NCBI GenBank assembly: GCA_001839685.1
Contig: MLAK01000591.1
Coordinates: 1 to 64,000 of the forward strand
From: Tritrichomonas foetus
Taxonomy: Eukaryota > Parabasalia > Tritrichomonadida > Tritrichomonadidae
Length of the DNA stretch: 64,000 nt
Direction of reading: 5' to 3'
Below are positions 1-64,000 of this stretch, piece by piece (position 1 is the first letter of the stretch; the number at the start of each line of letters is the position of its first letter). Position numbers and translations under genes: made by a program. The notes under the pieces are model-generated. The model did not search any database. It saw only the letters and a list, made by a program, of their open reading frames with translations, and was not told the DNA's origin.

Positions 1-12
1 GTGAAGAAAATA

Positions 13-77
13 GTCATTAGTGTATGTCATTAGTATATGTCATTAGTATATATCATTAGTTTGTGTCATTAGTGTAT
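13..77. repeat. 13-bp tandem repeat
   Basis: Five consecutive 13-bp units of the form GTCATTAGTRTAT, with a few substitutions in the fourth. A degenerate GGTAGTGATA stretch follows, and then an inverted repeat (ATGGTCCC at 114-121 against GGGACCAT at 135-142). The array sits directly before the open frame of the first gene and may mark where that gene was truncated or misassembled. Confidence 0.8.
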
Positions 78-238
78 GATGGTAGTGATAGTGGTAGGAC
101 AAAGGTTTATGGGATGGTCCCACAAAATCTTTGGGGGACCATTTTGTAAACCTTTCATATAGGAGGACAGTTGGGTTATTATATGCAATATTTGCAGGTT
201 CCAATATTCCAATTGCAAATATTGTTTTATGTATTATA

Positions 239-1054
239 ATGGGAATACTCACAGGAGTCTTTCGTCCTCATTTAAATCTTTCAAAAACTATAATTTCAAT
301 AGGTGAATATTCTATTTTATTAATGGCAAATTGTATAGCTGTACACCAACAGCGTACAGATTCAGATACTCCTCAATGGGTGGCAATATTCTTAATTGTT
401 TTATCATTCATTCCAATGATTTTATCAATAATTTACTTCATTTGGAAAGAATTTAATCATCAACAAGATATCATAGAAAAGGACATTTTATGGGAACTGA
501 GAGCAAAGAAAATCACAGGAGTTGATAATAGTAATGAAAAGAAATCGGAAAACACAAAGAAAAAAGATAAGAAAAAAAGCAAAAATAAAAACAAAAATAA
601 CAAAAATATGAAGAAAAAAAGTCAAACAAAAAATGAAAAGAAGAAATCGAACAAATCTCCAAAAGTTTCACCAATACCAACAATTGTTATGGGTGGAGGA
701 GGATACTATCATGAAGATATTTCAGAAAATAGTGACGAATATGATGAGGAAGTTCCACATGGTCCATTTCCAAGACCACCAGATCCACCAACTATTGAAG
801 TTCATGAAGCAACATCTAAAAAAGCACAAATTGAGAGATTGTTTTTCTTACTTCGAGAGTTAAATACAGAATTCCAAGCTCCAGAAGAAGAATTCCGATT
901 TGATGAAAAACTCAGTGAAAAATTTGAAGGCAAAGCTCAAGAAATGAAAAACCAAAATGATAAAGTTGTGATTTTTCTTTCTTATTTTTGCTTGTCAATT
1001 TTTTTCTTTGTTGGCATTTTTACATTTTATCAATCTGCTTCTATCAATTGGTAA
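239..1054 (+). CDS. Membrane protein fragment, 5' truncated, Lys-rich linker
   Basis: The frame is open from base 98 (stop at 95-97), but the first ATG is at 239, so the visible protein starts inside what looks like a membrane domain. Hydrophobic segments precede and follow the ATG (the frame upstream reads LLYAIFAGSNIPIANIVLCII). Another lies around SILLMANCIAV and one in WVAIFLIVLSFIPMILSIIYF. Next comes a cytosolic-looking, extremely Lys/Asn-rich stretch, an acidic/proline segment (DEEVPHGPFPRPPDPP), a short helical region and a last C-terminal membrane helix. I do not recognise the family. The missing N-terminus and the tandem repeat and hairpin just upstream suggest the 3' end of a larger multi-pass protein cut by rearrangement or misassembly. 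Function unknown. Confidence 0.45.
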   Translation: MGILTGVFRPHLNLSKTIISIGEYSILLMANCIAVHQQRTDSDTPQWVAIFLIVLSFIPMILSIIYFIWKEFNHQQDIIEKDILWELRAKKITGVDNSNEKKSENTKKKDKKKSKNKNKNNKNMKKKSQTKNEKKKSNKSPKVSPIPTIVMGGGGYYHEDISENSDEYDEEVPHGPFPRPPDPPTIEVHEATSKKAQIERLFFLLRELNTEFQAPEEEFRFDEKLSEKFEGKAQEMKNQNDKVVIFLSYFCLSIFFFVGIFTFYQSASINW

Positions 1055-1187
1055 ATCATCGATGATTCAGAATCAACCATTGGTGCCTCTTATGGTCATT
1101 TTCTACTTTTCTGTCCATAGGGATCAATTACTCACTACACACGAATTTATCTTTTCATCAAAATCATCAATGATTTAACTTTTAAAT

Positions 1188-1195
1188 GATTTTAT
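1188..1195. repeat. 8-bp target-site duplication, left copy
   Basis: GATTTTAT here matches 2091-2098 immediately outside the other inverted terminus. Confidence 0.6.
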
Positions 1196-2090
1196 AAAAG
1201 TACACAACCTATGCTTCTACGCTTATGATTTTATTTATATTTTCTCCATATAATTAGCATAATTAAAAAATAATATATCCAAAATATTAAAAGATTTTGT
1301 CTTTTTATTTTTGAGATATTCTTCGATTTAATAAAAAAAGCAATTTTTTTAGAAATACTTATTGTTTTGAATACATTATAATCGTATATTCCATTGAAAA
1401 TGAAAATCTACTTTTTTCCCACACATATGCGACATATCCTTGATTTTTGAGAGTATTTACATGGATAAGCTCCTTCAAAAGTATTTTAAGAAAGAAAAAA
1501 AAATTATGCCCAAAAAATAAGATTCTCAAATAATTTCAGAATTAAATTCAATTTCCTTCTTTATTAATAAGAATGCTCATGATTTTGTGTGAGTTGAATA
1601 CAATTGGTTCATTAGACTTTGATCAAATATCGAATTTTTTTTGAGAACGTAATTCTCGACAACCAAAAGACGAAAATGCTTTATAAATCGATGTTAATAC
1701 ATTCTGACGAAATTGTGCATGTTGGCAAAGTTTGAAAAAAAATCTAAGCATCAATCTTTCGGAAAATTCAAATTCAATAAAATTGGTGTATTGCAAGATA
1801 AATTCGATAAAATTGTCCACATAGTAGGGATAATATAGAGAAATATTTGAGTAACTCTTTGATCTAGTGGAAAGGGCTAAATCTTTCATCTGCCTGGAGA
1901 TTTTAGAAATAACGTGTAATTTCGAAAATAGTAATCAAGCGAATTTTGGCATTTTTTATTGGTTGAGATCTATTCAGCAAAAATTCGTTGCTGTAAATTA
2001 AGCATCAGAGAGTCGGGAAGTTGTTTCCAAGATTCGAAAAAGTTCAGTTTATTTAATGAAAATAAACGTATTTCCAGGTTGTGTACTTTT
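1196..2090. mobile_element. Non-autonomous DNA transposon-like element (15-bp TIR, 8-bp TSD)
   Basis: The sequence AAAAGTACACAACCT at 1196-1210 is repeated as its exact reverse complement, AGGTTGTGTACTTTT, at 2076-2090. The 8 bases outside each end are identical (GATTTTAT at 1188-1195 and 2091-2098), as expected for a target-site duplication. The interior of about 860 bp is AT-rich and shows no convincing gene; one 88-codon minus-strand frame (1623-1889) is probably fortuitous. The 8-bp duplication would suit hAT- or P-like mobilisation, but the terminal bases do not identify a superfamily. Confidence 0.7.
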
Positions 2091-2098
2091 GATTTTAT
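2091..2098. repeat. 8-bp target-site duplication, right copy
   Basis: GATTTTAT here is the direct repeat of 1188-1195. Confidence 0.6.
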
Positions 2099-3031
2099 CA
2101 CCTCCTAATTTTTCACTTCACCATTTCTGATAATACAAGCACCTTTTTGTCCATTAAAGTGTCTGTATGCAGCACCCATAGAATTAGTACTTTTGGTACT
2201 TAATATTCAACAAACTTTTCCAATTTGAAATAAATGACTGATATTGGAAATGAAATATCATTGTTATTTTGGAGTATATTGAATGAAAATATTCATTCTT
2301 CTCAAAATTAGTCAAAAATTGGAAATATACTTCAAATTATACCATATATTTGAGATCGTAGTTTTTTCGATCTAATTCTTATTTTCAAAAGAAAACTGTT
2401 ATTTTTTAAAATTAAACGACTTTTAATTCAATCTTTGCATTTTATGTATTTAAAGCAAAATCAAAACATTTCAATTTTTTCTGAAGGAAAAATTTTGTGT
2501 CGTTGAATCCGAAATTTTTCTATAAAATCAGATGTATACAAACCAAATAGTCTTAACGTACGAAATCACTAAAATGATCCTTATCATCAGTATTACTTAA
2601 TACCATCAGTCAAAAATCAAAACCCAAATAACTAAAAGAATGACGAAAATTTCCCTTATCGCAAACTTCGCAAATGGCCGAATTCAAAAATATTTCGAAA
2701 ATGATTCTGAAGAAGCTATTGTTTCAGTTTTCGGGTGAACAGCTTTCAGTCAATTGTTAAATCTATTTTTTATAGTTATGAGCCATATTTATTCATAGTT
2801 TTGAAATTTTGCAACAATTAAACCGAAAAAAGAGCGATTTTGGAGAAAGCCTAAAAAAAAATTGTGAGAAGCTTTTTTTCCAAGAATCACAAAGATTATA
2901 ATACTGCTTCCCATAATTCTATTTACACTTCTTCTATCGATTTTTAATTAAAAATCGCGAAAATTTTGATAGTTTTAACTCAGTGATGTTGAATTAATTC
3001 AATTTCCATTTGACAAATATGAATGTATTGA
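2099..3031. other. Gene-free AT-rich spacer
   Basis: No ORF with coding character, RNA gene or tandem repeat is visible here. The stretch lies between the transposon-like element and a short possible coding relic. Confidence 0.5.
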
Positions 3032-3247
3032 AATCTTTTCTGTCATAAAATTTTAGTATATGAAGAAAATAGACTGGCAGTCCTCAACAGCACATTCTCA
3101 AGCAGGGATACAGATACAACGATTGAAAGACCAAATCAAGAAAAATGGAATCCAATATGTTTTTTTCCAGACTCGATGCCAAGTGAATTTTCTGATGACT
3201 CGCCATTTAGATGGCAAAACATTCGTAATCTTCTCATTGATGCCTAA
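3032..3247 (+). pseudogene. Possible 3' coding relic (no start codon)
   Basis: This 72-codon frame ends in ...FRWQNIRNLLIDA and has coding-like composition (FSSRDTDTTIERPNQEKW), unlike the flanking DNA. It lacks an ATG at its 5' end, being preceded by an in-frame stop at 3029-3031. The overlapping frame that starts with ATG at 3060 gives a less convincing protein with a poly-Phe/Ile tail. I do not recognise it. It may be the decayed C-terminus of a dispersed gene family, or chance. Confidence 0.2.
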
Positions 3248-3370
3248 ATTTTTTTTATTTATATCAAAATTATTAATATTTTTTTTATACTTCATTTTTG
3301 TATTTTGGAAAACATTATAATTTTCGATGGAGGGTCATATGATAATAAAAAGCACGATTTATGATAAGAA

Positions 3371-3492
3371 ATAATCAAGATATTAATGCTATAAAATCAC
3401 TTTTTATCTCAATAATTCTCAGAAATTTCTGTTGGGTTTATTTTTTTCTCACAATTTTTTTNTGGATTTGGTTTTCTCTGTATCTTGATTAT
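3371..3492. repeat. Dispersed repeat copy 1 inside a 12-bp inverted repeat
   Basis: The block 3378-3476 is nearly identical to sequence at 19345-19466 but with the segments in a permuted order (see that entry). Here it is bounded by the perfect inverted pair ATAATCAAGATA (3371-3382) and TATCTTGATTAT (3481-3492). It contains one undetermined base at 3462. Confidence 0.7.
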
Positions 3493-3924
3493 TAAATTAT
3501 AATATTTATATATTATTAATAGGATTACAATTAAATAATATTTAGATGACAATAATATCAACAATTATTCATTTAGATCTCTCAATAGTCTTCTACATCT
3601 AGATCTAGTTAGTTTGTATACATCTATAAAATCCTCAAAAAAAATTGAGACATTACTCTATCAAACCGTAGCATTTTCTGGTAAAAATAATATTTCTGAT
3701 TTTATTTGTCCAAATGTTTACTTTTTAAAAGAATAAAATAAAGTTATTAATAGAAAAATTCTATCAACAAATCGTGTTTTCTCTCAGAATTTAAAATCAA
3801 ACCCAAATTTCTAAAAAGAGGAAAATCATTTTATTCCTATCGTTACTTGTCATTGTCACTATTTCAAACAATGAATAGAAAAGGTTTGACAAAGCTAAAT
3901 TTGAAAGAAAATTGAAATTCAAAA
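3493..3924. other. Spacer upstream of PP2A B56 gene
   Basis: AT-rich with no gene. A TCACTA Inr-like hexamer lies near 3856, about 70 bases before the start codon, further than the motif usually sits in trichomonads. Confidence 0.35.
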
Positions 3925-5772
3925 ATGAAAAAGAAAATCGTTCGCCCACCAAAACCTGGACGATATATTCGCTCAGCTCGCTCAGTGAAAAACGCACAAG
4001 GCTCAGCTATTCGATCCGCACCAAATCTCTCAGCTGTTTTACAGCCAATTAATAATAAAATCGAACCGACCGCTAATTTAAGTTCTTCAACGTTTTCAGC
4101 CGTCCAACAAGGAAACAAAAGCAGGAGCAATAGCAATGTTAATAAATACAGCAGAGATAAAAGCCATAATCGATATAAAACCGGAAATAAGGAAAACTTT
4201 CACAATAACCATTTTACTGTTTACGATGGAACTCACAACAGTTTTAACAACAGTAATATTTTCGATAACGCTTATAAAGATAGCCATAATTATTATGAGA
4301 ATATTTTTGAAAATTCCAAACAGAAAATTCCAACTTTTTCTGGGAAAACTGGCGATGGCGAAAACATTCCAATGAGAGCTGTTTTTTACTGCTCACCACG
4401 CCCACGAAACAATCCCAGAAATCAAGCTAATCCCACTTTTTCAGTGACGATAGAAAAAACGCCATGCTTTGAAAAAGCTCGAACAACTGAAATACCAAAA
4501 TTATTCTTTCAAAAATGTAGAGTTTGCTGTGGATTTTGTGATTTTTCTAATGAAGATTTAGATAAAGAAAAGAAAGAAATTAAATTTTCAACTTTAAAAC
4601 AAATTCAAGTCGCTTTACTTAATTCAAATATTTCACGATATTTAACTAACGATAGCTTTACATCAGCTTTGCATATGATTGCTCAAAATGTGTTTCGACC
4701 ATTATGCTATGTGGCATTAGAAGCTAATGACTATGCAGTCGATCTTGAATGGGATCATATTGAATTGGTTTACAATTTATTTATTTCACTTTTGAATCAT
4801 TCAAATTTTCAAATCTCTACTTTACAAATCAATAACTATATAAAAAGTTTATTTATTATGTTTCGAATGCCAGATAAACGTGAACAAAGAAGTATTAGTC
4901 GATGTCTTAATGAAATAATTAAAAAGTATGCCGACTCTCGCCAATATATCATCAATAAATGTTCTTCTTTTTTAACAGCTGCTCAATATGACAGATCAAC
5001 TCAAAAATCTTTACCGGTTTTCTTGGGGTTTTATTTAACTTCTATTTCTTACTTGAAACCTAAAAACTCTCATAATTTTGTACTGACCCATTTATTTCCT
5101 TTAATTATGTTAACCGAATTCAAAAATTTTCATGCCACTTTATTAAGTATATTAGATGTATTTCTAAATCGTGACTCTTTATTAGTCGATGAATATATCA
5201 TGCATTTATTAAATCATTGGCCAATTACTAGTCCTGATCGTCAAACCTTATTTTTAAATGCCATTCATGAAATTGTTTCAAAATTCTATCAATTGATCAC
5301 TTTTCCTACAGCCAGAAGATTACTTGATCGAATTTCAAGTGCATTTAATGATTATACTGCAGATATTTCACAACAATCACTTTTTATGATACTTGATGAT
5401 GGAATGACCAATTTAATTTTAAGCAAAGGGATAAATTCTTATCATAAAATATATATAAGGATTCTTGATACATGCGAAAATCACTGGCTTGCATCAACCA
5501 GAAATTTTGCTTTCGATGCGATGGCTCATCTAAAATCAAAAATACCTCAGCTTTCTTCAATTAATATTGAAGAGGTAAAAAATCATCTAGAAGAGAATGA
5601 AAGAATTGATAATAACAAGTGGGAAATCATTCAAAAAATGGCACAAAATGAAAAAATAAATCTTGAATTTCTTGAGACACCTGCAAAACACACTTTTACA
5701 ATATCTCCACCAAGAGAACATGTTCAATCTTTTCGTAATTTTAAAAATATTCGGAAATTAACTGTAAGTTAA
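3925..5772 (+). CDS. PP2A regulatory subunit B56 (B') family
   Basis: A 615-aa protein. The N-terminal 200 residues are low complexity (basic start, then Asn/Ser/His-rich). From about residue 215 it follows the B56 HEAT-like helical fold. Recognisable stretches are DKREQRSISRCLNEIIKKY (matching the DPRER..LKT.LHRIYGKF block of B56 proteins), HWPITSPDRQTLFLNAIHEIV (matching [20 protein letters not shown]) and the C-terminal HWLASTRNFAFDAM/KWEIIQKM region. B56 proteins bridge the PP2A catalytic/scaffold dimer to LxxIxE-type substrates. No metazoan-style C-terminal extension is present. The ATG at 3925 opens the frame well. The long disordered N-terminus is likely lineage-specific. Confidence 0.8.
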   Translation: MKKKIVRPPKPGRYIRSARSVKNAQGSAIRSAPNLSAVLQPINNKIEPTANLSSSTFSAVQQGNKSRSNSNVNKYSRDKSHNRYKTGNKENFHNNHFTVYDGTHNSFNNSNIFDNAYKDSHNYYENIFENSKQKIPTFSGKTGDGENIPMRAVFYCSPRPRNNPRNQANPTFSVTIEKTPCFEKARTTEIPKLFFQKCRVCCGFCDFSNEDLDKEKKEIKFSTLKQIQVALLNSNISRYLTNDSFTSALHMIAQNVFRPLCYVALEANDYAVDLEWDHIELVYNLFISLLNHSNFQISTLQINNYIKSLFIMFRMPDKREQRSISRCLNEIIKKYADSRQYIINKCSSFLTAAQYDRSTQKSLPVFLGFYLTSISYLKPKNSHNFVLTHLFPLIMLTEFKNFHATLLSILDVFLNRDSLLVDEYIMHLLNHWPITSPDRQTLFLNAIHEIVSKFYQLITFPTARRLLDRISSAFNDYTADISQQSLFMILDDGMTNLILSKGINSYHKIYIRILDTCENHWLASTRNFAFDAMAHLKSKIPQLSSINIEEVKNHLEENERIDNNKWEIIQKMAQNEKINLEFLETPAKHTFTISPPREHVQSFRNFKNIRKLTVS

Positions 5773-6330
5773 TTATTTTTTTGTTTGTTAGTAAATTTTA
5801 TTCTTGAAAAAAACACATTATTGTTTTAACATATTCATGACCATTAATTTCCATTTTCATCTATCATTAATTTCCATTTTGAGATGACCTCAAATAACGA
5901 TATTAAAATATTTTTTAAACAGCTAGACAAAACCTTTCACCAAGGAGTGTTATTATCATTCGATAGATGCATTCATTGAACATTTTCTCTAGATAAAAAT
6001 TAAAGAAGCGATAAAACATTCGAAAAAAATCGCCATGAACAATCTTCATTTTTCATTTCAATTAGGTATCATTCTCAAAAGTCCGATGATACTATCTCAG
6101 ATATTTCATATATTTTATATGTCTTTTAAAAATCATACATGTGTATCGAAGAATTCCACTCATTCCCTATAAATAAAGAACCAAATTGATTTAATTTGAT
6201 GGCAATTAAAATGATAAAACTTTACCAATACTTGTAAAATAATTAACTCTGATGGATCTTTCGAACCGTTGATAATGCTTCATAAAAGATCAAGCAGATA
6301 AATCATAAAAAGTTTTATTTTCATCAAGTA
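5773..6330. other. Gene-free spacer between convergent genes
   Basis: AT-rich sequence with no gene between the B56 stop and the minisatellite. Confidence 0.4.
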
Positions 6331-6654
6331 AATCATTCCAAAAGAAGATCACTCCAAAAGAAAATCACTCCAAAAAAAAATCAGTCCAAAAGAAAGTCAT
6401 TCCAAAAGAAAATCACTCCAAAAGAAAATCACTCCAAAAGAAAATCATTCCAAAAGAAAATCACTCCAAAAGAAAATCACTCCAAAAGAAAATCACTCCA
6501 AAAGAAAATCATTCTAAAAGAAAATCATTCCAAAAGAAAATCATTCTAAAAGAAAATCACTCCAAAAGAAAATCACTCCAAAAGAAAATCATTCTAAAAG
6601 AAAATCATTCTAAGAGAAAATCATTATAAAAGAAAGTCACTCCAAAAGAAAATC
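6331..6654. repeat. 16-bp minisatellite (about 20 units)
   Basis: Tandem units of AAAATCACTCCAAAAG with C/T alternation at two positions. The array lies in the intergenic space between the converging B56 and Rab genes. Unit boundaries stay at 16 bases throughout. Confidence 0.9.
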
Positions 6655-6758
6655 AATTACTTAACAAGCCAAAAGAGATTATAATGCCATATTTAACAAA
6701 TATATAATTTTATAAAAATAAAAATATAGAGAAAAATCAAAATATGCTTAAAATACAT

Positions 6759-7343
6759 TCAACAACATGGCTTAGATGTGTGGATAGAATCCATCTCATG
6801 CATATTTGAAGCATCCCCAAACTCTGAAAGCTCGCCAGCTGCATGAAATACATTATCAACGTTATATCGAACTTTCGCAGACGTTAAAAACACTCCATGC
6901 GATTTGTATTGTTGGAATTCTGCTTCGGCGTCCTTTATTACCGAGTCGGCCTGCTCCTTCTGCATCAGATCTGATTTCGTTGCGACGAAAAGGAGGGCGC
7001 ACTCTGGGGCTTCGTTCTTGACCATTCTTATCCACTCGTGGATCGACTCCATTGATTCTTTGTCGCCTGCTGTGAAGCACATTAATGCGATATCTGCGTT
7101 TCTGAAAAATAGCTGTGAAACTGCGTGGTATTTCTCCTGGCCAGCTGTGTCCCAGAGCTGCATCATAATTTTGGAGCCGTCTGTCTTGATATATGGTTGC
7201 GTAGAATATGCGGGCGATAATGTCGATTCGATATTTTCTTCGAATTTATGGCGTAAATAAGATCCAATGAGGCACGTTTTCCCTACGCCGGTATTACCAA
7301 CGAGAATTATTTTAATAACATTCGAGTTGTCTTGGATTGACAT
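6759..7343 (-). CDS. Rab-family small GTPase
   Basis: A 194-aa protein from the ATG at 7343; an upstream in-frame ATG at 7388 adds 15 unlikely residues. G1 is GNTGVGKT (about residues 13-20), the switch I Thr lies in STLSPAYST, and G3 is WDTAGQE. G4 is TKSD rather than NKxD, G5 is TSAK, and the C-terminus is KPCC for double geranylgeranylation. It should act in membrane trafficking. The G4 Asn-to-Thr change is conservative, but that position contacts the guanine base. A TCATA Inr-like motif 9-13 bases upstream of the inner ATG supports the shorter start. The exact Rab subfamily cannot be assigned by eye. Confidence 0.9.
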   Translation of the reverse strand: MSIQDNSNVIKIILVGNTGVGKTCLIGSYLRHKFEENIESTLSPAYSTQPYIKTDGSKIMMQLWDTAGQEKYHAVSQLFFRNADIALMCFTAGDKESMESIHEWIRMVKNEAPECALLFVATKSDLMQKEQADSVIKDAEAEFQQYKSHGVFLTSAKVRYNVDNVFHAAGELSEFGDASNMHEMDSIHTSKPCC

Positions 7344-7351
7344 TTTATTTG

Positions 7352-7356
7352 TATGA
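7352..7356 (-). promoter_or_regulatory. Inr-like TCATA before Rab start
   Basis: The minus strand reads TCATACAAATAAAATG, so the initiator-like pentamer ends 8 bases before the ATG. This matches the TCAYW pattern known from Trichomonas Inr elements. Confidence 0.35.
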
Positions 7357-7634
7357 AAAAACGATAAAAATCTCAAATTTTTGGTCATTCATTATCAAAA
7401 ATTAAATGTGACAAAATTCTATTCAATCTATTCATACTCATTGACGGATCTAGTTGGAGTTAACAATAAAGTACTTAACCAGAAATGTATGTAAGAAAAT
7501 CAATGATAAATCATCTTTGAGTCAATGAATCATATATTGTATGTCATAAATATGATATATTTCTAACATAATATGCAATAATCGATAAAAATAAATTTAT
7601 TCCCATTTTTCAACATCAAATCTCGATTTATTTT

Positions 7635-7638
7635 TTAA
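7635..7638. repeat. TTAA target-site duplication, left
   Basis: TTAA directly before the left terminus GGGGCAACTGACAT, matched by TTAA at 11014-11017. Confidence 0.85.
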
Positions 7639-7806
7639 GGGGCAACTGACATCACATCGAGCTATATCAAAATTTTGAAGCAGCTCTATGAATGATTTAG
7701 AAAAAGTTATGTTACTAGAATTATTGAAAAAGTTNATTGAAATATTTTCAATAATCCCTGAAATTATATTATTCAATTTTTTTACTAAAAATCCGCCATT
7801 TTCAAA

Positions 7807-8457
7807 ATGGATAAAGTGTTTGTTCCAGCGAATAAACTAACTTTTTTCTATCCCTATATATTTTGCTATCACCATTCACTACAGGGAAGCAAAATGCGAA
7901 GAACTGCAATTGAGCAGGCTTTGAAAATCTGCAATATTCCTATTACAACCTATAATATCAATCAAATGCGCTTGTTTTTTCACAAAAACTGTCATCTGAT
8001 TCAAACAAAGAATTATGTAGATTCAAAAGCTCCAAATTTCCCGGAGAAACAAACTTTTCATGAATGCAATAATAAATTTCACTTATTGTCGTTTTCTCAT
8101 ACAGAGATAATTAATGTACCGGCAATTAGTGAATATATAGATGTTCAAAACTATATTGATTCAATGAATAAAACGGAAATTATCAGTTTGCTCCAAAGCA
8201 ACCCAAATTTTGATCAATTTCAATGCAGAATTGAAAATGAGTTATTAAAAAAGGAACATAACCGTTTGAAACAAAAGATCTCGTCATTGACATATGAAAA
8301 CACTCAGTTAAAACAAAAAATAACCGAATTAAATAGTTCTTTTTGCGAATTATCTAATAAATTCAGTGAAATAAAAGCCAAATCCGAAAAAAAAATCTTT
8401 TACATAAAATATGTAATGAAAAAGTTGATCCTCTTCAATTTACGCTCAGTTGCCTGA
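7807..8457 (+). CDS. Transposase N-terminal part (before frameshift)
   Basis: 216 codons in this frame. The segment to about residue 195 belongs with the downstream frame: a globular N-terminus with scattered Cys/His residues, then a heptad-rich coiled coil (NELLKKEHNRLKQKISSLTYENTQLKQK). The last 20 or so residues, after the A9 run at 8387-8395, are out of frame. One extra A in that run would join this segment to the transposase core, giving a single protein of about 919 aa. No THAP finger is evident, unlike many animal Kolobok transposases. Either the copy carries a recent inactivating indel, the base call in the homopolymer is wrong, or ribosomal slippage is used. Confidence 0.6.
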   Translation: MDKVFVPANKLTFFYPYIFCYHHSLQGSKMRRTAIEQALKICNIPITTYNINQMRLFFHKNCHLIQTKNYVDSKAPNFPEKQTFHECNNKFHLLSFSHTEIINVPAISEYIDVQNYIDSMNKTEIISLLQSNPNFDQFQCRIENELLKKEHNRLKQKISSLTYENTQLKQKITELNSSFCELSNKFSEIKAKSEKKIFYIKYVMKKLILFNLRSVA

Positions 8458-10565
8458 CAGAAGGTTTATCATTTAGTCAAGCTGAACGATTTCTGGCTAA
8501 ATTAAATATAGCCACAATCTCAGAAAAGCATTATTTACGTTTAACTAAAAAAGTGGATGAGATATTAAATGATTTAACAAATGAATCATTGAGAAATGCT
8601 CGCTCTATGATGAATGAAAAGTCAAGCATTTCATTTGATTCTGCTTGGTCTCACCCAAGAAATGCACATGAATGCTTTGGTGCTTTCATAGATTTAGCAA
8701 CACAAAAGATAATTGACTATTATGTAGTGTCATTAAAAAGCCATTGGTCTATTGGAAATTGCGAAGGATTTCCCCAGTCACTTGAATCAGAAATTTTAAA
8801 TAAATTAAGTTCTAAATGGTGTTCATTATCAAAAATAGATAGTATCACAATGGATAACGATAACAATGTAGGTGGAATATTTACTAAGTTGAACTGGAAA
8901 ATTATTCAATTTATAGATGTAAATCACGCATATAAGCAATTTAAAAACCGTTTTCTTAAATTTAATTTCGACAATAAAAATATATTTTCAGATATAATCA
9001 AGTCTTTTTTAAAATTCGTTAAAGTCCTGATGCTTGACAGAGATTTACCTCTGATAACAAAAAAAGAACAATTTTTTAATATTACAGAACATTTTTCGAA
9101 TAACCATCAGAAATGTTTGCATGAGAATTTAATTGATTTTAAAATTCCAGCTTTTGCGAAAAATATTAATTTAAAAAATAGACTTGATACGTTTCTTGAT
9201 GATAATGTTATTATCTTTGAAAAAACAGAACCCCATAAGAATACTCAATGTAATGAAAGTTTACATTCACTCAAAATCAAACTGGCTCCCAAAAATAAAT
9301 CTTGGAAAATGACTTTTTCAACCAGAATGAAAATTACGGTTTTACTTTGGAATGAGGGGCACAAGTTTTATTACCAGCTCATGAACAATTTTAATATCGC
9401 AGAATTAAATGATCATAATAAACAAATTATCGATAAATATATACTGCGAAAAACCCTAAACAAAGAAAAGCAACAAACAGAAAAATATATACAACAAAAA
9501 AACAAAACTAGAAATCTTAGGAGACAATCAGGGAGGAAAGAAGGTGATTACAAATTAAAGAAAGTTTTCACTCCAATAAATATAGAATTTCGGGAAACTG
9601 ATGTCCTTCATTCAGATTTCAAAGAAGAAGAAGAAACAAACGATTTAGATTTTCGTGAAACCAACTTCAATTCACCTGAAGAAGATTCTTTTTTTAAGGA
9701 CATCAATGCAGATGATTGGTTTTCTATGACCATTTTCGATTTGTTTAACTTTGGGAAACTATTTCTTGATCAAGCATTACTAGGAAATATTTTTCGTTTA
9801 TATAATATAGCTAATAATTGTTACATAAACAGTGGAATTCAATTATTAATGAGTTCAGAGCATTTTCGAACTAAGCTATTATTATTCAATAAAGAAGACG
9901 ATTTGTTATTATTTTTGAAAAAATGTACAAAAGACATCGTTAACAAAAGAGATATTGATTATATAATAAATTATTATATTAATAATTCTACACAAACAAT
10001 CAAGTACAATGAAAAAGGAGATACCTCTGCGTTTTTACTATTTTTATTGAACGACTTAGAAGAAAAATATAATATGATAGCAAATATGACTGGATTTATT
10101 GCTAAATCCATTTTATGCTCACAATGTGGCGCTCGAAATGAAGTGTTGGAAAATAACCTACTTTACTCAATTTCATGCTCTGAATTACAAAATATTGAAG
10201 ATTGTTGTAAAAATGAACCTATAAATGATAGTATTTGTCAGTTCTGTAGAAATACTCCTTTAATGATGACTCAAATTGTGTCCATCAACATTCTCTTAAT
10301 TATTCATTTAACTGATTCGAATTATGAACAAATTTTTCACATCAAAGAAACACTTCATATAAATCAAAAATTATATTCAATGAAATCGATAGTTTATTTC
10401 CGAGATTTACCAGATTCTGGGCATTATTTCGATGTAGTACGCCAAAATAATAAGTGGTTCTTGATTTCAGATTCATTTATCAATCAAATAAAAAGTCCTT
10501 TTGAGATTGACAAAAAATCACGGCCAGAAATTTTATTATATGAGCAAATTATGCAGGATCTGTAA
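8394..10565 (+). CDS. Kolobok-like DDE transposase fused to USP-like protease
   Basis: The frame is open from the A-run onward (NLLHKICNEKVDPLQF...), with no ATG needed if it is the continuation of the upstream segment. Numbering here starts from the GTG at 8553. Transposase core: D29 in FDSAWSHPR, D101 in TMDNDN, E235 in CNESLHS, with the EG and DVNHAYKQ blocks between. After a Lys/Glu-rich linker (about 300-400) comes a USP fold. The Cys box is NIANNCYINS with C423, the zinc knuckle is C522/C525/C562/C565, the His box is DSGHYFDVV with H624, and D640 lies in KWFLISDS. The protease triad and zinc ligands are therefore all intact. Known precedents are Ulp1-type proteases in some Mutator-like elements; a USP fused to a Kolobok transposase is, to my knowledge, unusual. 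It may deubiquitinate the transposase or a host factor (inference). Confidence 0.75.
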   Translation, partial: NLLHKICNEKVDPLQFTLSCLTEGLSFSQAERFLAKLNIATISEKHYLRLTKKVDEILNDLTNESLRNARSMMNEKSSISFDSAWSHPRNAHECFGAFIDLATQKIIDYYVVSLKSHWSIGNCEGFPQSLESEILNKLSSKWCSLSKIDSITMDNDNNVGGIFTKLNWKIIQFIDVNHAYKQFKNRFLKFNFDNKNIFSDIIKSFLKFVKVLMLDRDLPLITKKEQFFNITEHFSNNHQKCLHENLIDFKIPAFAKNINLKNRLDTFLDDNVIIFEKTEPHKNTQCNESLHSLKIKLAPKNKSWKMTFSTRMKITVLLWNEGHKFYYQLMNNFNIAELNDHNKQIIDKYILRKTLNKEKQQTEKYIQQKNKTRNLRRQSGRKEGDYKLKKVFTPINIEFRETDVLHSDFKEEEETNDLDFRETNFNSPEEDSFFKDINADDWFSMTIFDLFNFGKLFLDQALLGNIFRLYNIANNCYINSGIQLLMSSEHFRTKLLLFNKEDDLLLFLKKCTKDIVNKRDIDYIINYYINNSTQTIKYNEKGDTSAFLLFLLNDLEEKYNMIANMTGFIAKSILCSQCGARNEVLENNLLYSISCSELQNIEDCCKNEPINDSICQFCRNTPLMMTQIVSINILLIIHLTDSNYEQIFHIKETLHINQKLYSMKSIVYFRDLPDSGHYFDVVRQNNKWFLISDSFINQIKSPFEIDKKSRPEILLYEQIMQDL

Positions 10566-11013
10566 GAGATTATAAAAACAGGAGGGGAAAAATAAACAAT
10601 TAAGTAACTATTTTTTTATAATATATAAATATTTTATCGATTTTATTACTTTTAAAATAAGTTAAAATTCCCACGCTATATGCATGTTTATCTAAAACTG
10701 TATCGCCAAAACTTGATCACAAAATCATATGAAATTGCACCATTTTTTCTTGCGCAAAAGTCTTCATTATTCGATATATATATATTATTGCATACCAATT
10801 AAAGAATAAAAGAAAGCATTACTAATCTTCTGATAAAGAGAATTTTTTTCGATTAATATGATCATTTGAATGCACACAGAAAAAAAATTGAAAGAACTAT
10901 TTTTTATGCATTCAATTCTTTTCTGANAAATCCTGTCAAATCACGATTGAGAGATCACATAGAAACAATCACTTCATTTTTTTCATTCGGTCACTTCATA
11001 TGTCAGTTGCCCC

Positions 11014-11017
11014 TTAA
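11014..11017. repeat. TTAA target-site duplication, right
   Basis: TTAA directly after the right terminus ATGTCAGTTGCCCC, matching 7635-7638. Confidence 0.85.
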
Positions 11018-11130
11018 ATATTTGATTAAAAGGATAATTATAAATATAAATGGAAATAGAAATAAAATAGCTTGTATATTTTTAATAAAATCAAGAAAAT
11101 ATTAATATATTACAAAGAAAATTTTTGAAA

Positions 11131-11979
11131 TTAAAAGTTTTGAAGTTGGGCCTGAAGCGAATTAAGACGCTCTTCAATGCTGTCTGTTTGATGGTCGATC
11201 CACCTCATCGCATTGAGATGGCAATTTGCAATCTTTTTGATTTTGTCGATATCGTTTTCAGTTTTATTTGAATGCTTGTGCATTTTATCGGTCTGTTCTT
11301 TTATTTCATTGAGTTTGTTTGTCATTTGTTGGAATTTCTTGCCGAGTTGTCCTGCTTTATTATATAATTTATTACGTTGGTCATTTCTATCAGTATTTCC
11401 TTTTTCACTATTCGCTTTTTCAGTATTTTCTTTATCAGTATTCGATTTTTCAGTATTAGCTTTTTCAGAGGAACTTCCTTCTTGACTCAGTTTCGCTAAA
11501 AATGCTTCTTGCTCTCTTTTAATTTTTTCAGCCTGATTTATAAGCTCTGATTGAGCTTCTTCGATATTTTGAATTTGATCGCCTAGGTGAAGTAATAATT
11601 CAAGACAATCAAAAATTGATCGATCTCGCCGTTTAATTTCACTTGCGCGTATTTGAAACTGCTGGATTTGCTCTTCCATCTCTTTTTCAAATGATTCGAG
11701 TGCCATTTTAACCGTTTTTTTCTGGAGTTCTGGAGGTATATCAATTTTTTCGTCAGCTTTCGCTGCTGGCTGTGCAAAAGCGAAACCAAAAGGGGTCTTA
11801 TTTTCAGTAGTACTTTTGTTTGCATCTGTTGAAGTCGTCTGGGTTTTATTTGTTGATCCAAATCCTGCTAGAGTGGAATTTCCTAAAGCGGCAAAGGGAT
11901 TTGTATTATTTGTAGTAGTACCACCAGTAGTAGAATTATTTGCTGTTGTATTGATTTTGGTATTAAAGTTAATATTCAT
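11131..11979 (-). CDS. NUP62: Nup62/Nsp1-like nucleoporin
   Basis: A 282-aa protein. The N-terminal 90 residues are Thr/Asn/Ser-rich with sparse FG-type motifs (NPFAALGNSTLAGFGS, PFGFAFAQP), as in FG nucleoporins. From about residue 80 it is a coiled coil resembling the Nsp1_C/Nup62 central-channel helices (ALESFEKEMEEQIQQFQIRASEIKRRDR). An insert of degenerate repeats rich in NTEK/NSEK/NTDK (about 172-200) follows, then a second long coiled coil ending in IEERLNSLQAQLQNF. It would belong to the Nup62-Nup58-Nup54 channel complex. It is shorter than human Nup62 (about 520 aa) mainly because the FG region is small. TCATTC lies 8-13 bases before the ATG. Confidence 0.7.
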   Translation of the reverse strand: MNINFNTKINTTANNSTTGGTTTNNTNPFAALGNSTLAGFGSTNKTQTTSTDANKSTTENKTPFGFAFAQPAAKADEKIDIPPELQKKTVKMALESFEKEMEEQIQQFQIRASEIKRRDRSIFDCLELLLHLGDQIQNIEEAQSELINQAEKIKREQEAFLAKLSQEGSSSEKANTEKSNTDKENTEKANSEKGNTDRNDQRNKLYNKAGQLGKKFQQMTNKLNEIKEQTDKMHKHSNKTENDIDKIKKIANCHLNAMRWIDHQTDSIEERLNSLQAQLQNF

Positions 11980-11985
11980 TATATC

Positions 11986-11991
11986 GAATGA
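11986..11991 (-). promoter_or_regulatory. Inr-like TCATTC before Nup62 start
   Basis: The minus strand reads TCATTCGATATAATG, an Inr-type hexamer close to the start codon. Confidence 0.35.
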
Positions 11992-12160
11992 TTGTTGGAT
12001 TTAAATCAATTTAACGTTCTCCTCAGAAATAAGGTGAATTATTATTGGTCAATTAAGAATGATCATTCATGGAAATTGGTTAACAGATCATGTATTAACA
12101 TGTATGACTTTTTTCGTGGCTTGAAAAAGTCGAAAATAATTTTCCTTATTTGTTTTTACA

Positions 12161-12982
12161 ATGGATGCAGACGAATTCATCGGTCTTGAGGAGAATTTAG
12201 ATGATCTTTCAAAGCTCACAGAATATGCAAATCTCGCTGGCGAAAATATAAACGAAACAGATCCCGATTCAGAAAATGCCATTCCAGAGTCAATGAATCC
12301 AGTCGTTAGAAATCTTGTTGCTTGCGTTGAATTTGGCGTACCATTTGATCTCTATACAATCGCTCAAACTGTCAGAAATGCCGAATATAATCCGAGAAGA
12401 TTTCCAGCCGTAATTCTCAGAATTTCAGAGCCAAAAGCTACAGCATTGATTTTTGGTGGAGGAAAAATGAATATTGTTGGCTGTAAAAACAGAGATGACG
12501 CATATTTAGCAGCAAGGAAATTTGGCAAAATTATGAAAAAGTTGAAATACAAAGTCAAGCTTCAAAATTTCTGTGTTAAAAATATCGTCGCTACAGCTGC
12601 CTGCAATTTCAAAGTCGGACTTGACAAGATTGCAAATCATCCATCATACAGATCATTAACGCGTTATAACCCGGAAGTGTTCTCCGGCCTTATATACAAA
12701 GTTCCAAAGCCAAGAGTGACTCTTCTCATCTTCGCATCAGGAAAAATTATTCTTACTGGTGCCAAAACAACTCAAGAATTGAGCGAGGCAGCCGAGTGGA
12801 TTTTGCCAATTTTGAAACTCGGTGAAAAAAGTGAAATGCCAAATCCAGATAGCTTCCCAGATCCAGAAAACATTTTACCTGTAAAAGAAGAGGTAAAGCC
12901 AAAAGAAGAGCCATCTGCTCCAAAACCAAAACGACAACACAACAAAATCGATCCATTTAGGAAGAAGCCAAGGTCTTCATAG
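12161..12982 (+). CDS. TBP: TATA-binding protein (TBP)
   Basis: A 273-aa protein with the two-repeat TBP saddle at about residues 45-230. The first repeat reads VVRNLVACVEFGVPFDLYTIAQ...NAEYNPRRFPAVILRI...ATALIFGGGK. The second reads VKNIVATAACNFKVGLDKIA...YNPEVFSGLIYKVPKPRVTLLIFASGK. The four DNA-intercalating Phe positions (RRF, LIF, EVF, LIF) are all kept. The second stirrup Gly motif IILTGAK is canonical, while the first repeat has NIVGCK in place of VCTGAK. A short acidic N-terminus and a 40-residue Pro/Lys tail flank the core. Trichomonads rely on Inr promoters yet retain TBP for Pol II/III complexes. Confidence 0.97.
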   Translation: MDADEFIGLEENLDDLSKLTEYANLAGENINETDPDSENAIPESMNPVVRNLVACVEFGVPFDLYTIAQTVRNAEYNPRRFPAVILRISEPKATALIFGGGKMNIVGCKNRDDAYLAARKFGKIMKKLKYKVKLQNFCVKNIVATAACNFKVGLDKIANHPSYRSLTRYNPEVFSGLIYKVPKPRVTLLIFASGKIILTGAKTTQELSEAAEWILPILKLGEKSEMPNPDSFPDPENILPVKEEVKPKEEPSAPKPKRQHNKIDPFRKKPRSS

Positions 12983-13004
12983 AGTATTTATATAAAATAA
13001 AGTA

Positions 13005-13308
13005 TTTCTATTCTCATTCGTTTCTATTCTCTTTTGTTTCTATTCTCTTTTGTTTCTATTCTCATTCGTTTCTATTCTCTTTTGTTTCTATTCTCATTCG
13101 TTTCTATTCTCATTTGTTTCTATTCTCGTTTGTTTCTATTCTCTTTTGTTTCTATTCTCATTCGTTTCTATTCTCTTTTGTTTCTATTCTCGTTTGTTTC
13201 TATTCTCTTTTGTTTCTATTCTCATTTATTTCTATTCTCGTTTATTTCTATTCTCTTTTGTTTCTATTCTCATTTGTTTCTATATTCTTTTGTTTCTACA
13301 TTGTCTTG
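13005..13308. repeat. 16-bp minisatellite downstream of TBP (18-19 units)
   Basis: Tandem units TTTCTATTCTCTTTTG, with TCATTCG or TCGTTTG variants, begin 23 bases after the TBP stop and degrade at the distal end. Overlapping frames through the array give only repetitive Phe/Ser/Ile peptides, so none is a gene. Confidence 0.92.
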
Positions 13309-13616
13309 TATGTTCTAACATTATCTTCTTTGTTTAGCTCTATCTTTCGTTTTTTAATTGCACGCTGACTCAAATGGTCCATCCTCAATTAAGATTGAGA
13401 ATGATACAAAAATATTTTGCAATAATCATGTAGGCAGGTTTATTGCTGAGATTAGTTATAGTAGTATAAAATGATCATTTCATTGAGTTTTCATTTCATT
13501 TTATTTGATATTTTCTAAGTAAAACTTTTATAATGCTTATTTGGTCATTAATCATGGAAATTCTGTTGTTTATATAAAATAGCATAAAAAGTGCCACCAT
13601 TAACGGAAAAAATAAA
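13309..13616. other. Spacer after minisatellite
   Basis: No gene or RNA signal seen. Confidence 0.35.
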
Positions 13617-14174
13617 ATGGGAGAAGAATCAGAGCAAGTTACAATTTTCAGCTTTCTAGAGGACGACATTCGCTCATGGGTTGAGGAATATATCAAAGAA
13701 ACAGATGTTGTTTCAACCGGCGAGACAACTCATCCAATCGATGTTTTATTCGCAATTATCGCACACTTTTATCCACCTTTGAAAAACGAAACTATTCGTA
13801 GAAGTACTGACAAAAATCGCATCAGATCAAAACTAAAGAAAATCCGCAATTTCTTCAACGCATATAATATTCCCGCACCTGAGCATTGGCTCCTATTCGT
13901 TGAAAACGACGAGACAGACAAGGAATTCCTCCAGAACATCAATTTAGTTTTTGTCTCCTTCCAGAATCATATCCTTAAGAAGGAATTGACAGAATTGACC
14001 AATCAACAGCTTGCCGTTTTGCAGGAAATGTTGAACATTCAAGAAGGAAACCGTTTCTATCGAAACAAGCTTCAAACAATCTTGAATTATGTTCAGAAAA
14101 ACCCAGAATTACCGTTTAGCAGTGAAATCATTCAATTCATAACAACAGAACCAGAGTGTTTCAAATCTGAGTGA
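13617..14174 (+). CDS. Hypothetical all-helical protein
   Basis: A 185-aa soluble, acidic protein. Sequence pattern: FSFLEDDIRSWVEEYIKET, then PIDVLFAIIAHFYPPLKN, KLKKIRNFFNAYNIPAPEHWLLF and a C-terminal helical half (TNQQLAVLQEMLNI). The hydrophobic spacing in the first half is faintly like a calponin-homology or similar small helical domain, but no signature is convincing. The ATG is well placed, and the codon use and length support a real gene. It converges on the ankyrin gene downstream. Confidence 0.7.
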   Translation: MGEESEQVTIFSFLEDDIRSWVEEYIKETDVVSTGETTHPIDVLFAIIAHFYPPLKNETIRRSTDKNRIRSKLKKIRNFFNAYNIPAPEHWLLFVENDETDKEFLQNINLVFVSFQNHILKKELTELTNQQLAVLQEMLNIQEGNRFYRNKLQTILNYVQKNPELPFSSEIIQFITTEPECFKSE

Positions 14175-14729
14175 ATTATTAAAAAGAAAAAGTATATAGT
14201 TGAACTTTCTTTTATTAATATTATTATTATTTGTTCAGTGAATGAATTGATTGTAAATTTTATTATTGCATGAATTCTTTATCGAGCTCAAAGATAAGTT
14301 GAACGAATCATTCTTTCCATAAGGCTTATGGAAATACACATCAATTTCTTCCAAATGGCTTTAGAATGCATTCGTGAAAAGTATTCTTTATTATTATTTC
14401 ACTCTTATATCAGATAAAAAAGGGAATAAATAAGGAACTATAGTCGATACTTTTGCTTCTCAGTTTCTAGAAAAAAGGTGCATCATGCGTTTCTGTTATT
14501 TTATCAGGAAATTAATTCGTTGTTAAAAAAGTCTCAACAAATATACAATCATGAATGTAATTGTTCTCAAAATTCGATTTCAAAGCAACTTTAATTTGCA
14601 TTTAAAGCAAATAGCTTGTTCATCTGTTATACAGCTAAAATTAGTTGGAAATATTTCCCATCCATCAAAAATGATGGTCTTGTGTTTTTTTTTTTTTTGT
14701 TTTGTCGTTATTCACATTCAATAAATTAA
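14175..14729. other. Gene-free convergent spacer with 21-bp palindrome
   Basis: Contains a perfect inverted repeat at 14314-14334 (TTTCCATAAG, one base, CTTATGGAAA) and a T12-type run near 14690. No ORF of note. Confidence 0.4.
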
Positions 14730-15737
14730 TCAAGTGTTGTATGTTGTTGGACATCTATGCATTGGACTTGCCCAACAAGTTTCACATAAGTGTTGGTTAC
14801 ATTCAGAGCATAGTTTCCCAATCTTTTCTTCACATAAAGAACAAATATCGACATTTTTTCCAATTTGGTTTTCAATTTTTCCTAATTTTTGTTTAATTTC
14901 TTCAATTTTTTTATTTACTCTCTCAAAATAAACATGTTCTTCTCGAGTTTCTTTATTCAAGTATCTTTCTTCAAGTTTTTCTCTCGATAAAAAATCGACA
15001 TTTTCAAATTTTTCGACAATTTTTGACAACTTTAAATTCCTCGCAATATCATAAGCAGAGCTTCCTTCACTATCAGTCAAAGATTGGTCAATGTTGGATG
15101 ATAGAAGAATTTGGCACATGTCCCAATCATTGTTTTTAACGGCAATATGAAGAGCAGAACATCCGGTCGAAGCTTGCTCAGAAACATTAATTATATTCGG
15201 AAATTCCATCGCCACTGGAGAAGGAATTAAAACTTTATGTTTCGGCTGAGTTAAAAGAAGAGCATGTTCATGATTACCAAATAAAGATGCTATATAAATA
15301 GGAGTAGTTGTTGTTTCAACAATAGGCATATTTATAATTTGTTGAACGTATCTGATAGATAATAATATTTTCAAACATGTTGAGTCTTTGGTTGCACATG
15401 CAAAGTGTAAAGGTGTCCAACCGTCAACATCATAAGACAAGCTAGGATTGAATTTTGACAAGAAAAACTTTAAAATTTCTGGCTGTTCACATAAAATTGA
15501 ATATACAACGACAGTTGGGCCGCAAACGCTTTCTATGACGACTTGACGAGATATTGCTGGATAAACTTTTGTGTCTGCATGAATTGATAAACGTGAATCG
15601 ATTCCATCGGCATTAAATTTAATTGATTCTAATTTTTGAAGATCACCGTGACGAATTGCGTTTAAAACTTCGATTTCTGCTTCACGCATTAACTTTTGAG
15701 TTTCTTTAAGTTGATTTTTATCGATTTTCTTCTTCAT
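14730..15737 (-). CDS. Ankyrin-repeat protein with C-terminal B-box-like zinc motif
   Basis: A 335-aa protein. The N-terminal helix (KLMREAEIEVLNAIRHGDLQKL) leads into ankyrin repeats at about residues 75-235, including DGWTPLHFACATKDSTCLKILL, TTPIYIASLFGNHEHALLL and CSALHIAVKNNDWDMCQILL. A coiled-coil segment (about 245-290) follows. The C-terminus is a Cys/His cluster, CSLCEEKIGKLCSECNQHLC then ETCWASPMHRCP, which would bind one or two zinc ions in the manner of a B-box. Ankyrin proteins are hugely expanded in trichomonads. The partner is unknown; the fold suggests a protein-interaction or ubiquitin-related adaptor (inference). Confidence 0.8.
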   Translation of the reverse strand: MKKKIDKNQLKETQKLMREAEIEVLNAIRHGDLQKLESIKFNADGIDSRLSIHADTKVYPAISRQVVIESVCGPTVVVYSILCEQPEILKFFLSKFNPSLSYDVDGWTPLHFACATKDSTCLKILLSIRYVQQIINMPIVETTTTPIYIASLFGNHEHALLLTQPKHKVLIPSPVAMEFPNIINVSEQASTGCSALHIAVKNNDWDMCQILLSSNIDQSLTDSEGSSAYDIARNLKLSKIVEKFENVDFLSREKLEERYLNKETREEHVYFERVNKKIEEIKQKLGKIENQIGKNVDICSLCEEKIGKLCSECNQHLCETCWASPMHRCPTTYNT

Positions 15738-15865
15738 TTCGAAATTACATATGCCAAATAGAGACTCAATTTTTTATCGTTCGGCCAACTAACAACTCCA
15801 TCTGCCATTTTAAACTACCACAATATGAAGCCATACTTTTGTACCACATTAGAAGATTTTTGAGC

Positions 15866-16195
15866 ATGACATCTCATAATTTTTGTCCTGCTTGTGGAAA
15901 TCTTCTTTTAATCGATTCATCAGCACAAGAAACAAGACTCAGATGCCGAAGCTGCACATTCGATATGGAATTTACGAAAACCAAAATTCAAAACGCAGAA
16001 ATTCATCCACTCGACGTCGCCTCATTCGTGATTGATGACAATAATATGGACTTCAAAAACACAACTTCATGCAGATGCGAAAAATGTGGAAATACAGAAG
16101 CATATTTCAACGAAGTTCAAATTAGAAGTGCTGATGAACCTGCAACACTCTTCTTCTGCTGCACTAAATGCAAGTTTAGGTGGCGTGAAGGCTAG
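15866..16195 (+). CDS. RPC11: RNA polymerase III subunit RPC11 (TFIIS-like)
   Basis: A 109-aa protein from the ATG at 15866; the frame extends upstream only through a TTG. The N-terminal zinc ribbon begins FCPACGNLLL with a second CRSC pair. The C-terminal zinc ribbon is CEKCGNTEAYFNEVQIRSADEPATLFFCCTKCKFRW, containing the invariant RSADEP acidic hairpin required for transcript cleavage. Length and the CPxCGNLL start match RPC11/POLR3K (108 aa in human) better than RPA12 or RPB9. It should serve Pol III transcript cleavage, termination and reinitiation. Confidence 0.88.
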   Translation: MTSHNFCPACGNLLLIDSSAQETRLRCRSCTFDMEFTKTKIQNAEIHPLDVASFVIDDNNMDFKNTTSCRCEKCGNTEAYFNEVQIRSADEPATLFFCCTKCKFRWREG

Positions 16196-16387
16196 GCCAT
16201 GCTTTTTTATGATATTAAAAGTTATATGAATTTTACAACACTGTTTTTCTGATTTTAATTTCTGAATTGGTTCATAACTGTATGCTTCATTTAGACAATG
16301 ATAAGAAAAGAGAATAATTATTCCCACGTATTTGGTGATGATTCGACAACAGAAAATCATTAAAAGTCTAACAAGCAAGCCTCTTTT

Positions 16388-16682
16388 AGTACATACCCAT
16401 TAATACAAACACATGAATACAAACTCATTAATACAAACACATTGATACATACACATGAATACATACACATTAATACAAACGCATGAATACATACACATGA
16501 ATACAAACACATGAATACANNNNNNNNNNNNNNNNNNNNNNNNNNNNNNNNNNNNNNNNNNNNNNNNNNNNNNNNNNNNNNNNNNNNNNNNNNNNNNNNN
16601 NNNNNNNNNNNNNNNNNNNNNNNNNNNNNACACATGAATACAAACACATGAATACATACACATGAATATAAACACATTAATA
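16388..16682. repeat. 14-bp minisatellite with internal assembly gap
   Basis: Units of AATACAAACACATG and close variants (AATACATACACATT) lie on both sides of 110 undetermined bases at 16520-16629. The real array length is therefore unknown. It occupies the space between the converging RPC11 and IMP4 genes. Confidence 0.9.
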
Positions 16683-16760
16683 CTTACTTGCTTTAATACA
16701 AAAAAATAAGAAACAGATTAAATGGTGATAAATAATATTTTTAATATAATATCAATTTTT

Positions 16761-17642
16761 CTATTCTTGATCAGCTTCCCCTTCTTTCGCCTTGAGAAGC
16801 GCCGCCTTTGACCTAATGAATGACCTCAGTGCGAACTCTGTATCTGCATCATTCATTTCTACAGTTCCGAGTAAAATTCTAAAGATTCGCATTTCCATTC
16901 TAGGTCCAATTTCTGAAAGATCGATTTTTCCACCAGTTCGCTTAAATGTGTGCTGGCGAACGCTAATCCAATCATCGTTATTTACGAATGAAATCAGCCT
17001 GCGTGATTCTGGTTTTGGTACAGGGAAGAGGGCCTGAAGTATTTTCTTGACACGAACTCCAAGCTTTGAAGTCATCCCCTCGAAAACAAGATGAGGGAAA
17101 GCCGTTGAGATTGGCGGCGCATCCTCAATCTGTCTTCTCATTATCACGTTCTGCAGAGAAAAGTATGCTGTTGGTCCATAGGGGAGGTGTGAAACGACCA
17201 AGCAATCAGGATCACCATGTGTTCCATGAACGATAACCAAATCTGTCATGTCATGCTTTCGGCATAGATCCATCAAAGATTTCAAATCTGACTGGCCTCG
17301 ATTTAAACGCTCTGCATTTGGTATGAATTGCGAAATCTCGCGCGCAAAATGTTTGATGGGCCCAGAGGGGTTCCTGGAGGTCGTTACGGCAACTTTGGGA
17401 TCTTCAACTCCAATCAAGGCATACTCGTCGTCAATTGCCTGCCCTGCTGTTTCCGCATCATCGTAAGTTGTCGCCTTCAAAAGATTGAGCGCATCGCCAC
17501 GAAGATCCCTCGGAAGATCTTTTCCTTTTTCCATAAAGGACTTCAGCCTTTCTTTTCGTTGTTCAGTATTCTCGCGTTGTGATTGCTCGAAGCGTTGATG
17601 AATATATTCTCGTCGTTGTCGTCGAAGTCGTGCAGAACTCAT
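16761..17642 (-). CDS. IMP4: U3 snoRNP protein IMP4 (Brix domain)
   Basis: A 293-aa protein from the ATG at 17642, close to the roughly 290 aa of IMP4 in other eukaryotes; the frame continues 49 codons upstream in unlikely sequence. The basic N-terminal helix (LRRQRREYIHQRFEQSQRE) is typical. The Brix core reads PSGPIKHFAREISQFIPNAERLNRG, then DLVIVHGTHGDPDCLVVSHLPYGPTAYFSL, FPHLVFEGM and the C-terminal ISVRQHTFKR...IGPRMEMRIFRILLGTVE. IMP4 pairs U3 snoRNA with pre-rRNA in the nucleolar small-subunit processome. Confidence 0.95.
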   Translation of the reverse strand: MSSARLRRQRREYIHQRFEQSQRENTEQRKERLKSFMEKGKDLPRDLRGDALNLLKATTYDDAETAGQAIDDEYALIGVEDPKVAVTTSRNPSGPIKHFAREISQFIPNAERLNRGQSDLKSLMDLCRKHDMTDLVIVHGTHGDPDCLVVSHLPYGPTAYFSLQNVIMRRQIEDAPPISTAFPHLVFEGMTSKLGVRVKKILQALFPVPKPESRRLISFVNNDDWISVRQHTFKRTGGKIDLSEIGPRMEMRIFRILLGTVEMNDADTEFALRSFIRSKAALLKAKEGEADQE

Positions 17643-17892
17643 TGAACTCAGACAGACCACATACAAAAATTGAATGAAGATTTTTATTGAATAAGAGAAA
17701 TTCTGAATAAATTGAAAATTTTCTACCATTAACTGGTCAGTAAATCGTTCTCGACTACTTTCATGAAACGTGAAGTGATGAATTAACAATACTAATATTA
17801 TGAAACAATCTTATGAAGAAATAACTTTGAAATGAAAGAACGAGTTCAACAAAGAAATAGCTTGTTATTTTAAATAAAAAAATAAATAAAAT

Positions 17893-19341
17893 TTACACTG
17901 ATGACTGTGCATTGGTTGAAGAAGAAGAAGAAGAATTTTCTGTCTCGAGAAGGCGCTTGTTTCTACCATCCTCATCTTTCTCTTTCTTAATCTTTCTTGC
18001 TTTGAGAACGATGATCACAACTACAACAATGACTATTATTCCAGCAATAACGGCAAGCGCGATTGCAAGGAATTTTGAGAACTTCCTTGGAGCTTCTTTA
18101 ATTGAAAGTCCACCATAGGCACGAGCAAGAATTGTTCCGTAGAGATAATCAAGTTGTATAGTATTTAAGTTATCGGTTGTATTAAGGGTTGTAAGTCTGT
18201 TCACATGAGAGGTTGCTGGGACTCCAAAACCATTCAGTAAATATTCATTTGTATAAGAAAGTTGTAAGCAGTACTCCATTAAATACTCTAAACTTTCATT
18301 TCCATATTGTTCAGTAGCTTCTTCAACTGAAAGCCCACAGAATTTGTTTGCGAAGTCAATTTGTTGTTGAAGTGTCATTGTATCATCATCCGTCCAACCA
18401 AAGTACTCAGCAGCATATGCGAAAACGTTTGTAGCAAATACTGGACGCTTATTTAGAGCCTCTGGCATTGGAATATTTTCAAATGTACAATACGGATCAG
18501 TGCATTGTGATTTATCTCTCATTAATGTTTTTTCTTCTAATTTTTCTGTGCATTGCTTCGAACTTCCTGTTCCAGTAACATCAATATTTCCTATTGTAGT
18601 TTTGTAGTCTTTAAGATAACAAGGAGATTCAATGGTAGATCTTCCTACTTCTTGAGCAATTGATCGAGTGTGATTGTGAACACCAGAATCAATACCAAGA
18701 TGATCATTTGAGAGACAGAAAAGTGTATGGTTGATATTATTAATATTGACAACATATAGATTATCAGCATACTTTTCATTTTGTTCACTTGAAAATACAA
18801 CTTGAACGGATTTTGTTCCCATTGAAACAACTGGGTATGTATCCTCTGCCTTCTCTAAAGTGTTTTTGAGAAGATTGACTGTGATCCATGTATAGATACC
18901 TTCTTCATTTGGATCAATAACGTCCATCATGGATTCAGTTATATTAAAAGCTGTATTTTTTTTGATATAATTAAATGTCCGATTTTTAACAAGATATTGC
19001 TCATTCAAGTTGAGAGAACGAACAGCAGTTGTGAAGTAAACGTAAAAGTCTGTTCTTGATTTATTCAAGCATTTCTCTGTAACTATTTGCTTATCAGCAC
19101 ATGAGATGAGCTCTTTGAAAACTGTTTCGACAACTGAATCGTCGTAGTATGCAGTATGAATTGGCCTATTAACTTCGCATTTTTTGCCGACAGGAACTGG
19201 GATAGGATATTGATAACTTGTATTCCACGCGTATATATACAATCGAGTTGCGGACGAGCCAGCATCAACTGAAATTCCGAAATCAACCTCATTACAATTG
19301 ATCTCTTCTGAAAGAGCAAGGGTAAATAAAGCGAAAAGCAT
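17893..19341 (-). CDS. Ecto-NTPDase (GDA1/CD39 apyrase), membrane-anchored
   Basis: A 482-aa protein. A short N-terminal signal peptide (LFALFTLALS) leads to an extracellular apyrase domain with many NxT/S sites, then a transmembrane helix (about 427-449, FLAIALAVIAGIIVIVVVVIIVL) and a basic, Ser-rich cytosolic tail. ACR1 is DAGSSATRLYIY, ACR2-like is TTAVRSL, and ACR3 is EEGIYTWITVN with the catalytic-base Glu. The ACR4 position is SMGTKSVQ instead of DLGGASTQ, so the Asp that helps position the metal/water is lost. Such enzymes hydrolyse extracellular NTPs for purine salvage and host signalling. Reduced or altered activity is possible because of ACR4. Confidence 0.85.
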   Translation of the reverse strand: MLFALFTLALSEEINCNEVDFGISVDAGSSATRLYIYAWNTSYQYPIPVPVGKKCEVNRPIHTAYYDDSVVETVFKELISCADKQIVTEKCLNKSRTDFYVYFTTAVRSLNLNEQYLVKNRTFNYIKKNTAFNITESMMDVIDPNEEGIYTWITVNLLKNTLEKAEDTYPVVSMGTKSVQVVFSSEQNEKYADNLYVVNINNINHTLFCLSNDHLGIDSGVHNHTRSIAQEVGRSTIESPCYLKDYKTTIGNIDVTGTGSSKQCTEKLEEKTLMRDKSQCTDPYCTFENIPMPEALNKRPVFATNVFAYAAEYFGWTDDDTMTLQQQIDFANKFCGLSVEEATEQYGNESLEYLMEYCLQLSYTNEYLLNGFGVPATSHVNRLTTLNTTDNLNTIQLDYLYGTILARAYGGLSIKEAPRKFSKFLAIALAVIAGIIVIVVVVIIVLKARKIKKEKDEDGRNKRLLETENSSSSSSTNAQSSV

Positions 19342-19344
19342 TCG

Positions 19345-19466
19345 TATTTTTTTCTCTCAATTTTTTTATGGATTTGGTTTTCAGATATTAATGCTATAAA
19401 ATCACTTTTTATCTCAATAATTCTCAGAAATTTCTGTGGGGTTTATTTTTTTCTCTCAATTTTTTT
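19345..19466. repeat. Dispersed repeat copy 2, permuted
   Basis: Bases 19383-19466 match 3378 onward (AGATATTAATGCTATAAAAT...), and 19345-19382 match the end of the same unit (...GGATTTGGTTTTC). The copy is therefore arranged as unit-end followed by the next unit, as if cut from a tandem array. It lies immediately upstream of the NTPDase start codon. Confidence 0.75.
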
Positions 19467-19967
19467 GCAAATTCAGAATACTTTCGATCATCTCCATTTT
19501 CAATAATTAAATGGTCATTTCACGAATGTGGCAAAATTGATTTGGTTACGAAAAGAAAAGCTTTAACTGATTTTATGATAAAAAAAAGTTATACAATACT
19601 TATATTAATATAACAAGAACTTCAGCTTTAAAAAGTTTTGGATATCAGTTTTTCATTCATTTAGTGTAATTGTTGAACATTATTTTTCAACAAACAATAA
19701 ATTGGAAATGTCACATTTCTAATGTGATGATTGATTATCGAATTATCTCTTTTCTACCAATTGCATTTTTGGGTTGTATTATTAAATTCATATGAAATGC
19801 ACAGAAAAACAGGTGATGTGCATTATAAGTATTCATCTATCTGGTAATTTTTAACATCAAGCCACTTAATGAATACACAAATGACTTAATCTTCAAAAGA
19901 AGAATGAAAAAAGTAAAAACTGATGCATAAAAAACAATTTAATATAAAACAAACAGAGAATGATAGT
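19467..19967. other. Gene-free spacer
   Basis: AT-rich, no gene, RNA or repeat recognised. Confidence 0.35.
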
Positions 19968-21275
19968 TCAATTCGATGAATTGTCAGCACTAAATCGTAA
20001 ATTTTTGAGATCATCATCCTCATTTGTACCAATTGCATCATATTGAATATCATTATTTCCAGCGGTTACCACAGAATCTTCGAATGGCCAGCGAATAAAA
20101 ACCACAAAAATTAAGGAAAGTGTGGATATCATTTTTGTGAAAATTTCAATTTCACCAAAGCGAGGAGTCATTTGATAATATGAAACAGTCATTGATGCAA
20201 TTGCTGGAAAAACAACAGCCAAATGGAGAAGAGATGCATCAAATTCATATGATTGATTTATTAAGTAGAAAGGAAGCCTCAATTCATTGAGGATGATTAA
20301 GGCCATGATAAAGAGCGGAAAATAAAACTTGATTTCTTTTTCAAATTTTTTATCTTTTATATTCACAATCTCAGGGGTAATTAAAAAAACGAAAATAATT
20401 AGAAAAATAAAAAGAGATTTTGTATAAAATTTTCGTTCTACTTCTTCTTCTCGATATTTCAAATTCCAACATTGAGTATTAAAAAACCAAACAAACAAAG
20501 ATTTATAAAAAGCTTGGAAAAACCAAGTAAAACGTCTAAAAAAGTAAAATATATCAAAATACGCGATTTCAGGAAAAGGGAAAAGAGAAAAAACAGAAAT
20601 AACTAAGATATAAATTTGATATTTGCTTGAAATGGTTGGAGTTTTTGTTTGAAACAATGATATTTTCCTGAATAGTAAAAAAGCAGTAATAGCTAATGAC
20701 AAACATAAAAATAGATTAATTATGCATAAAAAGAGTAGAAAATTAGTATCGAAATGCCTCCAAACGACAAAAAGTGATTCAAATGATCCTTCAACTAAAC
20801 TGGCTATTCCTTCAATTGAAAATCTAGTTGCATCAATATCATTTGCTTTGAATAAAACATCTGAAGTGCCTGGAAAAAGTCGAATTGATTTTAATGGATA
20901 ATCTGTTTGAAAAACAATGTTATCATCATTCATTATTTCACTGCGATATTTAAGTGTTAAAATAGTCGGTCTTCCTTTTGTATTTGGATTTTCAAGAGAT
21001 AATTGTATGAAAGGATGATATCGACTTTTCATTTGATAAGAAAATTGTAGAACAAGTTCTGTTAGATTTTTACCTATAGATATTCTCTTTCCTTGAATAA
21101 TATTCTGTGTCGGAAGAAAGAAAATTATTATGAATAATATAATTACACAAAAATAGTATATTAAAGTGAATTCTATCTTTTTCTTCTTGTCCATATACTC
21201 ATATGCCTCGTTTGCATATTCTTCTGCATCTCCCATAATTATATTTTCAAGTTCTTCTTTTAAATCATCACTCAT
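19968..21275 (-). CDS. Multi-pass membrane protein, GOST/Wntless-like
   Basis: A 435-aa protein from the ATG at 21275 (an upstream ATG at 21317 adds 14 residues). An acidic N-terminus precedes a membrane helix (IEFTLIYYFCVIILFIIIFFLP). A luminal/extracellular beta-rich domain of about 125 residues follows, then about seven hydrophobic helices and an acidic cytosolic tail. This one-plus-seven layout with a luminal domain resembles the GOLD-domain seven-helix (GOST) family that includes TMEM181, GPR180 and Wntless. The FPEIAYFDIFYFFRRFTWFF segment falls where that family has its conserved third-helix region. Those proteins work in Golgi trafficking. Assignment is by topology only. TCATTA lies 9 bases before the chosen ATG. 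Confidence 0.6.
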   Translation of the reverse strand: MSDDLKEELENIIMGDAEEYANEAYEYMDKKKKIEFTLIYYFCVIILFIIIFFLPTQNIIQGKRISIGKNLTELVLQFSYQMKSRYHPFIQLSLENPNTKGRPTILTLKYRSEIMNDDNIVFQTDYPLKSIRLFPGTSDVLFKANDIDATRFSIEGIASLVEGSFESLFVVWRHFDTNFLLFLCIINLFLCLSLAITAFLLFRKISLFQTKTPTISSKYQIYILVISVFSLFPFPEIAYFDIFYFFRRFTWFFQAFYKSLFVWFFNTQCWNLKYREEEVERKFYTKSLFIFLIIFVFLITPEIVNIKDKKFEKEIKFYFPLFIMALIILNELRLPFYLINQSYEFDASLLHLAVVFPAIASMTVSYYQMTPRFGEIEIFTKMISTLSLIFVVFIRWPFEDSVVTAGNNDIQYDAIGTNEDDDLKNLRFSADNSSN

Positions 21276-21283
21276 TTCAAGTA

Positions 21284-21289
21284 TAATGA
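21284..21289 (-). promoter_or_regulatory. Inr-like TCATTA deciding the start
   Basis: The minus strand reads TCATTATACTTGAAATG. This motif lies between the two candidate ATGs and so favours the downstream one (21275). Confidence 0.4.
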
Positions 21290-21558
21290 ATCTAATTTGG
21301 AAGACACATTTGACCATTAATTGACCTCGACAATCAAAGATGATATTTCAACAATTTTTTCATGATAAATCGAAAAATAGAAACTCTGGTAGTGAATAAA
21401 TCTTCACAATTGTTAAACCAAGTATGCTAGAGAAAAAAGAAAAATAATTTTATTTCATGATCAAAATTTGACATAATTTAGATTTGATGGAAGAAGAGAA
21501 AAAGAATGAAAAATAAAGGAAAAGTATTCAAAAATAATATAGAACGATGTTTCTGTAT

Positions 21559-21978
21559 TTAACGATATGACATTTGTCTGCGGACACGGGCACCTTGACC
21601 TCCGAATTTCTTGGGTTCCATACGACGTGGATCAGCGACAAGGAGTGTACGGTCGTAGTCCAATAAGACTCTCTTGATTTCGTCCTTGGCTTGTTCGTCG
21701 ACATACTTTTGGTAGTATGCAACGATTGCCTTAGCGACGGCTTGGCGGATGGCGTAGATTTGTGAGACGTGACCACCACCATGAACGCGGATGCGGATAT
21801 CAAGTCCGTTGGCCTTTTCACCGATGAGTTGGAGTGGTTCTAAAAGTTTGGCTTTGAGAGTTTCGCTAGCGACTTGGGAAAGTGGTGTTCCGTTAAGTTT
21901 GATAAGACCAGCTCCTTCTTTGCAGAAAGCAACAGCTGTGGCAGTCCTTTTACGGCCAAAAACTTGGACGCTCTTCAT
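21559..21978 (-). CDS. RPS16: 40S ribosomal protein S16 (uS9)
   Basis: A 139-aa protein from the ATG at 21978; the frame continues upstream only through a TTG. It begins [20 protein letters not shown] and contains [26 protein letters not shown]. It ends [20 protein letters not shown] then [13 protein letters not shown], full length for eukaryotic uS9, whose C-terminal Arg tail reaches the P-site. Codons are noticeably GC-richer at third positions than neighbours, as expected for a highly expressed gene. Confidence 0.98.
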
Positions 21979-22404
21979 TGGTAAGGCCAAACAAAGGCAT
22001 TCAATTAATTCAAAAAGTGATATTCAATTTGTCGATATTAGAAATCAGTTAATGGTGAAATTCCAAAAAAGGTCAAAACTTTATAAACTATTCAAAAAGC
22101 TAGATATCTCTATTCACAAGATAAACTGTCTATCATAAACATATCAACTTTATGTGTAATATTCATCTAATGAAGAATAGAGTCCCTCAAGAATCATAAT
22201 TTTCTTTATAATTATATGATTCTTTATAAACTTATTGTTCTTACTTACATTTTATCTATTCAATGATTTAATCAGTTTACAGGTGAAATAAATTTAACCA
22301 TACCGGGCAAATATATGGCATGCAGTTTTTCTCTGAAATATAATAATAACGAATATTATTTTGTGAAAAAATAAATAATTTAACGTACACCGATCCAAAA
22401 TCTT
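21979..22404. other. Divergent promoter spacer
   Basis: No gene. It must contain the promoters of RPS16 (leftward) and the coiled-coil gene (rightward), but no TCAYW motif lies right beside either ATG. Confidence 0.35.
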
Positions 22405-24606
22405 ATGACATCTCATGAAACAGAAGGGCAATCGCATTCAAATTCCCGCCCTTCAACTGTTACTTTCAATGTAGATTATGATTATACTCGCCATACCAAA
22501 TCCCGCCCTATAACCTCGAATTCATCTCGAACACAAAGAAATTTGGTTACTACTGCAAAACGAACAAAAACAAAGACAGCAGATGTTTCGCATATTACTG
22601 ACCAAAGGCAAAAATCGCCAAATCCGATTCCTTCGTTTATTCCAGAAGAATTCAAAAGAGAAGTAACAACGCCAACACCTTTACGGCCAGGAACAGGGTC
22701 TCTTGATGTTGCTGAGAACAAATGGCGAACCCAGGTTTTCCCAACAGAATCAGGCGAAAGCAGAGATGAAGTTGCAATGCTTGGCGAATGGCTAAACCGA
22801 GTTCTAGCAAAGAATCAGGAAGAATCTGATAGTGATCCTTTACAGCTTGCTGCCAATGCTAGATATTGGTTTGGTATTGCTTACGATGAGCTGTGCAGAC
22901 AAGTCAGTTCAGAATGTCAAGAAAGGGCACAATTGTTATCATCTATATGGAAAAGATATCAATCACTTTTTCAACGCGTTGCCCAATTGCATGAAGAAGA
23001 AAGATCGTATTTGATCAGCTGCCACAAAGAAAGAACAACACTATTAAAAGGAGAACTTGATAAAACACAAGCAAAGTTAAAGCAAATCAGCCAACAATAT
23101 AGAGATGATCAAGAACGTTGGTCTAATGCGCGTGAAAGAGAAGAAACGAAATTTGCAAACATGAGGAAAAAATTAGACCTTCAAGTTAAAAATAAAAGAA
23201 ACTTAATGCTTAAAATCAAATCATTAAAAGAAAGACTTGGTCATGGTCCAACAATTGATGATTTAAAACATAATGATGAAGATGAACTCAAATTATCTTC
23301 TGAAGAAGCAGGAGAAACCAAAAAAGCTGAGGAAGTTTCTCCTTCACAAGTTTCTGATCGTGTTCATGCTCTTAGGCAAAGAATAAGAAATGACTATAGT
23401 CACATGATTCAAGTTTCTACACCACTTGATGATATTGCACACTATATTGATCAAGATAGACAACCAACAAAAGCTATTCGTGATCTTTACCCACATTTAT
23501 TCAAGCAACTGCCAATTTCACATTCAGGAAAAATGAGATCAGCTGAGTGGCTAATGTCGACCCTTACATATTTTTACGCGTTTCGGTTAACTGATTTATG
23601 CGAAAGGAGATTCCCTTTTTCTTATCCATCAGACAGACTACATTTTGTTAATTCTATTAAGGCATTACTTCTCAGGATTTTCGGAACTCCTTACCAAACT
23701 GCTGAATCCTTCTTTGATATTATTCTTACAGCCTTAGGACTTGCTGAATCTGCTGATAATCATAGAGCCAAAATGTTTTTAAGATTCATTGATTCAGGTG
23801 ATGAATATTTAGATTCAATATATTTAGATTTTTATATGTTTTGTATAGGTTCTTATAATGCAATGGTAGCTGATAAAGGTCCAATGTTTCCAGATAATTT
23901 TACTGAAGAAGTTAGCGAAATTGCACAAATTTCTCATTTTTCAGCAGTTGAATTTGCGAAAAAAGTGTTCTTTGCGATCAGTGAAGGAGATATTGCTAAT
24001 AGTTATGTAGATCAAATGATCGAAAAATTAGGAATTGAAGCGAAAAATCCAGGAAAAAGAGTTTCTTTTGATTTAATTCTAGACTTTATGATGGAAACAT
24101 ATAGAACGGAAGAAAAAAGAATTATCGAACAATTACGTGAACAATATGAAATGGATGCCGCACAGTATGGTGGAATTGTAACATTGGCACAATTTCAAAC
24201 CCTTTCTATGTTTTCACCAAGAAAACTTGATTATCGTGGTTATACTGAAATGATGCGTAATACATTTTTAAGATCACCGAATAAAACAATTAGCTTTAAT
24301 GAGTTAATTGAAGAGCTTCATAGATGTGGAATGCTTGTTCCATTTGTTTTTGATCGTATTGATTATGATATAAATAGTCATAATTTAGATATGCTCACAT
24401 TCATGCGAGTTGAAAAGAAATGTCATGAAGACGAATACGAAGCTAAACTTGAAAAAATAAAGAAAAATGATGAAACACAATATCAAGCAATGCAAGCTAT
24501 TAAAGCTAAATTTGAGCAAGTTTTAGAGGCAAATCGAACTGGTCTATTTACAGAAGTTGCTCAAAGAGAGTTTTATGAAAAGTTTTCATCAGTTGAATCT
24601 GAATAA
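22405..24606 (+). CDS. Coiled-coil protein, TSNAXIP1-like N-terminal region
   Basis: A 733-aa protein. The N-terminal 130 residues are disordered and Thr/Ser/Pro-rich. Residues about 150-210 (YDELCRQVSSECQERAQLLSSIWKRYQSLFQRV) resemble the N-terminal domain of translin-associated factor X-interacting protein 1 and related ciliary proteins. A long coiled coil (about 190-290, RERE..FANMRKKLDLQVKNKRNLMLKIKSLKERL) and an alpha-helical C-terminal half with EF-hand-like spacing but no clear calcium loops follow. Trichomonads have flagella and an elaborate cytoskeleton, so an axonemal or cytoskeletal role is plausible but inferred. Confidence 0.6.
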   Translation: MTSHETEGQSHSNSRPSTVTFNVDYDYTRHTKSRPITSNSSRTQRNLVTTAKRTKTKTADVSHITDQRQKSPNPIPSFIPEEFKREVTTPTPLRPGTGSLDVAENKWRTQVFPTESGESRDEVAMLGEWLNRVLAKNQEESDSDPLQLAANARYWFGIAYDELCRQVSSECQERAQLLSSIWKRYQSLFQRVAQLHEEERSYLISCHKERTTLLKGELDKTQAKLKQISQQYRDDQERWSNAREREETKFANMRKKLDLQVKNKRNLMLKIKSLKERLGHGPTIDDLKHNDEDELKLSSEEAGETKKAEEVSPSQVSDRVHALRQRIRNDYSHMIQVSTPLDDIAHYIDQDRQPTKAIRDLYPHLFKQLPISHSGKMRSAEWLMSTLTYFYAFRLTDLCERRFPFSYPSDRLHFVNSIKALLLRIFGTPYQTAESFFDIILTALGLAESADNHRAKMFLRFIDSGDEYLDSIYLDFYMFCIGSYNAMVADKGPMFPDNFTEEVSEIAQISHFSAVEFAKKVFFAISEGDIANSYVDQMIEKLGIEAKNPGKRVSFDLILDFMMETYRTEEKRIIEQLREQYEMDAAQYGGIVTLAQFQTLSMFSPRKLDYRGYTEMMRNTFLRSPNKTISFNELIEELHRCGMLVPFVFDRIDYDINSHNLDMLTFMRVEKKCHEDEYEAKLEKIKKNDETQYQAMQAIKAKFEQVLEANRTGLFTEVAQREFYEKFSSVESE

Positions 24607-25059
24607 ATTTGTTTGAAATTTTCCACATTTTTATCATTTCTGCTTTTATGTTTATTTATCTCAATAGCATATTCTCCTTACATGAAGCATATTTTATTAA
24701 ATGTTCCATAATAGCTAATGTTACCTATTAATAATTTAATGAATGGAAGCAAAAAAAGTTGGCCATTCAAATCTTGTCAAGCAGTTCACTTGAGTTTTGT
24801 CTTGAAAGTGAACTGAAGTTGAGAGAATATTCAATTAATTGTGATTATTATTCTAGCATTTTGAGATAAAATGACATCAGTGTAGTGGTAATTTGAATAG
24901 ATGATAAGATGAAAATAAATTCAATTTTTTGATTCTTTCCTTTAGAATTTACGATATGGTACTTTAAAAAGTTAACACAAACGATAATTGAATATATATT
25001 TTTTACTTCACATTGCTCGTTTCACACAGAATTTTTTCAGAAAAAATCCAGAGGCAGAA
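24607..25059. other. Spacer upstream of ABC transporter gene
   Basis: No gene. TCACAT near 25007 and TCACAC near 25022 are the only Inr-like motifs ahead of the ATG at 25060. Confidence 0.3.
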
Positions 25060-26853
25060 ATGCGAAGAGGGGGATTATTTAGAGGGCACGGTTCTGCAGA
25101 TGAAGTCGAGTTCGAAATTTCAGGATACGAATGGATGCGCATGTTTAAATTTATGAACAACAAATGGCTTTACATTCTAACATTAGGTTTAAATATTTTC
25201 CAATCTTCGTCATCGTACATTACTTCGATTGTCCAAGGAAAGCTCGCAACAATTCTTGTCGATTCAAATTACGAAACAGCTGAAGAATTCCTTGATGCAG
25301 TCAATAATATTTCGGCCATTATGCTCGCCACAATTTCTGTACTTTTTGTATTTCAATTGTTAACGGCATATTGCGAATCAAAATTCATGCCACAATTTTT
25401 GCGTGATTTGCGCGTCACAATAATGACGTCTTTATTAGAGCAAGATGTAACTTATTTTGATGAGCATCATACTGGTGTCATTTTATCACGATTAACAGAT
25501 GATGTTTCAAATGCATATGAAGCATATACAATGCGTGTGCTACAATTCGTTCGAGTGATCTTTCAATGGATTTCAGGCCTTGTTATTTGCCTTTGGAGCT
25601 CATGGAGAGTTACAATAATTACACTATTTTGTTTACCATTTTACGCACTTTCCCAATTTTTAGGAAATAAATACGTCGATTCTTTGTGGCTCACATTCAA
25701 TGATAGAAATACAAAAGTTTCTGCTAAAGCTGAAGAAATTTTAACATCTTTTAGAACAGTTCGTTCTTTTGATGCAGAAATTCGTGAATATCAATCTTAT
25801 AAAGAAAAACTTTTCGACGTTCATGAAGTTGTCGCTAAAACATCAATTATTCATGGAGTTAAAGAATTCATGAGCACAATCACGCATTGGGGCATGACAT
25901 CTTTTGTATTGTACTATACAGGAAAACAAGCTGTTAATCATGAAATTGAACCGGGCACAATTGTCACACTTATGTCGATTATTCATAATTGGAGTTTTGC
26001 ATTTTCTGGAATATTCTCAAATCTCACCGAATTTAAGAAATCAAATGTAGCTGCTGCAAAACTTTTAGAAATTACAGACAGAGTTCCACTCATTAAACTC
26101 AATGAAGGCAGACAATTAACAAATCGTGTATCAGGCTCAATTGAATTCAAAGATGTTTCATTCATGTATCCAACACGTGAAGAATATGCTGTCAAAAATC
26201 TATCATTCAAGGTCAATCCAGGTGAAACAATAGCTCTTGTAGGAGAAAGTGGATGTGGTAAATCAACAACTTTGCAATTATTACAACGCTTTTATGATGT
26301 TGGTGAAGGACAAATTCTTATTGATGGAATAGACATTAGAGAAATTAACCCGATTTCACTTAGAACTCAAATTGCTATTGTTCCACAAGGACCAGTTATC
26401 TTTTCAATGAATGTGAAGGATAACATAAGATTTGGTAAACCTGAAGCACCACGTGAAGAAGTGGTTAATGCAGCAACCGTTGCAAATGCTCATTCATTCA
26501 TCAGACAACTAAAGAATGGTTATAAAACACTAATTAGACAAAACAGTCTCAGTGGTGGACAGAAACAACGAATTTGTATTGCTAGAGCTGTAATGATGGA
26601 TGCACCAATTTTATTACTTGATGAAGCTACAGCTGCATTAGATACAGAAAGTGAACGACTTGTTCAAGATGCACTTTCTCGTTTCAGAGAAGGAAAAACG
26701 GCAATTATAGTTGCACACAGACTGGCAACAGTTAGACACGCATCAAGAATTCTTGTGATTGATCATGGATCTGTTATTGAAGAAGGAACACATGAAGAAC
26801 TTCTTGCTCGCTCTGGAGCTTATGCTCATCTTGTTCAGCATCAATTGCAATAG
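25060..26853 (+). CDS. ABC half-transporter, ABCB/TAP type
   Basis: A 597-aa protein from the ATG at 25060 (the frame opens upstream at a TTG). An N-terminal basic segment leads to a six-helix ABC type-1 membrane domain (about 30-330), including the QDVTYFDEHHTGVILSRLTDD intracellular-loop motif. The nucleotide-binding domain is complete: Walker A GESGCGKST (395 onward), Q-loop VPQGP, signature LSGGQ (497-501), Walker B LLLDE (D521/E522) and H-loop His553. It has one membrane domain and one ATPase domain, so it must dimerise. Best matched to TAP, ABCB10 or lysosomal ABCB9-like exporters; the substrate could be a peptide or lipid. Confidence 0.95.
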   Translation: MRRGGLFRGHGSADEVEFEISGYEWMRMFKFMNNKWLYILTLGLNIFQSSSSYITSIVQGKLATILVDSNYETAEEFLDAVNNISAIMLATISVLFVFQLLTAYCESKFMPQFLRDLRVTIMTSLLEQDVTYFDEHHTGVILSRLTDDVSNAYEAYTMRVLQFVRVIFQWISGLVICLWSSWRVTIITLFCLPFYALSQFLGNKYVDSLWLTFNDRNTKVSAKAEEILTSFRTVRSFDAEIREYQSYKEKLFDVHEVVAKTSIIHGVKEFMSTITHWGMTSFVLYYTGKQAVNHEIEPGTIVTLMSIIHNWSFAFSGIFSNLTEFKKSNVAAAKLLEITDRVPLIKLNEGRQLTNRVSGSIEFKDVSFMYPTREEYAVKNLSFKVNPGETIALVGESGCGKSTTLQLLQRFYDVGEGQILIDGIDIREINPISLRTQIAIVPQGPVIFSMNVKDNIRFGKPEAPREEVVNAATVANAHSFIRQLKNGYKTLIRQNSLSGGQKQRICIARAVMMDAPILLLDEATAALDTESERLVQDALSRFREGKTAIIVAHRLATVRHASRILVIDHGSVIEEGTHEELLARSGAYAHLVQHQLQ

Positions 26854-26951
26854 ACGGAATATGTATTTTTTCATTTCATAAGAATTTGATAAGGTTAATA
26901 TTTTTAATTAATAAATTTCATGGGATAAAGTAAATATAATGTTTCTAAAAG

Positions 26952-26953
<2 letters not shown>

Positions 26954-26996
<43 letters not shown>
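26954..26996. repeat. Poly-T tract (43 nt)
   Basis: Uninterrupted T run about 100 bases after the ABC transporter stop. Two other tracts of 42-43 nt occur in the window. Confidence 0.9.
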
Positions 26997-26997
<1 letters not shown>

Positions 26998-27010
26998 TTA
27001 TCCTGAATTC

Positions 27011-27399
27011 TTTCATTTGATTGTTGTTTTCTTTCATTTGTTTGTTGTTTTCTTTTATTTGTTTGTTGTTTTCTTTTATTTGTTTGTTGTTTTCTTTTAT
27101 TTGTTTGTTGTTTTCTTTTATTTGTTTGTTGTTTTCTTTTATTTGTTTGTTGTTTTCTTTCATTTGTTTGTTGTTTTCTTTTATTTGTTTGTTGTTTTCT
27201 TTTATTTGTTTNNNNAACAAATAATGAAAACAGTAATATAGTCTAATATCTGTCTCTTATACACATCTTTTCTTTTATTTGTTTGTTGTTTTCTTTCATT
27301 TGTTTGTTGTTTTCTTTTATTTGTTTGTTGTTTTCTTTTATTTGTTTGTTGTTTTCTTTTATTTGTTTGTTGTTTTCTTTTATTTGTTTGTTGTTGTTG
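27011..27399. repeat. 21-bp minisatellite broken by gap and chimeric insert
   Basis: Units of TTTTCTTTTATTTGTTTGTTG (21 bases, with TCATT variants) run on both sides of 27212-27268. That interval holds four Ns and then foreign sequence. The 21-bp period gives seven-residue repeats in all frames, but there is no gene. Confidence 0.9.
27216..27268. other. Assembly artefact: copied 34 bp plus Nextera mosaic end
   Basis: After the NNNN, bases 27216-27249 are identical to 33787-33820 downstream of the USP7-like gene. They are followed directly by CTGTCTCTTATACACATCT (27250-27268), the Illumina Nextera/Tn5 mosaic-end adapter. The minisatellite then resumes. This is an untrimmed read placed into a gap, not genomic sequence. 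Confidence 0.95.
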
Positions 27400-27595
27400 A
27401 TTTTCCTTGGTGTTATTTACAACGAAGAAACTTTTTTGGAAAAAATAAAAGTGGTTAGAAGATAAAATATTAGGCTCATATTTATTACATGATAGATGAC
27501 TTTATATCTATAAGAAATTGTGGGGAATGATGCTAGCTTTATATCAGATTTAATTACAATTTGAGTTTCTTTCTTCCTTTTCATAAAAAAAAGTT

Positions 27596-28057
27596 TCATT
27601 GTTGGCGCCATATCAAATGTATGCCCAGAGGCGATTGGATTACTTCTGATATTTCATTTGGCTTAAGCCCCCAGGCAGCTTTCGCGAACTCTTCTGGAAC
27701 GTCAGTCTTCCTAATCCACCCTAAAATTCCACCAGACGACTTATCGTCAACATCAGACTCTTCATCGGCAATCGTCGGAAAAATCGATTTATCTAATTCG
27801 ATCTGTGCGCGAATATCGTTCATTTGTTGAATGGCCTCATCGACAGTTCGTGTAACTGGGCCGTCCTTTGTGTTTGGGTTGACGCTTTTTTCTGTTTTCA
27901 ATAAAATTTGCGATACATAAATTTGTCTTGGTTCTAACGTATCTGGTCGAATCCATGTACTCTCTCGCGTAACGGTGTTATAAAAATAGCATCTTCCGGG
28001 GTAGTCTTTACATTCACGTATTTCCCAGTATTGAGGAAGTGGTGGTAATTCTGTCAT
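27596..28057 (-). CDS. Pin1-like WW-parvulin with altered active site
   Basis: A 153-aa protein, close to the 163 aa of human Pin1. The N-terminal WW domain reads YWEIRECKDYPGRCYFYNTV then TRESTWIRP, with both signature aromatics. The parvulin domain (about 44-153) keeps the fold, including DEAIQQMNDIRAQIELDKSIF, PEEFAKAAWGLKPNEISEVI and PLGIHLIW with the second active-site His. The Pin1 active-site Cys113 region SDCSS aligns to SDVDDKSS. The first His (SHLLVKH) is Gln (SQILLKT), and the two Arg of the phosphate-binding loop are replaced by Val-Asn. It may have lost proline isomerase activity or phospho-specificity while keeping WW binding (inference). Confidence 0.85.
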   Translation of the reverse strand: MTELPPLPQYWEIRECKDYPGRCYFYNTVTRESTWIRPDTLEPRQIYVSQILLKTEKSVNPNTKDGPVTRTVDEAIQQMNDIRAQIELDKSIFPTIADEESDVDDKSSGGILGWIRKTDVPEEFAKAAWGLKPNEISEVIQSPLGIHLIWRQQ

Positions 28058-28182
28058 CAGTCTGAAATGTTATATGAAATTTTTTTCACTGAGGATGATA
28101 TGTTATGTGAAAACCAATCTAAGCTGTCAATTTGATGTGTAATATATTTTATTTTACATTGTCATAAGATTTAGACTGTAAT

Positions 28183-28308
28183 ATGGGGGTAATTAAGGCC
28201 GATATTTTACCAAAAGATAGTCATATCCAAGTAACTTACTTTGATGAAATGAGAGATGAATGGATTTTGACATGTGATATGAATTGCTTTTTTTTCTCGT
28301 TTGAATAA
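28183..28308 (+). CDS. Possible 41-aa small ORF
   Basis: ATG to TAA giving 41 residues (MGVIKADILPKDSHIQVTYF...), with non-random, coding-like composition in an otherwise AT-rich divergent spacer. A TCATAA Inr-like motif lies about 20 bases upstream. No family recognised; it could equally be a uORF of the USP gene that follows. Confidence 0.25.
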   Translation: MGVIKADILPKDSHIQVTYFDEMRDEWILTCDMNCFFFSFE

Positions 28309-28342
28309 ATTATTTCAACCATTCAATATTTTCTAAACGGAC

Positions 28343-30670
28343 ATGAATCGGGGCGGCGCGAACCACATTGACCCGAGCCCCGCAATCAGAAAAGAGCTAA
28401 GGGGGAAAATCAAATCATTATGTGACATAAAACCAGAAGCGCGAACAAAAAAAGTAGTACTAGTCGACAAAAAATGGCATGACAAATTAATCAGATGGTT
28501 GAGCGATTCGCATGAAGAACAGCCTGGCCAAATTCCTTTCAAATCATTGTATTCTGCGGGCAAAATCAAAAGTGAAATGAAACTAGGCGTTGATTATGAG
28601 ATCGTTGAAGGAAATGTTTGGAATAAACTATCGCAAGTTTTTGGACCAGCCAATTCTCCACAAAAAATTGAAGGCTCGCTTACAACTAATCCAATGAACG
28701 GAGAACCTATCGTATTATTGAATCCAATTTCTTTCAAAATTTTCACACCTCGAACAGGCGGATCTGTTGGGATGACTCCAATTTCTCAAGATTGTGATCC
28801 AAATTGGACAATCGCTGATTTAAAACAGCAGATTTCTCGAATATCAAATTACGATCCATCTACTTTTTATTTGGTCCAACACTTTGGAACAGCAAAAATG
28901 CAAGATGCAATGACTTTAAAAGATGCTATGAAAAGATACAAAGCCGATCTGGATATAAAAATGGATAATCCAAAATTGTTACCACCCATTCAAAATGCCA
29001 GGCCACCATCAGTTCCAAAAAGTAAAATACCATCACGAATTGGAAATATGAATAAAATAATTAAAAAAGCGCAAGAACCCTCAATAATTGAACCAAAAAC
29101 TGGAAATAAAGGAATGTCACGAAAAAATTCACTATTAAACGATAAAAATTTACATGCTTTACCATCCAATAAAGAAAATATTACGCATTCACCTAGAAAT
29201 TTATCATCAAGAAGCCGACGATCAAATGAAAGTGAATCTTCAATCAGTTCTTCAAATAAAATTTCAAGAGTTGGATCTAAAAATAATTCAAATTCAAGTT
29301 CAAATAGAAACATCGACAATAGTATTGGATATAGTAGACTAGCACCAGGAGCGAGGCAGAAGAGTGTTTCCACTCGACCAAGAATGAATCGGAATAATTC
29401 TAATAATTCAAGCTCGAATAATTATAATGAAATCGACACTTTTAATAGCTCTGGTAAATTAAATAACTCTGGAAGATTAAATGATTCTGGAAGACTTAAT
29501 AATTTGAGTAAGTATGATGATTCTGGTAAATTTGATAGTGATTTAAGTAGTTCTGGTCATTTAACAGGAAGCTTTCCTGGAAGTGGAAATAGTACTGGCA
29601 ATATATCAAATTCAATTATGAGAACAACTTCAGAGCCAATCAAATCACAACCAATTGATTATTTATCATGTACAACAAAATTCCCAAAGCCAGTTGGTTT
29701 AAACAACCTTGGAAACACATGTTTCTTTAATGCTGCTGTCCAATGTCTCACTCGTGTTCAACCATTAACTGATTTCATACTTTCATCGAAATTTGAAAGT
29801 GCTATTAATCCAAGGAATCCAAAATCATCTAAAGGAAAAATTGCTTGTGCATATCGTGAATACTTGGAATTAATGTGCAGAAGTGGATCTGGTGCTCGTG
29901 ATCCAAGTAATCTTCGAAAAGCAATTGTTAGTAAATTCAAAAGATTTGCTAATTTTAGCCAACATGATTCACAAGAACTTCTTGGATCACTTCTTGATGG
30001 TCTTCATGAAGACTTAAATCAATCTGCTGCAGCTAAAGGCAACGATCCTCCTATTGAGATCCCCAAAGAACCGGACTCATGGGATGTTCACATTTCTAGG
30101 AATTCTTCTCCTATAGTTGATCTCTTTCATGGAAAACTATACTCAAGTATTTCATGTCCTGAATGTGGTAGAGTTGAATCTGTCCATGATCCATTTATGT
30201 TTTTAGAACTAGAAATCCCACGAAAGTTTTCTGCAGTAAAGTTAAATGATTGTCTAAAATCATTTTCACAATGTGATGTACTTGATGCAGATAATAAATG
30301 GAAATGTGAAGGTTGTAAAAATATGGTTTGTGCAACAAAAGAAATGGGAATTGACCAATGTGCTGAAATTTTAATCATTCATTTGAAAAGATTCTCAGGT
30401 GAAGGTTATTTTGCATCAAAAATTGATACTAATGTTGATTATCCTGACACTTTGGATACAAACGTGTTCACTAGAAAAAAGAGTGGAGTTTATAGACTCA
30501 TAGGTGCAGTTTTTCATAGTGGTGGTCTGGGAGGCGGACATTATACGGCTGCAGCAATTGATCCATCGTCAGGAAAATGGTACAATTTCAACGATTCAAT
30601 GGCATCACCAATTGACAGTACTAGTGCGCATAGTGGTAGAGCGTATATTTTGTTTTATCAAAGAAAATAG
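28343..30670 (+). CDS. Ubiquitin-specific protease with DUSP domain (USP15/UBP12-like)
   Basis: A 775-aa protein. A DUSP-like domain lies at about residues 35-95 (WHDKLIRWLSDSHEEQPGQIPF...VEGNVWNKLSQVFG). A ubiquitin-like segment (about 130-195, WTIADLKQQISRISNYDPSTFYLVQ) follows, then a 200-residue Ser/Asn-rich linker. The peptidase C19 domain runs from about 450 to the end. Catalytic residues are C460 in NNLGNTCFFN, H733 in GGGHYTAA and D751 in WYNFNDS. Zinc-knuckle cysteines are CPEC and CEGC. The compact catalytic domain lacks the long insert seen in USP4/USP15. It removes ubiquitin from substrates; targets unknown. Confidence 0.93.
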   Translation: MNRGGANHIDPSPAIRKELRGKIKSLCDIKPEARTKKVVLVDKKWHDKLIRWLSDSHEEQPGQIPFKSLYSAGKIKSEMKLGVDYEIVEGNVWNKLSQVFGPANSPQKIEGSLTTNPMNGEPIVLLNPISFKIFTPRTGGSVGMTPISQDCDPNWTIADLKQQISRISNYDPSTFYLVQHFGTAKMQDAMTLKDAMKRYKADLDIKMDNPKLLPPIQNARPPSVPKSKIPSRIGNMNKIIKKAQEPSIIEPKTGNKGMSRKNSLLNDKNLHALPSNKENITHSPRNLSSRSRRSNESESSISSSNKISRVGSKNNSNSSSNRNIDNSIGYSRLAPGARQKSVSTRPRMNRNNSNNSSSNNYNEIDTFNSSGKLNNSGRLNDSGRLNNLSKYDDSGKFDSDLSSSGHLTGSFPGSGNSTGNISNSIMRTTSEPIKSQPIDYLSCTTKFPKPVGLNNLGNTCFFNAAVQCLTRVQPLTDFILSSKFESAINPRNPKSSKGKIACAYREYLELMCRSGSGARDPSNLRKAIVSKFKRFANFSQHDSQELLGSLLDGLHEDLNQSAAAKGNDPPIEIPKEPDSWDVHISRNSSPIVDLFHGKLYSSISCPECGRVESVHDPFMFLELEIPRKFSAVKLNDCLKSFSQCDVLDADNKWKCEGCKNMVCATKEMGIDQCAEILIIHLKRFSGEGYFASKIDTNVDYPDTLDTNVFTRKKSGVYRLIGAVFHSGGLGGGHYTAAAIDPSSGKWYNFNDSMASPIDSTSAHSGRAYILFYQRK

Positions 30671-31133
30671 AATGTTTATAATTATTATTTCATGATATTA
30701 AATGTAAATATGATCCGACTTTCCGTATATCTTTTCTTTTTCTTTATTTTTTCCCTTATCTTTTACAACTCTATATCATTATTTTTTGTATAAATTGTGG
30801 GTGTCACGAAAATGAAAAAAATCTCATAATTTGCAACTGCAAAATTTCTACTTTATGAATCGATTTACATTTTTTTCTAACAAAGGTGACTCTTCAGAAA
30901 AAGTTACTTTATTTCAATACACTAATTTTCCAATAGAAAAGTTATCACTTTTTCATTAAAAAAGTTATCGAAAAAGCTCTTAAAAATGTGATTTGCAACT
31001 ATTCAATAGCAAAAAAATAGTTGTTCACAATTTTGAATAGGAAAAGATGTTAAGAATCGACCAAATTTCTATTCAAATTTAGTGAGTTTAGAATGCTAAA
31101 CGTACCATTCATTTTTATTTAACTTTCTTTAGT
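30671..31133. other. Gene-free spacer
   Basis: AT-rich, with several AAAAAGTTATC-like short direct repeats around 30895-30975. No gene. Confidence 0.35.
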
Positions 31134-31748
31134 ATGTCAAAGCCAAATCTTGAGAAAGAATTTGAACAACACCTTAGCTGGATGCAATCCATGATTGGAG
31201 ATACTGGATCTTCATCAAACAATGCTGGAAAAACAACAAATGATTACGAATCCCAGATTGACGACCTGATTGCGTCTATTCAGACACCACCAGAGACTCG
31301 ACAGTCAAAGGTCAGTGATGTTTGCCAGCAGTACTCAGACCTCAACAAAGACGCGTACGATTCACAATTCGGAAGTATGACACCAAGTCCGCTTACACGG
31401 ACACAATCAACCGAAGTCAGACAATACAGAATTTCTGACCCAATCGATGACGATGAGGAAGAAGATTCGGAGTGCGAAGAATATTATGTTGAAGATGCCG
31501 CAGAAATTCGCGGACAAGCCATCCCAGATTGGGCACGTGCAGCAAACCTCCTTGTTGAACTTCAGAAACAGCAGGGGGTCGACCCAGATAAGATTTTCAC
31601 CAACTTTGAAAGAACCTGCGATTTGAGCTCGATGTTCGAAAAGAAGAAGCGCTCATTCAAGGTCCGTGGTGACAGTGGATGGTGGGCAGCTGATGGATTG
31701 ACTCCAGCAGAAGAGGCTAACTACAAGAAGGCTGTCGGCCTTGCATGA
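31134..31748 (+). CDS. INCENP-like chromosomal passenger protein (IN-box)
   Basis: A 204-aa protein. The C-terminal 70 residues match the Aurora-binding IN-box: IPDWARAANLLVELQKQQ (as in IPTWARG...LSQAI..Q), DPDKIF, then CDLSSMFEKKKRSFKVRGDS and a Trp pair. The usual T-S-S activation motif is replaced by R-G-D-S-G. The N-terminal half is acidic and disordered, and no long coiled coil is present. It is far shorter than animal (about 900 aa) or yeast (about 700 aa) INCENP. It should activate an Aurora kinase in mitosis. Codon use is GC-richer than the surroundings, suggesting good expression. Confidence 0.78.
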   Translation: MSKPNLEKEFEQHLSWMQSMIGDTGSSSNNAGKTTNDYESQIDDLIASIQTPPETRQSKVSDVCQQYSDLNKDAYDSQFGSMTPSPLTRTQSTEVRQYRISDPIDDDEEEDSECEEYYVEDAAEIRGQAIPDWARAANLLVELQKQQGVDPDKIFTNFERTCDLSSMFEKKKRSFKVRGDSGWWAADGLTPAEEANYKKAVGLA

Positions 31749-32370
31749 TTTTTCTAATATTTATAAATATTCAAATAAAACTCATTCATACTATTAATTA
31801 TTTTTTGATATTAGTATCCTCAGTTCATTTTTCATTTATTTATTGCATGATTTGCCTTAGAATAACAACAATTGTGCCATTGGATTATATGAAATGCATT
31901 TATATATTCCCATTGACTTTTTTTGAACTCTCTCATATTTAATAAATCTTTATCATCACAACAATGCCACATAATGAAGAATATTACTAATGAACAGGAA
32001 AGTCCCCAATGATTGGTGATGCGACTAATTGTGTGAATATGATTCTCATTCTTGAAATGAAATGAGCTTTCCCAAAACGTTGTTTTGAATCAAGTTGATC
32101 ATCAATTTATTAAACAATATACATACTCTTGTATCTGTCGTCTCATTGGATTTAAATGTTTTGAGAATGCATCTATCTCAAGAAACATTTTTGTGGAATC
32201 TTTCAGACATTATAATATCTGCAGATATCTGAAGATATATCGGATTATTTCTCATCATTAAGAAGAGTTCTATAATTGCATTTAGAATTGTATGTGAAAG
32301 AATGAATTCAAAACTGAAGGAAATAAAAAATGCACAAAAAAGGAAATATTTTTACTATAACATATTCTGT
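31749..32370. other. Gene-free spacer
   Basis: No protein gene. A GGAAAGTCCCC string at 31997-32007 recalls RNase MRP/P conserved region I, but its pairing partner is missing (see rejected items). Confidence 0.35.
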
Positions 32371-33363
32371 TTATCTTTCATCGTCGCCATCTTCACTTTC
32401 ATTATCATTATTTAGTCCTTTACTAATCAATGGTTTATTTTCTGATACTGACAAATTCTTCTTCTGTATATCCAATCTTGCTTTTGTATACATGAATACT
32501 CCGGCAAGTGCTGTACAAATTCCAACCATTGCCCTAATCATTTGTGAAGTTGATTCCCATTTTGATGGGAAAAGAATATATCCGAAAATCAATAAAAGAA
32601 CTGTTTTCAAATGTCCAACAACTTGATAAGTAACAGATGATGTTTTTCCAATGAGACCGAATGTTGCAACATTCACACCAACTGCAAACACGCAAGTTCC
32701 AGCCATTAACCAAATAGTATAGCTATCCAAATTTTCAGCAAAAAAGCTCTTTCCTTCTAATCCAAAAGAACACAAAACTCCAAGAATAAATTCAAATGGA
32801 ATAACAGCAAGTTGTAACTCTGGTCCATTCAAATGGTATTCGGCTTGAAAGCTACCAGTGAGCATTTGGTTGTGTGCTGTTGAAAGAACAGCAATGGCTG
32901 CATATATAGTTCCAACTACATTAAGCTCAACATCAGAAACCGAAAAGATTCCAACGCCCGATATTAAAACCGCTAATGAGATTAGCTCAAAGTTGGTATA
33001 TCTTTGGTTTTTGGCAACCATATTATACACTATCATGTATGGAATACAAACGAGCTTTGACATTTGATAGAAACCGATCGAATTATTGGTGAGATTGAAA
33101 TTCATAGAAATAATTGAAGTCATGACTAAGAAAGCGAGTAAAAAGCGTTTATGAAGCGGAATTTCGTTTGTTTTACGGATGAATTTGAACGCAGCCATAA
33201 CGAGTAAAGAAATCCAGGTTGATAAAAAGTGGAGAGTGGAAAGTGTGACTGTCCATTGGCAATGTAAGTGCGGTTTAACTCCTTTAAGTAAAAGAATGAG
33301 TGAAGTTGATGAAACGATACTGAGAAGAATCCAAGAACCAACAACAAAATTGGACGAATTCAT
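32371..33363 (-). CDS. SLC35/TPT-type sugar-phosphate or nucleotide-sugar transporter
   Basis: A 330-aa protein from the ATG at 33363 (the base triplet before it is a TTG extension). About ten membrane helices make up a drug/metabolite-superfamily fold. The conserved NFNLTNNSIGFYQMSKLVCIPYMIVYN block and the C-terminal GKTSSVTYQVVGHLKTVLLLIFGYILF block are typical of the triose-phosphate-transporter family (SLC35E/UDP-sugar transporters). The KT of the second block is the substrate-associated motif. The acidic C-terminal tail is cytosolic. Probably Golgi or ER; the sugar cannot be predicted. Confidence 0.88.
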   Translation of the reverse strand: MNSSNFVVGSWILLSIVSSTSLILLLKGVKPHLHCQWTVTLSTLHFLSTWISLLVMAAFKFIRKTNEIPLHKRFLLAFLVMTSIISMNFNLTNNSIGFYQMSKLVCIPYMIVYNMVAKNQRYTNFELISLAVLISGVGIFSVSDVELNVVGTIYAAIAVLSTAHNQMLTGSFQAEYHLNGPELQLAVIPFEFILGVLCSFGLEGKSFFAENLDSYTIWLMAGTCVFAVGVNVATFGLIGKTSSVTYQVVGHLKTVLLLIFGYILFPSKWESTSQMIRAMVGICTALAGVFMYTKARLDIQKKNLSVSENKPLISKGLNNDNESEDGDDER

Positions 33364-33834
33364 CAATGTTGGCTTGTGTCATTTTACACCGATATAATTT
33401 CAATGTAAATATTTGAAAATATCAGTTATATAATCTTCGAATATAATGTAAGATTGCTTCTATATACAATATTCTTTAAAAGTATTCATGCATAATTCTT
33501 AAGGAATTAACGAAAACATTAACTATTGAATAACAGACAAATCTCATTCTTGCATACTTTACTGCTCAAAAGTGAATTTCATTCATTTATTATATTCTGA
33601 TTTTCTTTTTGATATTAATCTCCAAACCTAGATATTCATGGCTATTATTTTGGGAAAAAATCGAGTTGTGAGTCACAACTTGTGACATTGTTAGTGCAGG
33701 TATAATAGAATAAAAAACAAACTAACTAAGTAATAACGAAGCATTAATAATAAATAAAAAGAAATCAAATTATATATCATTTTAATAACAAATAATGAAA
33801 ACAGTAATATAGTCTAATATAATGTAAAACTGGC
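33364..33834. other. Gene-free spacer
   Basis: No gene. Bases 33787-33820 are the true source of the 34 bp duplicated by artefact at 27216-27249. Confidence 0.4.
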
Positions 33835-36800
33835 TTACATAAAGAATTTCAATGAGTCTTCAAATTCTGGGAAGAACTCATTCTTCTGTTTAGGTTTGGG
33901 TTCTTTTTTATTTTTCGTTGTAGATTTTTTTTCACTACCCAAAAAGACTTTCAAAGTGCTGTTTTGGTTAGCTTCATAAGAAATTATTGTATTATCATTT
34001 AACTGCTTCGAATTAATGAAAAAGAGAGAATTTTCAATAATTTCTTTGCTTGCAAATTCTATTTCTCCCAATCGTATTTTAATATGTGTTAAATTTTCTC
34101 CCATTACAATTCGGAGCAAAAACATATGAATTGGTGTTTTCATATCAATCTTTTTATTGGATTTATAAACGCTTGTCGTAAGTAAGAAGGAATTTGATCC
34201 AAGATATATTTGATCTTGAGGAATTTTTTCTACACGGAAAACTGTAGATTCATCGAAATAATCAGACTGATCAGGAACTTTGAGTATTTCATCATTAATG
34301 TTTAGTAAAACTCTAATATGACCATCTAATACATTTAATTGATTAACATGTTGGAGAATGCATGAAATGTCTTCATCAAGTCTCATTGGGATGCGAATTC
34401 GTTTTACAAAGTGAATAAGCGAGTCATAAACATCAATAACTCGAAATACCATCATTTTCAGCTGCTTTTCAGTATATCCCTGAATAACATCAAAAAATAA
34501 ACGAAGAGATTTATAAGCCGACACTTTTCTAAATTCTGAAACAAACAGATTTTTCAAAGTGATATCATTTCTTAAGTGATAGGGCATAATTTCAGGCAGA
34601 TCAGAATTAGTTTGCCTTCTAAAAACTTGAACTACTGTATTTGTCGTGGCATTTGTATTCAAATTAATGTTTGAATGTTGTTGTTCATTGAGTGCAAACA
34701 GAATAAGTTGAGGTAGTTCAGTAACAATCATGGTTTCAGGTGCAACACAAGTAACTACGACAGTATTTGGTTCAGTCACTTGACAAAAATCAATAGCTAG
34801 TTGACATTTTTGTCTCTCAAGATATTCTTCCGCATTTTTATCACCATAGGGTCTCAACATTGAATAGTAATTAATACAAATATGATGTTGAGTACAACTT
34901 TCAATCTTAAATGATGTTGGCATAAATGATTGATCATAGGGTTCAAATAAAATAGAAGATGAATCATTAATTTGATAATATAAAAGGCTTTGTTCAATAT
35001 CTGTGATTTTTTTGGAAAATCCAAGACCATCATAATAAACGTTTACTGGTAGATCATTTGTTCCACCTAAAATGCCGTAAATCACAGGAAGTAACTGAGA
35101 AACTGGTTGATAAACATTAGCTAGAGTTGATCCAAGGAATTGGACCTGTGGTGTAGCACGACTGAAGAAGAACTTCAAAAAGACAACAATGATATTTTTT
35201 TTACTGTTAATTAAACTTATCATTGGTTTCATATAATCAGTTACAAATTGAATGAAATAGGTATCATCTTTTGGAATTTTCCCTGGGCCATTTGGAAGGA
35301 GAAGAGTTGGCATATATAAAGTTGAGACTTTCCAAATTAGAATCCCATCAACTGGACGATCCAGAAAAGTAGAAACATCATTATATAAATCATAAATTGT
35401 AGATTTCTCTGGAATTTCGATTTTTGGCGGGAAATTAATAAAATCATAATTATCTGCACCCATTAAAACCATTTGTCGATAACAATCTTCAGTAAATAAA
35501 GAAATTGACCGACATGGTATTTCTTTTGGTGCTTGAGTTTTAAAAGGAATTGCATTCTTTAAAAGTTCAGAAACATGGGTTGGTATTGATACTTCTGAAA
35601 AAATTTCAAATAGCTTAATATTTTGCACATATACCAGCATATACGCACTCGATGAAGTGCCGCCATAATTATCACTCACTGCATTTTTTTCTGAACATTG
35701 AGTTACATTTGAATCATTAAATTCGTACCATGATTCTTCAGGCGTTGGTTTTATATAAGCAAGATAGTGACCATTAGTAGTTGATCCACAATGCACCAAA
35801 ACTGAACATAATGTATACTGTGCATTAGGAGTGGCTGAAAAAGCAGTTAAATCAAGATTGGAAGGAAATTCAAATCTATCATTCACTTTTTCTTTATTTC
35901 TTGTTTTACTGTTATATATAAAACGTTGTAGATGAATGTTTAAGATCGGTGGAAGGCTAACAAAATAGGTTTTAACAAAAGCATCTTGTTTTCCCATTGG
36001 TGTCATATATTGATTATTCCCTTCGAGAATTTGGGGCTCAGTAAATTGTTTAAAAGAAGTATACAAATCTAAACAACCACGTACTTGCATTTGTAAATCA
36101 TCAAAATCTTCATAATTTTGAGTCGAGTAATTAATATTCTTACATTGGATTAATTTACACCATTTTCCATAAAATAATGTTTTGTAATTTTGTTTGATCG
36201 GTGATTCTTCAATAACCATATCTATTAATTTATTATAAAATTCTTGCGCGTCGTGTTGTTGAAATGTTCGAGCATCATTCCAGCCAAAAGCTTGAGTCAA
36301 ACCTCTTGTTGAAACTGGTTTGTTTGAGCTTTGTAAAAACCCAAATAATCGTTGAAGTTCGGTGGTTATTCGGCCAGGTGATTGAGTAATATAAATATTA
36401 TTTCGAAACACTGGCAAGTGAAAAAGTGATTGTAAAATACTATTCATATAACATGTCGAACCTTGATTGAATATTCCCGCATATTTCAAAGGCTTCAGAA
36501 TTTTAGGAATAGAATTTGGCGAAAGCAAAGGTAAACCTATGGACTCAAATTGTGCATCACTAAATCGAATATCAATAACTAAATTTCCATCCCAACTATA
36601 GAATTCCAAATCAGATGAAGGAATCAAAGTTTCTATGATTGATTGCTGATCTGAAGACTTCAATAAAAATGGCGAATATATTGTAATCGTTTTCAGCGGG
36701 TCTTGCGAATGCAATATCAGCTCGATGAAAAAAACTTGGTTGATTATGCTTTTTTCACGCGATTCTATACTTATTGTAAGGTATTGCGGCTGTGGCTGTT

Positions 36801-36978
36801 GAAATCGGAACTGATAAGTTGTGGAATCGAATTGTATGCTAAATCGTTTAGGAGCTGTCGTCTGGTAGTTTTCTATTGTCCAACGAGCGGATATGCAGTT
36901 ACTGTTAGAATTGAATGCTAATGGTGGTGGTGTTGCTGGAGGTGCAAAACTCGGGAAATCGCCAAAAAAATCAAACAT
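33835..36978 (-). CDS. USP7-like ubiquitin-specific protease (MATH-USP-UBLs)
   Basis: A 1047-aa protein, similar in length to human USP7 (1102). A MATH/TRAF-like domain lies at about residues 30-140 (ARWTIENYQT...FYSWDGNLVIDIRF). The C19 catalytic domain is about 165-455, with C176 in NQGSTCYMNS, QQHDAQEFYNKLID, LNIHLQRFIYN, H404 in TTNGHYLAYIK and D422 in WYEFNDS. The long C-terminal region matches the USP7 tandem ubiquitin-like array in layout (VYQPVSQLLPVIY, PEIMPYHLRNDITLKNLF). It ends in a Lys-rich segment. Likely nuclear, controlling stability of regulators. Confidence 0.93.
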   Translation of the reverse strand: MFDFFGDFPSFAPPATPPPLAFNSNSNCISARWTIENYQTTAPKRFSIQFDSTTYQFRFQQPQPQYLTISIESREKSIINQVFFIELILHSQDPLKTITIYSPFLLKSSDQQSIIETLIPSSDLEFYSWDGNLVIDIRFSDAQFESIGLPLLSPNSIPKILKPLKYAGIFNQGSTCYMNSILQSLFHLPVFRNNIYITQSPGRITTELQRLFGFLQSSNKPVSTRGLTQAFGWNDARTFQQHDAQEFYNKLIDMVIEESPIKQNYKTLFYGKWCKLIQCKNINYSTQNYEDFDDLQMQVRGCLDLYTSFKQFTEPQILEGNNQYMTPMGKQDAFVKTYFVSLPPILNIHLQRFIYNSKTRNKEKVNDRFEFPSNLDLTAFSATPNAQYTLCSVLVHCGSTTNGHYLAYIKPTPEESWYEFNDSNVTQCSEKNAVSDNYGGTSSSAYMLVYVQNIKLFEIFSEVSIPTHVSELLKNAIPFKTQAPKEIPCRSISLFTEDCYRQMVLMGADNYDFINFPPKIEIPEKSTIYDLYNDVSTFLDRPVDGILIWKVSTLYMPTLLLPNGPGKIPKDDTYFIQFVTDYMKPMISLINSKKNIIVVFLKFFFSRATPQVQFLGSTLANVYQPVSQLLPVIYGILGGTNDLPVNVYYDGLGFSKKITDIEQSLLYYQINDSSSILFEPYDQSFMPTSFKIESCTQHHICINYYSMLRPYGDKNAEEYLERQKCQLAIDFCQVTEPNTVVVTCVAPETMIVTELPQLILFALNEQQHSNINLNTNATTNTVVQVFRRQTNSDLPEIMPYHLRNDITLKNLFVSEFRKVSAYKSLRLFFDVIQGYTEKQLKMMVFRVIDVYDSLIHFVKRIRIPMRLDEDISCILQHVNQLNVLDGHIRVLLNINDEILKVPDQSDYFDESTVFRVEKIPQDQIYLGSNSFLLTTSVYKSNKKIDMKTPIHMFLLRIVMGENLTHIKIRLGEIEFASKEIIENSLFFINSKQLNDNTIISYEANQNSTLKVFLGSEKKSTTKNKKEPKPKQKNEFFPEFEDSLKFFM

Positions 36979-37834
36979 TTATTTTTTGATAATTCTGAAT
37001 CTGTGTTAATTTTTGAGATGATATATGGCTGGAAATTAACTGCAATAGGCCAATTAAGAATTTAAACAACATCGGAAAATTGGAGTTTGATAATGCTCAA
37101 TAGAAAAAATAGAGTTATTCTTCTTATGAAAAAGTTGGTGTTGATTATTTTTCTGTCAAGATTGCTTATCTTTTCTATAGATTATATTTTTGACTAACAA
37201 AAGTCAGGAAGTTATTCTCATTTCTTTCAATCCTTTTTATTCTATTCAATTTTTGTTCCTTATTTCGTTGATATCACATGTCTTATTAAATCTGGTCACA
37301 ATCTATATCTATGATTTATTATAATATTTATATACCTCTGCATTACAACTCATCATGAAAAAGATTGCTACCAATTAGAGTCAATTCCAAAGGTGAATTT
37401 GGATTTCTGGCTTAACTTTTGACTCGTAATGTAGAAGTTTGATTGATATCTAAATAAAGATACGATTCAAATACAATTCTTATCGATTAGAAAGCATAGA
37501 ATCAATGATTAGATAAGATATGAACACTCAGGTTTCTGATCAACAACTGAATCATCTAGAGTTTCATCATTTACTAGCTATAATGCTATGATAATATCAC
37601 ATTGTAATTATATTAACTATCAAACAAAAAAGGTGTCTCCTCAAATTTAGATAGCTTCATGACAATTTGATTATCAAACTTTGATATTTTTTTTTAGTTT
37701 ACTTTAAGAACAAAAATAAATAAATACTGAAGAGATTATCAAAATAGAAAGAATATTTTATAACAATTTAAATCAAATACGAACAAAATAACGCTTATCA
37801 TAAGCAAATGGCTCATGCTTCATGAATTATGATT
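36979..37834. other. Gene-free spacer
   Basis: AT-rich, 856 bases, no gene or repeat recognised on either strand. Confidence 0.4.
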
Positions 37835-39184
37835 TTATCCTGTCAATCGAAAAGTACTACTCGGATAAGGGGAGACTTTATTTTCTTCTAAATCTGAATC
37901 AGATGTGAGACATAAATATTGAGGTTGTTTTTCATCCAATTTGGGTGGATCACCAGTTGGATCAACATCATCCGGTTCTCTTCCAATTATTCTTACTGCA
38001 TAACAAAATCTATTATCAAGCACGGAAAGTCCGAAACCAAATGAAGTGACATTTTCAGAGAGCAGCCTCTGTCTTGTTTTTAGACGAGAGGACCAAATCA
38101 AAAGGAGTTCCTTTAAAGGGTCTCTTGTTTTTTGCACAAGAAATATTCCAACGTGGACTTTTGCTTTTGGCTGAAATTTCAATAATTTTTTGGCAACTGT
38201 TTGGTCATCAAGCTCAATTTCCTTGTTTTTCATTCTTTCTGCATACTTATCCGCAAATCTACACCATTGATGTGAGAGCTTTAAAACATGCAAATTATGT
38301 GCTAATCTGTAATCATTGACAAGTTGAAGGCATTTTGCGGCATGAATATAGTGCTGGTCAGAAATTGGTGTTGGCCGATAAGGAGAGTCACATTTCCCAA
38401 AAATTATGACACAAGCTGTAGAATCATGTTTTATTGGCTTGAAGTAGCATGCTATGTCAGTTATATTGTCTTTTCTTATGATTCTTTGGAAATTTGGGTT
38501 ATCGTGAAGTGAGTTTAAAAAATTTTGAAAGGAGTCTGGACCAGATGAAAATTTTTCCATAACATATTCGGCCTCCTGGCAGCTTGGACCAAAAAGGATT
38601 TTTGCCCGTGATGAAGTCATTCCTATATATGCATCCAGATTATTTTTGGCAAGCTCTGCGAGTTTTGCTGATGCATATAACGAATATGAAAGCAAATCCA
38701 ATTCTTTTCTGTATCTTGTTTTATTCGCATAACGTCCGATGATAAGAAGTTTATCTTTGTTTGTGAGTTTTGGCTTGAAGAGCGCCAGAATTTGGCAACA
38801 AAACCAGCGTCCATCCTCACTCTCCGCCGCTCCAATGCCTGTGTGGGAAAACGATGACAAGATTCGCGACAATGAAGATCGACGTGAAATCCAATTCACT
38901 AATATATCATGAGCGGGATCGATGCTGTTCTGAATTTCGATGACGTTTTCTGTAAAGGCGATGGCCATTGGAGTTGCGGAAAGTCGATGATTGAATCCAT
39001 CATGACCGACGGGAACATCGCCGATCGACATTTTGCATGCATGCTCTCCAGCGAGAAAAGAGAGGCCTTTGTCGAAACAAAGTGGTTCGCGTTTGTATTG
39101 CTCTCTTGCTTCGTTGATATTTTCAAATAACTTGCGTATAACTTTATCAGGACCTGATGTGTGTGATGAAGAAGCTTGAGACAT
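37835..39184 (-). CDS. Twin CAP/SCP-domain protein without signal peptide
   Basis: A 449-aa protein. The first CAP (cysteine-rich secretory/antigen 5/PR-1) domain is at about residues 15-135: INEAREQYKREPLCFDKGLSFLAGEHACKM, VGHDGFNHR, TENV, ILVNWISRRSSLSRIL and HTGIGAAES. The second is more divergent at about 285-405: LQLVNDYRLAHNLHVLKLSHQWCRFADKYAERM, LKELLLIWSSRLKTRQRLL and SFGFGLSV. The usual CAP cavity His and Glu are visible only in the first copy. There is no N-terminal signal peptide or membrane helix, so unlike most CAP proteins it should be cytosolic. Function unknown. Confidence 0.72.
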   Translation of the reverse strand: MSQASSSHTSGPDKVIRKLFENINEAREQYKREPLCFDKGLSFLAGEHACKMSIGDVPVGHDGFNHRLSATPMAIAFTENVIEIQNSIDPAHDILVNWISRRSSLSRILSSFSHTGIGAAESEDGRWFCCQILALFKPKLTNKDKLLIIGRYANKTRYRKELDLLSYSLYASAKLAELAKNNLDAYIGMTSSRAKILFGPSCQEAEYVMEKFSSGPDSFQNFLNSLHDNPNFQRIIRKDNITDIACYFKPIKHDSTACVIIFGKCDSPYRPTPISDQHYIHAAKCLQLVNDYRLAHNLHVLKLSHQWCRFADKYAERMKNKEIELDDQTVAKKLLKFQPKAKVHVGIFLVQKTRDPLKELLLIWSSRLKTRQRLLSENVTSFGFGLSVLDNRFCYAVRIIGREPDDVDPTGDPPKLDEKQPQYLCLTSDSDLEENKVSPYPSSTFRLTG

Positions 39185-40400
39185 TTTTCCGAGAAAACGA
39201 TTTATTTAACTTTTTCCATAGTGAATAAAATTATTTCCACAAAAAATTATACGTTTTCTATAACATAAATAAATTATTTAATAATTTATTTAAAAATTTA
39301 TGTATTTATATTCAAATTTTCCTGGCTATTTAACTTTTTCTTTAATGTGTACATTTCCTTGAAATTTGAATACAATTATCTTTTGATGTAACTCAAATTT
39401 TATTCAATAATTTGCGTCACTCACCAATATATCGAATGATTATTTAATCACACTTTTCATCTGCTTATAGCGGAAATTTTTGAAAACATACAATATTAAT
39501 TGAATAGTTTTCACTATACATTCAAATTTAAATATTGTTAATTACCCTGATTGATTCATGTTTTAGATTTATCTTTGAATATTAGAAATAAATGTATTAA
39601 ATATTGATTATTTAATTATATTAGTAACATTTAAAAGCAAAAACTGCATATATATAAGATGAATACAATCACATTGAAAGGTATTATTGTTATCTCATTT
39701 GGATTACTTTTCATTTAAAAAAAAACGTTTCCCCAGATTTTCAATTTGTGATATGATAAAATTAATACAATTTTCACTTTGAGAAAGATATTCTGAACTT
39801 ATCACTGACCCGTAGGCAACTTTGTCGTTTATGGTTCAACATCTTGCATTATATGATTCATCTCCTTTTTTGAGAATTATTTTTTAAGGAAACGATTGAA
39901 GGAAAAAGAAATGAGAATTCTATTTCGGAAAAAAAAGACAGATATCAAAATTTTAATCAAATCAATGATTATTAATCTACAGTTCGAAAGATTTTTCTTT
40001 TGTTTCAATCAATAAATAACTTTTGAGAAAATCATCTTTTCTACAGAATCTTTTTCACAAAATTTCGCAAATCGAAATAATTTCGCTTAAAGAGGGTAAA
40101 TTCTGGTTAGAGTTCATGAAATTTCATATTCTTTGAAGAGAAAATTCTTGTCCTTCATAAAACAAATGTTAACTGTTAACATAAACATTAATCCTAAAAG
40201 TTAAAATTCGAAAAGAAAAAAAAAGTGTTTTGTAAAAGATAAATATTCAGAATCCTTTCAACAATTTGAATATGATGATTTTTTCTACAGAAAAAAATAT
40301 AATGTCATTGTTTTTTACTTGAAAGTCATTTCTGTCGTTATTCAAAATCATCACGATTTATCGTTTATGATTTGAGAGATCTCACAGAAAAAAACAATTT
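39185..40400. other. Gene-free spacer
   Basis: AT-rich, 1.2 kb, no gene, RNA or tandem repeat recognised. Confidence 0.4.
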
Positions 40401-40543
40401 CTAGCTAATATGCTTCTTCATTGATTTAATATAGTGATTTTTGATATCAACTGCTGATCTTCCTAGTAGTCTTTTACTAATAATTTTCCATTTTGGTCTA
40501 ATTTCAAGACTGCCAATAATATAATTTCTTCTTCATCACTACC
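40401..40543 (-). pseudogene. Myb DNA-binding repeat relic
   Basis: Read on the minus strand, one frame gives GSDEEEIILLAVLKL. After a one-frame shift the next gives RPKWKIISKRLLGRSAVDIK followed by NHYIKSMKKHIS and a stop. This is the helix 1 to helix 3 pattern of a Myb repeat (W..I...L.GRS...IKNHY). No start or upstream Myb repeat is readable, so it is a decayed fragment of a once larger Myb gene. Myb genes are abundant in trichomonads. Confidence 0.5.
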
Positions 40544-41001
40544 AAATACATTCTAAAATTTATAAGAGACATGATAAGTATCATAAGCATAATGAATAAA
40601 CAAAAATAAACTTGATATCAGAGAAAACCAAAGAATACTCAAAATCCAAAACTAGCTTGATATTCTCGCAAACAAGTTTGTAGGTGCAATAGTGATAAAG
40701 TATTTTTTGGGATTAGTTGACTTCATGCCTTTGAAAAATCATGGGGAAAATCGAATAATAGTATTTCAGTATTTTTTATTTTATTTTTGAACTTAAAAGG
40801 GAAAATATATCTAAATATAAACATTTTGAATTATTATTTCTAGTTATTGAACAACTTAACATCAACCAAATCACTCATAACAAATATATATGTTAATTCA
40901 AAGAATCAAAGGAAGAAAATGAATCAAAAAAAGGATGAATGAATTAATCAGAGTAAAAATGAATGAAGAAGCTCAATAACTAATACTGTATATTGAAGGC
41001 C
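40544..41001. other. Gene-free spacer
   Basis: AT-rich, nothing recognised. Confidence 0.35.
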
Positions 41002-42747
41002 TTATTGTGGTCGTTGGTTTTCAACTTGAACGAGTTCTTCAATGATATTCAAATTTCTTTGTAATGCCGTCAAAATCTTTTCTTCAAGCGCAGGAAAAAC
41101 TTTAACACCTGCTTGAAAGACAGGCATAACAATCACTCTGAAATGAGTATTAATGAATGATGCCATTGAAGAATTCAATCTTCGATCCATTGGTGCAGCA
41201 ACTTTAAACCCAAGTCGTCTTTCAGTATCCCTTTGAAGGTATTGTTCATCACGCATTAAGTCATACCAGTAACCAGATACTTCCCATGGCCTAATAGCAA
41301 ATGCCAAATCACTCATAAGTACAATTAATGCAAGTGCATCAAATCTATCGACTTTATTATTCAAATCAAGTTTGCGTGATGCTAATTTAGTTATGAACTT
41401 TTGAAGTTTCTTATAGTCTGTCTTTAAAATAGAATGAATCATGATTTGCCTTGAAGTAAGTAATTCGGCTTCTTGATTTGAAAAAGTAAAACAATCTTGA
41501 AGTAAATGTGATCCAACTGAACAAGAATTATTTTCAAGAATTGAACGATCATTATAAGTCATTGATAGATTTGAACTTGTTCGAACTTGAAACATATTAT
41601 TGCATCCAGGATGATCAATATCATGTAGTAATGCTGAGAGTGCAAGTGTGGCGATTTCAAAGTTTTCCAAAATGTTAGAATTCGCTTTATTTAAAATATC
41701 ATTAAATGCGATAATAAATTGAACACTTTCGCAGGCTCTTCGAAAATTATGGAATGGGTTTCCACGGAACTTTTCAACACATTTCTTTATGAAATATTCA
41801 ACTTCGCCTGGTTTTGAGTTAACATCTACACCAACTCGAGCAGCAGTGAGTAAATCATGGCATAAATTCATTAAAACTTTTTCATTGATTGACCACACAT
41901 TAAAATCGAGAGAAAACATGGCGTCACCTAAATTTAATGGCTGTAAAGAAGGAACCATTGGTGCTGGTGCAGCCCTGTGCGATCGAATCGCATTTACTGC
42001 TGTTGGAATAATCACTTTTGGTTGAGCTTTATTACTGACACCGAATTGAGTGGCAAAAAAGTCCTGCATTTTATCAGGAATCGCTGGACGCGCAACTGAT
42101 GTGATTTCACCATTCTCAAACCCTTTGAGATTGACTATGACAGCTTGGATGGAAGCTACTGCTGCCGGTTGGACTCCACCACTTACTAAAACAGCTTCAA
42201 GTGATTTCACTATTTCATTCAATGGCGTATTAAATGAATCAGAAAATGTTTGCTTTAATTCAGCGATTCGACGCGATATAACAGTTGATTCAACAATTTG
42301 ATGTTGAATTTTAGCAGCTGCTGCATTTTGTCTTCTTTTGATCCAAACGTTGGCATAGATATTTTTCAGAACCTGTGGCGACAACGGTTTAATCATGTAA
42401 TCGTCTGCACCTTTTGAAAGACAATCAAATACAATTTCGTATTGATCGTTGGAAGACATCATAACGATTGGGATTTGAGCAAATTTTGGATCTGATCGAG
42501 CGGCTGATAAAAACTGAGGTCCGTTCATGACTGGCATCATTACATCGCTTAAAATCAAATCGATTTTAACACCACTGTTTAAAACATCGAGTGCTTCTTG
42601 GCCATTTTTCGCAACGAGAACCTGATAACCATCCTTCTCAAGGGATTTTTGAACAACGCTGAGCTGCATTGGATCATCGTCAACAGCAAGGATTTGAAGA
42701 TCGTCTCGAGTGAATGGGAGAGAAATATTTGAAGAATCTTCAGTCAT
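41002..42747 (-). CDS. Response regulator-phosphodiesterase fusion (RegA-like)
   Basis: A 581-aa protein. An N-terminal receiver domain (about 15-135) has the acidic pocket at D23-D25, phosphoacceptor D68 in LILSDVMMP, S98 and K120 in YMIKPL. A linker with helical segments follows. A class I cyclic-nucleotide phosphodiesterase domain spans about 290-570: FHNFRRA (H333), LLHDIDHPGCNN (H375, D376, H379, N383), YNDRSILEN and the D480 of LMSDLA. The layout equals Dictyostelium RegA, where phosphorylation of the receiver activates cAMP hydrolysis. The second metal-binding His of HNxxH is Arg337 here, which may weaken or abolish hydrolysis. No histidine kinase lies in the window. Confidence 0.9.
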   Translation of the reverse strand: MTEDSSNISLPFTRDDLQILAVDDDPMQLSVVQKSLEKDGYQVLVAKNGQEALDVLNSGVKIDLILSDVMMPVMNGPQFLSAARSDPKFAQIPIVMMSSNDQYEIVFDCLSKGADDYMIKPLSPQVLKNIYANVWIKRRQNAAAAKIQHQIVESTVISRRIAELKQTFSDSFNTPLNEIVKSLEAVLVSGGVQPAAVASIQAVIVNLKGFENGEITSVARPAIPDKMQDFFATQFGVSNKAQPKVIIPTAVNAIRSHRAAPAPMVPSLQPLNLGDAMFSLDFNVWSINEKVLMNLCHDLLTAARVGVDVNSKPGEVEYFIKKCVEKFRGNPFHNFRRACESVQFIIAFNDILNKANSNILENFEIATLALSALLHDIDHPGCNNMFQVRTSSNLSMTYNDRSILENNSCSVGSHLLQDCFTFSNQEAELLTSRQIMIHSILKTDYKKLQKFITKLASRKLDLNNKVDRFDALALIVLMSDLAFAIRPWEVSGYWYDLMRDEQYLQRDTERRLGFKVAAPMDRRLNSSMASFINTHFRVIVMPVFQAGVKVFPALEEKILTALQRNLNIIEELVQVENQRPQ

Positions 42748-44072
42748 GATTTTATTTTATCAAATCAGATTATTTTTTTGAACGACTTTTGTCAGTTGAG
42801 GTCGAATTTAGCGTCAATGTAACTTATAGAAAAGTTCATCTTTTTCTGATTAACTACCGAAATGATTACCTTGGAAATATGAGTGATATTAAATTCAAAT
42901 GATGAGTTATTCATCGAAAATTGATTGAATTATTGAATAACTTATTCAAAGAAATTCAATGATATATCATTCGATAGATCAACTTAATGATGTGAAGTTT
43001 AACTTTTTGTGATATTCACTGAACAGATAAATAAAGAAGAAAAATAGAAATATTCATTTTAGAAATTGATTGAGATTATAATTTTTAATGAATCTAAATA
43101 TTACATGTAGTATTTCACGCGAATGTAATGATTTAAAATGAAAAAAAGTACATTCATAATTTTACATTATAAAGATATCTAGGATATAAATGACAATTGA
43201 TTATTCCCTATTAATAACAAATTAACGTAAAAATTAACGAATTATTAGAATTCTGCATTCCTGCATGTAAACTAAAAAAATAAAAGTAAACTATTCATAT
43301 CGAATATGAAAGCCAAAAAAATAAAAGCAAATGGTTTAAATTCTTCTTCTATACTTGAAGTTCAATTTTTTGGTTCTACTTAAGTTAACAAAGAAAACCG
43401 ATGATAACACTTATGACAACTTTTAAACCATTTGGGAAATATTATAGCAGGAAATATTCTAGAATGAATAACTTATGCATAAACCTTCATAATAGAGTAA
43501 TAAGTAATTTATCAAATTTTCGACGAATTCATCTCACCTACAGCTATTTGGATTTTGGATTAATAGTTCACTTTAGTACATATTTTATTGAATGAATAGA
43601 TATAAAACAATATAAAAAGACAAATCATACAATTCAAATTATCTTTTTTTATGCATTTGATTCATTTCTCATCTATCAATTTGATGTTAATCGGAACAAT
43701 TCTTTATTAATCTTCTTAAGGCTTACTTACATTCAATTAACAACAAAATGCTCATATCAGGAAAAAAAATTTTATTCAATTCTAGAATGAAAGCTGCTTC
43801 ATGTGAATTTTTTATATCTTTTAATTCCGCACATAAATTTTCCTTCATTGATCTCAGAATATTCTGCCCACCTTCTTTTCTGATGAATCATCATCTTTTT
43901 ATAACGATATTTCATTGAAAATGCTTGTGAATATTATCAAAAAGTTTTATTCGGTGAAATAATTCAATGATTCTTAAGAAATAATATATAGAAATTTTTG
44001 AAATTAATTTCTGAAACAGTAAATATTGGTAACAATTCAATATCTCACTTCTTCATTTCATTTTACATTCTC
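42748..44072. other. Gene-free spacer
   Basis: AT-rich 1.3 kb. A 12-bp inverted pair (AAATGGTTTAAA at 43329-43340, TTTAAACCATTT at 43422-43433) is the only structure noted. Short frames here look non-coding. Confidence 0.4.
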
Positions 44073-44996
44073 ATGACTACCTTAAATATCAAAATCATTG
44101 AGTTGATCACAGAAGAAAAGTATACTTCAATGAACCCACTTCAAGTATTCATCAATACATCATCAAAAAATGATAGAGGAAATACTTCTTACAATTCCAA
44201 AATAACCAAACTCAAAATATGTAAGTCGTCTGCAGGAAATGTGTTAAAATGTGATAAATCAATTCAATATGAAATTGTAACACAAAGAAATAGTTTTATC
44301 AATGTTGAATTGAAAAGACACCGTGTTATCATAGCTGATGACTCTCTCGGTAATGTTTTACTTCCTTTAGAATGGTTTCCAACAAATCATGTTGTTCGTG
44401 AATGGTTTCCAATTCACAATAAAAATACAAACAAAGATAGTATGATTTTATTGGATGTTCATGTTGATCGTCGTAAAGTTATGCCTTTTATGGCTCCGTT
44501 TGCAACATTGAGGGTTCTTCCATGCTGGCAAAGGCCAACTTTAACTGAACACAATGACTTTCCAGTGATTCCACCAATTGTATATATAATTCAATCATAC
44601 AATAGTCAAACTATTTCTCCAAATGCACATCAAATTCAAGATGCTAATGTACCAGCCTCTTTACAAAGGATTATTCCAAATCACAATACTGAATCGAATA
44701 ATAGTCAGCAATCAGTAGCTATTCCTCAATATCACGAATATTATGTACCACAACCATTTGAAAATAATGGAATAAACTTAGTTTCACCTTATTCACTACC
44801 AATTTCCCAAAATGATATTCCAGAAGAAAATGCGGAACCAAATCACGATAAAGAAAACAATCATCACATTCAGAGTGAATGTCCAACTGTTTATTATCCA
44901 CCACTTGATAATGCATCAGAATCTTTCACATTACCAAGTTACCCTTCTATATCTGAAAATGAAGTTGTTCACCCTTTTACTCCTACCATTTATTAA
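44073..44996 (+). CDS. C2-like domain protein with Pro/Asn/Gln-rich tail
   Basis: A 307-aa protein from the ATG at 44073; the frame extends upstream only through a TTG. Residues about 1-125 have the alternating-strand pattern of a C2 domain: MTTLNIKIIELITEEKY, NPLQVFINTS, FINVELKRHRVIIADDSLGN and VLLPLEWFPTNHVVREWFPI. The DDSLG..LLPL block is the most C2-like part, while the other calcium-binding Asp residues are not obvious, so lipid binding may be calcium-independent. The remaining 170 residues are Pro/Asn/Gln/His-rich and disordered. Two TCATTT motifs lie 17-27 bases upstream. Confidence 0.6.
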   Translation: MTTLNIKIIELITEEKYTSMNPLQVFINTSSKNDRGNTSYNSKITKLKICKSSAGNVLKCDKSIQYEIVTQRNSFINVELKRHRVIIADDSLGNVLLPLEWFPTNHVVREWFPIHNKNTNKDSMILLDVHVDRRKVMPFMAPFATLRVLPCWQRPTLTEHNDFPVIPPIVYIIQSYNSQTISPNAHQIQDANVPASLQRIIPNHNTESNNSQQSVAIPQYHEYYVPQPFENNGINLVSPYSLPISQNDIPEENAEPNHDKENNHHIQSECPTVYYPPLDNASESFTLPSYPSISENEVVHPFTPTIY

Positions 44997-45144
44997 AATT
45001 ATGATTAACTAAAAAAGACTTTTCTAATAAAAATATGAATTCATGAATTTTTTGTAGATTACGATTTTATTACTTAATTGAGTGGTTTTAATTCTTAACT
45101 AATTCTAACTCATGTAAAAGTAATGGTATTGAGAGGCATTATAT

Positions 45145-45336
45145 TCATTGGTTTATTTCCTCCGAAGATGCAGTTGATCCACTTATTGAATGATCATGAG
45201 CCCCATCATCAGCAGTTTTGAATTGATGCAAAAGTGAAGTAACTCCTTTAGAATACATTTCATTAGATTTGTAATTTGTATATATTCTGTCATCTTCATT
45301 CCAATCTTTTTCTTCACGTAATTGACTCTCTTCTTT
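45145..45336 (-). pseudogene. Decayed third copy of collar-domain gene
   Basis: The minus-strand frame reads EEKDWNEDDRIYTNYKSNEM followed by SKGVTSLLHQFKTADDGAHD and HSISGSTAS before a stop. It aligns with the 391-aa paralogue at REDRCYTSSDLTPQYTHKTS then HLHHFLTNTKGNHSH and TISGRTKMAGGN. The final strand-forming PPYIKVYMWVRK segment is lost, and upstream the frame breaks at a stop. A hydrophobic stretch upstream (IFIVIILIGISF, toward 45.58 kb) may belong to the same relic. It shows that the collar-domain family has expanded and decayed locally. Confidence 0.5.
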
Positions 45337-45632
45337 TCAATTAATTCACATTCATTATATTTGATATCCATCTCTCGAGAGAATAATGTTGATCTTTCGT
45401 GAATAAGATTTCCAGTAACTAAAATAGTTAAATTTCCTATTAATAGTGAAATATGTCAATATTCCAGCAATAACTAATGCTATATATCAATTTGTCTACG
45501 GGGGAAATGAATATATGAATGAATTGAAAATGAAATACCAATTAGGATTATTACTATGAATATAGGAGTACATCCAAATGAATAGGTACAAAAAATGTTG
45601 ACTTTTAAGGATTTTGTTTTAATTATTATAAC

Positions 45633-46562
45633 TTATTTTATTCTCGTCCACACGAACACTTTAATGTATGGTGGTATCAAATTAAATCTTTTATTTCCAC
45701 CTGTTTCTTCGGTATTTCCTTGAACTTTATGTTGATGACCATCAACTCGATTTGTTTTAAATATATGTGTATGCATCCAATTGAATATTGGTCCATTCTG
45801 GTTGATACCAGTATCCACTCTTATAAAATTATCATTGCCAGCCACTGTACCAACTTTTTCCACATCCTTGAGTCGAAAATCACAATACCCCTCATGATTA
45901 TGCTCACCATCAAGTGAAGTGCATAAATTATTGATTGCATGAAAATGAGGAGGAAGTTCATCGAGTGTCAAAAGATGGGTTTCCTTGCCTCCAATTTGTA
46001 ATGACTCATTCATTGTTGAATAGTCACTAGCTGACATTAAGAAACGTCCTTGTAATGGATCCCATTTGGTACCTGGAAATAGTATCTCTGGATTGTCATT
46101 TTTTGCTGAAATGAAAAGAGAGCCAATTGGATACATTTTTTCATGTTGATCGTAAATTTCATTTTCTAATCTTGAGAATAAATAAAGAAGTGAAATGTGG
46201 CTAACATTGACATATGGAAAAAAATGAGGATTTTGAAATAATAGTCGAAGATTCGAAATTCCAAGTTTTTCTATTTTTACTTCTGACATCAATAATTTGA
46301 TTTCTTTGACTTTGTTGTGTCTCATGATAAAATTGAAGACTAAATTTTCATCAATGTTTCCAGCTCGATGAGTTATAATGTTATGCTGAATATTCAATTG
46401 GCTCTTTAATAATAATTCAACGGATTCCTCATCGTTCAAGATTTCATTCAAATTATTTGCAAGGATCGTCATTCCATGATGAACATCAGATGAATCCTTA
46501 TTCGGATTACTCTTCTTCAAGTTCTGGATGCGTGCCAAAAGTAGCTTTATTTCTCTAATCAT
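45633..46562 (-). CDS. Phage tail-collar/gp10-like C-terminal domain protein (copy 1)
   Basis: A 309-aa protein. The helical N-terminal domain (1-140) is shared with the 47.7-kb paralogue (LNIQHNIITHRAGNIDENLV, FNFIMRH) and its family is unknown. Residues 144-309 follow the T4 gp10/tail-collar C-terminal pattern: YPIGSLFISAKNDNPEILFP, GTKWDPLQGRFLMSA, the GGKETHLLTLDELPPHFHAI block, four further HxH-type sites (H206/H208, H221/H223, H264/H266, H276/H278) and a final RFNLIPPYIKVFVW. In phage fibres such HxH pairs bind metal along a trimer axis. It is head-to-head with a U-box-ubiquitin gene, only 11 bases apart. Ancestry in phages or large viruses is inferred. Confidence 0.8.
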   Translation of the reverse strand: MIREIKLLLARIQNLKKSNPNKDSSDVHHGMTILANNLNEILNDEESVELLLKSQLNIQHNIITHRAGNIDENLVFNFIMRHNKVKEIKLLMSEVKIEKLGISNLRLLFQNPHFFPYVNVSHISLLYLFSRLENEIYDQHEKMYPIGSLFISAKNDNPEILFPGTKWDPLQGRFLMSASDYSTMNESLQIGGKETHLLTLDELPPHFHAINNLCTSLDGEHNHEGYCDFRLKDVEKVGTVAGNDNFIRVDTGINQNGPIFNWMHTHIFKTNRVDGHQHKVQGNTEETGGNKRFNLIPPYIKVFVWTRIK

Positions 46563-46569
46563 TAAATGA
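46559..46569. promoter_or_regulatory. Shared bidirectional Inr-like palindrome
   Basis: TCATTAAATGA reads as TCATTAAATGA rightward and TCATTTAATGA leftward. An Inr-type motif therefore faces both genes within an 11-base intergenic space. The leftward ATG overlaps it. Confidence 0.4.
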
Positions 46570-46573
46570 AGTC

Positions 46574-47128
46574 ATGATGGACAGATATCTCGCTCTCTTT
46601 TTTTTATTGGTTTACATGAAGAATATTGTCAAAATAACTTTGATTTTATTCATTTCATTTTTTTCTTTACTTATAAGTGCTTTAATATCTGAGCTGCGAT
46701 GTCCTTTGTCTGGCAAAATAATGCATGTTCCTATGATTGCTCCTGATGGTTACACTTATGATAAAGAAAGTTTACTGAATTATCGCAAAATGTATGGAGA
46801 TATTTCCTCAACAACAGGAAATGCAATGAATTATGATGAAATACATGCAAATAATAGGGTCAAGATATTAGTCGATAAATTCAAAAACGCTCATCCAGAG
46901 TATATGACCGATGCAGAAAAGAGAGAAATGGAAAAAGGTTTCCAATTATTTGTCAGAACAGTTCAGGGAAAGATGATAGCCATTAATGGTGTTAATAATA
47001 AAATTACTATATTGGAATTGAAGAAAAAAGTTATGGATAAAGATGGTACTCCAGAAAATCAGCAAAGATTAATATTTGGTGGAAAGCAATTAGAAGATCA
47101 TTATGATACTAATGCATTATGGCCTTAA
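46574..47128 (+). CDS. Membrane-anchored U-box-ubiquitin fusion, frameshifted tail (copy 1)
   Basis: 184 aa to the first stop. A hydrophobic N-terminus (about 7-38) may anchor or target it. The U-box is at about 40-104 (ELRCPLSGKIMHVPMIAPDG then YTYDKESLLNY). A ubiquitin domain starts near F123 (FQLFVRTVQGKMIAINGV then LIFGGKQLED). Its Lys48 equivalent is K171. The frame ends early at LEDHYDTNALWP. In the +1 frame the true tail continues as HYGLKKEDTIDVSLRLKGG and a stop at 47172-47174. Removing one base near 47107-47113 restores exactly the ubiquitin spacing. So the gene is either freshly frameshifted or miscalled. The U-box would recruit an E2. Confidence 0.75.
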   Translation: MMDRYLALFFLLVYMKNIVKITLILFISFFSLLISALISELRCPLSGKIMHVPMIAPDGYTYDKESLLNYRKMYGDISSTTGNAMNYDEIHANNRVKILVDKFKNAHPEYMTDAEKREMEKGFQLFVRTVQGKMIAINGVNNKITILELKKKVMDKDGTPENQQRLIFGGKQLEDHYDTNALWP

Positions 47129-47174
47129 AAAAGAAGATACAATCGATGTAAGTTTAAGACTGAAAGGTGGTTAA

Positions 47175-47719
47175 TTTGGTATAGAAAATTAATTTTTCTG
47201 ATTTGATATCCTATTTTAGTAAATTCCTGTTCATAATATTGGACAAATCATATCTCAAATCTGAGAGACATTTTATCATGATTGTGACTATTCACCAAAG
47301 TCAAATAAAGATCAAAAATACAACATAAACTAATTGTAGTTAATGAAGGGGAGACAAGATGAGTGAACATGGCAGAAGTATGAAACAGCAAGATCGGTGT
47401 TAATGAATCGTTTCCTCCAATGGACAAATCACTTCACATTTGAATCATATTTCAAAATCTTTTTCTAATCTCAAAAACCATTTATTAGAAATATTGAACT
47501 CAACATTAAAACTATTATCTAAATAATTCAGAAATAATGTTTTCTTAAATATTTTTATAATTCATGACATGGAAAACATATACTTTATATAATAAATAAT
47601 GAGAATATGAATTGACAATATTTGGAAGCATATTCAGCTCATTTGCCTGTTTTATTACTCATCAATCGAAGAATTTGCATATTTAATAAGAAAAAATTAG
47701 ATGTGATTTATATAAAATC
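47175..47719. other. Gene-free convergent spacer
   Basis: AT-rich 545 bases between the two cassette copies; nothing recognised. Confidence 0.35.
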
Positions 47720-48895
47720 CTACTCTTTTCGAACCCACATATAAACTTTAATGTATGGTGGTAAAATATTGAATTCTTTATTTCCACCTGCCATTTTCGT
47801 CCTTCCAGATATTGTATGACTGTGATTTCCTTTTGTGTTTGTAAGAAAATGATGCAAATGAGATGTTTTATGGGTATATTGAGGTGTTAAATCAGAAGAT
47901 GTGTAACATCTATCTTCTCGTTTTTCATCAAAATCTATTTCATTTGCCCTCATGAATCTATGTTTGTTTCCAGGTGAAGTTATCCAGTATTTTAGTGAAA
48001 GAGGTTGCTGTTCTGTATATCCTTCATGCTGATGTTCTCCATCAGAAGATGTTTTTAAGTTTAATAGATGTTGATGCGCTGGTATTTCTTCTGGTGATAA
48101 TACATGTGTTTTGCTACCACCTTCCTGGTATGATTCATTCATGTTTTGATAATCTTGCGCTGACATTAAGAAACGGTCTTTAATGGGTTTCCATTTTGTC
48201 CCCTCAAAGATTTTTACAGGATTAATGTTTACAGTAGAAATAAAAATGAATCCAATGGGATACCATGCATTTATATCCAATTTTGATTTCATTTGAATAA
48301 TATTTTCTTTCATTTTGGAGATTTGAGTTATATCTTGATTTATTTTCATTTGTTCCTCATATCGAGTATTACGATAATCATTAAATGTGCTATTCATTTG
48401 ATTTTGGATTTCTTTGATTCGAGTTATTTCTTGAGATAATTTGAAAATCTTTTTTTGGTACTGAGCTTGAATTTGTTCCAATTTATGGTTAAATTCTGAC
48501 TCGAGTTCTCTTTTTTGAGAAGCAAAGAGAGAAAGAGATATTTTATTAATTTTCACATATGGAGATAATCGAGGATCCTCAGTTAGACAGAGAAAATTCT
48601 TGGGAGAAAGTCGTTCAAATTTTAAATCAGAAATCAATAATAGTGCTTCTTCTTCATCATGTTTCATAATGAACTCAAAAATGAGATTTTCATCTTCATT
48701 TAATGGACGATGTGATATAATATTGTGCTGAATATTTAAATCCAGTTCGAATAATTTTTGATGTAATTCTTCATTTTCTAAAACATCTTTTAAATCACAG
48801 CAAACCTTTTTTATTGCTTTATAAACGCTCTTACCAACATTGTTCCTTTGGAAATCTTTTAAATTTTGTAAGTGAAGCAATAAATCCGCATGCAT
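47720..48895 (-). CDS. Phage tail-collar/gp10-like C-terminal domain protein (copy 2)
   Basis: A 391-aa paralogue of the 45.6-kb gene. The same helical N-terminal domain (1-125, LNIQHNIISHRPLNEDENLI then FEFIMKHDEEEALLL) is followed by an inserted coiled coil at about 127-205 that copy 1 lacks. The collar-like domain is 212-391: WYPIGFIFISTVNINPVKIF, EGTKWKPIKDRFLMSAQDY, THVLSPEEIPAHQHLL, further HxH sites (H274/H276, H288/H290, H346/H348, H358/H360) and EFNILPPYIKVYMWVRK. The coiled coil next to a normally trimeric collar domain suggests a trimeric fibre-like protein. No signal peptide, so probably intracellular. It is head-to-head with the second U-box-ubiquitin gene. Confidence 0.82.
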   Translation of the reverse strand: MHADLLLHLQNLKDFQRNNVGKSVYKAIKKVCCDLKDVLENEELHQKLFELDLNIQHNIISHRPLNEDENLIFEFIMKHDEEEALLLISDLKFERLSPKNFLCLTEDPRLSPYVKINKISLSLFASQKRELESEFNHKLEQIQAQYQKKIFKLSQEITRIKEIQNQMNSTFNDYRNTRYEEQMKINQDITQISKMKENIIQMKSKLDINAWYPIGFIFISTVNINPVKIFEGTKWKPIKDRFLMSAQDYQNMNESYQEGGSKTHVLSPEEIPAHQHLLNLKTSSDGEHQHEGYTEQQPLSLKYWITSPGNKHRFMRANEIDFDEKREDRCYTSSDLTPQYTHKTSHLHHFLTNTKGNHSHTISGRTKMAGGNKEFNILPPYIKVYMWVRKE

Positions 48896-49039
48896 ATGAT
48901 CAAAACTAAATTAAGTGAAAAATCTTTGTCAAAAAAGCAACTCATATAATTGTCAAGAATGTTGCCATGAAAAAATATTAGATTTTGCCAGAAAGCATTC
49001 AATAATTACATTACATCACTTATTTGAATTAGCTTGAAA

Positions 49040-49504
49040 ATGACATACGATGACTTTGATGAAAATGATCTGTATTGTCCAATCTCCGGGGGAATAATGG
49101 AAGAACCTGTAATAGCCAATGATGGTATCACTTATGATCGAAGAAGTCTTGAGATGTTGAGAGATCAGAATGGTGGGGTATTACCTAACGGAACAAAAAT
49201 TGATTGGGCTATAATAAAACCCTATGGAAGACTAAAAAAACAGATATTAGCACAAAGGCCCTTTTCTATATTTTTAAAGACACTATTAGGGAAAGTTATC
49301 ATTATCAGTGACCTCTGCACCAGTACCAAAATCCACCAATTAAAATGTAAGATACAAAATAAAGAAGGTATTCCTCCTGATCAACAAAGATTAATTTTTG
49401 GTTCTAGTCAATTAGAAGACCAAAATAAATTAGGAGACTATTCAATCCGAAAGAATTCTACTATTCATTTAGCTCTCCGCCTTCGTGGTGGATTCCATTT
49501 TTAA
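49040..49504 (+). CDS. U-box-ubiquitin fusion with GG-FHF precursor-like end (copy 2)
   Basis: A 154-aa protein from the ATG at 49040 (TTG AAA precede it). The U-box is at about 11-72 ([20 protein letters not shown] then [10 protein letters not shown]). A ubiquitin domain follows at about 75-151: [36 protein letters not shown] and [11 protein letters not shown]. Three residues, FHF, follow the GG, as in ubiquitin precursors. Lys equivalents 6, 11, 27, 29, 33 and 63 are kept, but Lys48 is Ser. Cleavage after GG by a deubiquitinase would expose a conjugatable C-terminus on an E3-like module (inference). It lacks the N-terminal hydrophobic segment of copy 1. TCACTT lies about 20 bases upstream. 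Confidence 0.88.
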
Positions 49505-49579
49505 TCTTAGATGATTCACAGAAAAAACTGATGAATTGTGTTCGCTAACAAGTAAATATATGTATTGCAACAATTGGAC

Positions 49580-49582
<3 letters not shown>

Positions 49583-49624
<42 letters not shown>
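49583..49624. repeat. Poly-A tract (42 nt)
   Basis: Uninterrupted A run about 80 bases after the U-box-ubiquitin stop. Confidence 0.9.
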
Positions 49625-49627
<3 letters not shown>

Positions 49628-49817
49628 AGAGATTGATGAATAAATAACTTCACTTTGTATTCGGTGATTTTACTATCATATTAATATAAATGATGAGCAT
49701 CAAACAAGAAAAATAAATAGATAAGTATAAACAGTGAGAAAGTGACCAAGTAAGTCTTTTCAGGTTAGTGAAAACAAAAGAGTTAGTCAAAAAGGGAAGT
49801 AACAAAAGTTATATAAC

Positions 49818-51956
49818 TTATATTGAGTATTGCATATATTCGATTATTAAATTTTCATTATCTTTACAAAATGTTTTTATTCCATCACTTAGGTATTTCC
49901 TTGATTCTTGGATTTCTCCTATGCAATAATCTAAAATATCATATTTTTGAATAATAGCGTCGCACAAAATCATTGTTCCAAGTAATTCCTTGTTATCAAT
50001 AGTTACAATTGCATATGAAAAAAAGAAAGTAAATAAATCTTCCGTATAACTTATGTCATTATCATTAGTTGTAAAGTGATAACTATTCATATGATGCTTG
50101 CTGATGACTTTAATTTCATTTGCCAAGTTAATTAAAGACGAATATCTTGTTCCTAATGAGCTTCTCATAAGGGAAACACATTGAAAACAACAACAATCAA
50201 TTGCACATTTTTCAATTGGGTATTTCTCCATGTTTTTAAAAATTTGAGCTCGTTTTAATTTAATAAGATCAGCAAAAAGTTTGAGAATCGAATCAATTCG
50301 AGGATCAGCTTTAATTATGAAAAAATCGAAAATTGAATAAAACATTAAAGTAGAAATTGTTGGATCAACCTTGTTGTCTAAAAAGTACTTTTTAAAAAGA
50401 GGTGAAATAAATTTATCGATTTCATTCACAGTGATTTCTGTATTTTTTTTGATGTTCACACAATGATGCTTAATTGTGCAATTACAATGATTTTTTATTA
50501 AAGACTTTACAATTTGGTACATTTTATCTTGGTAAGAAAGATTTATTCGAATTAGTTCTTCAATATCAAGCATAATATCCAGTTTATGATAAGAAACTTC
50601 ACAGTTTCTAATACACTTCAAATATCCATATTTCACTAAATTTTTAGTACTAGTGATTAAATCACTATAAATTGTTTTTCTTTCCATAAATTGAAAAGGA
50701 CTCATATTCATAATACCAGCTTTTCCAATAATTGCATTAAACCGGTTTTCTAAATGAATTATTTTGTCCTGAATTACATCTTCTTGTTTTAATGGAGCAT
50801 TTGGATAATTGTCAAATTTCATTGGCTCGAAACCTTTTTTAAAAAATTCGTGTTTCTGTTGAACTAATTTTTGAAATGATTCAGTCGTAAATTTATTTGG
50901 ATTTCCTAAAATTTCAATTAATATGAAAATATCACGAAAAGACAGAATCATTGGCATAATATTTAATTCTCTCTGTGTTGGATGATTTGGGGTTGATCCT
51001 TCAGATGTTTTGGAATCAGTGAATGCATGAAAGATTTTCTTTCCATTTGCATTGTCTGAATCATTTTCATGATTAATGAAAAATCGATGGATTCGATCAT
51101 GACTTTCTTTCGGAAGTTTTATTAATCCATTTGTTACAAACACGTTAAAAGAACTAGCTAAGAAATCTTTAATTAAAAATCGAATACAAATTGATGGAAA
51201 TTTCATAAACATGATTTGAATAATTTCTTTATGATGCTCACTTAATAAAGGTGATGCTTTTTCGATACAAGCGATCATAAAAGCAAAAAAGTCAATTGAT
51301 AAATATAAAATTGGTAGAATTTCGGCACTGAAATAATTCCAAAGTCCACAAGTAAAAGAAAATGCACAGAAAAAGAAAGAACTAAGCATATTCATGCCGA
51401 TTGTGAATGGAATTTCATCAGGCAAAAGAATAAATTGATAAATTAAATCAACACCGCAACGACAGTAATAATCTGTTGTAAAATAAGCAAACATTGCAGG
51501 AAATGTCATATAACAAAATGTTTCAAGCAGTGAAATATCTTCTTTAAAATATCCTTTAATCACATATGAAAAAGAAACCAAATCTTTCGTAATTCTGGAT
51601 AAAATGTTGGTCATGATTTGGCTTGTTGTAGCAGACATTCCAGAACACAACGGTTTTATTTTCGGATTTGGCTGAATTGAAAACCCAAGAATAACATCAG
51701 ATGGTGGGGATTCAAAAAAATTTGATGAATCAATTTGAGATAAATAAAGAAGAAGGCATTGCCTTGCTGTCCTCAAATTTATAAACATTACATCATATAG
51801 CTTATGCTTAATTTTGGTAATATTCGCATCAGGATTTAAATTAGATATTGATGATATATAGTTGTAATATTCTTTAATTTCATCAATATCACGATTTAAT
51901 CCATCTTCAATGGTCTGAAAGAACCTAGTCTTTTCTTTACCGATTAAATCATCCAT
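49818..51956 (-). CDS. Unknown large helical protein
   Basis: A 712-aa protein predicted by eye to be almost all helical, with no signal peptide. Several hydrophobic stretches (ILPILYLSIDFFAFMIACIE, FCAFSFTCGLWNYF) look like buried helices of an alpha-solenoid rather than membrane spans. A conserved-looking Cys cluster (NHCNCTIKHHC, IDCCCFQCVSL) lies in the second half and might bind metal. No motif identifies a family. Its size and clean frame make it a real gene. Its position beside the collar/U-box cassettes may be coincidental. Confidence 0.75.
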   Translation of the reverse strand: MDDLIGKEKTRFFQTIEDGLNRDIDEIKEYYNYISSISNLNPDANITKIKHKLYDVMFINLRTARQCLLLYLSQIDSSNFFESPPSDVILGFSIQPNPKIKPLCSGMSATTSQIMTNILSRITKDLVSFSYVIKGYFKEDISLLETFCYMTFPAMFAYFTTDYYCRCGVDLIYQFILLPDEIPFTIGMNMLSSFFFCAFSFTCGLWNYFSAEILPILYLSIDFFAFMIACIEKASPLLSEHHKEIIQIMFMKFPSICIRFLIKDFLASSFNVFVTNGLIKLPKESHDRIHRFFINHENDSDNANGKKIFHAFTDSKTSEGSTPNHPTQRELNIMPMILSFRDIFILIEILGNPNKFTTESFQKLVQQKHEFFKKGFEPMKFDNYPNAPLKQEDVIQDKIIHLENRFNAIIGKAGIMNMSPFQFMERKTIYSDLITSTKNLVKYGYLKCIRNCEVSYHKLDIMLDIEELIRINLSYQDKMYQIVKSLIKNHCNCTIKHHCVNIKKNTEITVNEIDKFISPLFKKYFLDNKVDPTISTLMFYSIFDFFIIKADPRIDSILKLFADLIKLKRAQIFKNMEKYPIEKCAIDCCCFQCVSLMRSSLGTRYSSLINLANEIKVISKHHMNSYHFTTNDNDISYTEDLFTFFFSYAIVTIDNKELLGTMILCDAIIQKYDILDYCIGEIQESRKYLSDGIKTFCKDNENLIIEYMQYSI

Positions 51957-52497
51957 TCAGCGAACGAAAGTGGAAGCAGTTATTTGACCACTCTTTTCAC
52001 CATATAACTTTCGTATATTCTTAGTGTATTCAAAAAACAAGAAAATACAAATCTAAATATCTTCATATTTTAATTATATAAATCAATTATAATGAAATAA
52101 TAAGCTATTCTAATACATGAAACATGATATAAATAATAAAAAGTTGAAATATGACAATTTGATTCATATTTTGAAAAATAAAAAATGTCATCTCTTAACC
52201 GGTGATTTGGTCTAACTTTTCATGTGACACATTTTTGTGTATTGATCATTTAGGAGTGAATTGGGATCGTAGAAAATCTTTCGCAGTCTTTTTCTGTATA
52301 TTGACAAAAATTATTCAATAAAAAGATAATCCCGATAAACTTTTTGAGAATTATCCAAGCATTCAATATTGCCATTTTTCAATAAAAATTGTAAAATAGT
52401 CTTCATCATTTGAGAACCAAGTTAGTAATTGAGTTATTTTTGATTGTTGTTTTGTGAGAATCGGTTTAGATTCTATGGTTTACATCAAAAGCATTCT
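51957..52497. other. Gene-free divergent spacer
   Basis: AT-rich, holds the promoters of the flanking divergent genes. No ORF. Confidence 0.35.
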
Positions 52498-52504
52498 TCA
52501 TATT
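52498..52504 (+). promoter_or_regulatory. Inr-like TCATATT before saposin gene
   Basis: Reads TCATATTAAATTCAATG, with the start codon 7 bases after the motif. Confidence 0.35.
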
Positions 52505-52511
52505 AAATTCA

Positions 52512-54794
52512 ATGTTTCTTTTCTCGATTCTTTTTGCCTTATCCCTTTCTCGCCAAGAGAATGTTCGTTTACCCCCTCGTAAGGTTATATATTCCACCAA
52601 AGGAGACAATGGAATTGCCTGTGACATTTGCAAACAGGCTGTCAAATATATAGCCGACGCTTTAGCTGACAAAAAGGTTGAAGAAGAAATAATTGAAGCA
52701 ATTGACGAACTTTGCAAACAATATCCATCACCGTATGATACAGAATGTCTTACAAAAGTCGCCATCTATGTCCCGTTAATAATTTCCTGGATCGAACAAG
52801 GTATTGAGCTTATCGACATTTGCACAATGACTCATTTGTGCTCTACAGTAGCTGGACAGCCACGTCCCGCTATGCGTCCAGCTATTACCAAATATTCACC
52901 AAATGGATTAAGTTGCGATATGTGCACCAAAGCTGTTGAATATATCGGAAAACTTTTGGAAACGCAAATCGTCGAATCAGAAATCGCCAGACTCGTTAAA
53001 CAATATTGCACCACATTCGAAACTCCATACTCCAGTCTTTGTAACGCTATTGTAGAATCCTCTATTCCATTGATTATCAGCTGGATTGAAGCCGGACTTG
53101 TCGCCAGCGACATCTGCACAAAAATCGGATTTTGCGCATCTAACGAATCCCTACCAATCAATCACAAATATACAGACGCTGCAGTTCGAAGAGTTGTTAC
53201 TGCTGCATTTCCAAAGAACGATAACGGTATCGGCTGCTTACTCTGCAACAGAATTGTTGAATATCTCGATAGCGTTCTTGATGATCCTCGCTTCTCTGGT
53301 TCAGTTGAGCGTCTCCTCGACCAATTCTGTGACAAACTTCCAGCCGCCTATGCGGCAGGGTGCCATGTCCTTGTCGATAATTTCATCCCAATACTCTCCC
53401 AGTGGATCGAGCAAGGAATTGACTCTCTCCACATCTGCGAGAAAATTGGATTGTGTGATTCGGAAACGGTTAAGCGTATTGAACACAAAAAATTGGCTCC
53501 ATCAAATCAAAAAGCTTCAACACCAACCAAAGTCCAAATTCCAAACTGGCCAAAGAACGATAACGGTCTAGGATGCCTTCTTTGCAATGAATTTGTTGCA
53601 AAGATTGATGAACTCCTCAACGATGAAAGATTCGATGGATCGCTCGAACGCTACCTCGATAAATTCTGCGATAATCTTCCAGTTGTCTATGCAGCTGGCT
53701 GCCATGCCCTTGTTGACAGCATGATTCCAGTCATTACCACCTTGATTGATGAAGAATTTGATAAACTTGAAATTTGCATCAAACTTGGATTATGCGAAAA
53801 TACATCAACTGCAATTAGTGCAGTTAAAGCCCGCCTTCCACGCGCAGCTGTAGCCAAAAAATCTGTAGAAAAACTATATGACAGCGATACCTGTACAATT
53901 TGCACAATCACAATAAACTTCATCGACACAAAGATGAAAGACGAACAAGTTCAAGACGAAATTATTGAAGCTGTTTATGGATTTTGTGGCACACTTTCAT
54001 TCATTTATGATCCAATTTGTAAAATGATCGCATCAACCTATATTCCACTCATCATTAGACTCATCACAGATGGTGTTGAAACACTTGATATCTGTAACAA
54101 ACTTGGATTCTGCACAAGCTCCGTTGTCGCCGAATTTAAGGCCAACTACAGAAAGCCACTTTACCTTCCAACAAAAACACTGAAAATTAACAAACCATCA
54201 CCAAATGGTCTCTGTGAAACTTGTAAAGAAACCATCCAAATGATTGAAGACCTTCTTGAAGACAAAAAAGTCGAAGAAGAAATTATCTCAGTTTTGAAGC
54301 AATTTTGTGATACACTTCCTGAGGAATTAGTTGCTAGCTGTGATTCAATTGCTGATCAATATGTTCCACTTGTCATTAAGCTTATCGAATCAGGATTAGA
54401 AACATTAGATATCTGTGGAAAAATTGGCTTCTGTTCAACCAACCAAATATCATCTCAGAAAGCTTCTAAACGAGTTCCTATAAGAAAATATGTGAATCGT
54501 AAATCACTTCCACCATTAAAGAAGTATACATTTCCACAGAAGTATGATTCAAAGGTTGTTTGTGAACTTTGTAACCAGGTCTTCAAATATGTCGAAGAAC
54601 TGCTCAATGATCATCACGTCCAAGAAGAAATTGCCAATCAAGTGATGAAATTATGCGACTTTGTTCCACCACCAGAGCTCCTCCAGGGCTACTGCAAGGA
54701 CCTCGTAAGGGAGTACGTCCCTCTCGGTGTCCAGTACATCGCGGCTGGAATCGAAGCGGCCGATGTGTGCAAAGCGATCGGTTTTTGCGAATAA
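52512..54794 (+). CDS. Secreted protein with seven saposin-B domains
   Basis: A 760-aa protein. The signal peptide MFLFSILFALSLS precedes seven consecutive saposin-type domains of about 77 residues, each with the six-Cys pattern C-x2-C...C...C...C...C (for example CDICKQAVKYI ... ELCKQYPSPYDTEC ... DICTMTHLC). Domains begin near residues 38, 130, 235, 350, 460, 565 and 682, separated by 15-35-residue basic or Pro-rich linkers that could be protease sites. Domains 3 and 4 are the closest pair, sharing YAAGCH. Saposin-like proteins bind lipids and include sphingolipid activators and the pore-forming amoebapore group. A precursor processed in lysosomes or the secretory route is likely. Whether any unit is pore-forming cannot be told here. 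The last domain is GC-richer. Confidence 0.92.
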   Translation: MFLFSILFALSLSRQENVRLPPRKVIYSTKGDNGIACDICKQAVKYIADALADKKVEEEIIEAIDELCKQYPSPYDTECLTKVAIYVPLIISWIEQGIELIDICTMTHLCSTVAGQPRPAMRPAITKYSPNGLSCDMCTKAVEYIGKLLETQIVESEIARLVKQYCTTFETPYSSLCNAIVESSIPLIISWIEAGLVASDICTKIGFCASNESLPINHKYTDAAVRRVVTAAFPKNDNGIGCLLCNRIVEYLDSVLDDPRFSGSVERLLDQFCDKLPAAYAAGCHVLVDNFIPILSQWIEQGIDSLHICEKIGLCDSETVKRIEHKKLAPSNQKASTPTKVQIPNWPKNDNGLGCLLCNEFVAKIDELLNDERFDGSLERYLDKFCDNLPVVYAAGCHALVDSMIPVITTLIDEEFDKLEICIKLGLCENTSTAISAVKARLPRAAVAKKSVEKLYDSDTCTICTITINFIDTKMKDEQVQDEIIEAVYGFCGTLSFIYDPICKMIASTYIPLIIRLITDGVETLDICNKLGFCTSSVVAEFKANYRKPLYLPTKTLKINKPSPNGLCETCKETIQMIEDLLEDKKVEEEIISVLKQFCDTLPEELVASCDSIADQYVPLVIKLIESGLETLDICGKIGFCSTNQISSQKASKRVPIRKYVNRKSLPPLKKYTFPQKYDSKVVCELCNQVFKYVEELLNDHHVQEEIANQVMKLCDFVPPPELLQGYCKDLVREYVPLGVQYIAAGIEAADVCKAIGFCE

Positions 54795-54827
54795 TAATAA
54801 ACTAAAAGTGATGTTTTCCTTTGTTAA

Positions 54828-54829
<2 letters not shown>

Positions 54830-54872
<43 letters not shown>
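54830..54872. repeat. Poly-T tract (43 nt)
   Basis: Uninterrupted T run 35 bases after the saposin gene stop. Confidence 0.9.
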
Positions 54873-55039
54873 CATTATTTCATTCATTTGGGAATGTGTG
54901 ATATAATATTAATCTAGCGTTTCTTATTCTTTTTTAATGACTAAATCGATACTTACACGTCACTCTGATTTGACTTGAGTAACTCGTTTAACTAACTTTT
55001 TTAATTTTGTATTTCATTTTTAAATTGACTCCAAACTTG

Positions 55040-55195
55040 ATGTCTTCATGGAATATTGGATTTGATGGCGAAATAGTTGTTCCTCCGAGAAAACAGCAAC
55101 AAAATATACAGTCCAAAATTAATCAAGATCAACTTATATCTATCTGTTGTCATCGGTTGACCAGCAAGGACAATAATACGATGTTACAGAATTAA
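55040..55195 (+). CDS. Short ORF, possibly the start of a broken gene
   Basis: 51 codons from the ATG at 55040 (MSSWNIGFDGEIVVPPRKQQ...) have coding-like composition and follow a TTTCATTTTT Inr-like stretch. At the stop another frame continues open for about 60 codons (DVTELIQKLNEFKNSQFFNL...) to about 55354. The two together resemble one small protein split by a frameshift. No family recognised. Confidence 0.3.
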   Translation: MSSWNIGFDGEIVVPPRKQQQNIQSKINQDQLISICCHRLTSKDNNTMLQN

Positions 55196-55471
55196 TACAA
55201 AAACTGAATGAATTCAAAAATTCCCAATTTTTCAATTTAAGATTAATTTCATTCACCAAAATGACAAAGAGATATTTCTTTAACCAAACAGAATGTAGAT
55301 TGATAATTATAGATAGTTTTTACATTTTTCGTGTACCAATGATGAAAATAAAATAGAAAGAAGGCTAATATACGCCAATGAGTTTTCTCAATTGTCATGA
55401 AAAATAAAGGTGATAATGGAAGAAAATATCAAATAAATAAAAAAATCATTAATATCAAGTTTAAAAAAAAA

Positions 55472-55819
55472 TTATACAAGTTCGATTAATTTCCCACCTT
55501 TCTGAGAGGTTTTTGGCTTTGAAAGAGTGCTAAGCATGATTTCGGCGCGTTTGTTCACACGATTAATTCTAACACGGCAAAATTCAATTCGTGAGCAGAG
55601 TTTGTTAATCCTATCTGTTGTTTCTTGAAGGTTGGATGGCGGGAGAACACTTTCGATTTTTTCAAGCGAATCTGCGAGTTCATTAATTTTTTGAATCACA
55701 ATCTCTTGTTCTTCTTTGGCTTTTTTCAGTTGTTCGAGAGTTTTTTTCTCGATTTCAGATGAATATTGTTCTATCTCCTTCGAAATTGTTGCGCGGGCTT
55801 GGGAATCGTCTGCTGACAT
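55472..55819 (-). CDS. Small coiled-coil protein, snapin-like
   Basis: A 115-aa protein from the ATG at 55819; the frame extends to a GTG at 55867. It is a helical hairpin: EKKTLEQLKKAKEEQEIVIQ KINELADSLEKIES, a short Pro break (VLPPSNL), then TTDRINKLCSRIEFCRVRIN RVNKRAEIMLSTL. The size, the INELADSLEKI...NKLCSRIEFCRVRINRVNKRAE pattern and the break position recall snapin (BLOC-1/BORC subunit), where the second helix is ARRRVVLVNNILQNAQERL. This is suggestive, not proven. The C-terminal tail is basic. Confidence 0.55.
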   Translation of the reverse strand: MSADDSQARATISKEIEQYSSEIEKKTLEQLKKAKEEQEIVIQKINELADSLEKIESVLPPSNLQETTDRINKLCSRIEFCRVRINRVNKRAEIMLSTLSKPKTSQKGGKLIELV

Positions 55820-56433
55820 TCTCCACTTTTTATCTCTGGATTGTTTTTTAAATGTATATATGGCCACTTTTTCGTCAATTTTTTAAATTTTTAGGAGAGA
55901 TCAAAACTCTGAATTCCATTTTCATAAATGGCAAAATGGAATTGCATATAAGAAGAACATGATTTACCTATAGAGATAAAAAATTTTCACGCTTGGAATC
56001 GCCTTTCTTACATTTGTATTTTTATCAATAATTTCAAAATTTGGCAATTTGAATTAATATTTGAACTATATATACCATTTAAAACTAGTAGTTTCTTTTA
56101 CAGGATTATTTATATGAATTTTCAATATTATTTAGATTTAAGTTGAAAATATAATATTTTGGCCCATATCCAATTTTTTCCTGTCAGAAAAGAATATTTG
56201 GATATTGGTGATGAAAGAATTTATTTATTATCGATTTTAGATGCAGAGTGTGCTTTTCTGTTATTTGACTTTACATTTGACCTTAGATTTTCACTGTAAA
56301 ACAAGTGGGCACTGTGAAAAGAGAACGTTTAAATATAACGTGCCTGATTCAATATCTATATTTAAATTTCAATAAGATAAAATTTTAAATCAAAAACTAT
56401 GAATCATAATTCAAATTCAGAATTGACGTGAAT
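55820..56433. other. Gene-free divergent spacer
   Basis: AT-rich with no gene. Promoters of the flanking divergent genes must lie here. Confidence 0.35.
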
Positions 56434-58170
56434 ATGGCGGATTTCATCCCCACAAGAAGATATCTTAATAATTCTGATGCACATATTCATCACAATATTC
56501 GAATAAAACGAATGTCTTTTAGCAGTGTAAATACACCGCCAATTATCGAAATCGAAAAAATGTTCGACCAATTTTATATCTTCGGAGCACCACCAGACAT
56601 TACAGAACACGTTGATCCAGTTCTTCTCGTTACATATCCATCAACTACGAATAGCTCAACTCAAACGAACGAAATTTTAAATCAATTAAAATCTTTTTCT
56701 TTTCCATCCGGTTTTCATGAAATTAACAACGAAAATAATAATACTAAAAAAGGGAAAAATCAAAAGGTATCAACCCATATAAATAATGATCAAATTTTAC
56801 TGAATGAATTTGTTTTTTATTTGTCGAGTAATTCAAAAGAAAAAACATATGGAATATGTGTTCAATTTCAAATTCCTTCAACAGCATCTCCATTTTTCTG
56901 TACTCATTTTAGTAGAAAGTATCCTTTTTGTTTATGCTTCCTCTCAAAAGTTCCATTTCTATCGTCTCATTTTCAATTTGCTTCGTATCTTGCTTTATTT
57001 TTATGTGGATCACAGAAATCACTCAAAGGACAAGGTAACGATCTTCACAAGCCAAGAATTCCAATTCCGGTGAAAGGTTTTTGTCATAGTTCTTTAACAC
57101 TTGATAAGAATTTTCCCGCTGTTGCTGTTTTGAAAGGATTTTCTGTTCCTAAATTATTTTTTGAAGAATTAACATTTTATCATAACTTGCCAGTAAATCC
57201 AGATATTTCAGATATGAGATCGAGAGCTCCAATACCACTTTCTAACGAAATGGCTTTATGCGTTCCTTATCACTTTACACGAAATAAATGTTTAGCTTAT
57301 CCAACATTTCATGCCTTTTTCTCAGCACTTAATCCTTCAGCTATTGTAAAAATATATACTTCTCTTTTACTTGAACAAAGGATACTTTTTGTTTCCCAAG
57401 ATTTACAACTTGCTTCATTTGCAGTCATTGCTTCTAATTCTTTAATTTCACCACTTATTTCACAAGCGTGCATTGCACCAATTTTACCAGATGATGAGCG
57501 TTTCCAATGCATTTTACAATCGCCTGTTCCTTATGTCGTTGGATCTACCACTGAGAATGAAAATGCTGATGTTATTGTTGACCTTGATAATGGTTCAATA
57601 TCAACAAATTCTGACATTCCTTCTTTGCCTGAATCAGAATTACTGATTCAAAAACTTGAACAACTAATTTCTAGTTCAAGTGAATCAATCCTTGTACCAC
57701 CAAAAGAAGTTAAATCGTTCTTTGGTGCAAAATCAATGAATCCTGCCTATGATAAATTCATGGATTCTACAAATGTTTATGTTTTTCCAACAGTTTTCAC
57801 AAAATATACTCCAATTAAGTATATTTTAACACCATTTATTATTGAAGACATTTTAACTTTGTTTTCTGAGTTTTTTATTCCATCTGTTAATGAAAGAATC
57901 GCTAGTTGTTTTGTAACAGATACAACTGATCCTGAGAATCCAATAACTGTATTAAATAAGGATTTATTAATGAACATTGTTCCAAATGAAGAAAAAGAAT
58001 TTTATTCTTCATTTATCGCAACACAAGTTTTTTCTGAATTTTGTGAGAAGAAAGCAGACGAATTTTCAAAGTCGAAACTTGACAATATTGAAAAATCTAA
58101 GAAAGATTTTTCTCATTCTATCTCTCTTCCAAGTTTCCGAAAAAAAGATTTACCAGAGAAAACAGTTTAA
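56434..58170 (+). CDS. DENN-domain protein (putative Rab GEF)
   Basis: A 578-aa protein from the ATG at 56434. The tripartite DENN module covers most of it. The uDENN is at about 40-95 (MFDQFYIFGAPP... VLLVTYPS...). The longin-like segment is near 125-185 (ILLNEFVFYLSSNSKEKTYG then ICVQF... KYPFCLCFLSKVPF). The cDENN is at about 285-375 (FHAFFSALNPSAIVKIYTSL then LLEQRILFVSQDLQLASFAV and IPVPYVVG-type strand), and a shorter helical dDENN tail follows. DENN proteins load GTP onto Rabs in membrane traffic. The cognate Rab is unknown; the Rab at 6.8 kb need not be the partner. Confidence 0.85.
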   Translation: MADFIPTRRYLNNSDAHIHHNIRIKRMSFSSVNTPPIIEIEKMFDQFYIFGAPPDITEHVDPVLLVTYPSTTNSSTQTNEILNQLKSFSFPSGFHEINNENNNTKKGKNQKVSTHINNDQILLNEFVFYLSSNSKEKTYGICVQFQIPSTASPFFCTHFSRKYPFCLCFLSKVPFLSSHFQFASYLALFLCGSQKSLKGQGNDLHKPRIPIPVKGFCHSSLTLDKNFPAVAVLKGFSVPKLFFEELTFYHNLPVNPDISDMRSRAPIPLSNEMALCVPYHFTRNKCLAYPTFHAFFSALNPSAIVKIYTSLLLEQRILFVSQDLQLASFAVIASNSLISPLISQACIAPILPDDERFQCILQSPVPYVVGSTTENENADVIVDLDNGSISTNSDIPSLPESELLIQKLEQLISSSSESILVPPKEVKSFFGAKSMNPAYDKFMDSTNVYVFPTVFTKYTPIKYILTPFIIEDILTLFSEFFIPSVNERIASCFVTDTTDPENPITVLNKDLLMNIVPNEEKEFYSSFIATQVFSEFCEKKADEFSKSKLDNIEKSKKDFSHSISLPSFRKKDLPEKTV

Positions 58171-58697
58171 TTAATTTTTGATAATTTGTTTATTTTTTTG
58201 TTTATAATAAATAAATATTGTTCTTATGCTTATATACCAAATGTATTTTATTATAAAATATGAATGTTTAGAAATTAATTCAAATTCCGGTGTTTTTGAG
58301 TTTTTCTAAAATGCGAATCTTTTGTGGTTTTATTTTCTTGGAAAGGGGAGAATTTGGAGTGAGATTATGTTTGTAAAGTCATTATTATCATATGTATTCA
58401 GATTATTTCCGATGATGGTGAATGATCATTCAATAACTTATGATAAGTTATTGAATATCACGATGATATTTCTATAGTTAGGATTTCAAATTTTTTGAAT
58501 TGGATCTGATCTCAGATTCAATGAACAATTTTCCATAGTTAAATTTCTATGAAAATAATTGAAATATTTCAATGATACGGTAGATTTCGTCTATGAATTT
58601 TCAATGATCATAATTACGATCAATCAAATGTGAAATTTATGCTTTGAATTTTTTTTGTATTGAAATTTTTCAGGAATCAAATCTATAGCTGAGATTT
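58171..58697. other. Spacer with perfect 27-nt hairpin
   Basis: TTCAATAACTTA (58429-58440) and TAAGTTATTGAA (58444-58455) form 12-bp perfect arms around TGA. No gene. Confidence 0.45.
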
Positions 58698-59438
58698 ATG
58701 TATGATTATGCCCAACCATACTCTCTCTTTCTGCTCACGAAAAAGAATGCTTTAAAGAAAGCTCAAACTGCAATGAAACCAATTAATTCCAAAAATAATA
58801 ATATTTATTCATTCAATGATGACGAGTATGATGAAATTCGATCAAACGAAACAGACAGTTATAGTTTTGACTCAAGAGAAAGCGAGGATAGCGATGATCT
58901 TGATTTTCCAACTTCAGAAAAGAAAAACACAATTGATCATATTCAGGACATCACATCAAATGATAATAAAAACGATACTAATAGAAAAAGTTCACATAAT
59001 AACAAAATAAAAGAAAGTGAAAGTGATGAAGATGATTTTTCAAAAAATCGGGAAGTCTCGAATAAAGATATAGTTATGCTGAAGAACCAAATTCAACAAA
59101 AGTACAATTACTATGACAATGAAGCAACACTAATCATAGAATCCTCACTTCACATAATCAATAACAGCATGCTACATACATGTAATTCACTTGAACAAGA
59201 TATTGAAGATTTACAATTGACATCCGATGACATAATGGTCAAAGGAGGCGAATTCAAAAAATTATCTGAAGTTTTTGAAGAAAGAACAGGTGCATTACAT
59301 AAAAGAGTGAAAAAGACGGATAAAGAAATGAAAAGATTAATGTTGAAGAATTATTCCCCTTTTCAAAGAATGTTATTTTACTTGACCAAATTTTTATCGG
59401 TTATCTTCACTTTGTTACATTTTCATATGTATTTCTGA
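58698..59438 (+). CDS. Tail-anchored SNARE-like protein
   Basis: A 246-aa protein. The N-terminal half is highly acidic and Ser/Asn-rich (DSYSFDSRESEDSDDLDFPT). A helical segment (about 128-225) ends in a coiled coil EFKKLSEVFEERTGALHKRV KKTDKEMKRLM, which parallels the VAMP-type R-SNARE helix (KLSELDDRADAL...KRKYW). A C-terminal membrane helix (FYLTKFLSVIFTLLHFHMYF) is the tail anchor. The ionic-zero-layer Arg is not obvious, so it may be a divergent SNARE or a simple tail-anchored coiled-coil protein. Confidence 0.55.
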   Translation: MYDYAQPYSLFLLTKKNALKKAQTAMKPINSKNNNIYSFNDDEYDEIRSNETDSYSFDSRESEDSDDLDFPTSEKKNTIDHIQDITSNDNKNDTNRKSSHNNKIKESESDEDDFSKNREVSNKDIVMLKNQIQQKYNYYDNEATLIIESSLHIINNSMLHTCNSLEQDIEDLQLTSDDIMVKGGEFKKLSEVFEERTGALHKRVKKTDKEMKRLMLKNYSPFQRMLFYLTKFLSVIFTLLHFHMYF

Positions 59439-60396
59439 TTGATGAAATCTCAACAAAAGGCACTATTGAATGTATTATTAAAGATTTTTGGAGTGAAAAA
59501 ACTTCGAAGTGATACTTTTTATTCATGAAAAAAGATCTAAACAAAACAAAGATCGAAAAATAACAAAGATTGAAACAAAACAAAGACCGAAACATAACAA
59601 AGATCGAAACAAAACAAAGATCGAAACATAACAAAGATTGAAATAAAACAAAGATCGAAACATAACAAAGATCGAAACAAAGAGAAATTTCTCTAATATT
59701 AATGATACAGTTCGTTCAATTATTGTTTTTTTTTTGTCCAACTATAAATTATGAATTGGAAAACTGCCATTCGATTTTTATTCATCTCCTTTCATAGATA
59801 TTTTCACAAAACTCTTGTTGATTGTCACTAGAGAGGAAATCATTTTCTGCTCTGTGTATCGATTTCCTTTAAGTCATGAAAGAATTTCGTCCTGATCCAT
59901 GGCGAAAAAACGATAAACAAACAATCTGGTAAGCAGGAAAAGATAATTTAAAATTAGCAGTAAAATATTAAGCCTTCTTTCTTGTTGGCTTTTTCTTGTT
60001 ATATAAGATATATTGGCTATAGTCTAGAGCTTGGATACTCTATCTGAAATAAGTTTTCCCGTATTCTTGAATAAAGTATGAAAACTAACTCTATTAATTT
60101 GAATATTTTATTAATGTTTCGTTGATTCATTAGCCATAATTTAGATAGATTTTTATCTGTGCTTCGTCGATTCTCCCAAATATTTTAACGATATTTATAT
60201 TCATTTCTTCCGCTTCCAGTAAATCATTAAAATGTTTTTATCTATATAATTATATGCCAGTAATATGATATGCACAATTTGGATTATTTTCCAGAGTAAA
60301 GTACTTTCTTGGAGGAATACTAAACTTTTGAAAAAGTTGTAACACTCATCAAAATTTTCAAAAAATTTTGATCCTATCGTTTATAATTAAAGTTCG
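59439..60396. other. Gene-free spacer with minisatellite
   Basis: Contains the 17-bp array listed separately. An 18-codon ATG frame at about 59877 (KEFRPDPWRKNDKQTIW) is too short to call. Confidence 0.35.
59527..59685. repeat. 17-bp minisatellite (about 9 units)
   Basis: Units AAACATAACAAAGATCG alternate with AAACAAAACAAAGATCG, degenerate at the left. Intergenic. Confidence 0.88.
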
Positions 60397-61491
60397 ATGA
60401 ATGGAAGAAATTATGGGAATAACACCGGTCTTTTTAATAGAGCAGGCACGCCAAACCCCGGAATGCGCCAAACATTTCAAGCTCCAACAGGTGTGAATGT
60501 TCAAATGAAATCATCCAACGGACCAAAAATCGAGTTTACTAATAAAGGCAAGCAGGCTTCCATTTTCATTGAAACAAACAAAGCCACAGAAAAACGATCA
60601 ATAACCACGCATAATCCTCCTCCTCCGCCAGTCGTAGAACGTCCAAATACGCCAAATACAATGATGGCTGGTGTTCCCCATTACGAGCGTCCACAGACAC
60701 CAGAACATAATTTCCAAAATTACAAGGCCTTCGAAATACCACCAAACAGACCGCCTCACCAGCCGCCATCATTTTCGCTATCAAATAATATGGGCGGAAT
60801 GAACGGCTTCAACAGCATGGGAAACATAAGTAGTATGAGTGGAATCAACAATATGGGAAGTATGGGTAATCTCAATACAATGGGCAATATGAATAATATC
60901 CCAATAAAACCAAACAATATGAATAATATGAATATGGCTATGTATCCGCCACCTGTTCAAGCTGTAATGCAACCACCAAAAGCGCATCCTCAAGCACCTC
61001 ATATCCAACCGTCGCAACCGCCGCCACAACCGCCACAGCCAGATGCATTTTGTCGCCTCAATTTGCTATCGTTTGTTTCATCCTTTGATGATGAGAAATC
61101 ATATAATGAGACCGATCTTGAAAGCTTGGGGCTTGATTTGAAATACCAAGAGCCACTTCTTCCAATGCTACACTCAGTTCTTTCAGATGCACCACTTCTT
61201 GATCATTCAAAGCATCCAATGCCTGAATGTTATTCCAAAATTGCGCCAGCTGGAAAGCCACAAGAAAAATTGTCACTTTTTTCACCACAGACACTCCTGT
61301 TTATTTTTTACACATTCCCTCGTGATCCATTACAGATACAAGCTGCTGCAGAACTCACACGACGGCAATATACGTTTGATGATGATACTGAAGAATGGAA
61401 AGACCCAGATGGAAATGTTTGGGCTGTAGATCAATGGAAAGAGCAAGAAGATGTCTCTACAAATGTTTCGGTCAATAATGATGAAGAATAA
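60397..61491 (+). CDS. CCR4-NOT complex NOT2/3/5-family subunit
   Basis: A 364-aa protein. The N-terminal 215 residues are low complexity with Met/Asn/Gly repeats (NNMGSMGNLNTMGNMNN), then Pro/Gln-rich. The C-terminal NOT box (about 225-350) reads LLDHSKHPMPECYSKIAP, LFSPQTLLFIFYTFPRDPLQ, IQAAAELTRRQYTFDDDTEE and WKDPDGNVWAVDQWKEQ, the PECY..FSxETLFYIFYxxPxDxxQxxAAxEL pattern of NOT2 and NOT3/5. It lacks the NOT3 N-terminal coiled coil, so NOT2 is slightly favoured. It would anchor the mRNA deadenylase to NOT1. Confidence 0.82.
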   Translation: MNGRNYGNNTGLFNRAGTPNPGMRQTFQAPTGVNVQMKSSNGPKIEFTNKGKQASIFIETNKATEKRSITTHNPPPPPVVERPNTPNTMMAGVPHYERPQTPEHNFQNYKAFEIPPNRPPHQPPSFSLSNNMGGMNGFNSMGNISSMSGINNMGSMGNLNTMGNMNNIPIKPNNMNNMNMAMYPPPVQAVMQPPKAHPQAPHIQPSQPPPQPPQPDAFCRLNLLSFVSSFDDEKSYNETDLESLGLDLKYQEPLLPMLHSVLSDAPLLDHSKHPMPECYSKIAPAGKPQEKLSLFSPQTLLFIFYTFPRDPLQIQAAAELTRRQYTFDDDTEEWKDPDGNVWAVDQWKEQEDVSTNVSVNNDEE

Positions 61492-61854
61492 ATAATAATA
61501 AATATATTTTTTTGAATCTTCAAACGAGATCTTAATTTAGCACTTTTTTTAATTTTTCGTCACTTTTTCAAGTATAAAGAGAAAGCAGGGTTAACACTCA
61601 TTCAGTAAACCACTTGTTCGCACAATTGAATTTTTATACGACTTTTATCTTTTATGCAGTAGAAAATAATGTCAAGAAAATGATGTCATATTTTGGTGAG
61701 AATTCGATAAGATACTCTGTGTCACAAACGCTCAAACCAGATTCAACAAAAAAATGTCATACATTTTGACAAAATAAACTTTTTCTATATTTTGAATCAA
61801 AATTTGCTTCCTATATAGAAAAAATTGAATAGTCGTAACTACTGAATTAAATTG
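61492..61854. other. Gene-free spacer
   Basis: AT-rich, nothing recognised. Confidence 0.3.
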
Positions 61855-62559
61855 ATGAATGATTTCGATCGATGGAGATCGGATTTCGTTTCTTCTCTCG
61901 ATCTAAACTATAATTTCAATGAACATATCGAAACGTGCGAGCAATATATCGAAGAAATCATTCAATATAATATTATTAAATATGTCGGCCCCGAGAAAAC
62001 CAATTCATTTCTTACAGAAACATTAAAGTTTGCCATAGATCAAATAATGAATTTTCGAATTAATAATTCAAATCGACTTAAATGTGGCATTTTAATTCAT
62101 TTTTTGAAGCTCACAACAGTTTTAATTCCTTATTCTTTTTTGAATGACATATTTGATTTATTTCCAATTTTAGAATCAATTCTCGATTCTACTCATCCAT
62201 TTTATCAATCATTAAAAACTGGTAATAATACTATTCAGCAATTAAATGTTATCAAACAATATATTGTTAGTCATGAAATGCTGGCTTTAATGGCCACAAG
62301 AATACAAAAAAATGAAGAAACACCAATCACTGCAACACATTTTATCTTTTTCTTCAATCTTTATTCAATTTTGTCAGATTTAATGAATTCTAACACTAAA
62401 AGTTCACTTTTATTTACAATTTTTCCTGTTTTCTCTGAATTTATTAATGATATTTCAAATTATGACATTAAAGACATTAATGCAGAGGAAGTAGAATTAT
62501 TATTTAATTCTGCTATCAAAATTCTAATTGCCACCGATGAATTCTCAGATGAAATTTAA
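61855..62559 (+). CDS. N-terminal part of giant helical-repeat protein, ended by in-frame TAA
   Basis: 234 aa from the ATG at 61855 (a TTG precedes it). It is entirely helical, with hydrophobic repeat spacing (LKCGILIHFLKLTTVLIPYS, FPILESILDSTHPFYQSL). The TAA at 62557-62559 interrupts it, but the same reading frame stays open without another stop to the window end, and the flanking sequence (DEFSDEI, stop, SSIVEFPMQMFQRDSLEFQM) reads as one continuous protein. Either a nonsense mutation, a base-call error, or an inactive copy. The fold suggests an armadillo/HEAT scaffold. Confidence 0.6.
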   Translation: MNDFDRWRSDFVSSLDLNYNFNEHIETCEQYIEEIIQYNIIKYVGPEKTNSFLTETLKFAIDQIMNFRINNSNRLKCGILIHFLKLTTVLIPYSFLNDIFDLFPILESILDSTHPFYQSLKTGNNTIQQLNVIKQYIVSHEMLALMATRIQKNEETPITATHFIFFFNLYSILSDLMNSNTKSSLLFTIFPVFSEFINDISNYDIKDINAEEVELLFNSAIKILIATDEFSDEI

Positions 62560-62580
62560 TCATCTATAGTTGAATTTCCA

Positions 62581-64000
62581 ATGCAAATGTTTCAACGCGA
62601 CTCTTTGGAGTTCCAAATGCTCGGTATTCGAATTTTCTCACAGTTTTTAGAAGCTCCCAATCATATAACTCAAGAATTTTTCACAATTTTATCAAATGAT
62701 CTATTTGTTACAAAAATCCTGACACAGGATTGTCACCAAGAAATTGTAAATCAAATGATTCCTATCATCATGAAAATGGCGAGCGTTAATTTAATAACAC
62801 CTAAAGAGCTTTCAAACATATGGAATAATACATTTTCTCTTGAAAGTCTTGAGAAAAAGCTTTTACAAAATACAGTCTCTGATATTTTAATTTCGATGCC
62901 TTTTGAAAAGGTGAAAGTATTCTTTAGTTCAATTTTTGAATCACCTGATCAAACAACAGATTTCTTTCTTGATGTATCAAACATTGTTGTTAATTTTTTT
63001 TCAAGTAGAAAATCTGCTCCATCTGATATTGTTTCATTTGTTTTTTCATTAATTTTTGAGTATCCACATAATTCAAAAAAAGCAAACACTGTGATAAAAA
63101 ACCTCAGTAAACTTTATTCAAATGAAAATTCGAAAATATTCCGCGAAAAAATCATTGAAATAGCCAAAAACACACTCAAAAAACATTACTCTGATTTTGT
63201 AATCCAACTTCTCATTAACATTCTAAATGACTCGTCAGTTAATTATTCAAATAATTTACCACCTAGCGCTGGAAGATGTTTGGATGAAAGCTTTATTTTG
63301 ATAATCGAAGGTTTTATTTCAAGTAATACTGAAACTCAATCAATTTTACCTTTATATTCTATCTTACTATGCTATTATCATAAAACAATTAATTCAAATA
63401 TAATGAAAAAAATATTAGAGAATCCCAATGATGCAACATGGGACTTTTTGATTCAATTACTTGAAAAAACAAGATTAGATGGTTTTGATCTTGATTCTAT
63501 AGGAGTAATTTCCGAATTTATTCTTCAATATAATCATTTTGAAAGTGATTTATATCTATATTTTCTTAAACTATTCATTTTATTCAATAATATTCGATGT
63601 AAAATGATACGTTCATTAGGAGACATATCAAGTAATTTACCTATACCAAAAAGATTTGACGTTTATCAAATACCACTTTTGGGACAAGAAGTCATCATTA
63701 AAGTCATTCTAGAAGCAAAATCTGACCAAATTGCATATCAGGCATGTGAAATATTTCTTTTCTTTTTCAATCAACTTCGTGTCCATGAAGAAGTTCTTTC
63801 AATCATTCAAAATTTATATGATAATTCGAAAAATGATCAACAATTTATGAGATCCATTTTTTTAATGAAAGAATATTGTCAAAAATTCGATGATGAACAA
63901 AAAATGATAGTAATTTCACATAAGACAATTTTATCAACAATCCAGGATTCGATAAATAATATTGTAATACAGGTGAAAACACCAGATAATAATGAAGTCC
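62581..64000 (+). CDS. Continuation of giant helical-repeat protein, runs off the window (possibly USP9X/USP34-like)
   Basis: Same frame as the preceding segment; the first ATG after the stop is at 62581, and 473 codons remain open to the end. It is all helical repeats (LEFQMLGIRIFSQFLEAPNH, ATWDFLIQLLEKTRLDGFDL, EVIIKVILEAKSDQIAYQAC then EIFLFFFNQL). Such long armadillo-like N-termini occur in the USP9X/USP24/USP34 deubiquitinases, and segments like DQIAYQACEIFLFFF recall them. No catalytic motif is within view, so the assignment is weak. The 3' end is missing. Confidence 0.6.
   Translation, partial: MQMFQRDSLEFQMLGIRIFSQFLEAPNHITQEFFTILSNDLFVTKILTQDCHQEIVNQMIPIIMKMASVNLITPKELSNIWNNTFSLESLEKKLLQNTVSDILISMPFEKVKVFFSSIFESPDQTTDFFLDVSNIVVNFFSSRKSAPSDIVSFVFSLIFEYPHNSKKANTVIKNLSKLYSNENSKIFREKIIEIAKNTLKKHYSDFVIQLLINILNDSSVNYSNNLPPSAGRCLDESFILIIEGFISSNTETQSILPLYSILLCYYHKTINSNIMKKILENPNDATWDFLIQLLEKTRLDGFDLDSIGVISEFILQYNHFESDLYLYFLKLFILFNNIRCKMIRSLGDISSNLPIPKRFDVYQIPLLGQEVIIKVILEAKSDQIAYQACEIFLFFFNQLRVHEEVLSIIQNLYDNSKNDQQFMRSIFLMKEYCQKFDDEQKMIVISHKTILSTIQDSINNIVIQVKTPDNNEV

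Follow-up and report, generated by a model that had tools for sequence, protein, structure and literature searches.

Two gene pairs of Tritrichomonas foetus, lying side by side in a window of 64,000 nucleotides (the whole stretch of DNA analyzed), each place a gene for a protein with a phage-type collar domain (colA, colB) head to head with a gene for a U-box joined to ubiquitin (ubA, ubB). The best explanation, to which we give a probability of roughly 0.4, is that this cassette represents a lineage-specific two-gene unit of a trichomonad that passed through one ancient duplication, with the collar protein serving as an adaptor and the U-box-ubiquitin protein as its partner. This arrangement suggests that a captured phage part has been built into the protein-tagging system of a eukaryote.

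Organization of the cluster

The features are as follows, with positions counted from the first nucleotide of the window.

45134..45306, minus strand: collar relic; a Gp10_C C-terminus split into two pieces that lie in different frames, ~57 codons in total
45633..46562, minus strand: colA, 309 aa; BACK-like helical N-terminus (~1-126), Gp10_C tail-fibre domain (142-308)
46563..46573: spacer of pair A, 11 bp between start codons
46574..47128, plus strand: ubA, 184 aa; hydrophobic N-terminus, U-box (40-107), first two-thirds of ubiquitin (125-176), then a frame break
47118..47171, plus strand: remainder of the ubA ubiquitin, out of frame, with Gly-Gly end (tblastn with ubB)
47720..48895, minus strand: colB, 391 aa; BACK-like N-terminus (1-119), long single helix (121-205), Gp10_C (209-389)
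48896..49039: divergent start region of pair B, 144 bp between start codons
49040..49504, plus strand: ubB, 154 aa; U-box (11-45, HMM), full ubiquitin (77-149), LRLRGG end plus a three-residue tail

The coordinates of the open reading frames make both pair A (colA/ubA) and pair B (colB/ubB) divergent. The collar paralogs are 33% identical over 387 columns (E 1e-60) and the U-box-ubiquitin paralogs 35% over 137 columns (E 7e-23; both by blastp with composition correction off). In the collar alignment, most of colB's long helix has no counterpart in colA. A sequence-only reading of this DNA had described two divergent pairs of this composition. HMM matches, orientation, and paralogy all agree with that description, except that ubA is not intact. 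The same reading had placed a decayed third collar copy next to the pairs, and this copy is confirmed: a tblastn search with colB, covering the window and three short loci, aligns 45172-45306 at 42% identity and 45134-45163 at 70% (E 1.45e-4).

Both start regions carry Inr-like motifs of the form TCA[CT][AT], known from T. vaginalis. In pair A, they lie at or adjoining the spacer and put A+1 at -5 for colA and at -13 for ubA, the latter falling inside colA. In pair B, the corresponding positions are -21 (colB) and -22 (ubB).

A phage-type domain in a eukaryotic chromosome

Each collar protein scores 68 bits against Gp10_C (Pfam PF21939), for which the cut-off is 27, and colA also matches the tail protein family phrog_5717 of PHROG (E 7.2e-21). 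There are four H-x-H motifs per collar at matching places (residues 274, 288, 346, and 358 of colB). Motifs of this type bind metal. When colA and colB are aligned with 19 IMG/VR copies (21 rows), three elements are invariant: Y-P-x-G at the start, the first of the H-x-H motifs, and W-x-R at the end. The second H-x-H and one histidine of the fourth are kept in at least 90% of the rows, and the third is not conserved. The collars resemble the Gp10_C proteins of tailed phages (PF21939; phrog_5717, phrog_6465) in exceeding the Pfam cut-off and in shared motifs, whereas here the domain sits on a different N-terminus and in a eukaryotic chromosome amid ordinary genes.

Viral contigs scanned with an alignment of the Gp10_C domain yielded 242 relatives, whereas the full-length collar alignment found none there, and one IMG/VR pattern scan returned no relative of the collar N-terminus. 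All four IMG/VR neighborhoods examined resemble tailed phages, with endolysin genes near three of the four copies. In an annotated gut phage, holin and endolysin genes come after the Gp10_C gene. Apart from the proteins of the window itself, two collar searches of a 5.8-billion protein set recovered a single phage tail fibre (P0002). No phage fibre is among the four matches of a PDB sequence search with colB. In the AlphaFold model of the colB monomer, the Gp10_C part is poorly modeled, and the phage-fibre fold is absent from a list of fold matches that covers mostly residues 1-157.

The Pfam, PHROG, and IMG/VR comparisons support a viral origin of the collar domain, from tailed phages. Two trees, of 23 and 41 rows, group colA with colB (100/99) on a long stem. 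The larger combines the two collars with 19 of 80 IMG/VR loci, 18 of 70 bacterial loci, P0002, and a single gut phage. Neither tree resolves the donor group; bootstrap values in the larger one are unsettled, and the composition of colA and colB departs from that of the other rows.

The surroundings are those of a eukaryotic chromosome. A Pfam scan of 29 of the 30 window ORFs of at least 180 aa (all but 13617-14174) matched neighbors to B56, Ras, UCH-type proteases, TBP, Brix, CD39, phosphodiesterase, saposins, DENN, and NOT, and revealed no capsid, polymerase, or integrase families. No tRNA or Rfam matches occur in the window. Because the neighbors with Pfam matches are ordinary eukaryotic genes and the GC content of all four cassette genes is inside the range of the remaining genes, contamination and a mobile element were rejected as explanations.

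The collar N-terminus and the BACK module

The N-termini of the collars may be related to BACK. In a single fold search, BACK was the best match of the colB N-terminus, at a score below the level that the tool trusts where folds are helical. Two matches of long helices to a different part of the model had nearly the same Z (7.3 and 7.0). The long helix of colB (residues 121-205) is modeled with pLDDT >90 over most of its length. Profile-profile similarity to BACK is weak, with an hhalign probability of 15% for the collar N-terminus; colA alone has a score of 16.9 against BACK, which is under the best decoys. A hit of low significance (E 0.067) had led to the choice of BACK for this comparison. 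With Pfam, the whole collars match neither BACK nor BTB at E 0.1, and at E 10 the N-termini of colA and colB match no Pfam family and stay short of the BACK HMM cut-off. The BACK alignment starts at colB residue 23, which leaves no space for a preceding BTB.

If the similarity is real, then the collars would be weakly akin at their N-termini to KLHL-type Cul3 adaptors and to the trichomonad proteins that join BACK to a discoidin (F5/8C) head, for which the T. foetus genome has 94 matching places. Unlike in KLHL-type adaptors, Pfam finds no BTB in the collars, and it does not detect their putative BACK. The C-terminal head also differs: in place of F5/8C or Kelch there is a phage domain, which in colB follows the long helix. 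Two candidate collar relatives were set aside. One (C784) is a BACK-F5/8C protein, and the other (C385) overlaps a 1091-codon open frame in a different reading frame.

The U-box-ubiquitin proteins

Both domains of both proteins exceed their Pfam cut-offs, as in U-box E3 ligases (PF04564) and in ubiquitin fusions such as ubiquitin-S27a, -L40, and polyubiquitin. The U-box scores 34.3 bits in ubA and 27.1 bits in ubB (cut-off 21.4), and ubiquitin scores 47.2 and 69.9 bits, respectively. By the HMM cut-off, both are assigned to the U-box E3 family and are predicted ligases. The ubB U-box covers only profile positions 5-39 of 73. A hydrophobic N-terminal stretch is found in ubA and is missing from ubB.

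The ubB ubiquitin spans the full profile (positions 1-72 of 72) and retains R42, I44, R72, R74, G75, and G76, residues whose roles include contact with E1 and E2. It carries the changes K48 to S, G47 to S, and V70 to A. Its full fold, C-terminal Gly-Gly, and contact residues predict a ubiquitin of the conjugatable type, which ubA does not have: in frame, the ubA ubiquitin covers only profile positions 1-51 of 72. The remainder at 47118-47171 aligns with ubB at 50% over 18 aa, a match that is weak alone (E 0.08). The frame break may be a sequencing error; programmed frameshifting, considered on a reading of the frames, is not favored.

Like T. foetus polyubiquitin, which ends in GGF, ubB has a C-terminal Gly-Gly and a short tail. 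It differs from polyubiquitin, ubiquitin-S27a, and ubiquitin-L40 in that ubiquitin is C-terminal to the U-box and K48 is lost. Since there is no Gly-Gly site between the two domains, the E3 would remain attached. To tie a U-box for good to a conjugatable ubiquitin would be an unusual ligase design, in which the E3, if active, would travel with the tag.

Linkage of the two gene types

In the T. foetus genome, no U-box-ubiquitin gene was found away from a collar gene; the two that were found both adjoin one. A U-box HMM marks 17 places in the genome, and a ubiquitin match coincides at two of them, both in the cluster. Whole-genome searches with each U-box half at E 10 returned the half itself, the other half, C536, and C180. 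None of the 14 plus-strand ubiquitin loci read has a U-box beside it, apart from ubB. With ubB residues 1-78 as query, the 5.8-billion protein set yielded a single candidate and no hit; this set seems to be without trichomonad relatives, so a negative result there carries little weight for other trichomonads. In the open-licence literature covered, there is no mention of trichomonad genes for collar-domain or U-box-ubiquitin proteins.

Further collar relics are present on contigs C202, C142, and C362, the one on C142 consisting of two pieces whose order does not fit a single gene. Stretches of 9.5 to 9.9 kb around these three relics contain no U-box-ubiquitin (tblastn, E ≤1). Matches to ubA near relics, at E 0.19 (L046) and E 0.77 (L047), involve mainly the hydrophobic N-terminus and were taken as chance. 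The L046 match also reaches the U-box start, inside a CDC50-type ORF.

The repeated co-occurrence noted from the sequence is thus real inside the cluster and found nowhere else in this genome. A simple tandem duplication confined to this place had been named as the finding that would count against it; the cluster is indeed the sole site found in the T. foetus genome, but its copies diverged anciently and have kept their arrangement, so that this objection applies by half.

Possible functions and alternative explanations

Under the two-gene explanation, the collar protein would act in the cytosol as a scaffold or adaptor, probably in trimeric form. At its N-terminus it would carry a divergent BACK-like module, similar to those joined to discoidin heads in T. 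foetus, and the phage tip would act as its recognition or trimerizing head. The U-box would recruit a charged E2, and ubiquitin of the ubB type, with its E1/E2 residues, processable Gly-Gly tail, and no K48, would be conjugated to a target or prime the ligase. The divergent start regions could keep both genes in step. Candidate targets are phage, bacterial, or self proteins. It is doubtful, if conceivable, that a receptor-binding phage tip has become the recognition head of a eukaryotic ubiquitin-ligase machinery, in which a trimeric protein of BACK-like, coiled-coil, and phage-tip parts presents targets to a partner chain bearing both E3 and ubiquitin, so that phage or bacterial material, or proteins formerly bound by the tip, are tagged cell-autonomously. 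Ubiquitin adaptors are known with Kelch, MATH, or similar heads; if our explanation is true, then a phage fibre domain acquired by a eukaryote would feed into the ubiquitin system. That the two proteins act together, as was first proposed from their linkage, is made somewhat more plausible by the BACK-like collar N-terminus. Counting against this explanation are the broken ubA, the partnerless relics elsewhere, the lack of Pfam BACK or BTB, the weak profile and fold scores, and the poor model of the Gp10_C part.

It is quite possible that the genes are passive neighbors, adjacent by chance and duplicated together, that work or decay independently, the collar being a domesticated scaffold and the U-box-ubiquitin dispensable. 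The confinement of the pairing to this cluster, the break in ubA beside an open colA, and the three relics with no partner within 9.5 to 9.9 kb would all fit. However, the divergent arrangement has outlasted divergence to 33-35% identity, both U-box-ubiquitins found adjoin a collar gene, and there is a weak likeness between the N-terminus of the collars and a module of ubiquitin adaptors. Such decay could also mean a declining phage-derived family, with most copies dead and the open ones surviving without present function. This is unlikely: four relic places (45134-45306, C202, C142, and C362) and the broken ubA agree with it, but open frames of 309 and 391 codons that keep four H-x-H motifs at 33% identity would suggest long purifying selection in preference to neutral survival. 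Most improbable is a surface or secreted fibre that binds bacteria, as the domain does in phages, either for feeding on them or for entry sensing. Although Gp10_C relatives form the ends of phage tail proteins and can have holin or endolysin genes nearby, a hydrophobic stretch resembling a signal is absent from both collars (the highest means over 19 residues are 1.0 at residue 114 and 1.2 at residue 212), and the BACK-like N-terminus and the U-box-ubiquitin neighbor point to the cytosol. Entry sensing, which the sequence-only reading had offered as one role, is not favored because the collars are not strongly hydrophobic near the N-terminus.

Comparison with other systems

The bacterial Bil system attaches a ubiquitin-like protein to the central tail fibre of phages (PMC12948488). 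The likeness is one of theme only, a ubiquitin-type modification meeting a phage tail-fibre protein. In contrast to Bil, the cassette has no E1 or E2, combines a eukaryotic U-box with ubiquitin, and belongs to a cell that itself encodes the tail-fibre domain. Pfam finds no Bil-type E1, E2, or deubiquitinase beside the ubiquitin-like genes of the cassette. Virophages likewise possess a collar-type fibre domain, in the eukaryotic virus world; examples are the collar-domain proteins OLV18/19 (PMC3671162) and the tail proteins of DSLV2, for which PF07484 and not PF21939 is named (PMC12724248). The collars differ from these in family (PF21939, versus PF07484 in DSLV2), in a window whose 29 scanned ORFs show no capsid, polymerase, or integrase family, and in the tailed-phage-like neighborhoods of the four IMG/VR copies read. 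Three UCH-type genes lie in the window, about 10 to 38 kb from the cassette.

Organization of the gene cluster

The assembly searched comprises 63.7 Mb in 1064 contigs, and the window lies in C201, a contig of 95 kb. Its GC content of 31% fits T. foetus, for which 30.75% is given (PMC11415386). The ubiquitin-L40 protein of this genome points to a trichomonad: its best full-length PDB match, at 252 bits, is chain 5xy3_m of the Trichomonas vaginalis large ribosomal subunit, ahead of the next full-length chain at 197 bits. The cluster contains two divergent gene pairs, each joining a collar protein (colA or colB) to a U-box–ubiquitin fusion (ubA or ubB), and a gene fragment:

45134-45306, minus strand: collar gene scrap, leftmost of the cluster
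45633-46562, minus strand: colA, Gp10_C match
46574-47128, plus strand: ubA, U-box and partial ubiquitin
47720-48895, minus strand: colB, Gp10_C match
49040-49504, plus strand: ubB, U-box and ubiquitin

The flanking genes with Pfam matches are ordinary eukaryotic genes, and the gene pair is real and odd, not an artefact. The two pairs descend from an old co-duplication. The collar proteins are now 33% identical over 387 columns, and the fusions 35% over 137 columns.

Elsewhere in the window, a two-component receiver domain is fused to a cyclic-nucleotide phosphodiesterase (41002-42747, minus strand; Response_reg 86 bits, PDEase_I 161 bits), and a 760-aa protein has seven SapB_1 (saposin-like) stretches (52512-54794, plus strand). 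A run of 42 A residues (49583-49624) lies shortly 3′ of ubB.

U-box–ubiquitin fusions

Both fusions match U-box and ubiquitin in Pfam, the ubiquitin match of ubA being partial. ubA is a broken copy: its ubiquitin frame stops about two thirds through, with the Gly-Gly tail encoded in a different frame. ubB is intact, and its ubiquitin is identical to the genome's own in 47 of 75 aligned columns. It retains K6, K11, K27, K29, K33, K63, R42, I44, R72, R74, and both glycines; K48 and G47 are replaced by S and V70 by A. Three extra residues follow Gly-Gly in ubB, and one in this genome's polyubiquitin. In both fusion ubiquitins one extra residue is inserted after position 15 or 16, which fits a single fusion origin predating the duplication.

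Three ubiquitin carboxyl-terminal hydrolase genes occur within ∼28 kb (8607-10565, plus; 28343-30670, plus; 33835-36978, minus), ∼10 to 38 kb from the U-box–ubiquitin genes.

Phage kinship of the collar domain

The collar domain is related to phage proteins. Gp10_C scores 68 bits in both colA and colB (cut-off 27), and the PHROGs families that they match are phage tail families (E 7e-21 and 2e-23). When 50,697 phage records were searched by tblastn, colB matched 312 and colA 337, with identity below 60% throughout. Tail fibre, tail, or baseplate annotation is present in 29 of the 30 colB matches listed, and the annotations of the 15 colA matches listed are more varied (tail, baseplate, antireceptor, minor head, hypothetical). 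Pattern and tblastn searches of IMG/VR recovered 242 relatives. Four of the loci were examined further, through ten of their proteins: nine match phage families in PHROGs, tail and endolysin included, and one matches none. GTDB genomes contain 70 collar-domain loci, assumed to be prophages; most belong to records named as Bacilli, Clostridia, other Bacillota or Mycoplasmatota, and a few to other groups.

colA and colB group together at 100/99 on a long stem in two trees (23 and 41 rows), neither of which resolves a donor. The simplest reading is that the domain was acquired once, long ago, from a tailed phage and that the gene was then duplicated inside the protist. The domain may instead have arrived through a eukaryotic virus, since virophages also have collar-type domains according to passages in two reports (PMC3671162, PMC12724248), although nothing in the present data points to that route.

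Linkage across the genome

Beyond colA and colB, collar relatives comprise the adjoining scrap and pieces on three other contigs:

C202:88612-89127: relic with four stops
C142: two separate pieces, one C-terminal and one N-terminal; the relics lie at 1876-2139 and 7419-7676 of L047 (the stretch C142:1-9900), both minus strand
C362: N-terminal piece with a stop, also matched by DNA (73%)

The order of the C142 pieces is wrong for a single gene, so they are probably two dead copies. Around the relics on these contigs, tblastn found no U-box–ubiquitin in the 9.5- to 9.9-kb stretches searched.

Genome-wide, Gp10_C occurs at three places (two above cut-off) and the U-box at 17 (15 above cut-off). 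A search with ubB listed 32 places, and a U-box coincides only on C201; on C249, ubiquitin and U-box matches are ∼80 kb apart. Each U-box half matches the other half and, more weakly, C536 and C180. Both fusions found (2/2) adjoin a collar gene. All these counts, and the lack of partners beside the relics, are lower bounds, because only the best candidates were scored and a decayed 150-aa gene could escape. The repeated co-occurrence proposed in the sequence-only reading holds only inside one old tandem duplication. Passive linkage, in which neighbors were duplicated together, is nearly as likely as functional pairing.

A possible two-gene unit

That the two proteins function together, as had been proposed, is plausible but unproven, and the BACK-like N-terminus of the collar proteins adds new support. 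The architecture would resemble that of ubiquitin adaptors, with a phage-derived head. colB, which has no hydrophobic N-terminus, would be cytosolic; it could trimerize through its helix and phage tip, where four H-x-H motifs are retained, and may act as an adaptor or scaffold. ubB would be a ligase subunit carrying its own attached ubiquitin. Transcription of both might begin in the region between their divergent starts, each of which has an Inr-like motif nearby. Such a motif, of the T. vaginalis type, lies ≤25 nt from the start in 4/4 cluster genes versus 5/21 other ORFs.

BACK-like proteins form a large trichomonad family, with 94 places in the whole genome. The members read were that on contig C784 and three longer ones, and several also have F5/8C.
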